Made by a program: the position numbers and the translations under genes | The notes under the pieces: model-generated | Databases searched by the model: none | What the model saw: only the letters and a program-made list of their open reading frames with translations | What the model was told of the DNA's origin: nothing | IMG/VR virus record: IMGVR_UViG_3300035703_000016 | Span: 62,001 to 126,000 of that record | Source of the DNA: a virus | Direction: 5' to 3' (one strand) | Length of the DNA: 64,000 nucleotides | Shown here: piece after piece, positions 1 to 64,000 of the stretch | Numbering within the stretch: position 1 is the first letter of the stretch | How the letters are laid out: each line of letters opens with the position of its first letter

Positions 1-1918
1 TATTTAGAATACCACCTATTTTTTGTGGATTTGATAAATAGTCTATGAAACTCTGTATTTTATCAATTAGTCTAGACCCCTCTACAAAATCCACAATAGA
101 CGTCTTTATTTTATCTATCATAGCAGCCATTTTTTCTTGAGTAGATGCGTTTACTAGATTATTATACACGTCTTCTCCAAGTGCTTGCGAAAGCTGCTTT
201 TGAGATTGAAATCTTTGTAATCCAATTTTTAACTGTGTTCTTGCGTTATCTGTATCTTTTGCTCCAAGAATAGAAAGTAGTTCTTGTCTTTTTAACATCT
301 CTCCAAGTTGATCTCTTGACATTCCAAAAGACTCAGCCATACTCGCAGCAGATATCCTATTCATTTTAAGAAAATCATCAGAAGTCCCCAATTGTTTATT
401 TATTTCAATCGCAGCGCCAGATAAATCATTATTTAAAAACAATCTCCTTGCTTCTTGTAAATTAATATCTCTGCCAGTCAATAACTGAGCTTCAAATTGT
501 TTACTAATGCTACTTTCAAAATCTAAAAAAGAATCTGCTAAAGAATCAATATCTTTTAAATTAGTACCAAGAGCTTTTGTAGTAACTACAGCTTTTGATA
601 TTTTTTCTGGATACTTAGCAAATGATAATCCTAAATACCCTCCTAGTTTATTTGCCTCTTCAAGTATTTTTTGGAAATTTAAACTTATTCCAGTTGCATT
701 TTTTAAACCTTTAACTTGTGCAGCTATAAATTTTATAGTCTGTTCTGATGTATTTTTAGATATTATAGAATTTTCAACTATATCCGCTCTTACTCCAGCT
801 TCTATTCCAGCAATATCCTTTAGTTTTATATTTGTTGATAAGATACTGTTTGAGATTTGATTATTTACTCCAAGAGCTTGTCCAAGTTCAACTTGAGAAC
901 TTAACATTTTCTTAGAAGTAATAAATATGTCATTACTCTGATAAGAAATATTTACATACTCTCTATATAGTCTAGTAGCTTCAGCGGTATTTAATGATAA
1001 ACTTCTTCCTGATTTTACTATTAAATCATTTGTAGACACTATTATATCAAATATATTTGAAAATACTCTAGTAAGACCTCCTAAAATTGGACCTAATAGG
1101 GGTATTTTTTCTAACATAGTGGAAATTCCAAATGTTAAATTTGAAGCAAACCCATCTCCAGCTGGAGTTATAGTTTTTATTCCTTGAGAAAGAGTTGTTC
1201 CTATTTTTTGAGCTAATTTATAAACGCCTATCATAGAGGCTGTTAATATTCCATATAATTGAATTTTTCTTAACTCAGTTTTATTACCGTCTCTTGCTTC
1301 TTCTACAATTTTTGCATATGTATCTTTAAATAATCCAAATTTATTATTTAAAAATCCAACTAATTGACCTGTTTTTCCTAGACTCTTTTCTAATTGTTTT
1401 TCAAATGATAATCTATCTCTAACTTCTTCTGTTAATTTATTTGCTATTGATTGTGTCTCTCTAGAGGCGATGAGTTCTAAACTTTTTGCGTCTAAATTTG
1501 ATTTTATATTATCTAACTGAGCGTCTAATGTTTGTAATATAGATTGTTCTATCTGATACTGTTGAGAGTTTCCAGTCGCTATAGCTCTTTGTAATTTTTT
1601 TGTTTGAGTTTCTATAGATTTTATAGTAGTTTCATATAAATCAGCATTCTGTACTTGCATAAAATTAGCATCAGCAAGCGCTTGATTATATTTTTGTTGA
1701 GCTAATTCCGCTTTTGCTGATGCTTTCTCTAATTCTGATTGTATTCTTTTTGTATTTATAGCCCCCTTATTCATATTATCTATCTTTGACAAGATAGTGT
1801 CATATGACTTAGCCATATTCTTAAGAGAATTAACAGTATCTTTTACAACGTCATTAAATTCTCTATTAACCTGAGCTATTTCTTTTAAATCTCTAGCATT
1901 TATGTTTTCATTCGTCAT
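1..1918 (-). CDS. Tail tape measure protein, 3' part missing at window edge
   Basis: The frame is open from the ATG at 1918 to base 1, giving 639 residues without a stop, so the C-terminus lies outside the window. The N-terminal 250 residues are polar and helix-forming (many Lys, Glu, Gln and Asn, few Gly or Pro), as expected for a coiled coil. A more hydrophobic stretch follows around residues 250-310 (it contains GVYKLAQKIG and KIPLLGPILGGL), then more helical sequence. This composition, the large size, and the place directly downstream of the tube and gp26/chaperone pair match a tape measure protein (T4 gp29 role: sets tail length inside the tube). The start is supported by the ATATTTAT motif about 20 bases upstream. 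The family is inferred from composition and gene order rather than from a signature motif. Confidence 0.65.
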   Translation of the reverse strand, partial: MTNENINARDLKEIAQVNREFNDVVKDTVNSLKNMAKSYDTILSKIDNMNKGAINTKRIQSELEKASAKAELAQQKYNQALADANFMQVQNADLYETTIKSIETQTKKLQRAIATGNSQQYQIEQSILQTLDAQLDNIKSNLDAKSLELIASRETQSIANKLTEEVRDRLSFEKQLEKSLGKTGQLVGFLNNKFGLFKDTYAKIVEEARDGNKTELRKIQLYGILTASMIGVYKLAQKIGTTLSQGIKTITPAGDGFASNLTFGISTMLEKIPLLGPILGGLTRVFSNIFDIIVSTNDLIVKSGRSLSLNTAEATRLYREYVNISYQSNDIFITSKKMLSSQVELGQALGVNNQISNSILSTNIKLKDIAGIEAGVRADIVENSIISKNTSEQTIKFIAAQVKGLKNATGISLNFQKILEEANKLGGYLGLSFAKYPEKISKAVVTTKALGTNLKDIDSLADSFLDFESSISKQFEAQLLTGRDINLQEARRLFLNNDLSGAAIEINKQLGTSDDFLKMNRISAASMAESFGMSRDQLGEMLKRQELLSILGAKDTDNARTQLKIGLQRFQSQKQLSQALGEDVYNNLVNASTQEKMAAMIDKIKTSIVDFVEGSRLIDKIQSFIDYLSNPQKIGGILN

Positions 1919-1938
1919 GTATACTCGTGTCTATATGA

Positions 1939-1946
1939 ATAAATAT
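1939..1946 (-). promoter_or_regulatory. ATATTTAT upstream motif (tape measure gene)
   Basis: Sense reading is AGATATTTATTC, 20 bases before the ATG at 1918. It is one of about 17 copies placed upstream of genes in the same orientation as the gene. Candidate late promoter or leader element. Confidence 0.4.
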
Positions 1947-1954
1947 CTATTAAT

Positions 1955-2254
1955 TTATTTTTTAGACTTAGATACAAAATCAGGAGTCTTTGTTATTGCT
2001 TTTTGCACTTCTGGCGGCATTTTAAATTTTGACATATCAGTGGATTCAGTAATAATATTCCGCTCTTCGTTTTTTTCAGCTTTAATTTTTTCTAAAAACT
2101 CATTAATTTTTTTTAAGCTGTACTGTCTATAAGGAATTGGCATATTCCATACATCTTGCCAAGAAAATCCTCCATTTCCGTGATATACAAGTTCAAAAAC
2201 CTCTTGCATGTAAACCGGTCTATATTCTACTCCCGGGAAAAAAGAAAGAGGCAT
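1955..2254 (-). CDS. Small tail assembly protein (gp51-position / chaperone T-domain candidate)
   Basis: 99 residues, with an aromatic-rich N-terminal half (PGVEYRPVYMQEVFELVYHG, then GFSWQDVWNMPIPYRQYSL) and a charged, probably disordered tail. I do not recognise a named domain. Position is informative: it sits between a gp26-like gene and the tape measure gene. This is where T4-type phages carry gp51 and where many other tailed phages carry the second, frameshift-expressed half of the tail assembly chaperone. Its ATG lies 35 bases inside the upstream gene, and a TGA directly precedes it in its own frame. It could be translated alone by coupling or as a fusion to the upstream protein by a +1 shift. 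Confidence 0.5.
   Translation of the reverse strand: MPLSFFPGVEYRPVYMQEVFELVYHGNGGFSWQDVWNMPIPYRQYSLKKINEFLEKIKAEKNEERNIITESTDMSKFKMPPEVQKAITKTPDFVSKSKK
2220..2254 (-). other. Candidate +1 programmed frameshift window
   Basis: In this overlap the upstream gene reads TTC TTT TTT CCC GGG before its TAG, while the downstream gene reads TCT TTT TTC CCG GGA. A peptidyl-tRNA-Phe on TTT that slips forward one base pairs with TTC, its perfect cognate codon, with a proline CCC codon waiting in the A site. The result would be a product of about 345 residues. The sequence shows the overlap and the slippery run; that shifting occurs is inference. Confidence 0.35.
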
Positions 2255-2984
2255 TCATTGGCATATCTACCTCGGCCTCCTGTCCGTCTTTAAATACTAT
2301 TTTAACTTTTGCTGTTATATCTGGAGAAATTTCGTATATGTAGTTTCTTAATTCTGATGCGTCTTTTGCCATAAAAGCTGTGTCTATGAAATTTCTCACA
2401 GACTTTATATTATAGTCTCCATTTATTGACAATATTTGATGCTTCATTCTCAAACTCATCATCCCTGGATCGCTTCCTAGCGCTTTCTTGAGCCCCTTTG
2501 CTTCTTCATCGATTTTCTTATCGTCTCCTACAGTAAGTAGCTTAAATGTAATCTTATTTTTTGAAAAAGGTAACTCAAATACAAATTCATTATCTCCAGT
2601 AAAAATAGACTCATTTATTTCTTTATGACTCATTGTTTGAAGATCAGCTGTTACTACTTCCTCTTCTCCTGTTTCTGGATTTGGGTACTTAAACTGATAA
2701 TCTTTTCCATAAGCAAGAATTCTAGCTGCTATTAAAAGACCATTTCTATCTCCAAGCAAAAGATCATCGTATTTTATTCCGCTTGGCAACAGAGATTTTA
2801 ATGTTTTTTCTATAGCAGTTCCGTTCTTTAGATAATTGATATTAGTCAAAATGTCCTCTTCTTTTGCCGTCATATATTTCATCTCGACTTCTCCAGATGA
2901 TAAAGGACTTTCTTTTGGATAAACTAAGCCTTTACTTGGCAATGTAACCATTTCTGTCGGTATTGTAAACTTTTGTTCTGTCAT
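2220..2984 (-). CDS. Baseplate/tail assembly protein, T4 gp26 family
   Basis: 254 residues. The N-terminus contains PTEMVTLPSKGLVYP, the hallmark opening of the T4 gp26-type baseplate protein family (Pfam T4_baseplate), followed by the typical GEVEMKYMTAKEEDILTN segment. In T4, gp26 acts in assembly of the baseplate hub. The rest is a mixed alpha/beta protein with no catalytic motif. It lies after the tube gene and a small leader-bearing gene and overlaps the next gene by 35 bases. By position it also matches the first half of the tail assembly chaperone pair of other phages. Family call is firm; the chaperone role is inferred. Confidence 0.75.
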   Translation of the reverse strand: MTEQKFTIPTEMVTLPSKGLVYPKESPLSSGEVEMKYMTAKEEDILTNINYLKNGTAIEKTLKSLLPSGIKYDDLLLGDRNGLLIAARILAYGKDYQFKYPNPETGEEEVVTADLQTMSHKEINESIFTGDNEFVFELPFSKNKITFKLLTVGDDKKIDEEAKGLKKALGSDPGMMSLRMKHQILSINGDYNIKSVRNFIDTAFMAKDASELRNYIYEISPDITAKVKIVFKDGQEAEVDMPMNASFFFPGSRI

Positions 2985-2999
2985 TTTATTATTTTTTTA

Positions 3000-3389
3000 T
3001 TATGCAACATATCCGTAAATATACTCTTCTCCACCATTATATAAAGTTGAAATTCTTGAATATCCATCCATAACTTGTCCTTTGTATACGACTATCGGGT
3101 TATATAAATCTTTTGAATTTGGTTGATATTCACTATCAGACTCTTCTCCATATCTTTCATCTCCTGACTCAATATACTCTGCTAGGGATTCATCTGAGTC
3201 TATTAAATCTTGTATTTTTAATTTCTGTCTAGTAAAATTCTTATTTGAATCTTTTATTTTAGAAATAAAATAATCTGGTATATCTGATTCATCTGGAGTT
3301 ATTGATTCTATATAGTCTGCCACCTCTTCTCCGGTTAGAGAATATTCATTTTCTTTTATAAGTTGTTTATAAATCTCTATAAGTTTCAT
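3000..3389 (-). CDS. Small protein with packaged-protein leader and ParB-like motif
   Basis: 129 residues. The first 15 (MKLIEIYKQLIKENE) match the leader found on several other proteins here (MIKL-x-x-I-L-x-E type), with an I-K-E site fitting T4-type prohead protease cleavage. The C-terminal half contains NPIVVYKGQVMDGYSRI, which resembles the ParB/sulfiredoxin-fold motif (substrate loop DGxxR), although the protein is too short for a full ParB nuclease. It sits between the tube gene terminator and the gp26-like gene, with an ATATTTAT motif 14 bases before its start. Function is not known; packaging in the head is inference from the leader. Confidence 0.5.
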   Translation of the reverse strand: MKLIEIYKQLIKENEYSLTGEEVADYIESITPDESDIPDYFISKIKDSNKNFTRQKLKIQDLIDSDESLAEYIESGDERYGEESDSEYQPNSKDLYNPIVVYKGQVMDGYSRISTLYNGGEEYIYGYVA

Positions 3390-3403
3390 TTTTATAATTT
3401 AAT

Positions 3404-3411
3404 ATAAATAT
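3404..3411 (-). promoter_or_regulatory. ATATTTAT upstream motif (129-aa gene)
   Basis: Sense reading GAATATTTATATT, 14 bases before the ATG at 3389 and just downstream of the tube gene terminator. It is therefore well placed to restart transcription. Confidence 0.45.
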
Positions 3412-3420
3412 TCGAAATAG

Positions 3421-3454
3421 AAAAAAGCTCGAACAAAGTCGAGCTTCTTTTTTT
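3421..3454 (-). terminator. Intrinsic terminator after the tail tube gene
   Basis: Perfect 8-bp stem AAGCTCGA / TCGAGCTT (3425-3432 with 3439-3446) and a 6-base loop, flanked by A-run on the left and T-run on the right. Read on the minus strand it is a stem-loop followed by a short T-tract, 35 bases beyond the tube stop codon. The T-run on the other side means it could also act on plus-strand transcripts. Confidence 0.8.
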
Positions 3455-3480
3455 AAAATAATTACTTTAGTAATTAAATA

Positions 3481-3969
3481 CTAGTAGTTAAGTATACAAT
3501 AATTCATTCCAAGCGTAAGAGACAATTCTGTAGGATCTGATGTAGACCAGTCATAATTTCCGGCTGAAAATGATTTTATAAAAGCTCCTTTAATTATCCA
3601 TTCACTTACTATATCTCCAACAGGACCTATTACGGCTAAAGTAACGTCTTTTTGATAAAAATCTGAATAACCATCTCTACCTGTAACAGATTCGTGATGT
3701 AGACGGACCCACTCCATACATGCTTGTTGACCTGATGGTGAAATAGGGTTGTATAAAGAGAGTTCCATATCTTTCCACTCAGCTTTACCTTTTATTTTAA
3801 AGTAAGTATTTATGTGGTCTAATTTGATTTCTCCCATTTCTATACTAGGGGCTGATGCCTTTTTAATCATGTATGAGGGGATTCCGTCTATATACATTAT
3901 AAACCTATTACTAACGGTAGGTTCAAATGCTGTATAAAATATTTCATTAGGCGATAGTATTCCTGCCAT
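3481..3969 (-). CDS. Tail tube protein, T4 gp19 family
   Basis: 162 residues, the same size as T4 gp19 (163). It has the expected features: N-terminal NRFIMYIDGIPSYMIKKASAPS, a central IKGKAEWKDMELSLYNPISPSG, and a C-terminal WIIKGAFIKSFSAGNYDW. These are signatures of the gp19/gpFII tube fold, in which stacked hexamers form the inner tube through which DNA passes. It follows the sheath gene, as in T4, with only a 47-residue gene between. A strong terminator follows it, consistent with very high expression. Confidence 0.92.
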   Translation of the reverse strand: MAGILSPNEIFYTAFEPTVSNRFIMYIDGIPSYMIKKASAPSIEMGEIKLDHINTYFKIKGKAEWKDMELSLYNPISPSGQQACMEWVRLHHESVTGRDGYSDFYQKDVTLAVIGPVGDIVSEWIIKGAFIKSFSAGNYDWSTSDPTELSLTLGMNYCILNY

Positions 3970-3989
3970 TGTATTATAAGTTTATGTTG

Positions 3990-4133
3990 TTATTTAATTT
4001 TCTTTTGATCTTTTTTGTCTGTAGACTTTTTATTATCAGTCGTTGACTTTTTAGATTCATTTAAAACTTTGCTTTTTACAGACTCGTATAAAGCTATTGG
4101 AATTTCTATTCTTATTACTGTATCTCTATTCAT
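3990..4133 (-). CDS. Small Lys-rich protein between sheath and tube genes
   Basis: 47 residues, starting MNRDTVIRIEIPIALYESVKSKV and ending in a run rich in Lys, Asp, Ser and Thr. No homologue is recognised. The start carries an ATATTTAT motif only 4 bases upstream of the ATG, which supports this being a real gene. The compact beta-then-helix start and charged tail would suit a small binding protein, but no function is claimed. Confidence 0.6.
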   Translation of the reverse strand: MNRDTVIRIEIPIALYESVKSKVLNESKKSTTDNKKSTDKKDQKKIK

Positions 4134-4137
4134 GATT

Positions 4138-4145
4138 ATAAATAT
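4138..4145 (-). promoter_or_regulatory. ATATTTAT upstream motif (47-aa gene and tube gene)
   Basis: Sense reading AGATATTTATAATC, 4 bases before the ATG at 4133. If it is a -10 element, the transcript would start at or near the start codon, and the tube gene downstream would share it. Confidence 0.45.
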
Positions 4146-4158
4146 CTATTTATTTGGA

Positions 4159-5904
4159 TTAAGAAAATGTAGCTCCAGTTTGAGTAATATTATAAGATAG
4201 ATATATAAATTCACTAGTTCTAGTTGGCTGTAGATATATGCTTCCTACTAATTCATTTCTATCTATTACAGATGGAGTATTATTTGTATCATCCATTACA
4301 ACAGAAAAACTATATAATCCTTGTCTTTGTTGAACACTTGCTAAGTATGGATTTACTTGATTTAAAAATTTGTTTCTGGTAACTTGAGTATTTGGATCGA
4401 ATACTATAGTTTCTGCTATTTGACCAATATAATCTTTAAGTGCTATTAGTAATCTTCTTACACTAACTCTATCTAAAGCAGACGCTTTTTGTTGTAATGT
4501 TTTTTGTCCATATATAACTGTTCCAACTCCAGGAAAAGTAGCTATTGGGTTTACTTTAGCTTGATACAATGTATTTCTATCAGTAACAGATAATTTTCTT
4601 TCTGGTTGTAGAACAGTACTCATTCCACCTCTTGTAAAACCAGCTGGCGCATACCACTCTGCACTAATTTTATCATTATACTCATATACAGCTGGAACCA
4701 TTGTAGAAGCTGGAACAAAGTTTAATTTTCCTGTTTCTGCTGATTTAACTTGAACCCAAGGCCAATATGCTGCGCCGTAAGAATTATCGTAAGATTGGGC
4801 TGCAGTAACTACTGTTCCTATATTTTGTCCGTATCCAACTAAATCTATTACAGCTATATTATCGCCTCTTGTTTGAGATAAATTTAAAAGAGCTGTTATT
4901 TGAGAACTAGCGTTTTGAGAATTTATTCCAGGAGCATATATTGTATTGAAATTATATGCGTCTTTATTTCCTAAAAGGTTGATAGCTATATCATAATTTC
5001 CTGGTACAAGTCCTTGAATATTATTAGTTTGATCTCCTGATACTGTCGGTATATTTTCAAACATTTTCAAAGCAGCTACTCCAAATCCTCCATAGATAGC
5101 GCCAGTTGCTCCAGAAAAAGCTCCATTTATGGACCCAGATCCAACTAAAGGAATTGAGCTAGTATATTGAGATTGAGGTTGTCCGTAAGAATTTAAGTAA
5201 TTAGGAGTCGTAAGAGAAACAGATTTAACTCTTACATAATTACTATTATTTGAATAAGAACCTGTAGTTTGTAAATAGTAATCTCCAGTAGTTGGATCAG
5301 CTACAGCATTTTGAGTTTGATTTCCTATAACATACTCTATATAGTTATTTTGATTTGGATCTAAAGACAAATTAGTCCACGTCTCTAATATAGTTTTATT
5401 ATTTTCATAGTCATCTCCTCTACGAATAATCAAGCTAAAATAACCAGATCCAGTATCAGCAGAAGTAATCTCCCATCTTATATTTGCAGATGATCCTGAT
5501 GACAATGCTCCACTAACTGCGCTTCCAGAATTATTCATTATTACTCCAGATGAAAGAGTCTCTAAAGTAAATGCAGTAGTGCTTCCTGATGCTACAATAT
5601 TTGCAGTCGCTCCTGTATAAGAACCTGAGGCCACTCTTGTAACTAACAATGATTCTCCTCCTTGTTGAAAATATCCCAAAGCTGCAGTGCTTGTTAAATA
5701 TTCATAAGAAGTCCCTCCAGATATGAAAGTAGCTCCAAATATAGCCTTATATTGAGAATACGATGTAATTACTGTAGGGATATTTACTGGTCCTACTACA
5801 GTCGGTCCTATGATAGCAGCTCCAGCAGCAATTGGTCCCTGTGTTATTTGACTCTGGTCGTTCTCTATTGAAAATACGCCAGGACTTAAAAGTGTTTCAG
5901 CCAT
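4159..5904 (-). CDS. Tail sheath protein, T4 gp18 family
   Basis: 581 residues. The N-terminus (LLSPGVFSIENDQS, then a GPTVVGPVNIPTVITSYSQYKAIFG segment) and the C-terminal part (VNPIATFPGVGTVIYGQKTL, then RVSVRRLLIALKDYI and a final FIYLSYN) are diagnostic of contractile sheath proteins. The protein forms the outer tail cylinder that contracts to drive the tube into the cell. It is shorter than T4 gp18 (659), with the difference in the central, surface-exposed variable domains. It lies directly upstream of the small gene and tube gene. Confidence 0.95.
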   Translation of the reverse strand: MAETLLSPGVFSIENDQSQITQGPIAAGAAIIGPTVVGPVNIPTVITSYSQYKAIFGATFISGGTSYEYLTSTAALGYFQQGGESLLVTRVASGSYTGATANIVASGSTTAFTLETLSSGVIMNNSGSAVSGALSSGSSANIRWEITSADTGSGYFSLIIRRGDDYENNKTILETWTNLSLDPNQNNYIEYVIGNQTQNAVADPTTGDYYLQTTGSYSNNSNYVRVKSVSLTTPNYLNSYGQPQSQYTSSIPLVGSGSINGAFSGATGAIYGGFGVAALKMFENIPTVSGDQTNNIQGLVPGNYDIAINLLGNKDAYNFNTIYAPGINSQNASSQITALLNLSQTRGDNIAVIDLVGYGQNIGTVVTAAQSYDNSYGAAYWPWVQVKSAETGKLNFVPASTMVPAVYEYNDKISAEWYAPAGFTRGGMSTVLQPERKLSVTDRNTLYQAKVNPIATFPGVGTVIYGQKTLQQKASALDRVSVRRLLIALKDYIGQIAETIVFDPNTQVTRNKFLNQVNPYLASVQQRQGLYSFSVVMDDTNNTPSVIDRNELVGSIYLQPTRTSEFIYLSYNITQTGATFS

Positions 5905-5926
5905 TTATGTTTTTATTTTTCTACTA

Positions 5927-5934
5927 ATAAATAT
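5927..5934 (-). promoter_or_regulatory. ATATTTAT upstream motif (sheath gene)
   Basis: Sense reading TGATATTTATTAG, 22 bases before the sheath ATG at 5904, with an A-rich leader between. Confidence 0.45.
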
Positions 5935-5944
5935 CATTAATTTG

Positions 5945-6181
5945 TTATGAAATTTCTCCTGTTTCTATATTTATCGTAACATTTCCATATTTTGAAGTTA
6001 TTTCTTCAAAAAGAGACTCTTCTCTTAATTTTAAAGAAACTATTTCTTTTTTTTGTTGTTCTATTTTTAATTCCAAAGATATCTTTTGAAATTCTAATTC
6101 TCCTAATTTAGATGCTATTTCTAAAGCGTCTTGTTTTATTAAATTTACTTTACTTAGCTCCTCTTGCGTTAATTTTGTCAT
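5945..6181 (-). CDS. Small coiled-coil protein
   Basis: 78 residues. Residues 1-60 are almost wholly heptad-type helix (LGELEFQKISLELKIEQQKK and following), ending in a short beta-like tail NVTINIETGEIS. Such small coiled-coil proteins are common beside tail genes in T4-like phages of marine and freshwater bacteria, but no function is established that I can name. It has its own ATATTTAT motif. Confidence 0.6.
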   Translation of the reverse strand: MTKLTQEELSKVNLIKQDALEIASKLGELEFQKISLELKIEQQKKEIVSLKLREESLFEEITSKYGNVTINIETGEIS

Positions 6182-6195
6182 AACGTTTATTTACT

Positions 6196-6203
6196 ATAAA
6201 TAT
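6196..6203 (-). promoter_or_regulatory. ATATTTAT upstream motif (78-aa gene)
   Basis: Sense reading AAGATATTTATAGT, 14 bases before the ATG at 6181. It immediately follows the stop codon of the 51-residue gene upstream. Confidence 0.45.
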
Positions 6204-6204
6204 C

Positions 6205-6360
6205 TTAATTATTTTCTAAGTCATTTTCTTCATTAATTATTTCTAATGGTAAATTACAAACTTCATAACAAATAAATTCCATAATTTCATTTCCTAATTC
6301 ATCTAAAATAGGAAGCCCAGTGTTATTATCTATTTTTTTTCTATATATTGGAATTTCCAT
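6205..6360 (-). CDS. Small acidic hypothetical protein
   Basis: 51 residues beginning MEIPIYRKKIDNNTGLPILDELG and ending with a Glu/Asn-rich tail; two Cys in the middle. No homologue is recognised. It is tightly packed: 4 bases from the upstream gene stop and 23 bases before the next start. Reading frame and spacing suggest a real gene, probably expressed with the fibre-like genes upstream. Confidence 0.5.
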   Translation of the reverse strand: MEIPIYRKKIDNNTGLPILDELGNEIMEFICYEVCNLPLEIINEENDLENN

Positions 6361-6364
6361 TATC

Positions 6365-7276
6365 TTAATATTGTATTTTTAAAGAAGGCATTTGAATATT
6401 ATATACAGACACAGGAACACTTGAGAAAACACTACCAGTGTTATACTGAGATAAATTCTGAGAACACGTTAATGGTAAGTCATAATTAGCTGTATTTAAA
6501 TTTGTAGAACCAGATCTTATTATTTGAAAACTTGCGCCATTAAACGATGATATCGTTAATCCCAAAGATGAAAAAAATCTCGAACCTAATACGGAATTAA
6601 ATCCATAATTTAAAGTCCCTTCTCCTCCACTATATGGAATAGTAGTTACAGTTCCTGATAATGACATAGCGACCCAATATACTTGATCTTTATATAAAGT
6701 TACTGCTGTAGATTGACTCATAAAATAATTATTATAAACTGTTGCGCTGGTACTTTTAGAAGTCTCTCCATGCATTATTCTATATTCTGGTAAGTTACTG
6801 CTTGTTCCATTTGTATATAATCCTATAAAACAACTAGAAGAATTAACTGTTCCTAAAAACATTACTGACATCGATGCGCATGTACATGTTTTCATTATTC
6901 TTATTGGAGAAAATAGAGCACCTCCAGTTAATACTCCAGTTCCAGTTGTCTTATTGGCTCCTGCTGTATATTGACCTAGATATATATTTGGATTTATTAA
7001 TCCAGTAGTCGAATTTATACCAACTCCTATATTTTGTAATACAGATGTTGAAATAGCTACACTAGAACTTATACTATTTATAGAATAAGAACTAGATATT
7101 GTCTGAGAAGTTGTAGTATATGAACTAGTTAAAGAATAATCTGAATATGATGATGTTAATGAAAAAGATGCAGTTCCTATTACAGTACTCTCTATTAAAC
7201 TCTCAGTCTGCAGAGACCCAGATATAGTAGAATTATCTTTTGATATAAATATAGTTTGTATAATTAATTTTTCCAT
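6365..7276 (-). CDS. Fibre/adhesin-like virion protein, tandem paralogue 3
   Basis: 303 residues. The first 75 are a Ser/Thr/Tyr repeat region (SSYS, TSSY, SISSS), like the shaft-type repeats of the 698-residue protein upstream. The remaining part shares an outline with the next two genes: a line with SPIRIMKTCT, an exposed GLYTNGTSSNLPE turn, a YWVAMSLSGT segment and DLPLTCSQNLSQY near the end. The three genes look like copies of one receptor-facing or decoration module that have diverged. Exact location on the virion is unknown. Confidence 0.55.
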   Translation of the reverse strand: MEKLIIQTIFISKDNSTISGSLQTESLIESTVIGTASFSLTSSYSDYSLTSSYTTTSQTISSSYSINSISSSVAISTSVLQNIGVGINSTTGLINPNIYLGQYTAGANKTTGTGVLTGGALFSPIRIMKTCTCASMSVMFLGTVNSSSCFIGLYTNGTSSNLPEYRIMHGETSKSTSATVYNNYFMSQSTAVTLYKDQVYWVAMSLSGTVTTIPYSGGEGTLNYGFNSVLGSRFFSSLGLTISSFNGASFQIIRSGSTNLNTANYDLPLTCSQNLSQYNTGSVFSSVPVSVYNIQMPSLKIQY

Positions 7277-7279
7277 AGT

Positions 7280-8143
7280 CTAGTTTACTATTAAATATGG
7301 TAAAACTGGAGTAGCTGTGCTTCTAGCTAAGAAAGAATAGTCTCCTGTATTTTGAGATAAAGTTTCAGGAGCGCTAGAATCGATATTTCCCGGGATAGGA
7401 TATACGTAATGAGTTATATTTTGTATATAAGAAGACGTATTTGGAACAGCAACTCCTAATATTGGATTATAAATTCTACCAGATGTATTAGCGACAACAT
7501 TACTAAAATATTTTGCGTAGATAGAACTTGCATTTTGTGAAGCAACTCCTATCCAATAAACCTCTCCTGCTTCTAATTGTATAGATGACGTAGGAGAAAA
7601 TGATCCAGTTACTGCTCCAAAAGTAGATCCGCTAATTGAAGTCTGATATATTTTATTTTCAGGAAGTAATTTTTCTGAATTTGTATAAACAAAAAAACTA
7701 GACGTGGCGTTTGCATTTGTATGTGAATATATAGAAATTAATCTATTTATAGTACAATTTTTATATATCTGAATAGGAGATAAAATAATACTCTGAGTTA
7801 TAACTCCAGCAGCAACTATCATTGAATTTCCATTTATAGGATACCAAACATTTGGATTAATTCCTATTGATCCTAAATCTGGATTTACCCATCCGTCATA
7901 ATTTGGATTTAGGACATAATCTGCTTCATAAGAATATGAACTTGTTTCAGATCTAAAAGAATAAGATGAGGAATCTATTAGAAATGTCAATGATGCCGTA
8001 GCTGAATTAATAGAATATGAAGATGTAACTGAAAAAGAAGCTGTTGTAGAACTTCCAGTTATTCCTGACGTAACTATTAATGATCCAGTTACTTCTAACA
8101 CGGATTTTGCAGTAAACCCTCTTTTTAATATGAAATCATTCAT
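7280..8143 (-). CDS. Fibre/adhesin-like virion protein, tandem paralogue 2
   Basis: 287 residues with a Ser/Thr/Tyr-rich N-terminus (SFSVTSSYSINSATASL) and a globular C-terminal part. Shared landmarks with its neighbours include LSPIQIYKNCT, a YTNSEKLLPENKI turn, EAGEVYWIGVASQN and a final SQNTGDYSF. It starts 1 base after the preceding gene stops, so the three are co-transcribed. Interpreted as a structural protein with a beta-rich head; substrate or receptor cannot be told from sequence. Confidence 0.55.
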   Translation of the reverse strand: MNDFILKRGFTAKSVLEVTGSLIVTSGITGSSTTASFSVTSSYSINSATASLTFLIDSSSYSFRSETSSYSYEADYVLNPNYDGWVNPDLGSIGINPNVWYPINGNSMIVAAGVITQSIILSPIQIYKNCTINRLISIYSHTNANATSSFFVYTNSEKLLPENKIYQTSISGSTFGAVTGSFSPTSSIQLEAGEVYWIGVASQNASSIYAKYFSNVVANTSGRIYNPILGVAVPNTSSYIQNITHYVYPIPGNIDSSAPETLSQNTGDYSFLARSTATPVLPYLIVN

Positions 8144-8986
8144 TTAATAACTTATTTGAACTAGTGGACCTAAATAGAGATTATCTATACTCCCGGTTTG
8201 TAAAGTGTATGTACTTATATTTTGAGAACATGTTAATGGAAGAGATAGATTACTTCCATTTGAAGCTGATGTTAATCCTGAAATATTATAAAAACCAGTT
8301 TGTGTAATTGTTCCAGCAACAGGAGTTACACCTAAAAACTGATTATAAAGTCCATTAGATAACCCACATATATTTAGTGTTAAATTATTATTTCCTACTA
8401 CAGCTGTCCAATATAATTTTCTTTTTTCTAAAATTATACTAGTAGAAGGTGTTATTCCAGAATATGCTAATGGAATAGTAGATGACGACATAAATCCAAG
8501 ATCTTGAATTAAAAATTGAGGACATGTTTGACCAGAATCTGAATATATCCCTAATCTGACTGTCGCCTCTACCCCAGTACTACCAAACATTATTCCCATT
8601 GTAGAGACTGCACATGTTTTTTCTACTGTAAATGGAGTAAAAAGTATTCTATCTAATCCTAAAGATCTGCTTATTGCTAGAGATCCAGTTGTTATAATTA
8701 TATTTGGAAATATATATCCTATTCCAACGGTCGGAGCATACGATGGATTTTTTAATATTGATGAAGTAATACTAATAGATGAGCTATCTGAAAAATTAGA
8801 TATAGATGATGTTACGGCATTTAATACAACAGAAGCTGTTAAGCTCGTTTGAGAAAAAGAAGAAGACATTACATAAGATGATGTTGTAATGTTTCCTATA
8901 ATATTATCTGTAGTAAATAATGATCCACATACTATAGAATTTCCTATTGATATAAACCCCTCTCTAGTTATAAATGAATTTGACAT
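8144..8986 (-). CDS. Fibre/adhesin-like virion protein, tandem paralogue 1
   Basis: 280 residues. The N-terminus repeats SSYVMSSSFSQTSLTASV-type segments. The C-terminal part carries the family landmarks FTPFTVEKTCAVSTMG, LGIYSDSGQTCPQF, EKRKLYWTAVVGNN and LPLTCSQNISTY. It lies directly after the 698-residue shaft-like protein (11-base gap) and abuts the next paralogue with no gap. Function is inferred from composition and context only. Confidence 0.55.
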   Translation of the reverse strand: MSNSFITREGFISIGNSIVCGSLFTTDNIIGNITTSSYVMSSSFSQTSLTASVVLNAVTSSISNFSDSSSISITSSILKNPSYAPTVGIGYIFPNIIITTGSLAISRSLGLDRILFTPFTVEKTCAVSTMGIMFGSTGVEATVRLGIYSDSGQTCPQFLIQDLGFMSSSTIPLAYSGITPSTSIILEKRKLYWTAVVGNNNLTLNICGLSNGLYNQFLGVTPVAGTITQTGFYNISGLTSASNGSNLSLPLTCSQNISTYTLQTGSIDNLYLGPLVQISY

Positions 8987-8997
8987 TGAAATCTATT

Positions 8998-11094
8998 TTA
9001 TATAAAAGTAGTTTGAGTTTTTATTATCCAACCAGACCCTGGGGATGTAGATAGTACTACGTTAGATGAACTTAAAGATCCAGTTAGGACTAGTGAATTT
9101 GTATTTCCTATATCAGAAGTAGAAAAGTCTGTAAATCTTATGTCTACTCCACTCCAAACAGTCATAAATTCGCCTGCTCTAGAATTACTTCCGCTTAAGA
9201 CTACATATTTTACAAACATTGATCCATATGATCCAGTTGATCGAGTGAGTATAGTCGTTGAACCTGCTCCAGTAGTTACCAAAGAAGATGTTGTTAATAT
9301 AGATCCTATTAATAAATTATCATTGAAATTTACAGATCCAGTAACAATTAAGCTCCCAGTAATTATAGCAGATCCAGTAAAAGGAAATCCGCTTCCTCCA
9401 CTTCCGCCTCCATTAAGAGCATATGAAGCTGTAAGTGCGTAAGAAGAAGATAAACTATAAGATGAGCTAAGAACTGACATGGATGAAGTTACCGAAGTTA
9501 ATACGTACGGATTTAGCATCGATGCTGTTACTGAATTTAATACATAATCTGGAGCTAATGACGCAGTACTAGCAAATGATGAACTCAATACTGTCATAGA
9601 ACTAGTTAAAGCACTAGTAACGTACGGCGCTAATAATGAAGATGTTGCAACTGCTCTAGGAATAGAACCAGAATCTCCAACCCATATTGATCCAGATACT
9701 ATATTCGGTAGATTATAAGGACCTGGATTTAAAACGTACCCGGCTCCGTTAACCCCTGTTCTACTTATTGTTCCTAAATATTGAACTGAAACGTCTGCGC
9801 CTGTTGGTCTTATAGAAGTCCATTGTCCGCTAGAACTCAAGAATACGTCTGTTCCGGCTGGAAGAGCTCCAACATTTATAGAGTCTATTAAACCTAGCAC
9901 TATCCCAAGTCCATTTCCATTTGGAGATATTTCAGAGGCGGCAACTAAAGTAGCTGGTCTTCTATTTGGATTATATGCATCCGCTAAATACGCATCTGCT
10001 CTGTTTCCAGTATTCCCTTCTACATAAAGTCCAGCGCCTTTAGGAATTGTTACTAATTCTCTATTTTTTACTTCTTCATAGATTGTTTTTACATACTGAA
10101 ATGTGAGAGATCCAGAACCATCTGTTTGAATAAATGACCCAATACCGTTATCAACAACTGGATAATGTAATCCGCTTGCTGTTAATTGATTTCTTACTAC
10201 AAAAGTGTCTGCTGAAGAAGCTGTTGCTGCATGAGAAGCACTTATTATTGAATTTATTCCATATGGACCATGTATATTAGATGCAGTTATATATGATGAA
10301 GTTACAGAATATTCTGACCATGATGATGTACCGTGTAAACTTCCAGTAAATCCATGAGTAGATATAGCAGATCCAGATATTACTAATTCCCCATTTATTA
10401 TTCCACCTGAAAGTGGAAGATATGAACTAGTAAAATCACTTAAAAAAGCCACTTCTCCAGATCCATCTTGAAAAATAATTTCATTATTTAGATTTGTAGA
10501 CTGGCTAAATATTAAAGTAGTTTTTGCTATTTCTATTGACTCAGAATTTACTAAACTAGACTCTATAGTAGAATATCCATATACTATGCTTGATGTAGTA
10601 TTAGAGTTTATTTCTTTTTTCGAGATAAATGCTCCTGGAGAGATTATTGATTTTTTATCTCCTACTGACATTACCCATTCATTAAATGACATGGATACGT
10701 TTTGAGAAAAATCTAAATCATTAACTATTACTTGAGTTCCAATAAAAGTGTTTGATCCAGTCGTAGCTAAACTAGCAGATTTTTCTACAAATATTGGATC
10801 TACTTCTTGATAATAAGATGCTGTTGAAGAATAAGAAGAAGAATTTATTAATCCGTAAAAAGAACCAGTAGCATAAAATACAGAAGCTGAATAAAATACA
10901 GTAGGAATTCCACCAAAAACTCCATTATTATTAAATTGAACTTGAGTATCTGATCCTCCAGGATTACTACCACCTCCTCCACTTCCATTAAGAGCATACG
11001 AAGCTGTTATAGCCCAAGATGAAGTTCCGTATAGACTTCCCGTAAATGATCCACTAATTGGGAATCTTAACTGTTTTCCTTTTATTTGAGCCAT
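8998..11094 (-). CDS. Large repeat-rich tail fibre-like protein
   Basis: 698 residues. It opens with MAQIKGKQLRFPISGSFTGS and contains many copies of a short repeat of the form SSYAxTASYAL, interrupted by Gly-rich linkers (GSGGGGSNPGG near residue 40, GGGSGGSG near 570). The linker-adjacent ASYALNG-coding segments are near-identical at DNA level (about 9395-9435 and 10970-11010). A central non-repeat region (about residues 340-480) contains KTIYEEVKNRELVTIPKGAGLYVEG and APAGTDVFLSS-like sequence. Such repeats are typical of fibrous virion proteins of phages of Bacteroidota and marine T4-like phages. It lies between the gp15-like gene and three smaller adhesin-like genes. Confidence 0.65.
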   Translation of the reverse strand: MAQIKGKQLRFPISGSFTGSLYGTSSWAITASYALNGSGGGGSNPGGSDTQVQFNNNGVFGGIPTVFYSASVFYATGSFYGLINSSSYSSTASYYQEVDPIFVEKSASLATTGSNTFIGTQVIVNDLDFSQNVSMSFNEWVMSVGDKKSIISPGAFISKKEINSNTTSSIVYGYSTIESSLVNSESIEIAKTTLIFSQSTNLNNEIIFQDGSGEVAFLSDFTSSYLPLSGGIINGELVISGSAISTHGFTGSLHGTSSWSEYSVTSSYITASNIHGPYGINSIISASHAATASSADTFVVRNQLTASGLHYPVVDNGIGSFIQTDGSGSLTFQYVKTIYEEVKNRELVTIPKGAGLYVEGNTGNRADAYLADAYNPNRRPATLVAASEISPNGNGLGIVLGLIDSINVGALPAGTDVFLSSSGQWTSIRPTGADVSVQYLGTISRTGVNGAGYVLNPGPYNLPNIVSGSIWVGDSGSIPRAVATSSLLAPYVTSALTSSMTVLSSSFASTASLAPDYVLNSVTASMLNPYVLTSVTSSMSVLSSSYSLSSSYALTASYALNGGGSGGSGFPFTGSAIITGSLIVTGSVNFNDNLLIGSILTTSSLVTTGAGSTTILTRSTGSYGSMFVKYVVLSGSNSRAGEFMTVWSGVDIRFTDFSTSDIGNTNSLVLTGSLSSSNVVLSTSPGSGWIIKTQTTFI

Positions 11095-11096
11095 AT

Positions 11097-12353
11097 TTAA
11101 TCTTTAAATTTTCCTATTCCTAATACTATATCGCTAGATTCTAATTCATATCCTAGTGTAGAAGTATCTAAAGTTAAAGTAGAAGTAGTTCCATTATCAA
11201 CAAATGAGACAATTGACGTACTTTCTACAAAATTTCCATTTACAAAAAAACTAAAATTAGTTAAACTAGTTGGAGGTAATCCACTTGGAGCAGTCATCCA
11301 CCCATTTGGAAAAGTCGCAGTATTTGTAGTTTTACTTGATGCAATTACTTGTTTATTAGCTACTAAGTAACTTAATGTAGTCGTGTCTACTCCAGATATA
11401 ACATTATATGTAACATTCATTGAATCACTTATTTGAAGTGTATTTTTTATATTGCCTTTTAGTGGATTTTTATTGCTTATGCTTCCGGATACAGAATCTG
11501 TTGTTTCTATTCCAAAAGTTAATTTTGATACTCCAAATGACTTTGTATTCCCAGCTGCTTTAGTCATTTCTGTATTTGGAATTAGATATCCATTTAAAGT
11601 AAGCGTAAAACTCGTTCTTACCAGCCTATCGTCTCCAAGATCGTACGATATTGTATCGGTGAATGATTCTATATTACTGTAGAAAAGAAAGCGACTGGGG
11701 TCGCCCCAATAGCTTCTGGATGCAAAGTTAAGAGATTCTACTAAAGAATCCATCTGCTCAACGAAATAAGTCCAAACTATACATGTATATTCTACTGTAA
11801 CATAATCAGGAGTTATTGCAACTATATACTCTTTCTCTGGAGCTCTATTATTTAATACTGCAAAATTACTATATTGATTTCTTGGAGTGTATTTTTTTTC
11901 AAAAAATTGAAAATTATTTGCTTTATTTCCATCTATTTTATTTCCAAGAGATCTATTTTGAGAAACTGAATTTCTTTTAAACATTATTAGTGGAGCTAAT
12001 CCTTTTCCTTTTTGATCTCTATGGTATCCGTCTGCCTGTATGCTGCTCCAATTTTCTGGAGTTCCATACATTACTGGCACATTTACTCTTGTATTATTTT
12101 GAACTACAGATAATTTTAAAACTTCATTAAAATAATACATTACAGCATCATCTATGTCTTTTATCCCTACTGTAAATATTTTATCTTTATCATCCTTTAA
12201 AGAATATTCTAATGCTCTATTAAACTCAGGCTGTCCTAATTTCTGAGGTTCTGTAAATACTTGATCTGCTGACTGTTGTACATAAGGAGCCTCTAGAGAT
12301 TTCATAAACTCTATTCTCGATTTTGGTCTACTTACTTGAATTCCTCCAGCCAT
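11097..12353 (-). CDS. Tail terminator / sheath stabilisation protein, gp15-like, with C-terminal extension
   Basis: 418 residues. The first 270 follow the plan of T4 gp15: NTRVNVPVMYGTPENW near residue 90, APLIMFKRNSV near 140, VEYTCIVWTYFVEQMDSLVESLN near 205, and RTSFTLTLNGYLIPNTEM near 265, which is the conserved closing strand of the fold. About 140 further residues form an extra domain with no clear match. gp15 caps the tube and sheath before the head joins. The gene shares its last base of context with the neck gene upstream (stop and start overlap by one base), supporting a neck/tail-joining role. Moderate confidence in the gp15 name. Confidence 0.55.
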   Translation of the reverse strand: MAGGIQVSRPKSRIEFMKSLEAPYVQQSADQVFTEPQKLGQPEFNRALEYSLKDDKDKIFTVGIKDIDDAVMYYFNEVLKLSVVQNNTRVNVPVMYGTPENWSSIQADGYHRDQKGKGLAPLIMFKRNSVSQNRSLGNKIDGNKANNFQFFEKKYTPRNQYSNFAVLNNRAPEKEYIVAITPDYVTVEYTCIVWTYFVEQMDSLVESLNFASRSYWGDPSRFLFYSNIESFTDTISYDLGDDRLVRTSFTLTLNGYLIPNTEMTKAAGNTKSFGVSKLTFGIETTDSVSGSISNKNPLKGNIKNTLQISDSMNVTYNVISGVDTTTLSYLVANKQVIASSKTTNTATFPNGWMTAPSGLPPTSLTNFSFFVNGNFVESTSIVSFVDNGTTSTLTLDTSTLGYELESSDIVLGIGKFKD

Positions 12354-12844
12354 TATAATCTAATTTGTTTTATTCCTAAAGAATCAGGAGAAGTATAATG
12401 AGTTTTTAGTATAATTGAATATGAAGCTCCAAATCCTTCTAATCCAGTTTCATAAGCATAATCATTGTCTTTTCCTAAAATTAATTGATTTTCATTTACT
12501 GAATCAACAGAAAAATATAATTCATTATACATTATCACGTCTCCAACTTCTGGAAAGACATTTGCTTCTACTAAGTGATCTTTAAAAAATCTAAATTCAA
12601 CTTGTCTAGTGTTGTCTGGTCCAAAATCAGTCTGAGTAAATTCAAAATCACCTCTTGAAATTAGACAATTTATTAGCACAGGCCCAATATATGTTTTATT
12701 TAAAGCCTCTCCATAAGTATTAACACTAGTAGAATCTAGTACTATTTTATAGTATCCACAAGAAGTAGATATAATATTTTGTAAAAGTTCTCTAGTAATA
12801 TGCTTAAATACTGAAATATCTCTTTTAGAGCCAAATAATGCCAT
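12353..12844 (-). CDS. Neck protein (gp14-position)
   Basis: 163 residues, beginning MALFGSKRDISVFKHITREL. A central segment (GDFEFTQTDFGPDNTRQVEFRF) and FPEVGDVIMYNELYFSVDSV look like the neck/adaptor beta-barrel seen in gp14-type proteins of distant T4-like phages. T4 gp14 is longer (256), so this is a reduced form if the call is right. It lies between gp13-like and gp15-like genes, exactly where gp14 is expected. The assignment rests mostly on position. Confidence 0.5.
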   Translation of the reverse strand: MALFGSKRDISVFKHITRELLQNIISTSCGYYKIVLDSTSVNTYGEALNKTYIGPVLINCLISRGDFEFTQTDFGPDNTRQVEFRFFKDHLVEANVFPEVGDVIMYNELYFSVDSVNENQLILGKDNDYAYETGLEGFGASYSIILKTHYTSPDSLGIKQIRL

Positions 12845-12856
12845 TTATTTTTTTAT

Positions 12857-14020
12857 TTATCCAGTGTATATGAGTAACGGCACTTTTGTTAAAGTATCGC
12901 TCTCAGATTGAGCCTCTGCAGCTTTTCTTTCTAATTGTGATTGTCTAGTCATTGACTCAAGCTCTTGTCTTAATCTTTCTTTTAACGCAATTTGCATATT
13001 CTGACCTTTAGAAATAAGATCCGTAGAATTTAAAGTTACTTGATCACCTGGCACTGGGACATTTGTATATTTTCCTCTTACAAGTCCTAATAGTTCAGAT
13101 GCTAGCGCCAATGTGTATTCATATATCCATTGTCTACCAGGTCTATTTATCTGAGAATAAATAATAGTTCCATACGGCACTTGAGAAGGATTAGCCACTA
13201 AGTTACTACTTCCAGAATACGGACTATTTATGCTTGGATCTCCCATTTCACTCTTCTTTGAATATTGAATCCAAAGATTTACTCCTTCTACTTCTGGTAT
13301 GGGGAATATCTTGAGCTTATTATTTATTAATTCAAAAGTAAATGCGCTTCTACGTACAGTATTAGACATTTCTATTTGTTGTATTCTTTGAATATCCCAA
13401 TAAACTGGAAATAGAGTAAAATTTAATCCTGGAGAATAAGATGACCAACCGAAATTTTCAGTAGCTCCTTGATAATTTATAGAACCTCCGATGTACGGAT
13501 CGTAATATTGATTTATTGCAGGAACTCCTTTATAATATACTTCTTGAACTACTATTCTATCTCCTGGTTGAATCCATCCACTAGAAGATCCAATCAATTG
13601 TAAATCATACGACTGTTGTCCTGGTATTAATGTTATTGAGCCTGAATACCAATTTACGTTTCCTCCTAAACCAGCAGGTGCTCCATAACTATCAGCTATT
13701 GTTATTATCGTATTAAGATTTGGAACTACTACTGTATTATTCAATAAAGACCCAGTTGGAGATCCTTCTAATCCTAAATAATTGTCTTTTATTTTAGATT
13801 GATATATTTCTAAAGCATATGTAGAGACAGCTTCCTCAAAGCATGCAAAAAATTGATCTTGTTGCAATTCAACCTCCATCATAGGATATCCTAGTTTTTT
13901 GGCACAATAATTTGCAACTTTTACAGACTCACTTACGAACTGAGAGTCATTATCATATAATCCAAAAGGAGTGTCTCCTGGAGAAAATGATGCGCTGCCT
14001 GGCCATGGAGAGTTATTCAT
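12857..14020 (-). CDS. Neck protein, T4 gp13 family
   Basis: 387 residues. It shows the gp13 pattern: near residue 40 ANYCAKKLGYPMMEVELQ followed by a helix with CFEEAVSTY, a central set of strands, and a C-terminal YTLALASELLGLVRGKY then a VPVPGDQVTLNSTDLISKGQ segment and a long polar helix. gp13 with gp14 closes the filled head and forms the site where the tail docks. An ATATTTAT motif precedes the start. Confidence 0.75.
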   Translation of the reverse strand: MNNSPWPGSASFSPGDTPFGLYDNDSQFVSESVKVANYCAKKLGYPMMEVELQQDQFFACFEEAVSTYALEIYQSKIKDNYLGLEGSPTGSLLNNTVVVPNLNTIITIADSYGAPAGLGGNVNWYSGSITLIPGQQSYDLQLIGSSSGWIQPGDRIVVQEVYYKGVPAINQYYDPYIGGSINYQGATENFGWSSYSPGLNFTLFPVYWDIQRIQQIEMSNTVRRSAFTFELINNKLKIFPIPEVEGVNLWIQYSKKSEMGDPSINSPYSGSSNLVANPSQVPYGTIIYSQINRPGRQWIYEYTLALASELLGLVRGKYTNVPVPGDQVTLNSTDLISKGQNMQIALKERLRQELESMTRQSQLERKAAEAQSESDTLTKVPLLIYTG

Positions 14021-14037
14021 AGTGATAGTAATTTATA

Positions 14038-14045
14038 ATAAATAT
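14038..14045 (-). promoter_or_regulatory. ATATTTAT upstream motif (gp13-like gene)
   Basis: Sense reading CAAATATTTATTATA, 17 bases before the ATG at 14020. Confidence 0.4.
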
Positions 14046-14051
14046 TTGAAA

Positions 14052-14720
14052 CTAATCTTCAAATTGTTTGTATACTTTTAAAATCTCTTCAACTATTGGG
14101 TCTCTATGATTTTGTTTAAGAGTAAATACAGAGAAATTTGGAACTTCAGTAAAGTTTTTACATATAAAGTCAAAACCAGAATCTTTTTTATTCTTTAAAT
14201 CTACTTGAGAAACATCTCCGCAAATAATCATCTTACTTCCATTACAAATACGACCAAGAAGTAATTCCATTTGTTTGTGAGTAATATTTTGACCTTCATC
14301 GACAACGATACAACATTTAGATAAGTTTCTGCCTCTCATAAAGCCCAAAGGGATAACTTCTATCTTGCCTTCTGATAATTCTTTATCTACTTTATCTTTA
14401 TTGTAAAGTCTATACATATTATCATATATAGCAGCAGTATAGGGCGCTAATTTTTCATCTTTATTTCCAGGAAGATAACCTATTTCTTCTCCAGAATTTA
14501 CAGCTGGTCTTGTTAAAATTATTTTTTCTACTTCTCTTCTAAATAACATATCTAATGCAACTTGAGCAGCTAACATTGATTTACCAGATCCAGCTTGACC
14601 TTTTAACACCGTTATAGTACTATCTAATATTACTTGTTTTGCATGTTTCTGTTCTTCATTTAATTGAATTTGAAACTTAATTGGATTTTTAAGTTTTTTT
14701 ACTTCTGGAGTTTGACTCAT
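14052..14720 (-). CDS. phoH: PhoH-like P-loop ATPase
   Basis: 222 residues. Walker A is GQAGSGKS at residues 41-48, followed by an LTRPAVNSGEEIGYLPG segment (70-85), Walker B CCIVVDEGQN with D141-E142, and a late ICGDVSQVDL. These are the standard PhoH motifs. PhoH proteins are helicase-like ATPases common in phages; their role in infection is not settled. Its location among head and neck genes rather than replication genes is typical for T4-like phages outside the enteric group only in part, so it probably moves with the late operon. No ATATTTAT copy directly precedes it. Confidence 0.9.
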   Translation of the reverse strand: MSQTPEVKKLKNPIKFQIQLNEEQKHAKQVILDSTITVLKGQAGSGKSMLAAQVALDMLFRREVEKIILTRPAVNSGEEIGYLPGNKDEKLAPYTAAIYDNMYRLYNKDKVDKELSEGKIEVIPLGFMRGRNLSKCCIVVDEGQNITHKQMELLLGRICNGSKMIICGDVSQVDLKNKKDSGFDFICKNFTEVPNFSVFTLKQNHRDPIVEEILKVYKQFED

Positions 14721-14747
14721 TTTTTATTATTTATGATGAAAAATCTA

Positions 14748-15017
14748 TTAATAACCTGGGAAGTAAGATCCGCTATATAGTATTGAAAGACCTGCGGATT
14801 GAGTTACAGAAGTAATATTTCCGTAGATGCTCTGTCCTGCTCCAAATGTCGCTGTTATTTGACTTCCACTTAAATTTGAAAATTTTATTGTGGCTATTGT
14901 TCCAGAAGTAACAGAATAAAACCAATAAGAATCGCAAGCAGTACTTATTGATCCACTTAAAATTGAACCTCCTCCTAAACCATATGGATCTTTTAATCCG
15001 TCTACTATTTGTGGCAT
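14748..15017 (-). CDS. Small Gly/Ser-rich probable virion protein
   Basis: 89 residues, mostly beta-forming Ser, Gly, Thr and Ile (GGGSILSGSISTACDSYWFY, then a GTIATIKFSNLSGSQ segment). No homologue recognised. Composition is like a small capsid decoration or fibre-tip domain. It is preceded by an ATATTTAT motif, so it is likely to be expressed late and abundantly. Confidence 0.5.
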   Translation of the reverse strand: MPQIVDGLKDPYGLGGGSILSGSISTACDSYWFYSVTSGTIATIKFSNLSGSQITATFGAGQSIYGNITSVTQSAGLSILYSGSYFPGY

Positions 15018-15034
15018 ATTATTTTTATTTTAGT

Positions 15035-15042
15035 ATAAATAT
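15035..15042 (-). promoter_or_regulatory. ATATTTAT upstream motif (89-aa gene)
   Basis: Sense reading AAGATATTTATACT, 17 bases before the ATG at 15017. Confidence 0.45.
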
Positions 15043-15053
15043 CTTTAGTTTGT

Positions 15054-16598
15054 TTAAAAATTCATTTCATATTTTATATTTCCGCAATCCCATATTCTAT
15101 CATATCCGAGCTCACTCATTATTTTAATTTCTGGTTTATTTTTATCTATATCGAATTTTTTAAGTATGTTAGATTTAGTAAAATTGAATCTATGTACTTT
15201 TTTTCTATAGTCTTTTGTATACCAATATCCAGGTTTTGTTGTTCCAATTTTTTTAAATCCTAATACATCATATAAATTATTATCTATAGTAGAAGTCCAC
15301 TTTCTGTCTGCGTATGTAATAATTCTACTAGGAGAATATTTTTTTATAAAATAAGAAAGACATTTAGATGCTCCTCCTACAACCCTAGTCTTAGTTGCGT
15401 ATCTACATAATTCAAAACTTCCAATTTGACTATTTTGACCTAAAGATTTTCTTAGCTTACAAAATGTCATTACAGCGACTAAGTCGTCTTCTTGAAACAA
15501 TCCTATATTTATTGGAGATCTATCTACTCCTTGAATATGATAAGAATTTAAAAAATTAGTCTTATCTTTTGATGTTATTTCTCTTAGTTGACATTTTCTT
15601 GCATAGACAGAATTTTTATTAAATCCTATAGCAGATTTTATTTTCTCTATAACTATGTGCTTTTTATCATGCCAGTCATCTTCAAATATTTGAATTAATT
15701 TTACGCCGATAGCTTCACACTTTTCTACCTTATTTAAATGATAATCTTTTGCTTTCTTTCCTCTTATTTCACTATGCCAATATAATCCATTCATTTCAAT
15801 AGCGATTTTATAATCTGGAAGATATAAATCAATTTCTAGAGGACGGATTACACTTCTATTATTTTTATTTACTTTTACACCAAGAGTTATTAATATTGAA
15901 TATAACTCTTCTTGCATTTTACTAGTTTTTATATTAATGTTTATAAGATCATAGTTTTTACTATATGTATCTTTCATTTTATTAATTATAGATTTACTGG
16001 ATAGGTTTTCTATATTCCATTTTTTTCTATAGTCATCTACAGATAATCCGTGTAATTTTAAATGAGTTATTGTTAATCTTTTATATTTTTTAGAGCATTC
16101 TTTACATTCTATATAATTAGATTCATCTTTGGACAATAAATAATCTCTAATTTCTTTATTTGGAGCATATATCCATAATTTTTCGTCTTCTTTAAATTTT
16201 TCTATATGCTCTGAAGGATTTATATCATGATATTTTTTTAAATGATTAGTTATACATCCAGACTTATTAGATAAATCTATTGTTTTCCAATCACAATATT
16301 TACATTGATATTTTTCTACTTCTTTTATATTTTTAATAGTATAATAATCAAAGACATTATTTACTTCATATCCTAGTTTTTTTAAATGACGAGTTAATAC
16401 TCCAGAATAATTTTTTATATCTGAAAAAGATTTTCCGTCTATGTTGCAGATAATCTCTAAACCAGAATCTTGTTTTTCTTTTTTATTATTTCTTTTCTCA
16501 ATACCTTCTCTATGAGTTAATTTACATAAATTAGAACAATAATACTTCTGTCTATTACCTAATTCTTTTTTACATTTTAAACAAAAAATCTCTTTCAT
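15054..16598 (-). CDS. Free-standing homing endonuclease, Vsr-like (EDxHD) with zinc-finger N-terminus
   Basis: 514 residues from the ATG at 16598 (an ATG at 16619 is possible but lies upstream of the ATATTTAT motif). Residues 1-130 hold several Cys pairs (CLKCKKEL, YYCSNLCK, CKYCDW), consistent with zinc-finger DNA-binding units. Residues about 250-320 contain EIDLYLPDYKIAIEMNGLYW and later IFEDDWHDK, the catalytic pattern of Vsr-like EDxHD homing nucleases. The C-terminal region (about 325-480: SYHIQGVDRS, GLFQEDDLVAVMTF, ASKCLSYFIKKYSPSRIITYADR) resembles an acyltransferase-like domain seen attached to such nucleases. It sits just after the capsid gene, a common target neighbourhood. Confidence 0.8.
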   Translation of the reverse strand: MKEIFCLKCKKELGNRQKYYCSNLCKLTHREGIEKRNNKKEKQDSGLEIICNIDGKSFSDIKNYSGVLTRHLKKLGYEVNNVFDYYTIKNIKEVEKYQCKYCDWKTIDLSNKSGCITNHLKKYHDINPSEHIEKFKEDEKLWIYAPNKEIRDYLLSKDESNYIECKECSKKYKRLTITHLKLHGLSVDDYRKKWNIENLSSKSIINKMKDTYSKNYDLININIKTSKMQEELYSILITLGVKVNKNNRSVIRPLEIDLYLPDYKIAIEMNGLYWHSEIRGKKAKDYHLNKVEKCEAIGVKLIQIFEDDWHDKKHIVIEKIKSAIGFNKNSVYARKCQLREITSKDKTNFLNSYHIQGVDRSPINIGLFQEDDLVAVMTFCKLRKSLGQNSQIGSFELCRYATKTRVVGGASKCLSYFIKKYSPSRIITYADRKWTSTIDNNLYDVLGFKKIGTTKPGYWYTKDYRKKVHRFNFTKSNILKKFDIDKNKPEIKIMSELGYDRIWDCGNIKYEMNF

Positions 16599-16605
16599 CT
16601 CTAAT

Positions 16606-16613
16606 ATAAATAT
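16606..16613 (-). promoter_or_regulatory. ATATTTAT upstream motif (homing endonuclease)
   Basis: Sense reading GAATATATTTATATTAGAG with ATG AAA GAG following, 7 bases after the core. It favours the ATG at 16598 as the true start. Confidence 0.4.
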
Positions 16614-16662
16614 ATTCATTATTAAGAACTACACGTCTTTTATTTTTTAAGTTTATAAAAAT

Positions 16663-16687
16663 AAAAAAGCCCCGTAAAAACAGGGCT
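16663..16687 (-). terminator. Intrinsic terminator after the capsid gene
   Basis: On the minus strand AGCCC (16687-16683), a loop, then GGGCT (16672-16668) followed by a T-run (16668-16663). The 5-bp GC stem stands out in very AT-rich surroundings and lies 30 bases beyond the capsid stop codon. Together with the one after the tube gene it is one of only two clear terminators seen in the minus-strand late region. Confidence 0.75.
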
Positions 16688-16716
16688 ATCTTTTGGTTTA
16701 TATTAGTAAAGTAAAA

Positions 16717-18360
16717 TTAGACTACGTTCAAATCTGATACGAACAAGTTCGCATAGTATTCAGGCCTAGTTAGTTTCATAGCGTACCTTGTCATTATCCC
16801 TTTTCTAGGAGTGAACGTATTTGGATCGTACACTAGAGGAGTCATAATCAATGGAACGTAAGGAGCGTATACGGCGCCAGTTTCAAGGAACTGATTTCCA
16901 CGGAAGCCCATTAATATTACATTCTGAGTCATGTATGGGTTTTTATACACCTTATAACGACTATTCAATGAACCAATTTTCTGTACACCAAATGCGTATT
17001 TCATTGTATCTGCTGCGCCATCAGTATCAGCTGCAAATCCAGGTATTGATTCTAGAATTGTTGCTACTGCAGGAGAAATTACCATAAAGTTTGCACCTCC
17101 ACGAAGTGTTCTTTGGTGTATGATATTAGACAATTTTTGTAGCTTAATACCTATAGTTTGGAACCATGTCATTTGGTTATAGAATACACCAGCAGTGTTT
17201 GAATTAAATCCATCAGCAGCTGCATTTATTTGATTACCAACTTTAGCAGACCAGTAGTCAACAGTTGGAGCTGCTTGTATCAACATATCAAGAACTTCAA
17301 GATCAATTTCAAGAGTTATATACTCAGATAGGATACCAGTCAATTCAGCTTCAGCATCTAGAGAGTGGTATGCGTTTAGATCTTGTGCAAATTCTGGAGT
17401 CCATTGCGCTTTCAATTTTCTAGTCTTAGCAGAGATAGTCTCACTTGACATTGCCACGTTTATCTCTGGTATAGATATAGATGATGGAGAATACGCATTT
17501 GGAACAGATACACCTTGAGTTGCTGTACGATCTTCAAAATCGCCCATTTTATTGAAGTCTGTAGCTTTGTTATATTCTATTACGTAAGTTCCACCTATAA
17601 TTGCAGCTGTAGAACCAGATACATAGAATACTATATTTCCACCACTTAAATTAGTAGCTTGCGCAATTGTATTTGAGACAGATACAGAAGATCCAGAAGT
17701 AACAGTAAATGACTTAATAGTCAATGGGTTAAAATTAGGAATAGATGATGTTGGAATAGCAACAGCTTTAATTTGTTGAGCTGCTATAGAAGCTGAATAA
17801 GTGCTATCAAATCCAAGAGCTGCCCAAGATCCAGATGTTACAGTACCTGTGTCTGATCCGCTAAATAGATTTAAAGAATATCCAAACTTACCAGTTCCAT
17901 AAAGACCACCAGCAGCAGCATTACCAAAATTAGCAGTTTGAGTACCATACAATGAAGCCCCTTGTGTAAAGTTATTGTTTCCTGAAGTACCATACTGGAA
18001 ATCGAGGAAGAATACTAGACCAGCTGGAAGATTCATCGGCTGAACGCTTACGAATTCTTTTGATGCTAATTGTCCGAATATCTTACGAACTAGAGGAAGT
18101 GCTACTCCTGCCCACTGTTCACCGCCACCTGGAGTAAATGTTGCTCCTGTAGAAGTTCCACCTGTAGAAGTAGATGATTCTACAACTAATTGTTTAGACT
18201 GATTTTCAAGCATTACTGCCATCGTCCTTGCGTCGTGCTCGTTAAGATTTTTAAGCAGGCCTGATTTACCCCACTTTTTAACGAGTCTTTGAGAAACTGA
18301 CAGCTGTGTATTATATGCATTCTGTGCAGATTCTTGTAAAAGGGAATTTACTAGATTCAT
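16717..18360 (-). CDS. Major capsid protein, T4 gp23 family
   Basis: 547 residues. Typical gp23 landmarks are a GGEQWAGVALPLVRKIFGQL segment (about residue 75), then a VSVQPMNLPAGLVFFLDFQYG stretch, a central SETISAKTRKLKAQWTPE (about 305), and a C-terminal RGGANFMVISPAVATILE and FVSDLNVV. It forms the hexameric shell. The N-terminal MNLVNSLLQE-S could be a short cleaved peptide with an L-x-E site. The leader before the ATG is A-rich without Shine-Dalgarno, and a terminator follows the gene. Lies directly downstream of protease and scaffold genes, the T4 order 21-22-23. Confidence 0.93.
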   Translation of the reverse strand: MNLVNSLLQESAQNAYNTQLSVSQRLVKKWGKSGLLKNLNEHDARTMAVMLENQSKQLVVESSTSTGGTSTGATFTPGGGEQWAGVALPLVRKIFGQLASKEFVSVQPMNLPAGLVFFLDFQYGTSGNNNFTQGASLYGTQTANFGNAAAGGLYGTGKFGYSLNLFSGSDTGTVTSGSWAALGFDSTYSASIAAQQIKAVAIPTSSIPNFNPLTIKSFTVTSGSSVSVSNTIAQATNLSGGNIVFYVSGSTAAIIGGTYVIEYNKATDFNKMGDFEDRTATQGVSVPNAYSPSSISIPEINVAMSSETISAKTRKLKAQWTPEFAQDLNAYHSLDAEAELTGILSEYITLEIDLEVLDMLIQAAPTVDYWSAKVGNQINAAADGFNSNTAGVFYNQMTWFQTIGIKLQKLSNIIHQRTLRGGANFMVISPAVATILESIPGFAADTDGAADTMKYAFGVQKIGSLNSRYKVYKNPYMTQNVILMGFRGNQFLETGAVYAPYVPLIMTPLVYDPNTFTPRKGIMTRYAMKLTRPEYYANLFVSDLNVV

Positions 18361-18396
18361 CTTATTTGTTTTTATTTTTTTTAATTAATTTTTTTA

Positions 18397-19350
18397 TTAA
18401 AGTCCAGCTAATTTTTGCATTCTTGCTAGGAATGGATCTGATTCTACTGTATTGCCTTTAGGAGCTATTCCTGATGGTTTTGATGCAAATCCATAAGATT
18501 CTTTTATTACTTTTTTAGGAGCTGTTGAAATAGAGTCAATTAGGATGCTAAATGTATTTTTAGCTTCTTTAATTGATGTAGCTTTATCAAATGCATTTAG
18601 AACTTTTACTTTTTGAGCTTCAGTTAAAGATTTTGCTTTAAAGATTTTATTTACATAAAGCAATTTAGCATTCAATAGATTTATTTCATTTAATTCTGCT
18701 CTCATTGCTGCTATTGCTTTTTTAGCCTCTTTTAACTCTTTTGCATCTTCTTTTTTCTTAGCTTCGTCCATTGATTCAGATTCTTCACTATCGAGTTCTG
18801 CTAGTATTTCATCTAGAGATATATCATCTTCGGTAGTTTCAGTCTCAGTCTCTGTTGAAGCCGATGGAGTTTCTGAAGCCATTGCAGTTTTAATTGCATC
18901 TACTAAATCTCCCAATGTAATATCTACTACTTTTGTTTCCTCGGTTGATTCTTCTGTTTCTTCTTCAGTATCTTCTGATTCTTCATCATCCTCATCATCT
19001 TCTTTAGCTTCTTCTATTTCATAAGCTTCTTCTAATTCTTCTGTTGCTTCATCAACTTCGTCAAGTTCGCTTAATTCTGCTAAAATTTCATCTAGAGAAG
19101 TTTCATCGAGTTCATTAGGAGTAGCTTCTTCTGCAGGGCCTGCCATCTCAATTTCATCCATTTCTTCACTAGTTTCTTGCATTTCTTCGTATTCTTCATC
19201 TAATTCTTCTGATTCTACGATATGCTTTTTTAGCATTGCTTTGATTTTAGGCTCAAATGCCTCTTGGATTGATGCTTTTGCATTTGCCATTGCGCTTTCA
19301 CGAACTGCTTTTGCATCAGCAACAGCTTGCGTGTAAATGTTTTCTGTCAT
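18397..19350 (-). CDS. Prohead scaffold (core) protein, T4 gp22 family
   Basis: 317 residues. The middle third is extremely acidic (long Glu/Asp runs between residues 65 and 145 and again near 185), with flanking helices rich in Ala, Lys and Glu. The C-terminus has IKESYGFASKPSGIAPKGN and ends FLARMQKLAGL, the typical closing segment of gp22-type scaffolds. The scaffold is assembled inside the prohead and degraded by the gp21 protease. It lies between protease and capsid genes as in T4. Confidence 0.85.
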   Translation of the reverse strand: MTENIYTQAVADAKAVRESAMANAKASIQEAFEPKIKAMLKKHIVESEELDEEYEEMQETSEEMDEIEMAGPAEEATPNELDETSLDEILAELSELDEVDEATEELEEAYEIEEAKEDDEDDEESEDTEEETEESTEETKVVDITLGDLVDAIKTAMASETPSASTETETETTEDDISLDEILAELDSEESESMDEAKKKEDAKELKEAKKAIAAMRAELNEINLLNAKLLYVNKIFKAKSLTEAQKVKVLNAFDKATSIKEAKNTFSILIDSISTAPKKVIKESYGFASKPSGIAPKGNTVESDPFLARMQKLAGL

Positions 19351-19497
19351 TTTTTGTTTTTTTTTGGAATCTTATAATCGTTCATTAGAGGAGAAAGGGA
19401 ACGATATGCTTTTTTATTTCTTTAGCATCATATTTGGAGTGATGCATATATTCATAAATATACTATTTTTTTCTAAAATTAGATTTTAGTAAAAATT
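19351..19497 (-). promoter_or_regulatory. Long leader region of the scaffold gene with inverted repeat
   Basis: 147 bases without a gene. It holds an ATATTTAT motif at 19454-19461 (sense AGTATATTTATG), a 7-bp inverted repeat ATCGTTC / GAACGAT (19377-19383 with 19399-19405), and an A-rich run right before the ATG at 19350. At about 100 bases the distance from motif to ATG is much longer than for the other genes. The hairpin could regulate scaffold (and capsid) translation or protect the mRNA 5' end; this is inference. Confidence 0.4.
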
Positions 19498-21207
19498 TTA
19501 TTTTAAACAACAAACACCGCTCTGAAGACATATTATTTCAGAGATTAGTTTACTTGTTCTTGAATACTTATCGCTATATTCTATTGACTCTCTTAATCCA
19601 GGTTTTAATTCTGGTTTCATATAAGATCCAAAGTTACTTGGTGTACTTACAAAATCCCAACATATAATATCAAGATCATCTTCTACTTGTACAAGACCTT
19701 CACCTATTTGACTAACAGAGCCCATAGCTCTAGAAGATATGCCGATAGTTAATCCATTTTCAAATAATGTCTTTAATATATTTCCAGATGGAGTTGGAAG
19801 AATTTCTACTTTTCCATATAAATCTTTTCCATCCCACCAACATTCTACTATATTATGACTTACATTTTTTAAATTTATTGTTGAACAATTCCCAGATAAA
19901 AAAGATAATCCTTGATCTTTACAATAAAAGTTTCCGTTTTTGACTGTTACGCAATGAACAGTATCATCATAGTCGATTTCTTCTATTTTTAAAAATCTTT
20001 TATCTAAACATATTCCTTTTGTTTTTTTAGACCATAATCTATATAAAGTTTTTTTATTTTTTATTTCTATAGTATGTCCAGCATATTCATAATCTTTTTT
20101 GCTTATTTGTTCTTTTATATCCCCGAATTTTCCCGTTTTTATAAGAATTTCATTAAAATCTTCAATTAATTTATAGCTAACTGAAAATATAGAAGATCTT
20201 GTATTATTTGAAGTTGTAACATCTGACCCGTCTCCTAATTTAAACCAATCATACATTGCTAATAAAAGATCTGATGACGCATTCTTGTAATTATCTGGAA
20301 TATGTTTTGTATAAATATTTCCAAATTTTGATAAATATTGAGATAATCTTTTATCATTTGTTTGTACGACTGAGCATTTTTCAGTTTTTGAATATACTGC
20401 CCAATCTATGTCGTTACTCATTTTTCCTATCAGATCCATAAACTTATCTAGCTTATGTCCTTTATTTTGAGAAATTGTAACTACTCCAGTTTTACTAATT
20501 CCGCCTTCAGCTAAATAAAATCCTAAAAATGAAAACCAATCTATAGCTTTTATTACTAGAGGCTTACTATATTTTTCTCTATATATTTTAGGAACTCGAC
20601 TATTTTTTGAATATTCGAATGTTGGAATTGTTATAAAATCAAAATTTACTCCAGTCCACTTACCTATAGATTTTGGAATTTGATGATGAGAATAACTTTT
20701 TTTCTCATCATAAATATCTTGTATTGTTGCTTCTTCATACTTATCGTACCTATCTCTCAATATGAATCTATGATTAGGAGTTACTACTGTATCTATAGAT
20801 TTGCCTTTTAAAGAAAATGCTTTTCCTTTATATGGTTTATTTATTACTCTTTCTATAGGATTCCATTCATTTTGATTAGTCTCAGTATTTAAAGTCAATA
20901 CATTTTCTCCTACCGTAACGTCTTTGATATACTTCCATCCCGAATTTGTCAAAATCATAGCGCTCGGACGTAGGCACTCCGGATGATCTAGTTCTCCAAA
21001 TGCTCTTTTTTCACAAATTGGGCCATCTATATATTTTTGAACTTGAGATCTAAGTATATCAAATGGATATATTCTCCTATTAGCGTTAGGAACATCTGCA
21101 GATGACAATTTACCAATTACCATTAAATTGCCTCCACGAGATAATCCTTCTTTAAGATTACTAAGTGGTTTGAAAGTAGAATATTCTATTAATAATTGTT
21201 TACTCAT
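19498..21207 (-). CDS. Prohead protease, T4 gp21 family, interrupted by an intein
   Basis: 569-residue precursor. Residues 1-77 (with NLMVIGKLSSADVPNANRRI and ending AFGELDHPE) and 441-569 (STINLKNVSH, PTPSGNILK, GLTIGISSRAMGS) form a 206-residue protein, the size of T4 gp21 (212). The GELDHP His and the GISSR Ser are the expected catalytic His-Ser pair of this herpesvirus-assemblin-like protease family. An intein of 363 residues separates them, so the protease cannot fold as normal until splicing. The enzyme cleaves scaffold, capsid and packaged proteins after Glu during head maturation. Its start overlaps the upstream gene stop by 4 bases. Confidence 0.92.
   Translation of the reverse strand: MSKQLLIEYSTFKPLSNLKEGLSRGGNLMVIGKLSSADVPNANRRIYPFDILRSQVQKYIDGPICEKRAFGELDHPECLRPSAMILTNSGWKYIKDVTVGENVLTLNTETNQNEWNPIERVINKPYKGKAFSLKGKSIDTVVTPNHRFILRDRYDKYEEATIQDIYDEKKSYSHHQIPKSIGKWTGVNFDFITIPTFEYSKNSRVPKIYREKYSKPLVIKAIDWFSFLGFYLAEGGISKTGVVTISQNKGHKLDKFMDLIGKMSNDIDWAVYSKTEKCSVVQTNDKRLSQYLSKFGNIYTKHIPDNYKNASSDLLLAMYDWFKLGDGSDVTTSNNTRSSIFSVSYKLIEDFNEILIKTGKFGDIKEQISKKDYEYAGHTIEIKNKKTLYRLWSKKTKGICLDKRFLKIEEIDYDDTVHCVTVKNGNFYCKDQGLSFLSGNCSTINLKNVSHNIVECWWDGKDLYGKVEILPTPSGNILKTLFENGLTIGISSRAMGSVSQIGEGLVQVEDDLDIICWDFVSTPSNFGSYMKPELKPGLRESIEYSDKYSRTSKLISEIICLQSGVCCLK
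19888..20976 (-). other. Intein with LAGLIDADG endonuclease in the prohead protease
   Basis: Residues 78-440 of the precursor. First residue is Cys (CLRPSAMILTNSGWKYIKDV, block A), block B carries TPNH, and two LAGLIDADG-type helices are visible (FSFLGFYLAEGGI and MYDWFKLGDGS). The end is VHCVTVKNGNFYCKDQG then SGN, followed by Cys as the +1 extein residue. The usual penultimate His of block G is replaced by Gly. Insertion is within the conserved GELDHPE-CSTINL stretch, next to the catalytic His. Boundaries are exact because both splice junctions rejoin family-conserved sequence. Confidence 0.92.
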
Positions 21208-22232
21208 ATCTCTATTGTTTTCCCAGAATCATAAGCCTTTTTTATATCAGTTCTTGCTTGTCCAGGAATTTTATTTATTCGATTATAAATATCTTGATTA
21301 TGAGATGAATCGTTTGTTTTTGCTGTAACAGCTTCTTTTTTTATTTTTTTCTTTTTATTTAAAAGTCCGACAATCTTTTTGATTATTGCGTCTTTTTTCT
21401 CATCTAGATTGGATTCTGGCACTTTTGTTTCTGGAGCGGGTAAATTTGACTGTTCTTTAAAATAATTTAAAGCGTTTATTTGATAGTCTTTTTCTTTTCC
21501 ATCTTCATATTCTAAAGTTACTGTACTACCTACAATGCTTTTTACAATTCCATGTCCTTCAGGAGTATTTACTCCCTGTCCTCTTCCATACTGATGATGT
21601 GTGTCCTCATTTAGTTTTTTTTTAAACATAAATGATAAAAGAGATTCTATTACTTTTTCTCGTGTTTCTGGCTGCTTCATCTGATCAAGACCTTTATGAC
21701 CTTTCGCAGTTGATGACATCTCCTTGACACCTTTTGGTTTTCCTTTTTTATTTTCTGATTTAGATGATTTTACATTTGATTTAATTTTTTCTAAACCCTT
21801 AGGAGATTTCATTTGATGATTTGGATCTTTTAATTCCTTTTTTACAAGAATCATTTTTCTTTTATCATCTATTTTTTTAATTTCTTTTGAATTAGCTATT
21901 AATATATCATCGTAACATCTTGGATCTTTTTGTAATTTTTTAACTACTTTTTCTGTTACTTTTTGATATGTATCTGGATCTATAGAAGAAAGTTTTGATA
22001 ATTCAAAATTAACAGCTTTTTTTACTAATATTGGATTAAGTCTGTCTATTTGAAGATGTAATTCTTGCTGTTCTTTTACTATGCCCTTCTGCTTTAGCAT
22101 TTTTATTGCATCATCATAAGAAGTCAAGTTTGATATAAATGGAAGTTGAGAATCTTTACGAACTTCATATAAAAATTTCTCTTTTGATATGCTCCCCTCT
22201 CTATGCTTCGCAAATAAGTTTGCTGCTGTCAT
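21204..22232 (-). CDS. Putative prohead core / internal protein (gp67-68 position), Lys-rich
   Basis: 342 residues. The N-terminal 150 are helical (LFAKHREGSISKEKFLYEVRK); the centre is a Lys/Ser/Gly linker (about 145-190); a small beta domain follows with GHGIVKSIVGSTVTLEYEDGKE, which looks like a KOW-like barrel; the C-terminus is Lys-rich. No named family is recognised. It lies between portal and protease genes, where T4 keeps core proteins gp67 and gp68, so a head-core role is likely by synteny only. Confidence 0.5.
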   Translation of the reverse strand: MTAANLFAKHREGSISKEKFLYEVRKDSQLPFISNLTSYDDAIKMLKQKGIVKEQQELHLQIDRLNPILVKKAVNFELSKLSSIDPDTYQKVTEKVVKKLQKDPRCYDDILIANSKEIKKIDDKRKMILVKKELKDPNHQMKSPKGLEKIKSNVKSSKSENKKGKPKGVKEMSSTAKGHKGLDQMKQPETREKVIESLLSFMFKKKLNEDTHHQYGRGQGVNTPEGHGIVKSIVGSTVTLEYEDGKEKDYQINALNYFKEQSNLPAPETKVPESNLDEKKDAIIKKIVGLLNKKKKIKKEAVTAKTNDSSHNQDIYNRINKIPGQARTDIKKAYDSGKTIEI

Positions 22233-22249
22233 TTATTGTTATTTTGATA

Positions 22250-22257
22250 ATAAATAT
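22250..22257 (-). promoter_or_regulatory. ATATTTAT upstream motif (342-aa gene)
   Basis: Sense reading CTAATATTTATTATC, 17 bases before the ATG at 22232. It would serve the protease gene as well, since that gene overlaps this one. Confidence 0.4.
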
Positions 22258-22264
22258 TAGTGTT

Positions 22265-22789
22265 CTATCTTAATTTCTTTTGTTTGATGTAAATTTGTTT
22301 TATCATCTCTGTCATTTTATCCATTGACTTTTTTATATGAGATGTTTCATTTACCATTCCAGCAGTGGTTAGATCACTTTTTAAGGTAGCAAGATATTCC
22401 ATCATTTTATTTACTTCAGATAGTTTTTTTCTTACTATAGATACTCCAGCGTTTAATTGGCCAGCACTATTTCTTTCTCTAGCCGCTTTTTTAAATTTAG
22501 AGTAATTTTCTTTTAAATCTTCAAAATATCTTTCAGATTTATCTAATGCCTGAGCATATTGCATTCCGTGTCCAGAAGTAAAACTAGCGGGTCCTCCAGT
22601 AGTAGACATTTCTTCCATCGTATTAGGAGCATTTCTAATAATTTCTTTTGCTTGTTCTGCGGTTATTTGTCCTGATTCAACTGCAGATAGTAGCATATCA
22701 ATCAGCTTTTCTGCCATCTCTTGCTCTTCTGGAGTAGGTTGATTTTCATCTCCTCTCAGTCTATCTACCATTGATTGCATATCGCTCAT
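22265..22789 (-). CDS. Putative prohead core protein, helical
   Basis: 174 residues, nearly all helical and charged, with a central Gly-rich turn (STTGGPASFTSGHGMQYA) around residues 62-80. No catalytic motif. Similar Gly-rich turn segments are common in head-associated proteins encoded beside gp20/gp21 in distant T4-like phages. It overlaps the upstream gene by 4 bases (ATGA) and belongs to the core-protein block between portal and protease. Confidence 0.5.
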   Translation of the reverse strand: MSDMQSMVDRLRGDENQPTPEEQEMAEKLIDMLLSAVESGQITAEQAKEIIRNAPNTMEEMSTTGGPASFTSGHGMQYAQALDKSERYFEDLKENYSKFKKAARERNSAGQLNAGVSIVRKKLSEVNKMMEYLATLKSDLTTAGMVNETSHIKKSMDKMTEMIKQIYIKQKKLR

Positions 22790-23634
22790 TTGTGTACTCT
22801 ATTTAGTTCTTCAATTAAATCAATATACTGTAAAAGTCCTGCGATTGTCTCGTCTTTTATTTTATTCACTGGTTGTACTAATTTTACTATCTCGTCTAAT
22901 TTTATCTTAACTACTTTATCTGTTACTTTTTTTGACAATAAAGTAATTTCAGATTTAATCTCATTTAATTGACTATTTACGTATTGATTTAATTTTGTAG
23001 TATCAGATATACTAACAATATAATTCTTTAGTACGTCTTTTTGTTTAGAAGATAGATTATCGTATTTTTGATTAAATTTTTCTACAAGTATTTTATACGT
23101 CAGTAATCTAATTTCTTTATCTTCTTGCATTAATTCTTCCATAATAGTCTTAGATACTGGCATATTGTCTAATTTTGTTTTAGTAACATGCTCCAATACT
23201 ACAACTTTATTTAAGAATACTTGTTTTATATCAACTTCTTTTGTATTTTGAGACTCTAAAGTATTATAAAGAGCAGCTATAGTCCTATAATTTTCTACTT
23301 TAGCTTTAAAAAATTCGTCTATGTCATAACTAGATTTAATCTCTTTTATAAGATTATACTTTAATTTTTGAATAGATTCCTTATTTAATTTTTTATATTG
23401 TTCTACTATAGTCTGTATCAGCATTTCAGCTTTTGATTCTGAAAGTTTAGGACTTGCTAATACACTATTATAAAGAGCATATTCTTTTCCAAGTTCTGTA
23501 TTTGTAAAATATTTTTTTAATATCTTTACAGCCTTAGATTCCTTATTCGCAATAAAATCCGCAGTAGTTTGTCTAACTAATAGTTCGAATAATATTCCAG
23601 GATTTCTATATTTTGAATGTCGCAATGATGCCAT
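22786..23634 (-). CDS. Conserved-type helical protein downstream of portal
   Basis: 282 residues. Starts MASLRHSKYRNPGILFELLVRQTTADF and continues as a long all-helical protein rich in Lys, Leu and Glu, ending in a leucine-rich helix. This opening (KYRNPGILFELLVRQ) is one I associate with uncharacterised proteins encoded beside the portal in T4-like phages of environmental bacteria. Its function is not known; a prohead core or initiator role fits the position. An ATATTTAT motif is upstream. Confidence 0.55.
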   Translation of the reverse strand: MASLRHSKYRNPGILFELLVRQTTADFIANKESKAVKILKKYFTNTELGKEYALYNSVLASPKLSESKAEMLIQTIVEQYKKLNKESIQKLKYNLIKEIKSSYDIDEFFKAKVENYRTIAALYNTLESQNTKEVDIKQVFLNKVVVLEHVTKTKLDNMPVSKTIMEELMQEDKEIRLLTYKILVEKFNQKYDNLSSKQKDVLKNYIVSISDTTKLNQYVNSQLNEIKSEITLLSKKVTDKVVKIKLDEIVKLVQPVNKIKDETIAGLLQYIDLIEELNRVHK

Positions 23635-23654
23635 GAATTAATTCAGTTCTATCT

Positions 23655-23662
23655 ATAAATAT
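23655..23662 (-). promoter_or_regulatory. ATATTTAT upstream motif (282-aa gene)
   Basis: Sense reading TTAATATATTTATAGAT, 20 bases before the ATG at 23634. Confidence 0.4.
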
Positions 23663-23674
23663 ATTAATTTACTC

Positions 23675-26600
23675 TTAGACTATTTCTTCTTTAATATTTC
23701 TTTCGTCAAGTAAACCACCCTCTTGTGATTTTCCTTCAAATAAAGAAATTTTCTTTCCTTTAAACATTTTTTCAAGACCGTCTTTATTCTGCAAATACAC
23801 TGCCATAGTACTTTCAAAACTCAATGGTCCTCCTTTATACTCTACTTTATCTTCTCCTCTTTCAATACTTGATGACATTCCTTTTTTTCCAATAGGATCT
23901 CTTCCAAATATGCTTTTATCTGTTCCTATAATTGATTTATACTTCTCAGGTCTTCCTGGCATTTTGATTGGCTCATTTGGATTAGTTTCATTATATCCAG
24001 GCGGTACGTCTAAAGCAGGTTTTCCTCCATATAATCCAGCTATCTGAGATGGTGTTCCAAATGCAGTTCCAGACTCTAAAGGATCATTTCCTTCATTCTC
24101 TATTTGATCATATCTAAATTTAGTTTTCTTATCTTCTATTATCATATCTTCTAATTCTCCAAAAGAATCTGGAGATAGATGAAATACATTCTCCCACACA
24201 TACTCTTTTGGTAATATAGAAGCTTCCATTGCTTGAGCAGCTAAGTCAATTTTTTCTTTAAACATAGCTATTCTCTCTTGATCATATATTATAGAAGGAT
24301 TTGTTAGACTAAGACTAAAATTCGCCATTCCTTCATCTGTATATCCATTTGCATATAAATGTACTAAGGCTATTTTTTTTAATTCTGATACTACTATCCT
24401 CTGTAATCTTTCAACAGTTCTGGCGAACCTGATGTCTTCCGCAGCCAATGTCGAGTTTTTGATAACTATTTCATTATCAAGTAGATAGTTATGATTTTCA
24501 TTTTTATCATGAACTTCCATATTATAAGTATCAACTTTTTCAGAAAGCCACTCAACTTTAACCACTTTGTGATTATAACATACACCTATTTGTTTTTTAA
24601 AGTCTTCTATATCTAATCCATGCTTTTGTATTTGAGATTTTATAGATTTTCTTGTATATCCAGAAATACTAAAGAATTGATCTAAATCTTTACATCCATT
24701 AGCAATTTCTACTAATCTATTTATTCTTAGATTTTTAGGTCTTCCGTGTCTAAATCCTGTATACTGGTTTAAAAATTCTGTTACTGTATATCCGCAATGT
24801 TCTATAACTTCTTTTATAATTTGAATGCTATATCCAGATATTTTTCTAAAATCAACTATATTATCTATACTACCTTTTTCTCTTTGAGCAACCTCAATTA
24901 AATACTCTATAGTCGGTCTTTCAATCCACCTTACGCTATTTTCTTTATGCAAATCCGGTCTGCCATTTGGAAATTTATTTCTATATCCATCTAATAGAGC
25001 TTCATGAGAATTTCTCTGCCTATTGCTATTTATTATTTTTTGAGACCTTTCTTCACTATATCCAGATTTTATTATAGCTACTCTTTCATCATAAGTTTTA
25101 GATAGCCATGAATTTCTGAGTATATTTTTTAATTTTGGATTTTCATCCATTTGTTTTTTTCTTATTTCAGAATATTTTTTTCTATTTTCTGGTTTTCTTT
25201 TAGTATCTTTTGATTTTTGTATAGATTCAGGACTTTTGATAGTTTGTTCCATATTATTTGAATGTAATATAACATGGTCTCTCCAAGTCATTCTTTGAAG
25301 ATTGTCTGGATTATTGTTATATCTATTAAAGTCTTTATGATGAACAATTATTAATGAATTTCTATTAAATTTTCCATCTTCTGTTATTCCATTTGATGTT
25401 ATCTTTTCATTAAAATATTCGTCCACCATTTTGTGAGTATTTTGCCAAGTTTTTGAATATGGTTGATATATTCTCTCATACGTATTTGTATTTTTTCTTC
25501 CTATCTTGACAAAATCTTTTATTATGGTCCTTAAGCTATCTCCAGGTTTTAAATCTTGAGCTTCTACTCTAGTTCCATCTTCTAATAAAAATCCATGATC
25601 TGGTGTAGTAATGACGTAAGTGTCATTATCTATATATACTTTTACTAATTGAGCATTTAATCTTGTCTTTTGAGCCGTAACAATTTTTCCAGGAACTACA
25701 CTATTAGTTTTAAAATCAAAAGAATATGTCCATAGGTTTGATTGAGGATCTTTTTCGAAAATGTCAGATATTTCTTTTATTGTTTTTGTAGTTCCATTCA
25801 ACAAAGATATTTTTGTATCTGGATGGAGACATTTGCCCGTAAGGTCTTTTTCATATCCCATAAAAGCTTTAGGTATTTTTAAAGCCGCAAATAGTTTTTC
25901 TCTAAAATAAACTACGTCTTCTATGGCATTATACTCTAATCCCTTTGCTGTATCTATTCTAGTTGATGTATCGTTTCCTCTAACAGGCACAATAAAATCT
26001 TCTAGTAAATTTTGTTGATTATATTTTAAATTATATTGTCCAGTTTGAGGATCCATAAGAGGTGTTTTTTTCATCTTATTAATCATCCTCTGTACATAAT
26101 TTTCTACTTCATTTGGAGGTATTGCTCCAACGTTTGTATAAAAAATTCTTCTTTCTGGGGCTCTAGTTATTCTATGAATCAGCATAGCATCCTCTATCAA
26201 TGTATACTGCTTAAATAGCTTTCTTGCTGGTTCTAGATATGATCTACCATAGGGCAGATAATTAACGTCTCCAATTAGCCTAAAATGCGCCATTTCATAA
26301 TTATCAAACCATACTCCAGCATCTTGATTATTATAAGCTGATGTATAACCTGAAGTAGATGATAAAGCGGCATTTGGATCAAATTTAAATCTTACTTCAT
26401 TTGGGTTATTTGGATTAAATCCCTCTTGTCTAACTATATTGTATGCTGAAAATGGTATTACGTTATATACTCCAAATTTTTCTGAAATTTCAAGTTTAAG
26501 ATAAAAATCCCCGTACTTACACATATTTCTGATCCAAGACCATAGATTAAATTCTATATTTAAAACAGAATAAAATAGATTTTCAAGAATCTTTTGAATA

Positions 26601-26968
26601 TTTTCATCAGAAGATCTAATTGTTAAAACATGACCTTGATCATTTTTAAGTGTGGCCTCATCAGCTATAATATCCAAAGCTGACGCAATAATAGCGTCAG
26701 TATCCATTGCATCGTAATCTGCGTATATCTGAACTCTTGCTGATTGATAATTTTGAGCAAGATTCAAATTAACTCCGTATGCCGTAGATGTTGTATAAAC
26801 TTTATGAAATCTATCTATTAGACTATTCGTCTGAATTACTCCATTTCTTTGAGTTCCGTCAGTGTCCATAACCGACAATATATTCCCTCCGCCATTATTT
26901 CTTATTATAACATCAGTGCTAAATAGTCTACGTAGCGTAGAAAATATATTTTGTTGTATATCTGCCAT
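23675..26968 (-). CDS. Portal protein, T4 gp20 family, interrupted by an intein
   Basis: 1097-residue precursor. The N-terminal extein (1-379) carries gp20 landmarks: ADYDAMDTDAIIASALDIIADE near residue 85, YGDFYLKLE near 152, LPYGRSYLEPARKLFKQYTLIEDAMLIHRITRAPERR from about 238, and DVVYFREKLFAALKIPKAFMGYEKDLTGK before the junction. The C-terminal extein resumes STLAAEDIRFARTVERLQRI. The spliced protein has 638 residues (T4 gp20 has 524), with extra length in the C-terminal tail. The portal is the 12-fold ring that starts head assembly and through which DNA enters and leaves. It follows the terminase gene with a 6-base gap. Confidence 0.93.
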   Translation of the reverse strand: MADIQQNIFSTLRRLFSTDVIIRNNGGGNILSVMDTDGTQRNGVIQTNSLIDRFHKVYTTSTAYGVNLNLAQNYQSARVQIYADYDAMDTDAIIASALDIIADEATLKNDQGHVLTIRSSDENIQKILENLFYSVLNIEFNLWSWIRNMCKYGDFYLKLEISEKFGVYNVIPFSAYNIVRQEGFNPNNPNEVRFKFDPNAALSSTSGYTSAYNNQDAGVWFDNYEMAHFRLIGDVNYLPYGRSYLEPARKLFKQYTLIEDAMLIHRITRAPERRIFYTNVGAIPPNEVENYVQRMINKMKKTPLMDPQTGQYNLKYNQQNLLEDFIVPVRGNDTSTRIDTAKGLEYNAIEDVVYFREKLFAALKIPKAFMGYEKDLTGKCLHPDTKISLLNGTTKTIKEISDIFEKDPQSNLWTYSFDFKTNSVVPGKIVTAQKTRLNAQLVKVYIDNDTYVITTPDHGFLLEDGTRVEAQDLKPGDSLRTIIKDFVKIGRKNTNTYERIYQPYSKTWQNTHKMVDEYFNEKITSNGITEDGKFNRNSLIIVHHKDFNRYNNNPDNLQRMTWRDHVILHSNNMEQTIKSPESIQKSKDTKRKPENRKKYSEIRKKQMDENPKLKNILRNSWLSKTYDERVAIIKSGYSEERSQKIINSNRQRNSHEALLDGYRNKFPNGRPDLHKENSVRWIERPTIEYLIEVAQREKGSIDNIVDFRKISGYSIQIIKEVIEHCGYTVTEFLNQYTGFRHGRPKNLRINRLVEIANGCKDLDQFFSISGYTRKSIKSQIQKHGLDIEDFKKQIGVCYNHKVVKVEWLSEKVDTYNMEVHDKNENHNYLLDNEIVIKNSTLAAEDIRFARTVERLQRIVVSELKKIALVHLYANGYTDEGMANFSLSLTNPSIIYDQERIAMFKEKIDLAAQAMEASILPKEYVWENVFHLSPDSFGELEDMIIEDKKTKFRYDQIENEGNDPLESGTAFGTPSQIAGLYGGKPALDVPPGYNETNPNEPIKMPGRPEKYKSIIGTDKSIFGRDPIGKKGMSSSIERGEDKVEYKGGPLSFESTMAVYLQNKDGLEKMFKGKKISLFEGKSQEGGLLDERNIKEEIV
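24455..25831 (-). other. Intein with HNH endonuclease in the portal protein
   Basis: 459 residues (380-838 of the precursor). Begins with Cys (CLHPDTKISLLNGTTKTIKE), block B has TPDH, and the end is KVDTYNMEVHD, HNYLLDN, VIKN followed by Ser as the +1 residue. The penultimate residue is Lys instead of the usual His. The insert carries an HNH nuclease motif (IVHHKDFNRYNNNPDNL then WRDHVILH) plus repeated small helical segments (ISGYSIQIIKE, ISGYTRKSIKS) that may bind DNA. Removing it joins DLTGK to STLAAEDI, which is the uninterrupted gp20 sequence pattern. Confidence 0.9.
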
Positions 26969-26974
26969 ATTTTT

Positions 26975-28579
26975 TTATATTAACCAAGACAAATTTTCTA
27001 TAGAGCTTCCTCCTATAGTATTATTTATTTCCATTTGCCAAGGATTGCGATTCATAAAATTTGTTGTATTATAAACTTGAGTATCAGAAACTTTTTTCAT
27101 ACTGTCTAATGTTGCATATGTAAGACTTTCTGCTGTTCTTCTAAATCTAATTGAAGAATCTCTCATATACATTAGTATTGCAAATGACATTACTAAATCA
27201 TCATTGTATCCTTGTAGTGCTTGAGCTTTGCTATTTTTCCAAACAAAAACTCTTAATTCTTCTAATAGTCTAATTGATTTTATTTTAACTTGTTTTGTTT
27301 CTATAAAATCTCTCATTCTTTCAACTATTAGTGGTCTAGAAGCAGATGACATTGTAAATCCAGGAACTAAAGAATCTGTTGTTGCATATCTTTCTAATCT
27401 CTTTTCTTGATCTAGACTAAAATCTGTTCTATGCGAATAATGCAAATTTTGATATCCACTTTCTATTAAAGTCTGTAAAACGTCCCATCCTATATTCGCA
27501 TTTTCTACTGCCACAAGAGCATTATTATATTCGTAGGCAACTGCTAATATAGTTTTTGCATATTCTCTAGTATCGCATTGAGATTGATACTCTGCTACCT
27601 GAGTTAGTGTATCTACGTCTAAAACATGAAATGCTGAGTAATCTGCACCATCGCCTCTTGCCACGTCTGCGCATAGCAAATATGTTTTCATTGGACTTGG
27701 ATATTCCCATACCCATAAAGATTTATCTAATCCTCTTCTTTCTATTGGATCAGTAACTTGATTATCTTCATACCAAGTCAATACTTCTGGAATAATCACT
27801 GTATTACCAGAACTGGAAAAGTCTGTATCACACTCCTGTGCTGCCATTCTTATTCCTAAATCTTGATCTTGCTTGTCTCTCCAATTTTGATCTCTTTCAG
27901 GATGCACTGTCCATGGAAGAGAAACTGGAACGAAACTATTCTCTTTCTTTTGAGCTTTTACATATGTTTTATGGAACCAGTTACCGACACCATTTGGGGT
28001 TGATAGAGCAATACACTTTCCACCAGTAGCTAACGTTTGTTGAGCAGATCCAAATAATTCCTCTGCGTTATCGATAAACGCAGCTTCGTCCATTGCTAAT
28101 AAAGATACTGCTTCAGAACGAGCGGAATCACTTGCTCCAGAAACTGCTTTTATTTGAGATCCATTTGTTAATCTTAGACTTAATCTATTATCTTCTGTTG
28201 TTCCTATTTTTAACCAAGTGGGAAGATTATCATAAGCAAATCTAACTTTAGTAACCATGTTCTTAGCGGTCTCTTGCTTGGTAGCTATTACAAGTACATT
28301 TTTATCCTTATGAAATAACATTAGCCATAAAGCGTACGCTGATACTAGAGTTGATATTCCAAGTTGTCTCGATTTATTTATAATTACATTCTGATCTCCT
28401 GTAAATACTTTTAATACTAATTCCTGAAATGGGTATAAACTAAACAGCATTCTACCTTTTTGAGGATGCTGTATCATGTAATACTTCTTCATAAAATAAA
28501 TAGGATCAGTTGCACACTTCATGAACTCCTCTTTAATCTTATCTTTTATTGCTGTGCTCTTTAATACTACTTCAGACAT
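26975..28579 (-). CDS. Terminase large subunit, T4 gp17 family
   Basis: 534 residues (T4 gp17 has 610). The ATPase domain has the variant Walker A KSRQLGIST at 69-77, in which the Lys precedes the loop instead of occupying the GKS position; Walker B is LLAMDEAAF with D164-E165. The nuclease domain has LLCADVARGDGADYSAF (D305) and a late DDLVMSFAILMYMR. It packages DNA into the prohead and cuts it. The gene lies directly upstream of portal. Confidence 0.95.
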   Translation of the reverse strand: MSEVVLKSTAIKDKIKEEFMKCATDPIYFMKKYYMIQHPQKGRMLFSLYPFQELVLKVFTGDQNVIINKSRQLGISTLVSAYALWLMLFHKDKNVLVIATKQETAKNMVTKVRFAYDNLPTWLKIGTTEDNRLSLRLTNGSQIKAVSGASDSARSEAVSLLAMDEAAFIDNAEELFGSAQQTLATGGKCIALSTPNGVGNWFHKTYVKAQKKENSFVPVSLPWTVHPERDQNWRDKQDQDLGIRMAAQECDTDFSSSGNTVIIPEVLTWYEDNQVTDPIERRGLDKSLWVWEYPSPMKTYLLCADVARGDGADYSAFHVLDVDTLTQVAEYQSQCDTREYAKTILAVAYEYNNALVAVENANIGWDVLQTLIESGYQNLHYSHRTDFSLDQEKRLERYATTDSLVPGFTMSSASRPLIVERMRDFIETKQVKIKSIRLLEELRVFVWKNSKAQALQGYNDDLVMSFAILMYMRDSSIRFRRTAESLTYATLDSMKKVSDTQVYNTTNFMNRNPWQMEINNTIGGSSIENLSWLI

Positions 28580-28634
28580 ATTTACTCTTTTATTATAATC
28601 TATTTATTTGATCTTTTATAATTATTCTTTTTAG

Positions 28635-29090
28635 TTATGCTTCTTCTTGAGGAGTTTCTTCTTTTTCTGACTGTGACGGTATTTCTTCAGATCTAGATCC
28701 AGACTCTTCTTCTGGACCTTGAGATTGAGTTTTTTGTCCGTATCTCTGTAGTCTTGATATTGCCATCGTAGCCCTTTGAACTTCTCCTAAATTCATAAGA
28801 TAATATCTCTTACCCAATACAGTCGCTTCATATGCTTTTCCCATGAATGTCATGAAAAAATATTGACCATTTTTTAAAAGAATTTTGAATGTTGTTGGCT
28901 TTCCTGACATTATAAATATCCCAGAAATATACTCTTTAAAAGTATTTCCCATTATTATACTCAGATTATTATGAAGTCTTTTGTACTTCTTTAATATATA
29001 TTTCATAGGATCAGCTTCAAATTCTGGATTTGATGGAGCTTCATTTATTTCTCTTAATAAATTTTTTAGTATGTCTGTTAGCTTTATCAT
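28635..29090 (-). CDS. Leader-bearing small protein, probably packaged
   Basis: 151 residues. Starts MIKLTDILKNLLREINEA, the shared leader with possible cleavage after LLRE or INE. The middle contains aromatic-rich strands (GKPTTFKILLKNGQYFFMTF, then GKRYYLMNLGEVQRA), and the C-terminal 35 residues are acidic and low-complexity. No named family. It is immediately downstream of another leader-bearing gene (one shared base) and upstream of terminase. Confidence 0.5.
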   Translation of the reverse strand: MIKLTDILKNLLREINEAPSNPEFEADPMKYILKKYKRLHNNLSIIMGNTFKEYISGIFIMSGKPTTFKILLKNGQYFFMTFMGKAYEATVLGKRYYLMNLGEVQRATMAISRLQRYGQKTQSQGPEEESGSRSEEIPSQSEKEETPQEEA

Positions 29091-29446
29091 TAGCTCATCA
29101 TTTGATTGAAAGTCTTAAAATTGAATTTAGAGTGCATCATCAAATTGTCATTATCTTTGAATTGATATAAATTTGCTCCATCTTTAGTAAATTCAATTTC
29201 TATTTTTGTTCTATTTTTAGGATAATAAACCATTCCGCCAGTTGTTATTTTAGTTGGATATAGATTATAGTTGACTTTTGCATATTTCCAAATATCGTTA
29301 ATTATCTTAGGAAGTCCTTGATATTCAACAAATTGAGCTATTACTGAACCATCCATTAATTGATCTTTATCGACTATGTATGATTCTTGATACTCTGTAT
29401 TAGGCTTCCAACCAATCTCTTTTAATATGTCTGCTAATTTTATCAT
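29090..29446 (-). CDS. Leader-bearing small protein, probably packaged
   Basis: 118 residues. Starts MIKLADILKEIGWKPN, close to the neighbouring gene's MIKLTDILKN. The body is a small alpha/beta protein (QFVEYQGLPKIINDIWKYAK, TKIEIEFTKDGANLYQF). No homologue recognised. The leader ends at LKE, a fit to the gp21 cleavage pattern, so the mature part would begin at residue 11. Confidence 0.5.
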   Translation of the reverse strand: MIKLADILKEIGWKPNTEYQESYIVDKDQLMDGSVIAQFVEYQGLPKIINDIWKYAKVNYNLYPTKITTGGMVYYPKNRTKIEIEFTKDGANLYQFKDNDNLMMHSKFNFKTFNQMMS

Positions 29447-29462
29447 TACTTTTTTATAATTA

Positions 29463-32102
29463 TTATCTTATTAGAGTTACGTCTCCTTTTTCTATGTGTT
29501 GTTCTCCTTCGCATTCATATATTATTACCCAATAATATACTCCAACTTCTTGAATGATTCCTTTATAAGTTCCATCCCATCCTTTTGAAGCTAGTAATTT
29601 AGATGTGTAAACTTCTTGACCCCAACGATTAAATATACTAAATTGATGAATTTTAAATCTATCTCCAATTGGTCTGAACAAATCATTTAATCCGTCACCA
29701 TTAGGAGTAAAAGCAAGAGGTACATTAAATTTACAACACGATTTTGGGTCTATTTTAACTGAGTCCATACTAACGCATCCATGAGAAGACATAGCGTATA
29801 AAATTGCAGTTCTACTAGCGTCTATATATCCTTGAATATATGTCTGACTTGTTAAATCCTGATTATAAAAATAGTATATAGGTAACCATCTATAAACAAT
29901 ATTCTGTTTTGGATTTAGAGGAGAAAAGTTAATTTTATCTCCTATACACACTTCTTCATTAAATTCTGATATTCTAGCATCTGGATAATCTTGTACTTCA
30001 ATTAATTTAGAAAAAGTATCAGAATAGCAATACGTGTTTTTTACAACTAATTTAATATTATATTTTCCTGTATCTGGGTAGTGAAATGTATAAATGCCTT
30101 GAGCATATTCTGGAATATCTGCTAATAATGTGCTATCAAAATTCCAATAATACTCGATAACATTATTTTTTTGATTAGTCGCTAAAATACTAACAGTGTC
30201 TCCTTTACATATCTTACTTTTAGGATACTCGTCTATTTGCACTTCTGGTATTTTAATTACTTTTAAATTTAATGTAGATACTGAATCACATCCGTATTGA
30301 TTTATAAATTTTCTAGAGTAAACTCCTTCTTTATTATAGGAAATTCCTGCAAAATGAATAGTATCTCCAGAACATATAGAGTCATTTATAGTAGTTGACT
30401 GAGTTGGCAATATGGTGACTATTATTCTTATTGTAGAATCGCATCCATTAGTTGTATAAAATTTTACAGGATATATGCCCTCCGTATTATAAGCTATTCC
30501 ATCAAAAATATACTCCTCTCCTGGACATATCGATATTGGTTTGTTTATTGTATAAGTGGGGTTTACTATAACATTTATAGGAAGTCTAAATGATTCGCAT
30601 CCTGCAATAGTTTGAGTTACCCACCAAGTATATAACCCAGGAGTAGTCGTATTTGGAATAGGGGAGATTGTTGAGCCCACGCCTCCAGTTAAGCTAGTAT
30701 ACCACTTTAAAATGCCAATTCCTGCTACTCCAGAGCTCAATGGGGCAGCTATTTCATTTTGGCAATACATTGTATCGCTAACTACTGGATTTGCTGCTAA
30801 AATGGGAATTACAGTTAAAAGAAATTTTTTATTTAGTTTTCTACATCTTGTAGTATCTACTCCTGTAATTGTATAAGTTGTAATTGCTGAAATAGAAGAT
30901 AGTGTCAAAATAGTGCTCACTCCAGTAGTAGAAGAGAGACCTATACCAGGAGACCATGTCCATTTGCTCCAACTCCAATTTTTATCTGACGCGTTTTTAA
31001 TTTCTAAATTTACTAATCCTGATGATGATATGCATGTTGTTATCGTATCTACTGAATCAACTTCACTTCCATTTACTATCATTGTAGGTTCTGGAAATGC
31101 TGTATCTAAGGCGCCTTGCATAGAAGTAGATCCATTATAGATATATGCATAAGAAAATGTTGTACTATCTCCAGGAAGAATATTACATAGATTATATACA
31201 AGTCCTATTGCTATATCCGACGTTGCTCCAGTATTTACTCCATAATAAGATGTTCCTATTCCTGTTGCTGTTCCAGACCACATTGACACATATGTTACAG
31301 TCGTCGCTAATGGCCATGAATTGTAAACCATACATTTTGCTCTGTCATCTTTTGTCCCAAGTGATATTGAAGCAGCAGGAGATCCAGTAGAAGACGTTCC
31401 TCCAGTAGCTGTTGAAGACACCATTACTCTATGATAAAAATCATTTTGAAATCTTACTGTATTAATTGTAGAAAAAGATCCTCCCCAAGGTACGCTTTGA
31501 TCAGGATCGCATGATCTCATATAATATACATTATTCAACGTAGTAGTGCCAGTATTATATAATCTAACACTAATTACTAAAGCAGACGAAAGCGTGTCTA
31601 CTCTATACTCTTTTCTTATTTGTAACTGCCCTCCTAAAAAAGATCCAGACCAATCTCCTGTTATTTTTCCACTAGAATTTAAATAAGAAATCCAATTACC
31701 TGTAGCTGGAACTAATCCTCCTGATAAATTACAATTTGAAGAATACGCCCATTCTCTAATTCCACTAATTTCTATTCCCCATCCTTCCCAAGGAGATCCT
31801 GGAAGAGTATAGTCTCCCATATAATTAGGAGTACCTATAGTCCATCCATCTAATCCAAAATCATATACAGATGCTAATAGACTAGAAGATGAACCTCCAC
31901 ATAAAAAAACTGGACCACCGGTTCTCGGATGATATCCAGCCGGAGCAGCTACTCCTGATCCTAAAGACGCATTTGCTTGTGCTCCGATTTCTAAATATTT
32001 TCCTTGAAGAAATAGATTACCAGACACGATCTGTGAATTTGATTTTAAAACGCTAAATATAAGCGTTAGCACTACTAGAATTGCAAATTTTAAATTTTTC
32101 AT
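29463..32102 (-). CDS. Secreted, type IX-sorted surface protein (T9SS type-B sorting domain)
   Basis: 879 residues from the ATG at 32102 (a TTG two codons upstream is less likely). Residues 1-24 are a signal peptide (MKNLKFAILVVLTLIFSVLK then SNSQ). A large beta-rich region follows, then two tandem repeats of about 48 residues, each with CxGxxxxFxGxxYxxxGxY and GCDS (about 520-615), then a PKD-like domain (YYWNFDSTL, HYPDTGKYNIKLVVKN). The C-terminal 90 residues (FTPNGDGLNDLFRPIG, FSIFNRWGQEVY, GWDGTYKG, GVYYWVI, KGDVTLIR) are the gliding-motility-associated / type IX secretion type-B sorting domain (CHU_C). Such proteins are exported by Bacteroidota and fixed to the cell surface. It is most likely acquired from a host and acts on the infected cell's surface; the exact role is unknown. 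Confidence 0.88.
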   Translation of the reverse strand: MKNLKFAILVVLTLIFSVLKSNSQIVSGNLFLQGKYLEIGAQANASLGSGVAAPAGYHPRTGGPVFLCGGSSSSLLASVYDFGLDGWTIGTPNYMGDYTLPGSPWEGWGIEISGIREWAYSSNCNLSGGLVPATGNWISYLNSSGKITGDWSGSFLGGQLQIRKEYRVDTLSSALVISVRLYNTGTTTLNNVYYMRSCDPDQSVPWGGSFSTINTVRFQNDFYHRVMVSSTATGGTSSTGSPAASISLGTKDDRAKCMVYNSWPLATTVTYVSMWSGTATGIGTSYYGVNTGATSDIAIGLVYNLCNILPGDSTTFSYAYIYNGSTSMQGALDTAFPEPTMIVNGSEVDSVDTITTCISSSGLVNLEIKNASDKNWSWSKWTWSPGIGLSSTTGVSTILTLSSISAITTYTITGVDTTRCRKLNKKFLLTVIPILAANPVVSDTMYCQNEIAAPLSSGVAGIGILKWYTSLTGGVGSTISPIPNTTTPGLYTWWVTQTIAGCESFRLPINVIVNPTYTINKPISICPGEEYIFDGIAYNTEGIYPVKFYTTNGCDSTIRIIVTILPTQSTTINDSICSGDTIHFAGISYNKEGVYSRKFINQYGCDSVSTLNLKVIKIPEVQIDEYPKSKICKGDTVSILATNQKNNVIEYYWNFDSTLLADIPEYAQGIYTFHYPDTGKYNIKLVVKNTYCYSDTFSKLIEVQDYPDARISEFNEEVCIGDKINFSPLNPKQNIVYRWLPIYYFYNQDLTSQTYIQGYIDASRTAILYAMSSHGCVSMDSVKIDPKSCCKFNVPLAFTPNGDGLNDLFRPIGDRFKIHQFSIFNRWGQEVYTSKLLASKGWDGTYKGIIQEVGVYYWVIIYECEGEQHIEKGDVTLIR

Positions 32103-32113
32103 AATCAATTATT

Positions 32114-32446
32114 TTAATTAGATGATACTTCACTTACATACTGAGCGACACTGTTCATATAATCACTAGCTAATGTGATATAAGCAGATACCCATCCAGG
32201 TAACTCAGTTCCTTCTTCTATAATATTATAAATTTTTGAAGAATTAGATATTAAACTTTTGAGTTCTCCTTTTGCCATAGTGGCTTCATGATCTTGAGAA
32301 GGTTGTCCAAATACTTCTTCTGACACGTCCTGCATTTGTAAAGAAGGCAACATTGAAGTTATTCTTTTTTCATTTCCATAAGATATTTCTGGAGTTTCAT
32401 TTGAATTTGGAGTAAATTGCTCAACTAGAGACAGTAATTTTATCAT
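32114..32446 (-). CDS. Small conserved-type virion protein with packaged-protein leader
   Basis: 110 residues. Starts MIKLLSLVEQFTPN (shared leader). The second half reads DHEATMAKGELKSLISNSSK then ELPGWVSAYITLASDYMNSV, a pattern I associate with a widespread uncharacterised protein of T4-like phages in which helix-WVxAxIT-xAxDYM is conserved. Function unknown. It sits directly upstream of the type IX-sorted protein and 1 base after the next leader-bearing gene. Confidence 0.55.
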   Translation of the reverse strand: MIKLLSLVEQFTPNSNETPEISYGNEKRITSMLPSLQMQDVSEEVFGQPSQDHEATMAKGELKSLISNSSKIYNIIEEGTELPGWVSAYITLASDYMNSVAQYVSEVSSN

Positions 32447-32447
32447 T

Positions 32448-33407
32448 TTAGATCATTTTTGCATAATTAAATAACTGTGTAGGATAAATTCCAAATCTTG
32501 CATCTTTTACTCCTTGTTGATTTACAGATTTCCTATATGATACTCCTAAAATTGGTTTGTATTTATCTGGAGGAACTTCTGGATATGTCCAAACTATTTG
32601 CTTATTTGATTGAGCTTTTATCTCATATAAAGTATTGCTTACTTTTACAAGAGTCATTGCTCCAACCACAACTAATTGAACTTTATTTAATCCAAAATTC
32701 TCATCTTTACCGTAAACAGCTTTTACCATTAATTCTTCATCAGATATTTCAGATTTATAAGCAGTCTTTGGTTGCATTTGTCCTTGAGTAAGTTTATTTA
32801 CTTTTTTTATAAATTTACTTACATCCGCATAATCCAATAAAGATGCAACTCCACTATATTGCTGATACTTATCATAATCTTTGTGAGATATAAAAATTAC
32901 GTCTTCTCCTTTATCATTTTTAAGAATAAAGTCAGCCTTTGGATTAGCTGTTGGTTTCCCTCCAGAAACTATGTTTTTATAAATTTTTCCAGCTATTCTA
33001 ATATTTACACTTCCTCCAGCTTCTTTGATTTGATTTAAAAATTCTGATAATGTTCTATCTTCTATCCCCATCCCCCTAGCAATCTCTTGACCGCCAAAAT
33101 CAGAAGTTTTCTCTAATTTTCCAAGTAAATAAGATTCTCCATTTTTATCAAAAAACGGAATTTTTAATAAACTTTTATAGTCTTTATCCGTTAATTTTTG
33201 AATAAAATCTTTACTTTTTATTTTATCGACTACTATGTCATCTCCGCTAGTCAGTCTTAATGACTTATTTGAATTTATTAAACTTAGTAGAACTTCTCCT
33301 CTATCAGATAAATTTTTTACTTTTGTATCTTTTGCTAATGTCCTTGGAGTTAAATTTCCCTTTTCATTAAGCTGAATACTATTATATATTTCAATTAGCT
33401 TTATCAT
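32448..33407 (-). CDS. Leader-bearing protein with PD-(D/E)XK-like core
   Basis: 319 residues. Starts MIKLIEIYNSIQLNEKGN (leader with L-N-E). The centre has GGKPTANPKADFILKNDKGE followed by VIFISHKDYDKYQQYSGV (about residues 150-190). Asp in a strand, then a second strand ending in S-H-K, then a Gln-rich helix resembles the PD-(D/E)XK nuclease arrangement; the usual E/D of the ExK is replaced by Ser. Related proteins with SHK-type cores exist in T4-like phages of marine bacteria as far as I recall, without known function. An ATATTTAT motif lies just upstream. Confidence 0.5.
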   Translation of the reverse strand: MIKLIEIYNSIQLNEKGNLTPRTLAKDTKVKNLSDRGEVLLSLINSNKSLRLTSGDDIVVDKIKSKDFIQKLTDKDYKSLLKIPFFDKNGESYLLGKLEKTSDFGGQEIARGMGIEDRTLSEFLNQIKEAGGSVNIRIAGKIYKNIVSGGKPTANPKADFILKNDKGEDVIFISHKDYDKYQQYSGVASLLDYADVSKFIKKVNKLTQGQMQPKTAYKSEISDEELMVKAVYGKDENFGLNKVQLVVVGAMTLVKVSNTLYEIKAQSNKQIVWTYPEVPPDKYKPILGVSYRKSVNQQGVKDARFGIYPTQLFNYAKMI

Positions 33408-33419
33408 TTTTATTTTTAT

Positions 33420-33427
33420 ATAAATAT
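33420..33427 (-). promoter_or_regulatory. ATATTTAT upstream motif (319-aa gene)
   Basis: Sense reading AAAATATTTATATAAAA, 12 bases before the ATG at 33407, with an A-rich leader. Confidence 0.4.
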
Positions 33428-33428
33428 T

Positions 33429-34028
33429 TTATTTTAAAATAGAGTAATACTGATTAAAATGTTTTATTCTATCATTAATTCCAATTATTCCACCATTAAC
33501 TCTTTTAGTAATTTTTGTTATAGTATCTGTAGTAGATCCTTCATCAGCAATCTTATGAAGTCCATTTATTGTAAAAAACCACGCAGCGGATGCAAGAGGG
33601 TACTTAGTAGAAACCAGATCTGGATTGGACACACAGTCTTCATTGATGGATTCAGAAAATGCTCTATAATTGTTTTTACCTGTTAATTGGATAAAGCCCC
33701 TTCCTCTATATTTATATCCGTCTCCAGAATTTTCAGGACCATTTCCCATTCTACCTCCATAAACCAAATTTGCTATTTTTTCTGGTTTTCTTTCATACTG
33801 AATTGCCTTTTCTACTGTAGGAAAATATTTTTTAAAAGTCGTAAGTAGTCCTTTTGTATTATAGTTCAGATTTTCATTTAAAGATTTAAATCCTCCAGAT
33901 TCATGACCAGCTTGGGCTAAAAAATGAGAGAGTCTTAAAGGAGTATTTATCTCGAATTTTTCAATCACGTTTGGAAGCATTTTAATTACAGAGTCTGGAA
34001 TATGACCTTTTAATTTCTCTAAGTTCAT
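33429..34028 (-). CDS. Endolysin, glycoside hydrolase family 19
   Basis: 199 residues. The catalytic region AQAGHESGGFKSLNENLNYN gives E43 as the general acid and E52 as the second acid. YRGRGFIQLTGKNNY and the late SAAWFFTINGLHKIAD are also standard for GH19 chitinase-like lysozymes of phages, which cut peptidoglycan glycan strands. No signal peptide or anchor is present, so release would need a holin; none is clearly identified next to it. The start overlaps the upstream gene by 4 bases. Confidence 0.92.
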   Translation of the reverse strand: MNLEKLKGHIPDSVIKMLPNVIEKFEINTPLRLSHFLAQAGHESGGFKSLNENLNYNTKGLLTTFKKYFPTVEKAIQYERKPEKIANLVYGGRMGNGPENSGDGYKYRGRGFIQLTGKNNYRAFSESINEDCVSNPDLVSTKYPLASAAWFFTINGLHKIADEGSTTDTITKITKRVNGGIIGINDRIKHFNQYYSILK

Positions 34029-34492
34029 GATTTTACTAATTTTGTTTTATCAGAAAAAATAACTTTTCTTACAGCAGTTACTTTCTTAACTTTTTCTTTT
34101 ATAGATTGAATAACACCATCGTTAAAAGTTTCAAATGGAGCTGGATCTATTTTTATACTAATGTCAACAACATACTTTTTTAATTTTTCAGCAGAAGGTT
34201 GTCTATTGTTTGTTACTCTAACTACAGTAATTCCAGCTATTGCTCTAATATCAGAAAGAATATCAGCTAAAGATCTCCTTGTAGTATCTGCTATAAGTTG
34301 CCCTTCAATTTGATATATTTTTGGATTGTTAGTCTCTTTTATTGAATTTATTTCTTTAGCAGATTTTACAGCTTTTTTATAGGCATCACTTCCTTTTCTT
34401 GCAGGTTTTTCTCCTCTTTCTCTTTTAGCTTGGATATTTGCCCAAAGACCTTTTCTTTTTATTTCTTGAAGTATGCTAATTAGCGATATCAT
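34025..34492 (-). CDS. Leader-bearing basic protein
   Basis: 155 residues. Starts MISLISILQEIKRKGLW (shared leader, cleavage fit after LQE). The following segment KRKGLWANIQAKRERGEKPARKGSDAYKKA is strongly basic and the C-terminal 80 residues are alpha/beta (RVTNNRQPSAEKLKKYVVDI, VRKVIFSDK). No named family. High charge would suit a DNA-associated internal head protein. Confidence 0.5.
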   Translation of the reverse strand: MISLISILQEIKRKGLWANIQAKRERGEKPARKGSDAYKKAVKSAKEINSIKETNNPKIYQIEGQLIADTTRRSLADILSDIRAIAGITVVRVTNNRQPSAEKLKKYVVDISIKIDPAPFETFNDGVIQSIKEKVKKVTAVRKVIFSDKTKLVKS

Positions 34493-34746
34493 TTTTTTAT
34501 TATTTTTACTTTTATAGAATCAGATCCTTTTATAAGTCTATGCCATACTCCTTTAGGAATAAATATAGCTTTATTCATGTCTTCTGGAAGTTTATTCTCT
34601 ATTTGAAATTTCCAATCTGTAGAATGCATAGACTCTATTAATCTATCTTCTCTATCTCTATGCCATTTTAATTCTTCTGGATCTACATTTTGATCAAATT
34701 CTCTTATAATATAATTAGAGTAGTTAATTTCTTTATATGGAATCAT
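34489..34746 (-). CDS. Cupin-like small protein
   Basis: 85 residues. WHRDREDRLIESMHS in the middle and AIFIPKGVWHRLIKG near the end are the two His-bearing motifs of a single cupin barrel seen in short phage proteins of this type. It may bind a metal; the substrate is unknown. It overlaps the next gene by 4 bases, so the pair is translationally coupled. Confidence 0.65.
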   Translation of the reverse strand: MIPYKEINYSNYIIREFDQNVDPEELKWHRDREDRLIESMHSTDWKFQIENKLPEDMNKAIFIPKGVWHRLIKGSDSIKVKIIKK

Positions 34747-34755
34747 TTTTTATTT

Positions 34756-35343
34756 TTACCAATATCCTGAAAAATTTGATTTTAATCCAAGTAAACTCGC
34801 AAATCTAGGTAATCGGCACGCCCAATACCCAGCTTTAGTTTTATCTTTTTTCTGAGAACATTTATGTCTTGCAGCAAAACTTTTTCTTGCTTTTGGATCA
34901 TTTATTTTTGCTTTTAGACCAGTAGTATCTCCAAAACTTACTTTTTTGATTCCTCCAGTTTTTGGATTTCTAACGAATACATAAAATTTCTTAGAACCTC
35001 CTCTTTTAGGCTTATTTAATTCAGGAGTTTTTTTCTTTTTGACTTCTAATAAAAACTCTGTTGTCATTGGATAGTCAAGAGGAACTGTTATGCCCTTGTA
35101 TACTCCAGTTAGTCCTAAATCAGTTTCTTTTAAATACCAAATATCTTTATCGCTAAGAGTTAAAAGCTCCCTATTTAGCAACTGACGCGCTTCTATGAAA
35201 AGAGCTATAAAATTTATAGATTGAGGTCTATATATATTTTCATTCAAGTCTATGCAGTTCTCCAAATGATAAGAAAGCCCCTCTGAGATGAGGAGCTTAT
35301 TAACAGACTCATGTAGTGATATTTTAGATCTTGTACAACACAT
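34756..35343 (-). CDS. Conserved-type phage protein with basic C-terminal domain
   Basis: 195 residues. The C-terminal half has SKKFYVFVRNPKTGGIKKVS then FGDTTGLKAKINDPKARKSF, AARHKC, GYWACRLPRFASLLGL. This arrangement (strand pair, FGD, RHKC, YWxCR) recurs in T4-like phages as an uncharacterised family with conserved Cys, possibly a small zinc-binding or DNA-binding domain. The N-terminal half is not recognisable. It follows a Dps-like gene by 1 base. Confidence 0.6.
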   Translation of the reverse strand: MCCTRSKISLHESVNKLLISEGLSYHLENCIDLNENIYRPQSINFIALFIEARQLLNRELLTLSDKDIWYLKETDLGLTGVYKGITVPLDYPMTTEFLLEVKKKKTPELNKPKRGGSKKFYVFVRNPKTGGIKKVSFGDTTGLKAKINDPKARKSFAARHKCSQKKDKTKAGYWACRLPRFASLLGLKSNFSGYW

Positions 35344-35344
35344 T

Positions 35345-35719
35345 CTATTTTAAATATTCTAATTTATACAATGTAGTTTGAATCAATGTTACTATTTCAT
35401 CTATTTGATTTTGTAAATAAGACTCTTGAGATATCTTTGCTCTTATTAACTCAACATATCGATTTAGGGCTTTGAAATATATTATAGCGTTACTGTCTTC
35501 TCTAAATTGAGAATGAAAGCTATATCCTGTAATTATTCCAAATTTTCCTTGATATGATTCTACAAATGCGTCAACTAGAGGTATAATTTCCTCATAATAA
35601 GCGCCTAATGCTAAATGTTTTGCATTTGAATCTTCTCCTATAGATTGCCAATGGTATATTTGAGCTTGATTTCTAGAAGACAGCAGAATTGATATAAATT
35701 TTGCTATTAATTGATTCAT
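35345..35719 (-). CDS. Ferritin/Dps-like small helical protein (DUF5856-type)
   Basis: 124 residues of four helices. Motif SRNQAQIYHWQSIG near residue 16 and LALGAYYEEIIPLVDAFVES around residue 36 match the DUF5856-type phage proteins whose fold is ferritin-like, with His, Trp and Glu in place of the Dps iron site. Role in infection is not known. It lies among leader-bearing and metal-binding proteins. Confidence 0.65.
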   Translation of the reverse strand: MNQLIAKFISILLSSRNQAQIYHWQSIGEDSNAKHLALGAYYEEIIPLVDAFVESYQGKFGIITGYSFHSQFREDSNAIIYFKALNRYVELIRAKISQESYLQNQIDEIVTLIQTTLYKLEYLK

Positions 35720-35720
35720 T

Positions 35721-36146
35721 CTATTTATTTTTTGATAATAGACATTTAATTATATTTTCAGATAAAATATCTTCACTATCTTTTTTTATTTTTGAATAGT
35801 CGTCAACTCCAGTTACAACTTTTCTAAATAAAGGCTTTTTATTTACAGCGTCTAAAACAATTATTTCACATCCATCTTTAACTTTCATCCATAATTTACC
35901 TTTATAAGAAGTATCAACGTCTTTTACAATGATCATATTTGTTTTGATCCCACCTTTTGCTTTAATAGCTTCAATCATCGTGGCATCAAAGTTTTTAGAT
36001 AATTGAAATTCGTCTGATCTATTTTGTCTAATAGCGTAGTGAATTGTGCCTTTCGGATCTTTTGCATTTTTAAATTCCAAAAATTTAATTTTGCCTTCTT
36101 TTGTGTCTACCCAAGACATTGGTATTTTAGTAGCATATACATTCAT
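35721..36146 (-). CDS. Hypothetical alpha/beta protein
   Basis: 141 residues. Not recognised. Visible features are a strand-rich centre (IKTNMIIVKDVDTSYKGKLW, then GCEIIVLDA) and a short helical C-terminus. It is packed 1-2 bases from both neighbours, which supports it being a real member of the accessory operon. Confidence 0.5.
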   Translation of the reverse strand: MNVYATKIPMSWVDTKEGKIKFLEFKNAKDPKGTIHYAIRQNRSDEFQLSKNFDATMIEAIKAKGGIKTNMIIVKDVDTSYKGKLWMKVKDGCEIIVLDAVNKKPLFRKVVTGVDDYSKIKKDSEDILSENIIKCLLSKNK

Positions 36147-36147
36147 A

Positions 36148-37152
36148 CTATTTCATTTTATCTAAAATAGATTTTATACTATATAGTGCGTCGCTTATCT
36201 CATATCCATACATCTTTGCTACACTACTAACAAAAGATTTTACTTTTTTTACCAATTCTGGATTTATTCCTGATATTGTCTGATTAACGTCTTCACTTAC
36301 TTTTTGTTTTATTGTATAGTAGTAATATAGCCCTCTATCGTCTGATTCATCCTCATGCTCATATACTTCATATTTAGTTTCTAATTTTTCTATCTGTTTA
36401 GAACTCAATGGCTCGCCTCTTCCATATGTTAAAACTGAACTGTTTTTTCCTTGTCTGATATTAATATCTAATCCAGGTAAAGTTGATTTAATATCAGATT
36501 CTATATTTTCTTTAAGAGTCTCTTTATCTTCTTTTGATTCAATCTCTTTTTTACTATTCTCTACTCTTGAAAGTTTATCCATTAAATCTTCTATTTTTGA
36601 AGATATCTCAGAAACGTGTTTTTTATGTTCAGCCGCAGTTTTAGGATCTGATTTTGCCATATCCATATGCTCTTTTCTTTTCTTTTCAAGCTTTGATATA
36701 GCTGTTGTTAGTTTACTCGCCACTGTACCTTTTTTCTCTTCTAGTTTTTTCATAGAACCAATATGCTCATTATATAGTTTTTCAGCTATTTTTTGAGCTT
36801 CTTCTGGAGTAGGGTAAACTCCATGAATATTTTTACTATCAATGTTATGTTGTTGAATTCCAGTAATTGGATCTAATTCATATACCATACTAGACACATC
36901 ACATCCTTCATATGGTTTTTGGACCATGTGAAACGATCCTACTTTATTTTCATAATCCATATCTTCTTTTATAGATTTTTTTACTTTTTTTGGAAGTGTC
37001 TTTTTCTTTGTTGAAGCAAAGTCAGTAACAGATTTTTTTGACATATTTTTAGCTAGTTTTTTTATTTTTTCAGAAGGGGCTTTAGTTTTTCCAGATTGTA
37101 CGGCATGAACTATTCCCATTAGTGCTTGTTGAGATTTTGATTGAGACGGCAT
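36148..37152 (-). CDS. DUF3008-like N-terminus with long helical protein
   Basis: 334 residues. Residues 1-60 (MPSQSKSQQALMGIVHAVQS, then SEKIKKLAKNMSKKSVTDFA) match the small DUF3008 family of phage proteins. The middle is a long charged helix (GTVASKLTTAISKLEKKRKE onward), and the C-terminus has a compact domain ending MYGYEISDALYSIKSILDK. It may be an internal or DNA-associated protein; function is unknown. Confidence 0.55.
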   Translation of the reverse strand: MPSQSKSQQALMGIVHAVQSGKTKAPSEKIKKLAKNMSKKSVTDFASTKKKTLPKKVKKSIKEDMDYENKVGSFHMVQKPYEGCDVSSMVYELDPITGIQQHNIDSKNIHGVYPTPEEAQKIAEKLYNEHIGSMKKLEEKKGTVASKLTTAISKLEKKRKEHMDMAKSDPKTAAEHKKHVSEISSKIEDLMDKLSRVENSKKEIESKEDKETLKENIESDIKSTLPGLDINIRQGKNSSVLTYGRGEPLSSKQIEKLETKYEVYEHEDESDDRGLYYYYTIKQKVSEDVNQTISGINPELVKKVKSFVSSVAKMYGYEISDALYSIKSILDKMK

Positions 37153-37157
37153 TTGCT

Positions 37158-37165
37158 ATAAATAT
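37158..37165 (-). promoter_or_regulatory. ATATTTAT upstream motif (334-aa gene)
   Basis: Sense reading TTTAGATATTTATAGCAA with ATG following; only 5 bases from core to start codon. Confidence 0.45.
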
Positions 37166-37741
37166 CTAAATTTCTAATGCTTTTATTTTTTCTAAATTTT
37201 GTTTTATTTGATTATATACTTGAGATTTATTTCCACCTTTCCAACTTTCGACTTCTCCATTTTCAGAAACAAATGATTCATCTTCCATATTAAACCAATA
37301 ATCAATTGCTTTTTCTACATCTTCAAGAGAGGCGTTCTTATTTTGATTTAATAAACCTTTCTCATATGCCTCCCACTTGCCTAATTGCTTTATTCTAGAT
37401 TCCATTTCTATTACACAATCAAGACACATCTTATGAATAGAGTACATTTTTTTATTTACTTCATGGGGTTTCATCGGATTTTTACAGTTTGGACAACATA
37501 AAGGAAAGCTAATTATTTTTTTTATTTCGTCTAATTTTGTAATTGTCTGTTTTATTCCATTTTTTATTGTCCATGTTTTTCCTCTTTCTTCCCAAATGTC
37601 ACCTTCTTTATAATACTGTTGCTCTTTATCATAACCAGACTGGATCTGTGTTCTTTCTCCAGAATTTCCAGATATAATATTTCTTAATCTAGACACATCT
37701 CTTTTTGAGAATTCTTTCTTTAAATTTGTCTCTTTTGACAT
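37166..37741 (-). CDS. Zinc-finger protein
   Basis: 191 residues. Residues 82-118 contain CCPNCKNPM, then HKMCLDCVI, a C-x2-C / C-x2-C zinc-binding pair. The N-terminal part (RDVSRLRNIISGNSGERTQI, then DIWEERGKTWTIKNG) is typical of an uncharacterised phage family, and the C-terminal 70 residues are helical. DNA or RNA binding is possible, not shown. Confidence 0.6.
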   Translation of the reverse strand: MSKETNLKKEFSKRDVSRLRNIISGNSGERTQIQSGYDKEQQYYKEGDIWEERGKTWTIKNGIKQTITKLDEIKKIISFPLCCPNCKNPMKPHEVNKKMYSIHKMCLDCVIEMESRIKQLGKWEAYEKGLLNQNKNASLEDVEKAIDYWFNMEDESFVSENGEVESWKGGNKSQVYNQIKQNLEKIKALEI

Positions 37742-37754
37742 TTATCGTAACTTT

Positions 37755-38117
37755 TTATTCGTATATATTTTGATGTAATTCTCCAAATTTTCTCATTATT
37801 ATTCCAGCAATTTCATTTGCTTGATTTTCTATTTCTGAACCAGTTTGACCTGAATCTGGTTTTAATAAACCTAATTCATTTTGTTTATGATGAGTCATTT
37901 CATGAGCTAGAGTTCTCATACAATCTACTATATGTCTATCTCCAATATAAATCACTATAGAACATAATTCACTATTATATTGACCAAAAGATTTATTTTG
38001 TTGAGACCATTTATTGTCTTTTATAAATTGTATTTTTGGTAATTTTTGTATTCCAATTACAGATTTACAAAATTTTATAAATTCAAGAAGTGTTTTCGCT
38101 TTATTTTGTATGTCCAT
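37755..38117 (-). CDS. Small zinc metallopeptidase-like protein
   Basis: 120 residues. RTLAHEMTHHKQNELGLL gives the HExxH zinc site, followed by GSEIENQANEIAGIIM in which a Glu/Asn-rich helix supplies the third ligand. Short SprT/WSS1-like peptidases of this form occur in T4-like phages. Substrate is unknown. Two bases separate it from the large upstream gene. Confidence 0.7.
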   Translation of the reverse strand: MDIQNKAKTLLEFIKFCKSVIGIQKLPKIQFIKDNKWSQQNKSFGQYNSELCSIVIYIGDRHIVDCMRTLAHEMTHHKQNELGLLKPDSGQTGSEIENQANEIAGIIMRKFGELHQNIYE

Positions 38118-38119
38118 TT

Positions 38120-40567
38120 CTATCTTTTTATAGCTCTATTTGCAGCAGTAAATCCTGCTCTATTTACTAATTTAATAGTACCTTTTGAATTAGAAATTAC
38201 ATAACCTTCTCCTCCTTTTATATCTCCAATATTAGCTTTTATGTCTGATTGTTGTGAATCTAATTGTTCTACTATTTGATTTTTTACATCCATTATTTTA
38301 GAGACTATATCAAATATTTTTAAAATTGATTCTCTATTCTGTTCTATATATTTCTCTAAATTTATTTTTTTAGATGAAGATATTGATTCTTTTTTTACAT
38401 AGTCTAAAAAATCTTTACCTAAATTTTTACTGTCTCCAGCTTTTGAATTATTGTATTTATACATTAAGTCTGGGAGATCCGATATTTTTTTAGATGATAA
38501 AATTGATTTATTTAGTGTTGAATCTATGTTGGATGCTTTTGATTTGATGTCTGACATTGCTGATTTAATAGCTCCTGTATTTATTTTTGGAGGAGTAGTA
38601 ACAGAAATAGGAGGTACTACTAATAAACCAAATTTGTCTGAAAATTCGTATTGATCTATATCTTTTATAGAAGATTCATTTCCTGAAAAATCCATAAATC
38701 TATGAATAACAACTCCAGTTTTACTTTTTTCAATTTGTTTACCAAGTTCGCTATTTTTAGAAATTGAGTAAGTTGTTATATTTGGCTTAAATACAAAATT
38801 TCCATCTACTACTTCAGGAGTCGTTTGATATAATAAATCCCCCTTAAAATATCCCTTTACAGATTTAGGAACTGATTTTTCAAAAATACTAAAAATAGAT
38901 CCCATACTTTTTGCAAATTTAGCATATGAACCATTCTTATCTTCTTTTCCTTTTAATCTACCTAAAAACATTTTTTCTAAATCTTCTCCTGATTTAGCTT
39001 TTCCATCGTATCCTTTTGCAGAAAATCCACCTTTATCAGTTAATATAAATTCACCATTTTCATTTCTTCCAAATATTATAGCTGGAGATCCATCCCACTT
39101 TATTGTTAAGTCTTTTGTATCTTTTCCTAATCCAGCTAAAATAGATAAAGCGTTTAATGCTCCTTTTGATCCTTCCCAAAATATTAAATCTTCTGGATGC
39201 TGAATTCTAGATTCTGCTGCTTCAGTCAAAATATTTTCATTTATCGTTTTAGGTAGATCTAAATTCTCTTTTGAAAAATCCTCTCTAGCTTGAGTAACTA
39301 ATTTTTCATAATCTGATCTGTTTTTTATTGCATTTATAACTGTTTCAACTGTAGCTATGTCATCTCTGGTTTTTCCTTTTCCTAGAAGTAATTCAGCTAT
39401 TTTATTTGGTTCTTTAGATATAACTTCTCCGCTTTCTCTATTTATTAATCCATTTTTATAAGACCATTTCATTCCCTGAGCTTTAGCTATACTAGCTAAT
39501 AAAAGATGCCTATGCACGCCTTTAAACTTAGAAAATTCTGATCCTCCAGCCATAGAAAATTTCATCCATTCTGGATCTCCAAACATAAAGTCTGTTTGAA
39601 CAAATCCATTTGATTCATCTCCTTTTATTGGAGTTTTAAAATGAACACTATCTCCAGACTTTGATATATAAGACTTGTCATATCCAGATTTTTCTAAAAT
39701 TTTTATTAAAGATTCTTTACTATATTTTTTTACATCTACAGCGAGATCTAAATCACCGCTTGTATCTTTTTTTCCAGTAGTACCAAGCATATTATCTTCT
39801 AAAGAAAGACCTGTGATTTTTTCCAACCATTTTACTGTAGGAATCACGTCTGCTCTATTTATTCTTTGAGTACCAGAATCTCCGTTACTTGATTTAAATA
39901 CGTTTCCTCCTTCAAAAATTAAAGTTTTTAATAATGTTTCAAAAAATAATCTATTTTCTTTTAAAACTTTTGGAGGATTTGTAAATTTACTCTTCAGCAT
40001 TTTTGCTATTTTTGGATCATACCAACCAAAGATAGACATAAAAAGTTTTTTATATTCTTCTTCTGATACATCAGCAGTAAGAGCTTTTCTTACATTAGTT
40101 CCACTCATTTCTCCTATGCCTGGAATATCTAAACTTATATGAGGTGCTACAATAAGATACCCATGTCTATCAAATCCTTCTAGATTTTTCTCATTACCTT
40201 TATAAGGTTTGAAATAAGGATCTGATCCGTCTTTTTTCTGTTTTAATGAGAATCTTGGATTTTCAGTCATGTCCTTTTCTCCAACCATAAAAACTAATGC
40301 AGTATCTTCAGGATTATATTTCTGAGTAATTTCAACTGCTTTATATGTATCTTTTACTTGAACTAGATTAGGACCATATCCAAATTTATCTATTATCATC
40401 CTCTTCTCTTCAAAATTAAGAGGACTTTTTTCACCATCTACTTTGTTAGTAGTAGCTATAAATGTATTATTTCCAAATTTAGATTTCAACCATTCAAATG
40501 ATAAAATATGATGACGAGACGGTGGTTGGAAACGTCCTGGATATATTGCGATGATATTTTTTGTCAT
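38120..40567 (-). CDS. Three-domain nucleotidyltransferase / ligase-like protein
   Basis: 815 residues. Domain 1 (1-190): cytidylyltransferase-type (NMNAT-like) with YPGRFQPPSRHH and MSGTNVRKAL. Domain 2 (about 220-425): polymerase-beta-type nucleotidyltransferase with GTTGKKDTSGDLDLAVD and a third Asp in VQTDFMFGD. Domain 3 (about 455-815): a region with IKWDGSPAIIFG and GYFKGDLLYQ, like motif I (KxDG) and motif III of the DNA/RNA ligase fold. The combination suggests handling of nucleotides or nucleic-acid ends (NAD or RNA repair), but the substrate is not evident. The domains could also be separate activities joined for stoichiometry. Confidence 0.7.
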   Translation of the reverse strand: MTKNIIAIYPGRFQPPSRHHILSFEWLKSKFGNNTFIATTNKVDGEKSPLNFEEKRMIIDKFGYGPNLVQVKDTYKAVEITQKYNPEDTALVFMVGEKDMTENPRFSLKQKKDGSDPYFKPYKGNEKNLEGFDRHGYLIVAPHISLDIPGIGEMSGTNVRKALTADVSEEEYKKLFMSIFGWYDPKIAKMLKSKFTNPPKVLKENRLFFETLLKTLIFEGGNVFKSSNGDSGTQRINRADVIPTVKWLEKITGLSLEDNMLGTTGKKDTSGDLDLAVDVKKYSKESLIKILEKSGYDKSYISKSGDSVHFKTPIKGDESNGFVQTDFMFGDPEWMKFSMAGGSEFSKFKGVHRHLLLASIAKAQGMKWSYKNGLINRESGEVISKEPNKIAELLLGKGKTRDDIATVETVINAIKNRSDYEKLVTQAREDFSKENLDLPKTINENILTEAAESRIQHPEDLIFWEGSKGALNALSILAGLGKDTKDLTIKWDGSPAIIFGRNENGEFILTDKGGFSAKGYDGKAKSGEDLEKMFLGRLKGKEDKNGSYAKFAKSMGSIFSIFEKSVPKSVKGYFKGDLLYQTTPEVVDGNFVFKPNITTYSISKNSELGKQIEKSKTGVVIHRFMDFSGNESSIKDIDQYEFSDKFGLLVVPPISVTTPPKINTGAIKSAMSDIKSKASNIDSTLNKSILSSKKISDLPDLMYKYNNSKAGDSKNLGKDFLDYVKKESISSSKKINLEKYIEQNRESILKIFDIVSKIMDVKNQIVEQLDSQQSDIKANIGDIKGGEGYVISNSKGTIKLVNRAGFTAANRAIKR

Positions 40568-40579
40568 TACTCTTTTGTT

Positions 40580-40587
40580 ATAAATAT
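40580..40587 (-). promoter_or_regulatory. ATATTTAT upstream motif (815-aa gene)
   Basis: Sense reading TAAATATTTATAACA, 12 bases before the ATG at 40567. Confidence 0.4.
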
Positions 40588-40850
40588 TTATTATTTTTTA
40601 TTAAGTATTTTAACTATTTTTTCTTATTTTAGTCATCTTAAAATAATCTTATAGCTAACTTTATGCTTAATTGAGCCTTCTTTTATTGACTCGAGTATTT
40701 CTACTGTTTCTATTATTTGTATAGATTTTTTGATAATTCATAAAATTAAAAAAAGTATCAAAGAAGTAAACAATGTCACTACCATTGAATACTCAATGAG
40801 TCAATAATTTCATATTACAGTCAGTTAGTAGTGATAATTTCTTGTCTGTA

Positions 40851-40858
40851 ATAAATAT
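40851..40858 (-). promoter_or_regulatory. ATATTTAT motif behind the Mre11-Rad50 gene
   Basis: Sense reading TAAGATATTTATTACAG; it starts one base beyond the TAA of the fused recombination gene. No gene starts nearby, so it would have to act on the gene 284 bases downstream or on a short RNA. Confidence 0.3.
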
Positions 40859-40859
40859 C

Positions 40860-43800
40860 TTAAGTATGATATACTTTAGAAAAACCAGAACTTTCTTTTG
40901 TAATTTCTATATGATTGTCAACTACATCTCTTATAGTATCAATATGAGAAATCATTATAATAAACTTAAATTGAGTTTTTAAATATTCTAATAATACAGA
41001 AATATTACTCATGTTACTTTGATCAAGAGCTCCAAATCCTTCATCTATTGCTAAAAAATTAGGTCTTGGTAGAGAAGTTATATTTATTAAAGAAGTTCTA
41101 ATTGCAAGAGTCAATATAAATTTTTCCATTCCAGAACTAAGTTCTATTGGCCATTTTCTAGATTCGTCATACTCAATATATGCATTTATATTTTTACCAT
41201 CTGATTCAATTGCTATTTTAAAATCAACTATTTGAGACAACACATTATTTACATCTTCTTGTATTCTTGGAATAATAGATGTAATTATATCATATGGTAA
41301 ACCATCTCTTCCAGTTGCTAAAAGATAATATTCATAATACTTATATTTTTCTTCTATTGATTTTAAATTACTAATACTCTTTTTTGAATTTTCAATTTCA
41401 ATTTCTAATAATTTAATATCTGTATTATATCTTATTATAGAATTTGACACGATAGATAATTTATTTTTCGATTCCTCTATCTCTTTTTGACATTCTAAAA
41501 CTTTATTTAAAATTTCTTGATTTGATTTTATTGCTGTTTCTTTCTTTTTATATTGATTTACTATATCTTCTATTGATTTTATAGATTCGGATGCCTGGTG
41601 TAGCTCCAGGGTTAGCCTATTGACGTTTGATTCTATTTTAAGAATGTCATTCTTTTTTCTAGACAAATTATTTTGTAAAATATCATAATTGTCAACGGTT
41701 TTTTTATATATTTCAATATTTTCTCTTATAAGTTTTAAATTGTCAACTACTGTTTTTGCTTCAATTTTATCATTTTCTATAGAGTCTCTTGTTTGTATTG
41801 CGTCTTTAACAAAAATATTATCCATGCAAAATTCACAATTTTCATCATACTTGAGATTTTCTAATTTTTTCATTTTCTCAAGTTTATTTTTTAAGTCTGC
41901 TTTTAGTTTTTCAACATATAAAGTCATTCTTTTTTCCTCTGCTTGTGTTTCTTGAAGTTGTTTTTTTAAATCTTCTATTTCTAAAAAATCATGTTTTAAA
42001 ATCTCAGATTGAATAGTTTCAGAATCTTTTTTAAGCTCTATTATTATATTTTTATCATTATTCAGATCTATATTTATTTTTTCTATTTTAGAAATGTATA
42101 GTTCTTTTTTTTCTTGTAATCCAGATATGTCTAATATTTTAGAATCTATTTGGAGTATTTTAGAATTTAATTTTATTAATTTATCATTCTGTTTTTCTAT
42201 TTTTGTCTCAATTTCCTTTTTTTCTTTTTCTAATTTTTTGTATTGAGAATGATAGACTTTTATTTTTTCTTCATTCTCTTGCAATTTAGTAAAATGATCA
42301 ACTTTTTTATACTCTTTTATTAATACAGAATATTCTTTTATTTCTTCGCTGGCGGTTAAATATAAATCTTCATATACTTTTATATCTAGAAATTGAGCAA
42401 GTAAATCTTTTCTATCAGATTGACCCATATCAATAAATCCAGTATTATTATTCTGCATCGACATACAAGTTAATATAAAATCCTCATAAGATCCTATTAT
42501 TTCTCTTATTTTTGCATTTGTACTAAATCTATCTTCTCCGTTTAAAGAAACTTTTACATCGTCTTCTCCTATATAGTAAAATTCTACATCTTGTTTTACA
42601 TTTTCTGATTTTGGTCTATAAGAAGCTTTTCTTTCAATTGTATAAGTTTTTCTATCTAATTCAAAATCTAATTTACAACTAAACTCTCTGGACTTATTAT
42701 TCATTACAAGTCCAGCTTTTGAAGTTTTTGAGCATTTATCAAAAAGACAATATACTAGAGCCTCTATACTAGAACTTTTTCCAGACGCATTTTGAGCAAA
42801 AATTCCATATATTCCTCCCATATTTGTAAAATCAATTACGTTTCCCTCTCCATAACTAAACATATTAGAAAATTCAAGTCTTTTTGGACTCCATTGAATA
42901 TTTCTAGTAACTTCTATTTTTGGAAGTTTATTGTTTATTGAAACATTTAATTCGCAAATTTTAGAAATGTCCTCTTTTTGTAAATTGTATTTACTTTTTA
43001 AATATTTTGCAAGTATATCATTCTGATAAGAAATATCTCTAACGTTTATAGCATTTGAATTAGAATGTGAAGTTATTCCAGAAACATCATTCATTATTTG
43101 ATGAGTAATTTCTATTATATTTCTTGTTTTTCTAATCTCAGACGCTATTTCTTTTATTTGAGAAGGAGGAGTATTTTTTGATCTTAATCTTAGATATAAA
43201 TTTTTTGGAAGATTGTCTGGAAGATCTAAATAAATTCCATTTTCTATATAGAGCGTGTAAAATGCTGTATCATTTTTAATTTGAATGTATTCTGCACTTC
43301 TTTTTTCTACATCCCACACAAATATTCCATGATCTAGACCCTCTGAATGACTTTGTTGAATCAATGAACCTGGATACCCAATTGTCTTTTTTTCATTTAA
43401 AAATTGAGTTTTATGAATATCTCCAAGAAGAGTCAAATCAAATCCATCAAAGTCATCTACACTTAAATTATAGCCAGATAAGAAAAACTCCCCCTCTGTA
43501 GATGAATTATTAACAGGACCATGAAAAAAACAAATTTTGTATCCTGATTCTACTTGATTTGCTTTTGTATAAGTTTTTACGTCATCAAATACAGACCAAT
43601 GAACAAAATTAATGTCTCCTATTTTGTAAACTCCACTATCTTTTAAATAAATAATGTTAGTATCCCCCATTGCATTTATAATAGGAGTTAAACTATCCAT
43701 TCTATGATTATTATTTAAATTTGCATCATGATTTCCTGGGATAATTATTGTAGGTAGTATAGATGACATCAACTTAAAAAAATGTTGAGTTTCTTCTACC

Positions 43801-43988
43801 AATTCTGGAGTAATATCTGTTTTAGAGTGCACAATATCTCCTGTGATACAAATTATGCTATCATCTGTTTTAGTCGACTTTATATAATTTGCTACTCTAT
43901 CAAAAACTCTTCTGTATTCTCCATGTCTTTTAAAGTTTCTAATATGAATATCAGATAAATGATATATTTTTTTAATAGCGCTTATCAT
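40860..43988 (-). CDS. Mre11-Rad50 (SbcD-SbcC) fusion recombination nuclease
   Basis: 1042 residues. Residues 1-about 340 are a calcineurin-type Mre11/gp47 nuclease with LSDIH (D13, H15), GDIVH (D51, H54), GNHD (H87, D88), FFHGP and LLGDIH. From about 365 a Rad50/gp46 ATPase begins: LEFSNMFSYGEG, Walker A FAQNASGKSS at 397-406, long coiled coil, zinc hook CEFC near 717, second coil, signature LSSGMEKF and Walker B FLAIDEGFGALD near 977. In T4 these are two genes (gp47 and gp46) that form a complex processing DNA ends for recombination-dependent replication. Here one continuous frame carries both. Its start overlaps the primase stop by 4 bases. Confidence 0.93.
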   Translation of the reverse strand: MISAIKKIYHLSDIHIRNFKRHGEYRRVFDRVANYIKSTKTDDSIICITGDIVHSKTDITPELVEETQHFFKLMSSILPTIIIPGNHDANLNNNHRMDSLTPIINAMGDTNIIYLKDSGVYKIGDINFVHWSVFDDVKTYTKANQVESGYKICFFHGPVNNSSTEGEFFLSGYNLSVDDFDGFDLTLLGDIHKTQFLNEKKTIGYPGSLIQQSHSEGLDHGIFVWDVEKRSAEYIQIKNDTAFYTLYIENGIYLDLPDNLPKNLYLRLRSKNTPPSQIKEIASEIRKTRNIIEITHQIMNDVSGITSHSNSNAINVRDISYQNDILAKYLKSKYNLQKEDISKICELNVSINNKLPKIEVTRNIQWSPKRLEFSNMFSYGEGNVIDFTNMGGIYGIFAQNASGKSSSIEALVYCLFDKCSKTSKAGLVMNNKSREFSCKLDFELDRKTYTIERKASYRPKSENVKQDVEFYYIGEDDVKVSLNGEDRFSTNAKIREIIGSYEDFILTCMSMQNNNTGFIDMGQSDRKDLLAQFLDIKVYEDLYLTASEEIKEYSVLIKEYKKVDHFTKLQENEEKIKVYHSQYKKLEKEKKEIETKIEKQNDKLIKLNSKILQIDSKILDISGLQEKKELYISKIEKINIDLNNDKNIIIELKKDSETIQSEILKHDFLEIEDLKKQLQETQAEEKRMTLYVEKLKADLKNKLEKMKKLENLKYDENCEFCMDNIFVKDAIQTRDSIENDKIEAKTVVDNLKLIRENIEIYKKTVDNYDILQNNLSRKKNDILKIESNVNRLTLELHQASESIKSIEDIVNQYKKKETAIKSNQEILNKVLECQKEIEESKNKLSIVSNSIIRYNTDIKLLEIEIENSKKSISNLKSIEEKYKYYEYYLLATGRDGLPYDIITSIIPRIQEDVNNVLSQIVDFKIAIESDGKNINAYIEYDESRKWPIELSSGMEKFILTLAIRTSLINITSLPRPNFLAIDEGFGALDQSNMSNISVLLEYLKTQFKFIIMISHIDTIRDVVDNHIEITKESSGFSKVYHT

Positions 43989-44920
43989 AATGATTTTTCA
44001 ATTTTTAATTTTAATAATTTAGATACTGTAATTGGCTGTGAAAATTGCAATTTTTCAATCATTTTTTCAAATCCAATTTTTGAAGGATCTTTATCCTCTA
44101 GCTCAATTAAATAAACTTCTTTTCCGTAATCTAATAATTGTTGAGCATGATCAATTGATTCTTTTATTGCGTCTTCATCTAAAGCTAGATATATTGTTTT
44201 AACTTCTGGCTGTAGTAATTTTATCATTAGAGCTTTAGAAATAGTTTTTCCAAAAAGAGGAATAGCATTTCTTTTTATAGCCATTGCATCAAATATTCCT
44301 TCACATAATATTACTGGAACACTCCAATTTATAAAGTATTCAAATCCAATAATTTCTGATTTAGTACAAGAAGGAGCATCTATTTTTTGAATAGGATTTT
44401 TTTCAAAGGATCTAGCTATAAAATAATTTAATCTACCTCTACTATCATAAGAAGGAATAATTACTTTATTTTTATATCTTCCAGTTGAACAATATCCAAT
44501 ATTATATTTTTGAATATCTGACAATGTAATTTGTCTAGACTTTAAATAAGAAATAGCATGTCTTTTTTCTAAAGAATTGTCATTGTCTTTTGATAAACTT
44601 ATAAACTCCTTTGGAATAATTATAGAGATAATCTCTTTTTCCTCTTCTATTTTTGAAAAATTACTTGGAAAATAATTTCTCATTTCTATAATAGCTTCAT
44701 TTGGTACTTTAATTTTTTTAAATAAAGATACTGGAGATTTTCCACTTGTTTTTGGATGACAAGTAAAGCAATTATAGACTCCAGAAATAACATTTACCAT
44801 TAGTTTTTCATTCTTATGCTGGCATATAGGACAGAAATAAGCATAATCCCCCTTAGCTAATTTTTTACCTTTTCCTAAGTAAACTTCTAATAAACTTTGA
44901 ACAAATTCTGAATTATCCAT
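43985..44920 (-). CDS. DNA primase, DnaG/gp61-type
   Basis: 311 residues from the ATG at 44920 (a TTG at 44947 would add 9 residues). N-terminal zinc ribbon: Cys 30, 33, 51 and 54 (FCPIC and NCFTC). Then a helix-rich linker, a Toprim-like core with VILCEGIFDAMAIKRNAIPLFG (acidic E) and TIYLALDEDA (acidic D). This is the CHC2-plus-Toprim layout of bacterial/phage primases, here without a C-terminal helicase-binding domain that I can recognise. It makes RNA primers at the replication fork. It is the first gene of the minus-strand unit and is coupled to the recombination fusion. Confidence 0.85.
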   Translation of the reverse strand: MDNSEFVQSLLEVYLGKGKKLAKGDYAYFCPICQHKNEKLMVNVISGVYNCFTCHPKTSGKSPVSLFKKIKVPNEAIIEMRNYFPSNFSKIEEEKEIISIIIPKEFISLSKDNDNSLEKRHAISYLKSRQITLSDIQKYNIGYCSTGRYKNKVIIPSYDSRGRLNYFIARSFEKNPIQKIDAPSCTKSEIIGFEYFINWSVPVILCEGIFDAMAIKRNAIPLFGKTISKALMIKLLQPEVKTIYLALDEDAIKESIDHAQQLLDYGKEVYLIELEDKDPSKIGFEKMIEKLQFSQPITVSKLLKLKIEKSL

Positions 44921-45110
44921 ATAATTGAATATATTAAAAATCCTCAAAGAAAAAAATTTTAAAAAAAAAGTGTAAAAATATTTTTTTTATTCGGAAATTT
45001 GTTTATATTAGTTCTAGGGGGAGGGGGGAATAGAGATAGAATATTATAATATATAAATAAAATAAAGAAAAAATAAGAATATACTTAGAATATAAGAATA
45101 TTATAGTATT
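44921..45110. promoter_or_regulatory. Divergent intergenic region with a G-run
   Basis: 190 bases between the minus- and plus-strand transcription units, about as AT-rich as it can be except for GGGGGAGGGGGG at 45017-45028. Early or middle promoters for both units should lie here. The TATTATAATATATAAATAAA tract (45043-45062) could be a -10-like region for the plus-strand genes. The purine run stands out and may be a protein-binding or replication signal. No ATATTTAT motif in sense orientation directly precedes either first gene. Confidence 0.45.
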
Positions 45111-45269
45111 ATGTTTAATATAGAAGAATATAAAAGAAGATATTTATCTAATATAGAGCTGGATTTATTATATTCATATTTAGATATTGAATTAGAAAAT
45201 ATGAATGATGAAGAAAAACAGATTTGGTTAAATATTTTAAATAAAATTGATCCAGATAATGAAATATAA
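45111..45269 (+). CDS. Small acidic hypothetical protein
   Basis: 52 residues, starting MFNIEEYKRRYLSNIELDLL, then YSYLDIELEN and a charged tail. It overlaps the next gene by 11 bases and heads the plus-strand unit. No homologue recognised; helical, acidic. Overlap and codon usage like its neighbours suggest it is real. Confidence 0.55.
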   Translation: MFNIEEYKRRYLSNIELDLLYSYLDIELENMNDEEKQIWLNILNKIDPDNEI

Positions 45270-45585
45270 AATAGTTTTAGCTACTCTAAAAGGTTGTAAA
45301 TCTTGTGAATCTTTAAAAAATATTCTATTCCAGAATAATATTAAATTTATTGATGTTCCATGTGAAAATGATCCTGGAATGTGTGATGAACTTGAAAAAT
45401 TAACTAAAAGTTCAAAATATCCAATAGCAATAATAAAAGATTTAACTAAGAACTTAGATTATGTATATTTCACTGGGATTAATTATAATGAATTAGGGAA
45501 AGAAGTAATAATAGATGAAAAATTAAGACTTGTTTCATATTTAACTCCAGATCAATTAGTTTATAAAATAAATTCAATAAAATGA
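45259..45585 (+). CDS. Glutaredoxin/thioredoxin-like protein
   Basis: 108 residues from the ATG at 45259 (a TTG four codons upstream is less likely). ATLKGCKSCESL gives the C-x2-C active site (C13, C16) after the first strand, followed by a helix and FIDVPCENDP, and YPIAIIKD carrying the cis-Pro. It likely supplies reducing power, for example to ribonucleotide reductase, as T4 NrdC does. It overlaps the next gene by 4 bases. Confidence 0.7.
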   Translation: MKYKIVLATLKGCKSCESLKNILFQNNIKFIDVPCENDPGMCDELEKLTKSSKYPIAIIKDLTKNLDYVYFTGINYNELGKEVIIDEKLRLVSYLTPDQLVYKINSIK

Positions 45586-46226
45586 AACAATTAACAGAAC
45601 AAGAATTAATTAGCAATGTAGAAAAATTCTATGATCTAATTAAAAAATATCTTCCAGATAATGAAAGAACAAAAAAATTAATAAAATTCTTTAAAGGAAT
45701 AGAAGTAACGCTGTTAACATCTCCAGCTTCCACTAAAATAGATCATCATAATTGTTTTGTAGGTGGTTATGTTGAACATGTCAATAGAGTAGTCGAAGCT
45801 GCTTTAGTTTTAGATAAAGTATGGGATAGATTTGGTCAAGTAAAGACGCATACTACAGAAGAATTAGTATTTTCTGCTATAGTTCATGATTTAGGAAAAT
45901 TAGGAACAAATGATCAACCGTTTTATATTCCACAAACTTCAGAATGGCATCAAAAAAATCAAGGCAAGTATTTTACTTATAATCCAGAAATTCAACATAT
46001 GAGAATTGCAGATAGAAGTTTATTTTATTTGCAAAGAGCTGGGATAGAAGTTAGTGAAAATGAGTATATTGCTATAAAAACCCATGATGGATTATTCGAA
46101 TCTGGGAATGAAGCATACTTAATAACTCATACTCCAGAATCAAAAATAAAAGGTAATTTACCACATATTTTACATCAAGCAGATTTTATGGCTTCTAATA
46201 TAGAAAATCAAATAAATAGATCATGA
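45582..46226 (+). CDS. HD-domain phosphohydrolase
   Basis: 214 residues. HD motifs: VEHVNRV (H66), AIVHDLGKLG (H102-D103), then later IKTHDGL and HILHQADFMAS. The N-terminal helix and GGYVEHVNR layout match the HD phosphohydrolases common in T4-like phages of environmental bacteria, which may act on nucleotides. Substrate not evident. Overlaps neighbours on both sides by 4 bases. Confidence 0.75.
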   Translation: MKQLTEQELISNVEKFYDLIKKYLPDNERTKKLIKFFKGIEVTLLTSPASTKIDHHNCFVGGYVEHVNRVVEAALVLDKVWDRFGQVKTHTTEELVFSAIVHDLGKLGTNDQPFYIPQTSEWHQKNQGKYFTYNPEIQHMRIADRSLFYLQRAGIEVSENEYIAIKTHDGLFESGNEAYLITHTPESKIKGNLPHILHQADFMASNIENQINRS

Positions 46227-46414
46227 TAGCTAACTGTCAGTGTTGCGGAAAATCATCAGATACACGCCTTGGATTTTGTTTTGATTGTGTAGAATGTGAG
46301 TCTGTTTTAGTTGAGGGACTTGATATGAATGACAATGAAATTGAAAAATATCCTGGCTTGACAAACTCAATGAATAAACTTAAGTATATTTTGAAAAAAT
46401 TTAAAGTTATATAA
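46223..46414 (+). CDS. Small zinc-ribbon protein
   Basis: 63 residues. Starts MIANCQCCGKSSDT and continues GFCFDCVECESV: a pair of C-x2-C knuckles separated by about 10 residues, then a helical tail. Overlaps the HD gene by 4 bases. Probably regulatory or nucleic-acid binding; no more can be said. Confidence 0.6.
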   Translation: MIANCQCCGKSSDTRLGFCFDCVECESVLVEGLDMNDNEIEKYPGLTNSMNKLKYILKKFKVI

Positions 46415-46415
46415 A

Positions 46416-46688
46416 ATGTTGACAACATTATCTATAATAATTTGGCCAATAGGTATAATATTCTATATCATTTGGAATTTATTTAGTAAAAATGTGAGAC
46501 TAGAAGAAATGCTAAATAAACAAGAGACTTTTGTAAGATCTATTTTAAATTTAGCAGATAATATAGATAAAACAGCTATGAAAATAGATTCCACATTATG
46601 GGTATCTTCTGATCCAGAATTAAAAATGATGTTTGATGATATAAAAGCAATGCAAGAGCATATAAAATCATTTACTAATAAAATATAA
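46416..46688 (+). CDS. Small single-span membrane protein
   Basis: 90 residues. Residues 2-22 are a hydrophobic helix (LTTLSIIIWPIGIIFYIIW), followed by a Lys/Arg-bearing helix and an acidic helical tail. It resembles a small membrane-anchored coiled protein. It could be a holin-type or inner-membrane host-takeover protein, but nothing in the sequence decides this. Lies between zinc-ribbon and sigma genes. Confidence 0.55.
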   Translation: MLTTLSIIIWPIGIIFYIIWNLFSKNVRLEEMLNKQETFVRSILNLADNIDKTAMKIDSTLWVSSDPELKMMFDDIKAMQEHIKSFTNKI

Positions 46689-46691
46689 ATA

Positions 46692-47426
46692 ATGACAGAA
46701 GAATCACTATATACCAAAAAAGGGACATTAAGAAAAAGAAAACCAAAAGTCAAAGTAGAATATTTTACTTTAGAAAATCAAAATGCTATTTTAAAATATC
46801 GAACTTTAAAAAATACTTTAGAAAAAGATAAATTATATAATGAAAAAATACACGATGCTTTATATAAGTTAGTCGAAAATATTATACACTCTTTTGGATT
46901 TTACTATACAGAAGTTGATAACTTAGAAGACTTAAAATATGAAGTTATATCATTTCTTCTTCAAAAAATACATCTTTACGACGAATCTAAAGGAAAAGCA
47001 TTTTCTTATTTTGGAACAATAACAAAAAGATATTTAATTTCTTATTGTCAAAAGAACTACAAAAAGATAATAGAAAAACAAGCTCTTCATAGAGTAGATA
47101 ACAATATAAATACTGTAGATAGTCTCATATTAGAAATACCTTCACCAGAATTAGATAGAGCTTCTATAATAGATGAATTAATTGAAAATATAGAAAAAGA
47201 CTTTGTAAGTATTTTTGATAAAGAAGATGAATTAAAAGCAGCAGATGCTATATTAGAAATACTAAAAAGACACGAAAATATAGATATATCCAATAAAAAA
47301 GCTCTATTTGTTTACGTAAAAGAAATAGCGGATGTTAAATCAACCTCCATTTCATCAGCAATAAGTAAATTAAAAGTAATTTATAAGAATATTCTAAATA
47401 GAAGAATTGAAAAAGATGATTTTTAA
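46692..47426 (+). CDS. Late RNA polymerase sigma factor, T4 gp55-like
   Basis: 244 residues. The core LEDLKYEVISFLLQKIHLYD then GKAFSYFGTITKRYLISYCQ is the sigma region 2-like helix set that in gp55 binds the polymerase and melts the -10 element (F, Y and K/R positions visible). The C-terminal 100 residues are helical and do not look like a sigma region 4. In T4, gp55 with gp33 directs late transcription from TATAAATA. The gene's presence makes the ATATTTAT motif upstream of late genes a natural candidate target. It precedes the baseplate operon. Confidence 0.82.
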   Translation: MTEESLYTKKGTLRKRKPKVKVEYFTLENQNAILKYRTLKNTLEKDKLYNEKIHDALYKLVENIIHSFGFYYTEVDNLEDLKYEVISFLLQKIHLYDESKGKAFSYFGTITKRYLISYCQKNYKKIIEKQALHRVDNNINTVDSLILEIPSPELDRASIIDELIENIEKDFVSIFDKEDELKAADAILEILKRHENIDISNKKALFVYVKEIADVKSTSISSAISKLKVIYKNILNRRIEKDDF

Positions 47427-47433
47427 TATTTAT
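47426..47433 (+). promoter_or_regulatory. ATATTTAT upstream motif (121-aa gene)
   Basis: Sense reading TTTTAATATTTATAAATAAA, 16 bases before the ATG at 47450. It also includes a literal TATAAATA, the T4 late consensus, in sense orientation. Confidence 0.5.
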
Positions 47434-47449
47434 AAATAAATCGTATAAA

Positions 47450-47815
47450 ATGGCTATAGACTTAACTCAAGCTGTATTTGAGGGAAAAAATTTAGAAAGT
47501 TTAGTTAAAGAAGTTTATGATAATCATAAAGATCAAGACCAACTTCTAAAAACAGAAATAAAAAGACTTGCATCTATGATAACAAATCCAGGTGATGCGG
47601 TTGTTATAATTCCTATGCTAAAAGGCTTAATGGACAGCAGTTTAAAGAATGATGAAACTATACTAAAGCTAGTAAATATATTCCAGAAAGCAGCCGAAAA
47701 CGTCAAGAAAGATGATTCTGATGATCTGGGTATATTAACGGAAAAAGATGTAGAACAATTATTTGAAGAAATAAATGTGATAAAGACAAGTAAACAACTA
47801 GTAGATGTCAAATAG
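47450..47815 (+). CDS. Helical protein, possible small terminase subunit
   Basis: 121 residues, all helical. A central segment SMITNPGDAVVIIPMLKGLM then SSLKNDETILKLVNIFQ resembles by spacing the T4 gp16 helix pair (an LMxxxxxxNxEILKL pattern). Size is smaller than T4 gp16 (164), and it lies far from gp17 on the other strand. The small terminase recognises phage DNA and stimulates gp17. The match is my own visual alignment, so this is a hypothesis. It overlaps the next gene by 11 bases. Confidence 0.35.
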   Translation: MAIDLTQAVFEGKNLESLVKEVYDNHKDQDQLLKTEIKRLASMITNPGDAVVIIPMLKGLMDSSLKNDETILKLVNIFQKAAENVKKDDSDDLGILTEKDVEQLFEEINVIKTSKQLVDVK

Positions 47816-48719
47816 TCTAGGTCAATCAATAGGATCTTCAAAATATAAAAGCAATAACTCTCCTTTTTATATAGGGAGAGTAACTTCTATTGTATTAAAT
47901 CCATATTTAGATAATAGTAAAACACCAAATCCAGATTATAAATCAGCAGCAGATATAGGTAAAATAAGATTTGACAGAATTTATTCTAGTGTTACTAGCA
48001 CTAAAAATTCAAATGAAAATAATTTTGCTTATCCTATATATAGCTTTGTTAAACAATTTCCTTTAATAGGAGAAATAGTCCCTATTTTTTATGGTCCGTC
48101 GGATGGTCTAAATGACAATAAAGATAGTCAGAAATTATATTACATGCCCGCTTTTGCTTTATGGAATGCAATAAACCATAATGCAATGCCGAATATATTA
48201 GAATATAGTCAATTTTTATCAAATTATGCTAAACAACCTAATTACGGAGGTTCATCTGGTATTACTCCAGAGTTACCTAAAGGTTACACATTTTCTGAGA
48301 ATGAAAATGTTAAAAATCTTACCAATTTTGAGGGTGATTCTATATTAGAAGGAAGATTTGGACAATCTATAAGATTTGGTTCTACAGTAACTAAATTTAA
48401 AGGATTTAATCCATGGTCAGATATTGGAGAAAATGGATCTCCTATAGTTATAATAAGAAATGGACAGGGCAGAGTAACTAATCCAATAGATAAATTTTCA
48501 ACTACAGTAGAAGATATAAATTCAGATAATTCTTCAATATATATGACTTCTGGACAAAGAATAGTTATTGACGATTTAAGTAATTTTCCACTAAATTCTT
48601 ATAAAAAAGCAGTAGCTTCTACAGAAATATCTTCTTTGCCTATAGTATTTCAAAAACCATCATCTCAAGATTATTCTTCAGCAAATGATCAAGATAAATA
48701 TTCATTTAATCAAACATGA
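47805..48719 (+). CDS. Baseplate hub/spike OB-domain protein (gp5-like N-part)
   Basis: 304 residues. N-terminal region FYIGRVTSIVLNPYLDN, FPLIGEIVPIFYGPSDG and LEGRFGQSIRFGSTVTKF with NPWSDIGENGSPIVIIRNGQ show the OB-fold-like layout of gp5/VgrG-type spike bases in T4-like phages outside the enteric group. A Ser/Thr-rich tail follows. It overlaps the next gene, which supplies the beta-helix. No lysozyme domain is present, unlike T4 gp5. Confidence 0.6.
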   Translation: MSNSLGQSIGSSKYKSNNSPFYIGRVTSIVLNPYLDNSKTPNPDYKSAADIGKIRFDRIYSSVTSTKNSNENNFAYPIYSFVKQFPLIGEIVPIFYGPSDGLNDNKDSQKLYYMPAFALWNAINHNAMPNILEYSQFLSNYAKQPNYGGSSGITPELPKGYTFSENENVKNLTNFEGDSILEGRFGQSIRFGSTVTKFKGFNPWSDIGENGSPIVIIRNGQGRVTNPIDKFSTTVEDINSDNSSIYMTSGQRIVIDDLSNFPLNSYKKAVASTEISSLPIVFQKPSSQDYSSANDQDKYSFNQT

Positions 48720-49150
48720 TAACTCCAGAATTTCCATATAAAGGCAATCAGATAATATTATCATCAGATAGAGTTACTCTCCATTCAAAAAAGGATGGAG
48801 TTTTTATATTTGGAAAAGCTACCATAGGACTATCATCTGTAGGAACTGTAAATATAGATTCAAAAGAGAAAGTGTTAATAGATTCTCCAAAAATAGAATT
48901 AGGAAGTAGAGCAGAGCAATTTGGTGAACCAGTTCCTTTGGGAAATTCTTTACAGTCAATTCTAATTGAAATGAATCAAGCCTTAAGTTTAATTGCTAAT
49001 TCTATGTCAAAAGCAAATGGAACAAATGATATTAGTACTGCCAGTTCTCTTTCGACTATACAAGTTGCTGGAAGCACTAGTTTAATATCCTTAAAAGATA
49101 TTGAACGTAGACTTCAAAATATTCTATCACAAACTACATTTACTACATAA
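48716..49150 (+). CDS. Spike beta-helix-like protein (gp5 C-part)
   Basis: 144 residues. Residues 10-60 (QIILSSDRVTLHSKKDGVFI, GKATIGLSSVGTVNIDSKEK, VLIDSPKIELGS) repeat short strands with Asp/Ser turns, like the trimeric beta-helix of spike tips. The remainder is a helical tail (LQSILIEMNQALSLIANSM). Together with the upstream OB protein it looks like a split gp5. Overlap by 4 bases couples their translation; the stoichiometry would be 3:3. Confidence 0.6.
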   Translation: MITPEFPYKGNQIILSSDRVTLHSKKDGVFIFGKATIGLSSVGTVNIDSKEKVLIDSPKIELGSRAEQFGEPVPLGNSLQSILIEMNQALSLIANSMSKANGTNDISTASSLSTIQVAGSTSLISLKDIERRLQNILSQTTFTT

Positions 49151-50973
49151 TGGCTCAAGAAAAACCTATAGCAAATCTATCAGAGCAATTAAATAAAATT
49201 AGAGAATCTTTTAGACAATTAAAAAATGTTTCAAGTTCTCTAGATGAAACTGTAGGAAATAGTAATGCAACTGGGATGGCTGCAGTGTCTAATAATATAT
49301 GGAAATCTATATTATCTTATTTTAGAAAATTTCCTGAAATTTTTTTTGGTAAAAGTTCTTCTAAAAATGGTCAAAAATCTTCAAACTGGGCTGATTATGG
49401 AATTGCGTATTTAACTGCATTATTGGCGTCATTAGACTTATGCTCTATAATAAATACAATAGGAAATTTAACTGAGAATTTAAATGGAGCAAAATTTAAT
49501 CCAAATGAAAATCCGCCTCCAAATGATTTTAAATGGAAGGTTCAAAAAACAGCTTATGAAATTCAAGTATCAATAGATTTATTTAATAGAGCGTATTCTC
49601 TATCAGCTAATCCAGGATTTACGATATCTACATTTATATCTTCAGTTTCTCCAAATATTCAAAGATTAACAAGTCAAGAGTATCTTGGATCTGAAGATAT
49701 GAGAAAAGCTTTCCCTCAAGTAGATCAAATGAATAATTGGATTATTGATACTTTGTCTGATTGGCAAAATAATAATACAATATCTAATACAGATAATAAA
49801 AAAATAAGTAAGAGATTAAAAGCTATATCTTTATTAAGAAGTACATGCATTCTTATTCAAGGATTATCAACCCCAGCAAATTTTTCAAGATATGCTTTAT
49901 CAGCAGTTGACTCATCTACGTATGATACTATTGATAAAATAGGAAAAGATAATTTAGATCCAAAAAAATTAGGAGATACAATAGGAAGCATACAAAGTCT
50001 ACTAATTCCTATAAATAAGAGTGCGTCTTTTATATTAAAATATATACAATATCTACAATTTATAGTTAAAGTTACACTCACTTTAGTAAAAATATTTAGA
50101 ATATTAATAAACTTTTTTATATTATTACCAATACCAAATATGGTTACGACCACTGGAGTAACTACTGGATTATCTAAGAGTGAAAGAAAACTAGATGAAT
50201 ACTTAAAAAACATGATTAAAATACTATCTGAGATAAATTTATTTATTTCAATGATAGTTAGTTTGTTGAGAGGATTAACAGCTGTTATAGATCAGATACT
50301 TTCAGATTTAGAAATTATATTACAAAAATTTAAAAATTGTACCAGAGTAAGCGATAATACAAATACAGCTGAAGCTGACACTATAAGAGGACTTGAAGTT
50401 ATTACTACAGATCTTAAGAATACGAATCAATCTTTAAAGAATTTTATTTCTAATTATGATTCAAAAAAAGACAATAATAATAAGACATACGAAGGATACA
50501 CGATAGAAATTAGAATAGAAGATGTATCAGATCAAAATGTTCTAAAAACAGCTCTTCCTAGAAGATATGGAATAGCTATAGATGGTTCTGGTATACAAGC
50601 TGTAAGGTCTGATTATACATTTGCATCAGACGATAGTGTAATAATAAATCAAGTAAAATTGCTGCTTACATCTAAAGGACTTATAAAACCTCAAGAGCAA
50701 TTATTTACAAATGAACAATTAAAAGTTTTAAATGAAGCTATGGCAGCTATAGAAGATAATTCTATTTCTATGGAAGATATACCTCAACCAGATTCTTTAA
50801 ATGAATATATAGATATGCCAGATAATGAAAACGAAAATGATGGATTAGGATTAAATGCTTTTGTAAATAAATTAAGTGGTGGAAAAAGATTGAGAAAAAG
50901 AATAAAAGAAAATTTAGCTAAAAGCAGAGAAAAATTAAATTCTGATTTAAATTCAGTAAAAAATAATAGATAA
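49150..50973 (+). CDS. Large baseplate-associated protein, helical with hydrophobic segments
   Basis: 607 residues. Two hydrophobic stretches are seen (about residues 87-107 and 297-330), separated by polar helix. A small beta-containing region near residue 455 (YEGYTIEIRIEDV, then RRYGIAIDGSGIQAV) precedes a charged C-terminal helix rich in Lys and Arg. No named domain. It sits inside the spike/baseplate operon, sharing one base with the gene before, so a virion role is likely, possibly at the hub. Confidence 0.5.
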   Translation: MAQEKPIANLSEQLNKIRESFRQLKNVSSSLDETVGNSNATGMAAVSNNIWKSILSYFRKFPEIFFGKSSSKNGQKSSNWADYGIAYLTALLASLDLCSIINTIGNLTENLNGAKFNPNENPPPNDFKWKVQKTAYEIQVSIDLFNRAYSLSANPGFTISTFISSVSPNIQRLTSQEYLGSEDMRKAFPQVDQMNNWIIDTLSDWQNNNTISNTDNKKISKRLKAISLLRSTCILIQGLSTPANFSRYALSAVDSSTYDTIDKIGKDNLDPKKLGDTIGSIQSLLIPINKSASFILKYIQYLQFIVKVTLTLVKIFRILINFFILLPIPNMVTTTGVTTGLSKSERKLDEYLKNMIKILSEINLFISMIVSLLRGLTAVIDQILSDLEIILQKFKNCTRVSDNTNTAEADTIRGLEVITTDLKNTNQSLKNFISNYDSKKDNNNKTYEGYTIEIRIEDVSDQNVLKTALPRRYGIAIDGSGIQAVRSDYTFASDDSVIINQVKLLLTSKGLIKPQEQLFTNEQLKVLNEAMAAIEDNSISMEDIPQPDSLNEYIDMPDNENENDGLGLNAFVNKLSGGKRLRKRIKENLAKSREKLNSDLNSVKNNR

Positions 50974-50976
50974 AAG

Positions 50977-50984
50977 ATATTTAT
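50977..50984 (+). promoter_or_regulatory. ATATTTAT upstream motif (157-aa gene)
   Basis: Sense reading AAAGATATTTATAGAAT with ATG following at 50990; only 5 bases from core to start codon. A plus-strand copy with the same orientation and sequence as the minus-strand ones. Confidence 0.5.
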
Positions 50985-50989
50985 AGAAT

Positions 50990-51463
50990 ATGACAAAAAC
51001 AGATCTTTTTAGAAAAATTATTAGAGAAGAGGTTCAAAAAGCTCTAAGAGATGAGATGCCTAAAATACTAAAAGAAATAAAAATAAGTTCTAATAATAAA
51101 GAAAATTTAAAAGAAAGTACAAAAGACATATATGGAGTTCCATTAACTCTAAATGAACCAAGAAAACCTCAACCTATCAATAAAAAAGAACTTCCATCTT
51201 TTGCAAAAAATCAATCAATAAATAGTTTATTACAAGAGACTATGTTAAGCATGACAAGCGATGACGCAATGGGATTTGGAGTAAATACTGAAGAAGTGCA
51301 TCCAATGCAAGTTTTTCAACCTGTAGAAGATAAAGTAGGAGGAGTGGAAGATATGTTAAGATCAGCAAGACCTTCTGGTAATTTAGAAGCTGTTCAGGTA
51401 AATGTAGTTCCAGATTTTAGTGCATTAATGGATAGACTTATTCAATCAGGTGATATGAAATAA
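50990..51463 (+). CDS. Small helical protein of the baseplate operon
   Basis: 157 residues. N-terminus MTKTDLFRKIIREEVQKALR is an amphipathic helix; a Pro-rich middle (PLTLNEPRKPQPINKKELPS) and a C-terminal VVPDFSALMDRLIQSGDMK follow. Proteins with this opening are common beside gp25 in T4-like phages of marine bacteria. Function unknown. It is followed by gp25 after 1 base. Confidence 0.5.
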   Translation: MTKTDLFRKIIREEVQKALRDEMPKILKEIKISSNNKENLKESTKDIYGVPLTLNEPRKPQPINKKELPSFAKNQSINSLLQETMLSMTSDDAMGFGVNTEEVHPMQVFQPVEDKVGGVEDMLRSARPSGNLEAVQVNVVPDFSALMDRLIQSGDMK

Positions 51464-51464
51464 T

Positions 51465-51875
51465 ATGGCATACGGACTTAAACAAATACCCATAGTTGAT
51501 TTAAAACCATCTACTGCACTAGGAGTTGCGCTTCCTTTTCAAGCAAAAAATGTTTTTACTTCTGTATATTCAACAGCAGAACAAACAAAATATAACATGA
51601 TAAATTTTATGTTAACTGATAGAAGAGAAAGACCATTTAATCCAAACTTTGGAGCAGGACTCAGATCTAGATTATTTGAACAAATTACTCAAGATGATTT
51701 AGATAATCTAAAACAAACTATAACAAATCAAATAGAGTCGTATTTTCCAAATGTTCAAGTAAATAAACTAGATGTAATTGGTAATCCTGACGATAATTCT
51801 ATATCAGTAACAATGTCTTATTCTTTAAAAAATATTAAAGTTTCAGACAACCTAGTCATAAAGATACAAAATTAA
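51465..51875 (+). CDS. Baseplate wedge protein, gp25/GPW family
   Basis: 136 residues, the same size as T4 gp25 (132). TDRRERPFNPNFGAGLRSRLFEQ carries the conserved RPFNPxFG core of the family, and LDNLKQTITNQIESYFP the following helix. gp25 links the wedge to the sheath start and triggers contraction. It directly precedes gp6, as expected for a wedge module. Confidence 0.93.
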   Translation: MAYGLKQIPIVDLKPSTALGVALPFQAKNVFTSVYSTAEQTKYNMINFMLTDRRERPFNPNFGAGLRSRLFEQITQDDLDNLKQTITNQIESYFPNVQVNKLDVIGNPDDNSISVTMSYSLKNIKVSDNLVIKIQN

Positions 51876-51880
51876 ATGAA

Positions 51881-53719
51881 ATGTCGAATCAAATAAAAGA
51901 TATAAAGTACATAAATAAAAACTTTGATTCATTCAAAGGAGAACTTATAGAATATGCAAAAGCATATTTTCCTCAAAGTTATACAGACTTTAGTCAACCA
52001 GGTCCAGGTTCAATGTTTATTGAAATGGCATCTTATGTAGGAGACGTTTTATCTTTTTATCTTGATAATCAGATACAAGAGACTTTTATTCAATACGCAA
52101 AACAAGGAAATAATCTATATCCTCTAGCTTATATGTTAGGGTATAGACCAAAAGTCGTATCAACCGCTTTAGTTAATTTAGATGTATATCAACAAATACC
52201 ATCAAAACAAGTAGGACCTGATTATGTTCCAGACTGGGATTACGCATTGAATATAGAACAGGGAATGCAAGTAAAATCTAATGTAAATTCTAATGTTTAT
52301 TTTTATGTACCTCAAAGAATAAATTTTACATTGTCTTCTTCATTAGATCCAACTGAAATCTCAGTATATTCATTATCTGGAGCCAATCCAGCATCTTATT
52401 TATTGAAAAAAACAACACCTGCTATATCTGGTCAAATAAAAACTATTTCATTTACTTTTGGAGCAGCTGAAAGATTTAACACTGTAACTATTAATGACTC
52501 TAATATAGTATCTATTGTCTCTGCTGTTGATAGTTCAGGAAATAATTGGTATGAAGTTCCATATCTTGCTCAAGATTTTATACTTAGCGGTTCGGTAAAT
52601 AATGGATCTGATAAAAGCATGGTACCTTATATTATGCAAAAGGTAACGACTCCTAGAAGATTTACATCTAGATTTCAATCAAATGAAAGTCTAATGATAG
52701 AATTTGGAGCTGGGATAAATTCGAATAATGACACTTCTTATATACCTAATCCAAATTCTGTAAGCGTTGGATTAACTGGAGGAGGACTAAGTCAAATTAA
52801 TACTGCTTATGATCCTACAAACTTTGTAACTACTCAGACATATGGCCTTAGTCCTAAAAATACGACTATAACGATATCATATCTAGTTGCTGGAGGTTCT
52901 CAAGACAATGCATTAGCTAATCAATTAACTATTCCAGTGTCATTTGTTGCCACTGGCACTAATACTGCATATCAAAACACAATTGTTACTAATAACCCCA
53001 ATGCTGCTTCTGGAGGAGGAGACGGCGACACCGCTTTAGAATTAAGAATGAATTCAATGGCAGAGTTTCCTACTCAATATAGAGCCGTAACTGAACAAGA
53101 TTATCTTGCAAGAACTCTTAGTATGCCAGGACAATGGGGAAAAGTATCTAAAGCCTATGTTACGAAAGACGATATAACTTTTTCAAATTATAATTCAAGT
53201 GATCCTGCTGATAGAGATCCAATCTTAATGAGCTTATATGTACTTGGTCTAGACTTTAACGGAAAATTAGCCGTTCCATCAATAAATCTAGTTGAAAACA
53301 TAAAAACTTATCTTCAGAATTATAGAATGATGACAGATTCTATAAAAATAAAACCCGCATATATTATAAACATAGGCGTAAATTATGATATTGTATTAAG
53401 ACCTAATTATAATGGACAAGACGTATTAACAAGGACTCTAATTGCAGTACAGGGATTTTTTAATATAGATAATTGGCAAATAAATCAACCAATTGTTTTA
53501 TCAAATCTGTATACTATTATAGATTCTGTAGAGGGTGTTCAAACAGTAAAAAATATAGAAATAGTAAATCTATCAGGAGAAATTAATGGATATTCTAAGT
53601 ATAGTTATGACATAAAAGGGGCTACAAATAATAATGTAGTATATCCGTCTCTAGATCCATCAATATTTGAAGTAAAATATCCAAATATAGACATAAAAGG
53701 TAGAATTGTTCAATTATAA
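51881..53719 (+). CDS. Baseplate wedge protein, gp6 / baseplate J family
   Basis: 612 residues (T4 gp6 has 660). The N-terminus DFSQPGPGSMFIEMASYVGD then VLSFYLDNQIQETFIQYAKQ is diagnostic of gp6. Mid-protein SGGGDGDTALELRMNSMAEF, PTQYRAVTEQDYLARTLSMP and the C-terminal LSNLYTIIDSVEGVQTVKNI complete the pattern. It forms the wedge backbone as gp6 dimers. It follows gp25 after 5 bases. Confidence 0.93.
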   Translation: MSNQIKDIKYINKNFDSFKGELIEYAKAYFPQSYTDFSQPGPGSMFIEMASYVGDVLSFYLDNQIQETFIQYAKQGNNLYPLAYMLGYRPKVVSTALVNLDVYQQIPSKQVGPDYVPDWDYALNIEQGMQVKSNVNSNVYFYVPQRINFTLSSSLDPTEISVYSLSGANPASYLLKKTTPAISGQIKTISFTFGAAERFNTVTINDSNIVSIVSAVDSSGNNWYEVPYLAQDFILSGSVNNGSDKSMVPYIMQKVTTPRRFTSRFQSNESLMIEFGAGINSNNDTSYIPNPNSVSVGLTGGGLSQINTAYDPTNFVTTQTYGLSPKNTTITISYLVAGGSQDNALANQLTIPVSFVATGTNTAYQNTIVTNNPNAASGGGDGDTALELRMNSMAEFPTQYRAVTEQDYLARTLSMPGQWGKVSKAYVTKDDITFSNYNSSDPADRDPILMSLYVLGLDFNGKLAVPSINLVENIKTYLQNYRMMTDSIKIKPAYIINIGVNYDIVLRPNYNGQDVLTRTLIAVQGFFNIDNWQINQPIVLSNLYTIIDSVEGVQTVKNIEIVNLSGEINGYSKYSYDIKGATNNNVVYPSLDPSIFEVKYPNIDIKGRIVQL

Positions 53720-53729
53720 TTATTAAAAA

Positions 53730-54821
53730 ATGGCAGTATACAAAATATTCGCGTCTGCAGATTCTACTCTATACTCTGCATATCCTACCCAAAATAGCGG
53801 ATTAGACGAAATTTTAGAAGTTGGATGCAAAAACGGCCAACTTCCAGAAGTAGTATTACAATCTAATTCAGCAGATGATATTAGAAGATCTGTAGTTACT
53901 TTTTCTAATGAAGATATAGTAAAAGCTATAAATTTAGTTGAATCGACTGGATCCTATGAAGTAAATTTAAGACTTTATTTTGCTAATGCAGAAAATTTGA
54001 ACACAACATACACTCTGTATGTGCATCCACTATCTCAAAGTTGGGATATGGGGACTGGAAAGTTTTTAGACACTCCTGAAATAAAAAATGGAGTATCTTG
54101 GAAAAATAAAACTCAGACTTTACCTTGGATAGATCCTACAAGTTACTTTAATACTGTTGGAGGAGGTACATGGAATAATTCTATTTCTTTATCTCAATCA
54201 TTTAATTATAAAGATTCAAAAGATTTAAACATAGGAAATTTATCTTCAATTGTTAATAGTTGGCATGACGACTTAAGTACTAACTATGGACTTATAGTAA
54301 AAATGTCATCTTCTATTGAACAAAATACTGGAAGTTATATAAATTTAAATTTTTTTAGTGTAGATACTCATACTATATATCCTCCAACATTAGAATTTAA
54401 ATGGGACGATAGTTCTTATTCTACTGGAAGTTTATCAATTGTTTCTAATAATAATGCAATAATTACATTAGGAAATAATCCAAATGTATTTAAGGATGAC
54501 ACTTCTAAATATATTTTTACTGTAAACGCAAGAGATAAATACCCTGCTAGAGCTTTTACAACATCTTCAATCTATACAGTAAATAAAGCTCTCCCAAGTT
54601 CATCATATTGGGCACTTCAAGATGTAAAAACAGAAGAATTAGTCATAGATTTTGATACTAATTACACTAAAATAAGTTGTAATGAAAATGGATCATATTT
54701 TCCTATTTATATAAATGGATTAGAGCCAGAAAGGTATTATAAAGTACTAATAAGAGTAGATTTACCAACTGGAGAAAGCATAGACATCGATGGAAATAAT
54801 ACTTTTAAAATTATAAGATAA
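53730..54821 (+). CDS. Baseplate/fibre protein with DNRLRE-like N-terminal domain
   Basis: 363 residues. Starts with a FASADSTLYSAYPTQNSGLD segment typical of DNRLRE-type beta domains (disaggregatase-related), then LRLYFANAENLNTTYTLYVH, SWDMGTGKFLDTPEIKNGVS. The C-terminal half has Ig-like strand patterns (RYYKVLIRVDLPTGE). The start is preceded by an A-run. It sits between gp6 and the long fibre-like protein and may connect fibres to the wedge. Confidence 0.55.
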   Translation: MAVYKIFASADSTLYSAYPTQNSGLDEILEVGCKNGQLPEVVLQSNSADDIRRSVVTFSNEDIVKAINLVESTGSYEVNLRLYFANAENLNTTYTLYVHPLSQSWDMGTGKFLDTPEIKNGVSWKNKTQTLPWIDPTSYFNTVGGGTWNNSISLSQSFNYKDSKDLNIGNLSSIVNSWHDDLSTNYGLIVKMSSSIEQNTGSYINLNFFSVDTHTIYPPTLEFKWDDSSYSTGSLSIVSNNNAIITLGNNPNVFKDDTSKYIFTVNARDKYPARAFTTSSIYTVNKALPSSSYWALQDVKTEELVIDFDTNYTKISCNENGSYFPIYINGLEPERYYKVLIRVDLPTGESIDIDGNNTFKIIR

Positions 54822-54822
54822 A

Positions 54823-55164
54823 ATGTCTGAAAATATAACGCTAATAAAAGAAGTTAGAGGACTTAATACTTATAAAAAAGTAGTAGATACTAGCTTTACT
54901 GAACTAGTTACACCAGTTCAAGAAATTTCAGCCCCTATAGTTACTGTTAGCGATTTTTTTAACTACTATGATCAACTATTTTTTGATATTCCTGCTACTG
55001 GAGTAACAAATTCTCATACGTACTTAATAGAAAAAAGTCAACAGTACGTAGGAGATGGCATAATTGATCAAGAAAAACAGGCTCTAATAGAAGAAATAAA
55101 TTCATTAAGAGAGCAATTAAATGATTTAAGCTCAACTTATCTTAACATCTCACAATTAACATAA
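54823..55164 (+). CDS. Small baseplate-operon protein
   Basis: 113 residues. Starts MSENITLIKEVRGLNTYKKV; the C-terminal 35 residues are a leucine/glutamate helix (IDQEKQALIEEINSLREQLN). The central DFFNYYDQLFFDIPATGV is aromatic-rich. No named family. Its stop overlaps the start of the following giant gene by one base; it may act as a trimerising connector or chaperone. Confidence 0.5.
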   Translation: MSENITLIKEVRGLNTYKKVVDTSFTELVTPVQEISAPIVTVSDFFNYYDQLFFDIPATGVTNSHTYLIEKSQQYVGDGIIDQEKQALIEEINSLREQLNDLSSTYLNISQLT

Positions 55165-58100
55165 TGACAGAGATAGTAAATATATCATATGTAGGGTCTG
55201 GAATAGAAACTCAGACTTATACAGAAAAAGACAATTCTCTCATAACAAATAGTTTTATCTATACGCAATTTGGAGATCCAAAGGATAGCATAGAGTATTT
55301 TATTTATGACGGAACGGGAAATTTAATAGATAAAGTTTATAATTCAACGAGTTATAAACCAAATTCTTCTGTAAATTCATCTACAGATCTGTATGGGTCT
55401 ATCATTTTAGACCCTAAATCGGATTTACTATCTAGAGGATTTAATAGAGGAACTTTAGACATTCAATATAATTTTCTTAGAAATCTTTTTAATTCTTCTT
55501 ACGGGAAGTTTTATTGGATTAAAGAAATATCTCCCAGTAGAACAGAAATTAGATTAGCTTCTCAGAATATAAGCAATATCGATATTTTATCTGGATTTAA
55601 TCAATATCAATCATATATAGCTAGTTTAAATTACTATAATGATTTTTATCTTAATTTTGGAGATAATAAACATATAATAGCTGTCAACGTAGCGTATACA
55701 GAAGACGAATCTGGCGCTTATTTATTAATTAAGCTATATGAACCATTACCAAGTGATTTCGATGTCAAGGATCAGCTCTGGATATCAGAAAAGATAGCTG
55801 AATCTAGTAGATATACAGTAGATATTCAAATAGAAGCCTCTAATATAGTAGAACAAAATGTATTAAGAGGACCAAATTATAATATTAATTTAAATCAACA
55901 AATATCTCAAACAACTCCTTATTACTCTTATTCTGGATTAACCTCTACTTCTGTATCAAGCTCATTTCAAAAAATGATGAGTTATTATCAAGACAGAGCA
56001 ATGGAAATAAATGTTGATTATTCTGACTTTTCAAATTTTATACATTTTTCTAGCGTAAATTCTAGAATACAAAACTTTTATTCTAAAGTTTCTAATATAG
56101 AAAATTATAATAATATAATTATAAGTCAAAGTAGTATATTAGATACATCTGGAGTAGTTAGTAGTTCTATAGTTGGGTTAAGAAATGATATTAATTCAAT
56201 TATAACTAATTTTGATCCGTATGAGTATTATTTATACTTTGGTTCAGGTTCATATACTTGGCCAAAAAGTAACGCTGTTCAGCCATATTCTCTATACTCT
56301 GTTACATCTTCTGTTGCGATAAATTGGATGAATTCATCTCTCCAATCAGCATCTCTATTTGATAATACAAATAAAGATTTATTAACTAATATTATACCTC
56401 AATATATTTTAGATGATGAATCTAATGCTCCATACGTTAGTTTTGTAAACATGATAGGGCAGCATTTTGATAATATTTGGATATATTATAAAGATGTTAC
56501 TAATAGATTTCAAGCTACTAATAATCCATCTACTGGAATTTCATTAGACTTAGTAGCTGACGCTCTTATAGGACTTGGAAGTACGTTATACACTAATTCT
56601 AATTTATCAGATAATCTATATTATAGTCTTTTTGGAATAAATGAAGACGGATCTTTATTACCTCCTACTGGGTCGGAAAAAAATATAACATATATAACTT
56701 CAAGTTTAGAAACTCTAAGTCCAAAAACTATTCAAAGTGAGATATATAAAAGAATTTATCATAATATTCCCTATTTATATAAAACAAAGGGGACTAGAAA
56801 TTGTATAGATGCCATAGTTAATATTTTTGGGATTCCTAAATCTATACTGACCATTGACGAATTTGGGGGATATGAAAGAGATTTATATACTGGTCTAGAT
56901 TCTGCATATAATACTAAAATAACAGGATCTACGGCTGTAGACGAAGTTAGTGGATCTACTCTAAATCCTAATGTGACTATTCAATATTACAATAATACAG
57001 ATAGAATTAATTCTAATAATTTAGAATTTGGATTTTCTCCTGCTAACTCTATAAATAATTTTATATCTTCATCTAGAGGATTTATAAATATTGATCAGTT
57101 AATAGGAGATCCATCATACCAATACTCATCTTCTTATTTAGGATTACAAGAGTACCAGAATTCGTTTTTTACTGGGTCTCAGGTTCATGACATATATGAA
57201 TACATTAGACTTTTAAAATACTTTGATAATTCTTTATTTAAAATGATAAAGGATTACGTTCCAGCAAGATCGAATTTATCAAATGGATTAATAGTAAAAT
57301 CTCACGTTTTAGAGAGAAATAGATATGAAAGACATGAGCCAATTGTAGAAAATGACTTTAATTATTCTCAATCTCTAGAGACTTCTGTAATTTCTGCTAC
57401 TGATGCTCCAGTCTTATTATTTCCTACATCTTATACGACTGAAACTCAATATACAGTAGTTAGTCCATACATAGCAACAGGATCAAATAATACATATGGA
57501 CCGGTTAGAATTAATAATAATTATTCTTGGGAAAAATACACCGGTGAATTTGGAGGATCTAAAATAGATGCGGCATACGGTGAATTTAGTCAATTAGAAA
57601 GATCGTCTATTACAAGTCCATGGACATCTTCTGTAGCGTCTACACAATCAATATTCACATTTTATAATAATGGAGCCTTTATTAATAATGTTATTAACTC
57701 TCAAGAATCATCTAAATTTATAAATGCGGAATATAGTTATGGAATTGATTCTCCAATAAACTTTGCTAGTATAGTTTCTCAATCATCTTGTGAAAATTGT
57801 CACAGAATAGATTGTTTAACATATCAATTATATAATGGAGATACTTCACCTTCTCTATATAGCTATATTGACTGTAACAACTTATATTATGATAGTTCTT
57901 CTATAAATCCAACTTCAAGTGTTTATATATGCGTTAAACCTGGAACTTTATTAACTTCATCATTTATTACGTCTAGTATTTTAGGAAATTGTGGAGCTCT
58001 AAGAGTAGATACTCCATATGGTTCTTGCTATAAAACAACGATAACTAATTTTAATACATCAGATAGTTTAGATATAAATTGGACTAATTGTAATGGATCT

Positions 58101-60395
58101 ACTGGATCAGCAACAATCCCAGCTGGAGCCGGAGTAGAGTCAGCTCAACAGTGCGTTAGAAGAGGGTCTATGCAAATATCAAGACTTGCAATATCTCCAA
58201 CATATAGCGTATCTGAGTATAATGAATGCGGAGTATTTTCAAACAGCCCTTCATGTTATTCTTTTACTGGTTCTTGGAGTGCAACTGGAGGTGGGGAAAC
58301 TGGGTCATATAAAGACTGTTATACGGGAGAGACTATATTTCAAATATTTCCTGACGGAGGTCCAACAACTGTTAGAGTATCATGTGCACAGACTGGGAGT
58401 TTTAGAGTATTTACAAATAACGGATCAACTATAGTGTCATCTCTATCAAATGTGATTTTATGTGCGAATCCTGGAGAAATTATCCCAGATCCTGAAAATT
58501 CAAGATGTATAAAACTAGATGCAGTTTCTGTTGGAGTTGGGTATTATACATTAGGATATGATAAATGTAATGGAGAATCGGTATTACTTTCTGGAAGTTC
58601 TATTGGAGAATCATTAGTATTAAATGATTGCGTAAGACTAAATTCTATAGTATCTTCTAATGTAGTTGCAATAATAACAGGGTCATATTGCGGATACTAT
58701 TCTAAAGAAAAAGAGTATACTGGGTCTTTAGACTATGCTGAAATTCAAGATTATAACTATAATAGAACAAGTGCTGTACATTCTAAATATGCTGGAGCAA
58801 AGTACTCAAATCAAGACACTAGTCAAGATTGGAAATTTGGAGCTTCTTACAATCCAAGAGATTACTACGTAGATTATACAGGACTATTCACTGAAATTCA
58901 ATCTAGTTCATACGATCCTTCTCAAATGATAGTTAAATTGCCATATCTTGCAAATATATCAGGAGGAATTCAAGAATTAAATTTACAAAATGAAAATTTA
59001 GTATACTTTCAGAGCATTTATAAGCCTGGAACAAACGTTACGTTAAAACAATTTAATTCGACTCAATACTCTAATCAAAAATATTTAGATAAATCATTTA
59101 AGATAGTAGAAAGCGGATTTTCTTATAGACCATATTTTTATAGAAAAATGGGACAACAGTATGAATGTTATGATTTATCTATAGGAGGAGATTCATTCTT
59201 GAGTGGATCAAAAGCTCTAAGAGAGACAAGTATAAAAAGCGGCGTTGAGAATGATATCGTCAATTCAATTTTTTATCCGGATCCTTTTGGTCTTGCACGA
59301 TCATTCTCAACTATTCCTTCAGGATCTTCATTATCTGGAAGTTGGAATTGGTATAATACTAGTTTAGATATTGGAGCTTCGACATCTAGTAGTTTAGCTA
59401 CAAATATAATAAGTGATCCTAATAATCTACTTACCGCATATTCTAGTGGAAGTGGAGATTTATCGGGATCATTTTATACTGTTCCATTTGACGGAGTTTA
59501 TAGTATTACTGCTGGGTTTCCATGGAATATGAGAATAGTGGAAGTCCCAACACTAACTGCAAATTTTAGAGTAAAAGTAGAAATATTAAGAAATGCTACT
59601 ACTTCTTCCGGATTTTTAGAAGGAGAAATATTGGCAACTAAGACAGATACTGTCTCAAGCGGAGATGCTGGGGTTGTATATGGCGGATTTACTACGGCCC
59701 AAATACTAAACACCCCATTACAATTTGGACAAACGATCTGGACTAAAGTATCTATACAGGCTGGGTTTAATGATGTTCAAGTTTTTGGAATGGGAGCTTA
59801 TTTTGAAGCAGAGAGTTCTAAGTTTAATGGCTCATATTGTATTAATCCAAGTTCTGCTATTAATAAATTATTTGATACTTCTAGTTTTTTACCTGGAAAT
59901 AATGTACTTACTATTAGTGAAAATATGAATCCATTTTTTTTAGAAAATGTAACATTCATTCCATCATATACATCCGGATCTATTACTGAGTCTCCGTTAT
60001 ATGAAACTTTTGGCGAAGTAGACTATGGAACTAAAATAGAAGAAGGAGACTATTTATATCTATATTACAGCGGAATTAGCGTAGGATATTCAGTAGGTGG
60101 AATGTCAACTCCTATATTAAGTAGAATAACTTCTATTACTACTGGAAGCGTAACTAGTAGTTTTACAGTATATCCAAATTTACCTAGTTATATAACTAAT
60201 GGAAATTTAAACTCGTATGATAAATTAGTATTTACAAAAAGAATTCCAGACGAAACTACAATTACTCTTAGAGGAAAAAAGAATGCTGGAAAAACATCTT
60301 ATGGATTTGCAATACCTCAAGATATAAATCCAGAGATTCTAAAAAATGCAAATACTCTTCAATCAACTATACAATCTCAAATATTAAACTATTAA
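55164..60395 (+). CDS. Giant baseplate/tail fibre-attachment protein
   Basis: 1743 residues. The N-terminal 750 contain FVNMIGQHFDNIWIYYKDVT, then KRIYHNIPYLYKTKGTRNCI, DAIVNIFGIPKSILTIDEFGG, a pattern reminiscent of tail proteins of the P2 gpI/T4 gp7 kind, and LFKMIKDYVPARSNLSNGLI. Residues about 880-1180 are Cys-rich, with three or more repeats built around C-x-C pairs and Gly/Ser strands. The rest is beta-rich (IYKPGTNVTLKQFNST, then SGSWNWYNTSLDIG and similar). It is likely the main surface-exposed baseplate component. No enzyme motif seen. Confidence 0.6.
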   Translation: MTEIVNISYVGSGIETQTYTEKDNSLITNSFIYTQFGDPKDSIEYFIYDGTGNLIDKVYNSTSYKPNSSVNSSTDLYGSIILDPKSDLLSRGFNRGTLDIQYNFLRNLFNSSYGKFYWIKEISPSRTEIRLASQNISNIDILSGFNQYQSYIASLNYYNDFYLNFGDNKHIIAVNVAYTEDESGAYLLIKLYEPLPSDFDVKDQLWISEKIAESSRYTVDIQIEASNIVEQNVLRGPNYNINLNQQISQTTPYYSYSGLTSTSVSSSFQKMMSYYQDRAMEINVDYSDFSNFIHFSSVNSRIQNFYSKVSNIENYNNIIISQSSILDTSGVVSSSIVGLRNDINSIITNFDPYEYYLYFGSGSYTWPKSNAVQPYSLYSVTSSVAINWMNSSLQSASLFDNTNKDLLTNIIPQYILDDESNAPYVSFVNMIGQHFDNIWIYYKDVTNRFQATNNPSTGISLDLVADALIGLGSTLYTNSNLSDNLYYSLFGINEDGSLLPPTGSEKNITYITSSLETLSPKTIQSEIYKRIYHNIPYLYKTKGTRNCIDAIVNIFGIPKSILTIDEFGGYERDLYTGLDSAYNTKITGSTAVDEVSGSTLNPNVTIQYYNNTDRINSNNLEFGFSPANSINNFISSSRGFINIDQLIGDPSYQYSSSYLGLQEYQNSFFTGSQVHDIYEYIRLLKYFDNSLFKMIKDYVPARSNLSNGLIVKSHVLERNRYERHEPIVENDFNYSQSLETSVISATDAPVLLFPTSYTTETQYTVVSPYIATGSNNTYGPVRINNNYSWEKYTGEFGGSKIDAAYGEFSQLERSSITSPWTSSVASTQSIFTFYNNGAFINNVINSQESSKFINAEYSYGIDSPINFASIVSQSSCENCHRIDCLTYQLYNGDTSPSLYSYIDCNNLYYDSSSINPTSSVYICVKPGTLLTSSFITSSILGNCGALRVDTPYGSCYKTTITNFNTSDSLDINWTNCNGSTGSATIPAGAGVESAQQCVRRGSMQISRLAISPTYSVSEYNECGVFSNSPSCYSFTGSWSATGGGETGSYKDCYTGETIFQIFPDGGPTTVRVSCAQTGSFRVFTNNGSTIVSSLSNVILCANPGEIIPDPENSRCIKLDAVSVGVGYYTLGYDKCNGESVLLSGSSIGESLVLNDCVRLNSIVSSNVVAIITGSYCGYYSKEKEYTGSLDYAEIQDYNYNRTSAVHSKYAGAKYSNQDTSQDWKFGASYNPRDYYVDYTGLFTEIQSSSYDPSQMIVKLPYLANISGGIQELNLQNENLVYFQSIYKPGTNVTLKQFNSTQYSNQKYLDKSFKIVESGFSYRPYFYRKMGQQYECYDLSIGGDSFLSGSKALRETSIKSGVENDIVNSIFYPDPFGLARSFSTIPSGSSLSGSWNWYNTSLDIGASTSSSLATNIISDPNNLLTAYSSGSGDLSGSFYTVPFDGVYSITAGFPWNMRIVEVPTLTANFRVKVEILRNATTSSGFLEGEILATKTDTVSSGDAGVVYGGFTTAQILNTPLQFGQTIWTKVSIQAGFNDVQVFGMGAYFEAESSKFNGSYCINPSSAINKLFDTSSFLPGNNVLTISENMNPFFLENVTFIPSYTSGSITESPLYETFGEVDYGTKIEEGDYLYLYYSGISVGYSVGGMSTPILSRITSITTGSVTSSFTVYPNLPSYITNGNLNSYDKLVFTKRIPDETTITLRGKKNAGKTSYGFAIPQDINPEILKNANTLQSTIQSQILNY

Positions 60396-60400
60396 TTTAG

Positions 60401-60408
60401 ATATTTAT
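60401..60408 (+). promoter_or_regulatory. ATATTTAT upstream motif (219-aa gene)
   Basis: Sense reading TTTAGATATTTATAAAC, 24 bases before the ATG at 60433, followed by an A-rich leader that ends in AAAAA-ATG. Confidence 0.5.
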
Positions 60409-60432
60409 AAACATAAACAAGATAATTAAAAA

Positions 60433-61092
60433 ATGGCTTATTTAAATGGCACATCGGTGGTAATTGACGCCATCTTAACAAAAAAAGGAAGAGAATTACT
60501 CGCTAGAAATGATGGTTCTTTTAGAATAACGCAGTTTAGTTTAGCTGATGATGAGATAGACTATAGTCTTTATAATCCCTATCATCCATCAGGAAGTGCA
60601 TTTTATGGAGAAGCAATTCAGTCAATGCCAATTATACAAGCATATCCTGAAGATCAAGAAATAATGAAATATAAATTGATTACTTTACCGAGAGGAACCG
60701 GAGCAATTCCAGTAATAAGTTCAATTCCAACAAGTATTTCTCTTGTAATAGGCTCTCCATTATCAATTTCTCCTTCTACAGCAAATTACAATGGATCTAG
60801 TACATTTTTTGAAACTTCCGGATATCAATTTACTATAGGGGACGTAAGAACAATGTCAAATTTTACAGCAATAGGTATAAATACTCAAGACGCAGTTGCT
60901 CTAAATACAAGTACTACAATAGGTACAAATGTATCTAAAACTGTAATAGGAACTACTCTTAATTTATCCGCAACAACTATTAGATCTCTATTTGGATCTA
61001 GTACATCTTCTACTCTATCCACAGTCTTAACTATTGTAGGAAGAGACTCAGGAGCAAGAATTACAATACCAGTTACAATTACTCAAAGCTAA
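60433..61092 (+). CDS. Fibre or baseplate protein, conserved-type N-terminus
   Basis: 219 residues. MAYLNGTSVVIDAILTKKGR then ELLARNDGSFRITQFSLADD is a well-conserved opening of a structural family in T4-like phages; the rest (SAFYGEAIQSMPIIQAYPED, then Ser/Thr-rich strands ending RDSGARITIPVTITQS) looks like an Ig-like beta domain. First gene after the giant fibre protein and preceded by its own upstream motif, so probably strongly expressed. Confidence 0.6.
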   Translation: MAYLNGTSVVIDAILTKKGRELLARNDGSFRITQFSLADDEIDYSLYNPYHPSGSAFYGEAIQSMPIIQAYPEDQEIMKYKLITLPRGTGAIPVISSIPTSISLVIGSPLSISPSTANYNGSSTFFETSGYQFTIGDVRTMSNFTAIGINTQDAVALNTSTTIGTNVSKTVIGTTLNLSATTIRSLFGSSTSSTLSTVLTIVGRDSGARITIPVTITQS

Positions 61093-61106
61093 TAAAAAAT
61101 ATATAA

Positions 61107-62165
61107 ATGTCATTTACAACACTAGACGCTTCAGATTTCGTAATAAGTTCAGATTCAGTCGTAGCTCCAGCTTGGAGTACTGGAAATCCTACTTTAACAG
61201 GAGCTAACATGATAACAGCCTCTACTATATCCCCGGCGCCTGAATTTTATATAAATGTTTATGATACAGCTCTAACTGGATCAACAGCCGAAATACAATT
61301 TTCTATCGCATATGGTAATGCTTTAGGATCTGGTTCATCTTTATATAATGATTTAGTTCCAGGACTTAGTCCTTCAAGAACTACATACGGACAGTATAGA
61401 AATCTTGTATACGCAGATGAAACAAAGCTATTTAATTTTGGAACAGGAAATACTTCTTCTCCAGATATTATAGCTATTAATATAGATAGAAATAGATACA
61501 AAGAGAGCTTATTTCCGGGGACATTAAAATTAGTTTTATCTTCTGGAAGTAATGCAATAACTATTACAGATGACAGTGTCTACACAACTAATAATAATCT
61601 TACTGTTAATTTTGGAGATTGCGGAAGAATATTTAATTTAATATCTGGATCTTACGGATTACCAACATCTACAACAATAGGATCTTCAGCCGCTGGATAT
61701 ACTCCATCAGGATCTTATGGATTTTTCTTACCTGATATAGGCACTATAATATTAAATCCAAGAGCGTTAGCTCTACCTGCTGCTTCAGGAGGAATAGGGA
61801 TGGTAATAGATACATCTTCATACGCTCAAGGCACTTTAGCTTCATCAACAAATAATAATGAAATATTTAAAGTTGTAAAAAATGGACAATGCTTTCAATT
61901 AAATTCTCAAGAGACTGTATCTGCTAATTATGTATTTGTAAGAGTAAAAAATGGAGACTATAATTACAGTAATAACCCTTCATTTTTATCTGGATCTAGC
62001 GGACAATTAATATATCCTAGTCTTGTAAATAATCCACAAACATTTCCAACAACAGTGGGACTTTATAATAATAATGGCGATTTACTAGCTGTTGCTAAGA
62101 TGAGTAGACCTATGTTAAAAGACTTCACTAGAGAATCTTTGCTAAGAATAAAAATTGATTGGTAA
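61107..62165 (+). CDS. Fibre-operon structural protein
   Basis: 352 residues. Starts MSFTTLDASDFVISSDSVVA; a middle segment LYNDLVPGLSPSRTTYGQYR, VYADETKLFNFG, AINIDRNRYKESLFPGTLKL is characteristic of an uncharacterised virion family. The C-terminus GLYNNNGDLLAVAKMSRP resembles the last visible residues of the partial gene at the right edge. Possibly one of several related baseplate-peripheral proteins. Confidence 0.55.
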   Translation: MSFTTLDASDFVISSDSVVAPAWSTGNPTLTGANMITASTISPAPEFYINVYDTALTGSTAEIQFSIAYGNALGSGSSLYNDLVPGLSPSRTTYGQYRNLVYADETKLFNFGTGNTSSPDIIAINIDRNRYKESLFPGTLKLVLSSGSNAITITDDSVYTTNNNLTVNFGDCGRIFNLISGSYGLPTSTTIGSSAAGYTPSGSYGFFLPDIGTIILNPRALALPAASGGIGMVIDTSSYAQGTLASSTNNNEIFKVVKNGQCFQLNSQETVSANYVFVRVKNGDYNYSNNPSFLSGSSGQLIYPSLVNNPQTFPTTVGLYNNNGDLLAVAKMSRPMLKDFTRESLLRIKIDW

Positions 62166-62180
62166 AAATAAAATATTTAC

Positions 62181-63776
62181 ATGGGTCGTTGCCTAAATAC
62201 TCTTAAAGGATCAGACGTTACTATTACACCTATAAAACTGAAGTATTCTAATCAAATAGAAAGTTCGTCTTTAAGTTCAAATAATATAACATTAACAGTG
62301 GCAAGTAATCAAAATTTTGATTACAATAATCCAAGTTATGACGATAATTTTCTTTTATATAGATCTATTCAAGGACTATATTATATGAATTTTATTTCAG
62401 GATCTTTAATAGGCTCTGCAAGTGCGTATCAGTGGAATCCTCAATCAACAGCGGCAAGTGGTACATTTGACGACGATTATAGATATTTTCCTACAGAATC
62501 AGGTTCAAAAATTTTAGTTATTTCTATTCCAAGAGCTAAATATGGAGAAAATATCGCAAGATCATCATTTAGTATATCTTCTTCTGGGTATAACATAGTC
62601 GATGACGGAAATGGAAACTTAGTTGATTTAAATTCTGGAAGTATTCATGTAGGAAATTTACTTTATAATCAAGGAATAGGAATAATAACAAATTCAGAGT
62701 ACATCTACTCTTTAGTTCCTATTCCAGTATGCGATGTTCCTATTATCATTGATCCAATACCCGTAGGATCAAATATTGCTACTCCTAGATGGGAAGTACC
62801 AAATCCGCCAACTATTTATCAATATGCATTATATACTTCTAGTATTAGTCCAATAGGATCAGGAACGGAAATTACTTCTATTTTAAACACTGGGTCTATA
62901 AATTTTACTGGACTATCTTCTAGTACAGAATACTATTTTTATCTAAGAACTAAATGTAGTTCTACTAGTTTTAGTAATTGGGTATCAAAGTCATTTACTA
63001 CTAGAGTTGGACTAGTTCCTCTTAGAGATGGACTGATCATGGAATTAGAATCATTTACTGGATCTATTTCATCAAGTGGATATATTACTCAATGGGACGA
63101 TATGTCTGGATTTGGAAATAATGTATATAGAGATTCATCTCAATACCAGCCGGTATATGTATCTTCTTATTTTAACAATCAACCTGGAATATTTTTTAGT
63201 GCATCTGGAGCGCCAAATCTGACAGGGTCTGTTCTTAGGACTAGTGGAAATCTTATAGGATTAAGCGGAAGTACAGGAGTAACAGCTTTTATAGTTTCTA
63301 GACCGTCTAGTAGTCTCACAAGCGGACCAGTAATTGAATACGCTAAATTAGGAACATCAACAGATTCTTATTTAAATAGCACAGGTAGTTTTCAATATTA
63401 TCAAGTATTTACTGGAGGAGGTATTGTAACAGCTGGAGCAGAAACACGAGGGAACGTTGGTATATCTGGAGTTGAAGATTCTACAGTTAGAACTCAATCT
63501 CAATTTTATATAGAATCAGTTATCATAGACTACACACTATCTAGTAAAGAGGTAACAGTTTATACAAATAATTCTACTGGAAGTTTAACTTGGTCTGAAG
63601 CAAATAATTCTGGATCATTTGAATCTTATCCTCTTGCTATAAGTTCTGGAGTTAATAATGGAAGATGGCAAGGTTGGCAAGGTTATATAGGAGCTGTTTT
63701 ATTGTATAATAGAGCATTAAATGAATCAGAAAGAACACAAGTTTATAACTATTTATCATCATCATATTTACAATAA
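62181..63776 (+). CDS. Adhesin-like tail protein with Fn3 and lectin-like domains
   Basis: 531 residues. N-terminal 190 share a structural-family outline (RAKYGENIARSSFSISSSGY, VGNLLYNQGIGIITN). Residues about 200-285 form a fibronectin type III-like domain (WEVPNPPTIYQYALYTSS, LSSSTEYYFYLRTKC). From about 290 a concanavalin/LamG-like domain (LIMELESFTGSISSSGYITQ, WDDMSGFGNN, WQGYIGAVLLYNRALNESER). Such modules bind glycans, so this is a strong candidate receptor-binding protein. Confidence 0.7.
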   Translation: MGRCLNTLKGSDVTITPIKLKYSNQIESSSLSSNNITLTVASNQNFDYNNPSYDDNFLLYRSIQGLYYMNFISGSLIGSASAYQWNPQSTAASGTFDDDYRYFPTESGSKILVISIPRAKYGENIARSSFSISSSGYNIVDDGNGNLVDLNSGSIHVGNLLYNQGIGIITNSEYIYSLVPIPVCDVPIIIDPIPVGSNIATPRWEVPNPPTIYQYALYTSSISPIGSGTEITSILNTGSINFTGLSSSTEYYFYLRTKCSSTSFSNWVSKSFTTRVGLVPLRDGLIMELESFTGSISSSGYITQWDDMSGFGNNVYRDSSQYQPVYVSSYFNNQPGIFFSASGAPNLTGSVLRTSGNLIGLSGSTGVTAFIVSRPSSSLTSGPVIEYAKLGTSTDSYLNSTGSFQYYQVFTGGGIVTAGAETRGNVGISGVEDSTVRTQSQFYIESVIIDYTLSSKEVTVYTNNSTGSLTWSEANNSGSFESYPLAISSGVNNGRWQGWQGYIGAVLLYNRALNESERTQVYNYLSSSYLQ

Positions 63777-63779
63777 ACT

Positions 63780-64000
63780 ATGCCTTCATATTCGCCATTT
63801 TCAATGTCATTCCAATCTGAAACAACGATTTATCAGAACGAGATAAGATGTCATGTAAATGAAAATGATTTTAATTATACAATAAACCCGTCAGCTATAA
63901 AATCAGGTTCTGGAATATTACCTGGAACTTTAAATGATAATGTATCAGGATCAGATTTTACTCCTTTTGCTACTTCAATAGGATTATATAATTCTCAAGG
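63780..64000 (+). CDS. Fibre-operon structural protein, 3' part missing at window edge
   Basis: Open from the ATG at 63780 to the end of the window (73 residues). Starts MPSYSPFSMSFQSETTIYQN. The end of the visible part (TPFATSIGLYNSQG) matches the C-terminal GLYNNNGDLLAVAK of the 352-residue gene, so it may be a related, shorter protein. It overlaps nothing; the upstream gene stops 4 bases earlier. Confidence 0.6.
   Translation, partial: MPSYSPFSMSFQSETTIYQNEIRCHVNENDFNYTINPSAIKSGSGILPGTLNDNVSGSDFTPFATSIGLYNSQ

Follow-up and report, generated by a model that had tools for sequence, protein, structure and literature searches.

A phage accessory gene for a predicted type-B substrate of the host type IX secretion system

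Among the packaging and lysis genes of what is, judged by its sequence, a large contractile-tailed, immuto-like (Flavobacterium-phage-like) myovirus of Bacteroidota lies a gene for an 879-residue protein with the architecture of a secreted type-B substrate of the type IX secretion system (T9SS). The gene was found in the window, meaning the whole 64-kb stretch of DNA analysed here, which is part of a 158-kb IMG/VR record. Secretion of the predicted protein is well supported by its domain layout, and comparison with relatives identifies the gene as an old, functional, accessory phage gene. Our preferred reading, to which we assign a probability of roughly 0.6, is that the protein would be exported late in infection through host Sec, the host T9SS and a host PorP/SprF shuttle, that its N-terminal domain (N-domain) would bind a surface target, and that the benefit to the phage would lie in masking or modifying surfaces.

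Genomic setting and protein architecture

The gene belongs to a tightly packed run on one strand:

23675-26968, minus strand: T4-like portal with an intein (about residues 380-838, HNH); PF07230, PF14890, PF13392
26975-28579, minus strand: terminase large subunit, 55% identity to its counterpart in Flavobacterium phage immuto; profile and sequence match
28635-29090, minus strand: 151-aa gene with a MIKLTDIL leader, conserved and bordering the insertion site on its right; comparison of relatives
29090-29446, minus strand: 118-aa gene with a MIKLADILKE leader, downstream neighbour; ORF call and leader survey
29463-32102, minus strand: T9SS type-B substrate, 879 aa; ORF, PF13585/TIGR04131; L165, L008, L167 and L168 have full-length orthologs at this site
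32114-32446, minus strand: 110-aa gene with a MIKLLSL leader, conserved and bordering the insertion site on its left; comparison of relatives
33429-34028, minus strand: GH19-type endolysin; PF00182 33 bits, phrog_181 E 8e-70

The flanking genes stand 11 and 16 bp away from the T9SS cargo gene, and these short gaps, together with the strand shared with endolysin, terminase and portal, indicate that it is probably transcribed within a late operon. The same neighbours bear out a preliminary description in which the gene was placed among virion and lysis genes and outside any fibre block. Flavobacterium phage immuto has, according to its database record, a 160-kb genome and is named there as a myovirus. 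A second relative by sequence is the Microcystis phage Mel-JY01 (L005, PP395634.1), whose terminase and portal are 50% and 51% identical to those of the window phage; in view of this likeness to a phage of the Bacteroidota type, the host recorded for it may merit checking. The HNH-bearing intein inside the portal gene spans window positions 24455-25831. The portals of L008 and L168 have no such insert, and in L167 it is the terminase, not the portal, that is interrupted by an apparently intein-like insert (L167:11650-12800).

A further feature of this region is a leader, MI[KS]LxxILxE, common to small late proteins that are otherwise unrelated (60 ORFs, about 22 body families). Its bearers in the window are the ORFs at 28635-29090, 29090-29446, 32114-32446, 32448-33407 and 34025-34492, and others occur in L007-L086, L165, L167 and L168. 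Under a looser MI[KS]L rule, [IL]xE follows at residues 5-14 in 64 of 69 ORFs, as against 201 of 739 other ORFs. By analogy the leader may correspond to the capsid-targeting sequence of T4 internal proteins, which it resembles, and the genes may represent a bank of injected head proteins. Two uncultured phages of 642 kb (L003) and 635 kb (L004) have a similar but different leader (MKHLKKFNES / MKYLKKYKLFES, on 9/33 and 5/33 ORFs).

The cargo ORF starts with an ATG at 32102 and its stop ends at 29463, with zero internal stops; a TTG lies two codons upstream of the ATG. In a full-length structure model (pLDDT 70) the product is a string of beta domains, and its parts are as follows:

32034-32102, minus strand: Sec-type signal peptide, residues 1-23; sequence, full-length model (helix at residues 2-17), same layout in every ortholog despite divergence
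31053-32033, minus strand: N-domain, an unnamed beta-supersandwich, residues 24-350, the most conserved part; alignment, AlphaFold, Foldseek
30798-31052, minus strand: Ig-like bead, residues 351-435; all-beta in the full-length model, without a Pfam match
30558-30791, minus strand: Ig_7 (CHU_C-associated Ig), residues 438-515; PF19081 37.4 bits, cut-off 27.3
30249-30542, minus strand: two 'NGCDS/YGCDS' repeat modules, residues 521-618; read from the sequence, beta in the model
30030-30230, minus strand: PKD-like bead, residues 625-691; PKD_4 (PF18911) 20 bits, under the cut-off of 27, and 29 bits in the L165 ortholog
29727-29987, minus strand: linker bead, residues 706-792; sequence, beta in the model
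29466-29726, minus strand: type-B T9SS sorting domain, residues 793-879 (AFTPNGDGLND...NRWG...GWDGTYKG...GDVTLIR); PF13585, TIGR04131, sorting-domain alignment

The preliminary description had read the C-terminus as a T9SS type-B domain and named TIGR04131 and PF13585 as the profiles against which to check it. Both match above their curated cut-offs, CHU_C (PF13585) over residues 793-874 with 55.4 bits (E 7e-15, cut-off 27) and TIGR04131 over residues 793-879 with 45.2 bits (E 8e-12, cut-off 35), and the domain ends at the extreme C-terminus, on the last of the 879 residues. The C-terminal domain is of type B, and the type-A sorting domain PF18962 is absent from the whole phage record. The signal peptide proposed earlier is likewise upheld: the first residues read MKNLKFAILVVLTLIFSVLKSNSQ, followed by IVSG, with K-K, a long hydrophobic core and SNSQ, a layout of the Bacteroidota Sec type. 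Although only 32-37% of residues in this region are common to the window protein and its orthologs, the succession of charge, hydrophobic core and N-[SA]-Q is kept in all of them, which is the pattern expected from selection on a signal peptide. As for the repeat modules described earlier, the GCDS copies (about residues 521-618) are visible by eye and matched no Pfam model, and the PKD assignment falls short in the window protein and holds in L165.

The largest and most conserved part of the protein, the N-domain, was overlooked in the preliminary description and is the likeliest functional part. It has no sequence match in Pfam or PDB. Aligned in 78 rows and modelled with AlphaFold, it gave a pLDDT of 85.7 and a pTM of 0.88; one row from the phages collection was left out of the structure-prediction input. 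Foldseek paired this model with the beta-supersandwich domains found in GH116, GH94 and related enzymes and in aldose-1-epimerases, and with the periplasmic domain of YidC. The predicted fold is a carbohydrate-type beta-supersandwich, an assignment of fold only; because the matches are at fold level (TM about 0.5 with large enzymes, about 12% identity), carbohydrate binding is a guess, and for a glycoside hydrolase or mutarotase there is fold similarity and no Pfam enzyme match. A BFVD phage protein has the same fold at 24% identity, and a remote full-length relative (about 27% identity) is encoded by the 642-kb phage L003. Relatives in viral contigs were found by alignment queries, a single-sequence scan with exact peptide patterns having returned none.

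A scan of GTDB genomes found 78 N-domain loci, mostly in Bacteroidota, with a few in Myxococcota, Campylobacterota, Nitrospinota, Planctomycetota and Thiothrix. These homologs stand behind signal peptides and end in type-B tails, type-A tails or, outside Bacteroidota, hydrophobic or Arg-rich tails, an arrangement which indicates that the domain works outside the cell. Among the non-Bacteroidota examples L110, L111, L119, L121, L138 and L095 (Thiothrix, Campylobacteraceae, Myxococcota, Nitrospinota), the complete proteins often have such hydrophobic or Arg-rich C-terminal tails. The N-domain represents a conserved, unnamed extracellular domain family for which a structure would be worthwhile.

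Distribution, selection and origin

Full-length orthologs with 60-69% identity lie between the same two flanking genes in the four viral contigs L165, L008, L167 and L168. Including the window, five phages carry the cargo gene at this site, and probably seven if L173 and L174 are counted, where C-terminal parts only are present (76% identity in the sorting domain). The gene is missing from 26 relatives that cover the site, and in L009, whose terminase is 86% identical, the site is empty, a gap of 63 bp separating the end of the left-flank gene (8336) from the start of the right-flank gene (8400). Such presence and absence at one site amid otherwise collinear genes is the pattern of a moron-like gene. 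PF13585 proteins were absent throughout the records of 13 relatives, which include four of 160-190 kb. The earlier proposals that the gene is the phage's own and that the host belongs to the Bacteroidota are supported.

Codon use in the cargo gene resembles that of the phage, its GC3 (0.168) falling inside the range of neighbouring genes (0.10-0.24). Estimates of dN/dS, which are rough because synonymous sites are near saturation, are 0.07-0.18 for the N-domain, 0.12-0.24 for the sorting domain where calculable, and up to 0.83 for the PKD region in some pairs; by this measure the N-domain and sorting domain are clearly under purifying selection and the PKD region is freer. Phylogenetic analysis groups the five phage copies in a single clade (100/100), which is nested with proteins of Flavipsychrobacter, Chitinophagaceae and Chitinophagia. 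The closest relatives outside phages are cellular Chitinophagales surface proteins with type-B tails, some of them in chromosomal tandem arrays, as in L089 with its three N-domain proteins. Those of L087, L088 and L089 have the same N-domain (52-61% identity), Ig beads and a type-B tail, and differ from the phage protein in being chromosomal and, where complete, 1,030-1,188 aa long. The gene would have been acquired long ago from a Chitinophagales-type host.

Type-B proteins extend well beyond this clade. An IMG/VR scan with the sorting-domain alignment confirmed at least 262 places in viral contigs, a lower bound that derives from two peptide patterns only, and 80 loci were kept for a closer look; among these, a simple hydropathy rule assigns an N-terminal signal peptide to nearly all complete ORFs. 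Each of the 48 records longer than 20 kb has one or two PF13585 proteins, and a terminase over cut-off or a tail sheath was found in at least 26 of them, including all 17 of at least 100 kb. Three of 50,697 records in an annotated phage collection match. By these sequence matches, type-B genes appear common in uncultivated phages.

The proteins themselves are diverse. A BLAST clustering of their cargo merged nearly all of them, probably through common Ig/PKD beads, and was set aside. A length of about 187 aa with one Ig-like bead is frequent, and in the 107-aa product of L177:4932-5252 a signal peptide is joined straight to the type-B sorting domain, free of cargo. L236:2826-5270 encodes a protein of about 816 aa that contains SprB repeats (PF13573), the repeat type of the gliding adhesin SprB; the repeats were examined in L236 only, and proteins of similar length occur among L196-L251. 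L212:3730-5258 and L223:3523-5258 each comprise three genes for secreted proteins, the third being the type-B protein, and the L212 cassette lies between structural genes, adjoining the head-tail adaptor and the tail sheath.

Predicted export and competing explanations

The architecture, site, family and selection described above, and the absence of a phage shuttle, are read from the sequence, and from them we infer the timing, secretion, ligand and benefit proposed here. Late in infection, as the position of the gene suggests, the precursor would be exported by host Sec; the host T9SS would recognise its type-B C-terminal domain and pass it to a PorP/SprF-like shuttle of the host, after which the infected cell would carry the protein on its outer surface or shed it. 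The Ig/PKD beads would serve as a stalk and the N-domain as a binding head for a glycan or protein on the surface. The phage would most likely gain from having the surfaces of the dying cell, of its debris and of neighbouring cells masked or modified, so that progeny virions would not be lost to them and other phages would adsorb less. The packing of the gene among late packaging and lysis genes speaks against superinfection exclusion of the classical early kind and favours an effect as infection ends, a timing that masking would fit better. Exclusion, masking and altered biofilm or gliding had all been put forward in the preliminary description and stand as proposals, the same idea having been raised before for type-A cargo in Cryophage (PMC7468147).

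Export by the host's T9SS, also proposed there, agrees with the architecture and calls for one amendment. Type-B export depends on a cognate PorP/SprF shuttle, with specific pairing (PMC12618676), and a profile search found no PorP/SprF encoded in the 158-kb phage record, so that a host shuttle would have to be borrowed. The same search found 2-7 per genome in four cellular genomes carrying relatives, a positive control run on cellular genomes because PF11751 gave no match in control genomes. The linked porP/sprF gene that usually accompanies a type-B substrate is lacking in the phage; linkage is usual, not obligatory, and 3 of 12 F. johnsoniae type-B substrates are orphans. Shuttles are in short supply, with some orphan substrates relying on a common one (PMC12618676); PorP-like proteins are bound by type-B proteins at the surface (PMC9143113). 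The specificity of shuttle pairing (PMC12618676) counts against the borrowing model.

An alternative of some substance, if an unlikely one, is that the displayed protein would stick infected cells together, or to surfaces or polysaccharide, with effects on biofilm, aggregation or substrate capture, in the manner of its homologs in hosts. Known or predicted type-B substrates are adhesins (PMC12618676), the nearest homologs of the window protein are host surface proteins, its N-domain has a supersandwich fold, and SprB-repeat type-B proteins occur in other phages; the gain for a lytic phage late in infection is unclear, however, and the protein has no catalytic partner domain.

It is also conceivable that the sorting domain is itself the active part, an abundant substrate without a shuttle of its own saturating the scarce host PorP/SprF or the translocon and blocking the display of gliding adhesins or receptors. 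Phage type-B cargo ranges from none (L177, 107 aa) through one Ig bead to 1,732 aa, and this variety, with its cargo-free extreme, makes such competition a real alternative, albeit a rather improbable one. Like the window's record, all 48 records above 20 kb with type-B proteins lack PorP/SprF, as against the 2-7 of cellular genomes. Shuttles are apparently not recycled, and overproduced type-B fusions remain unsecreted without an extra shuttle (PMC12618676); phages of F. columnare likely use components of the gliding machinery as receptors, and colonies that are resistant no longer glide (PMC7345892). Against this, conservation of the N-domain between the window protein and its phage orthologs equals or exceeds that of the sorting domain (73-77% versus 66-77% identity), so the cargo matters and is too conserved for a mere passenger in this clade, the late gene position is odd for exclusion, and the L177 record has no terminase or sheath match. 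The broader proposal of a widespread phage strategy, in which type-B substrates without shuttles would occupy host shuttles and replace gliding adhesins or receptors with phage cargo or none, is speculative and, in our estimate, unlikely.

Far less probable is a capsid or tail decoration with Ig/PKD beads. The gene does lie among packaging genes, and the similar type-B gene of L212 between head-tail adaptor and tail sheath, but every phage copy retains both the signal peptide and the sorting domain at the C-terminus, 26 relatives do without the gene, and it has no PHROG match; the marks of a virion structural protein (conservation in relatives, no export signals, a structural family match) are lacking, and a tail-fibre or virion protein is judged unlikely. 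A recently captured, functionless host gene or an assembly chimera, which cellular nearest relatives might suggest, is rejected as barely credible, given the same site in at least five independent contigs, purifying selection and a GC3 like that of the neighbours.

Relation to known systems and significance

Phage T5 and its like make Llp-type outer-surface receptor blockers, which block receptors and spare progeny from debris; the likeness to the masking proposed here is by analogy only, Llp being a small lipoprotein with a different export route. Phage-borne T9SS cargo is already known in its type-A form. Cryophage, a Bacteroidetes phage of cryoconite, encodes T9SS sorting-domain proteins that vary between phage variants and for which superinfection exclusion or competition was suggested (PMC7468147); these have type-A domains and endoglucanase, GH39 or PA14 cargo, whereas the window protein is of type B, needs a specific PorP/SprF shuttle and has cargo of another family. 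In crAss-like/BACON lineages, too, T9SS sorting-domain genes lie beside head genes of Bacteroidetes phages, but these are gut phages with BACON repeat cargo, and the report drew no functional conclusion (PMC6949934). The cellular substrates SprB, Fjoh_3952 and PG1035 share the signal peptide, TIGR04131 tail and surface location, and are mostly adhesins (PMC12618676, PMC9143113); cellular type-B substrates are usually encoded beside a porP/sprF gene, and the window's in a phage without a shuttle. A literature search, with subscription journals mostly outside its scope, returned no earlier account of phage type-B cargo without a shuttle or of a phage SprB.

Such genes appear far commoner in uncultivated phages, where at least 262 places were found, than among the deposited phage records searched (3/50,697). 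If the preferred reading of late export and surface masking is true, phages of Bacteroidota would remodel the host surface through a secretion system that is essentially confined to Bacteroidota. Whether phage T9SS cargo causes superinfection exclusion or receptor masking, and whether the supply of shuttles limits surface display in Bacteroidota, are questions that this gene and its relatives would open to test.
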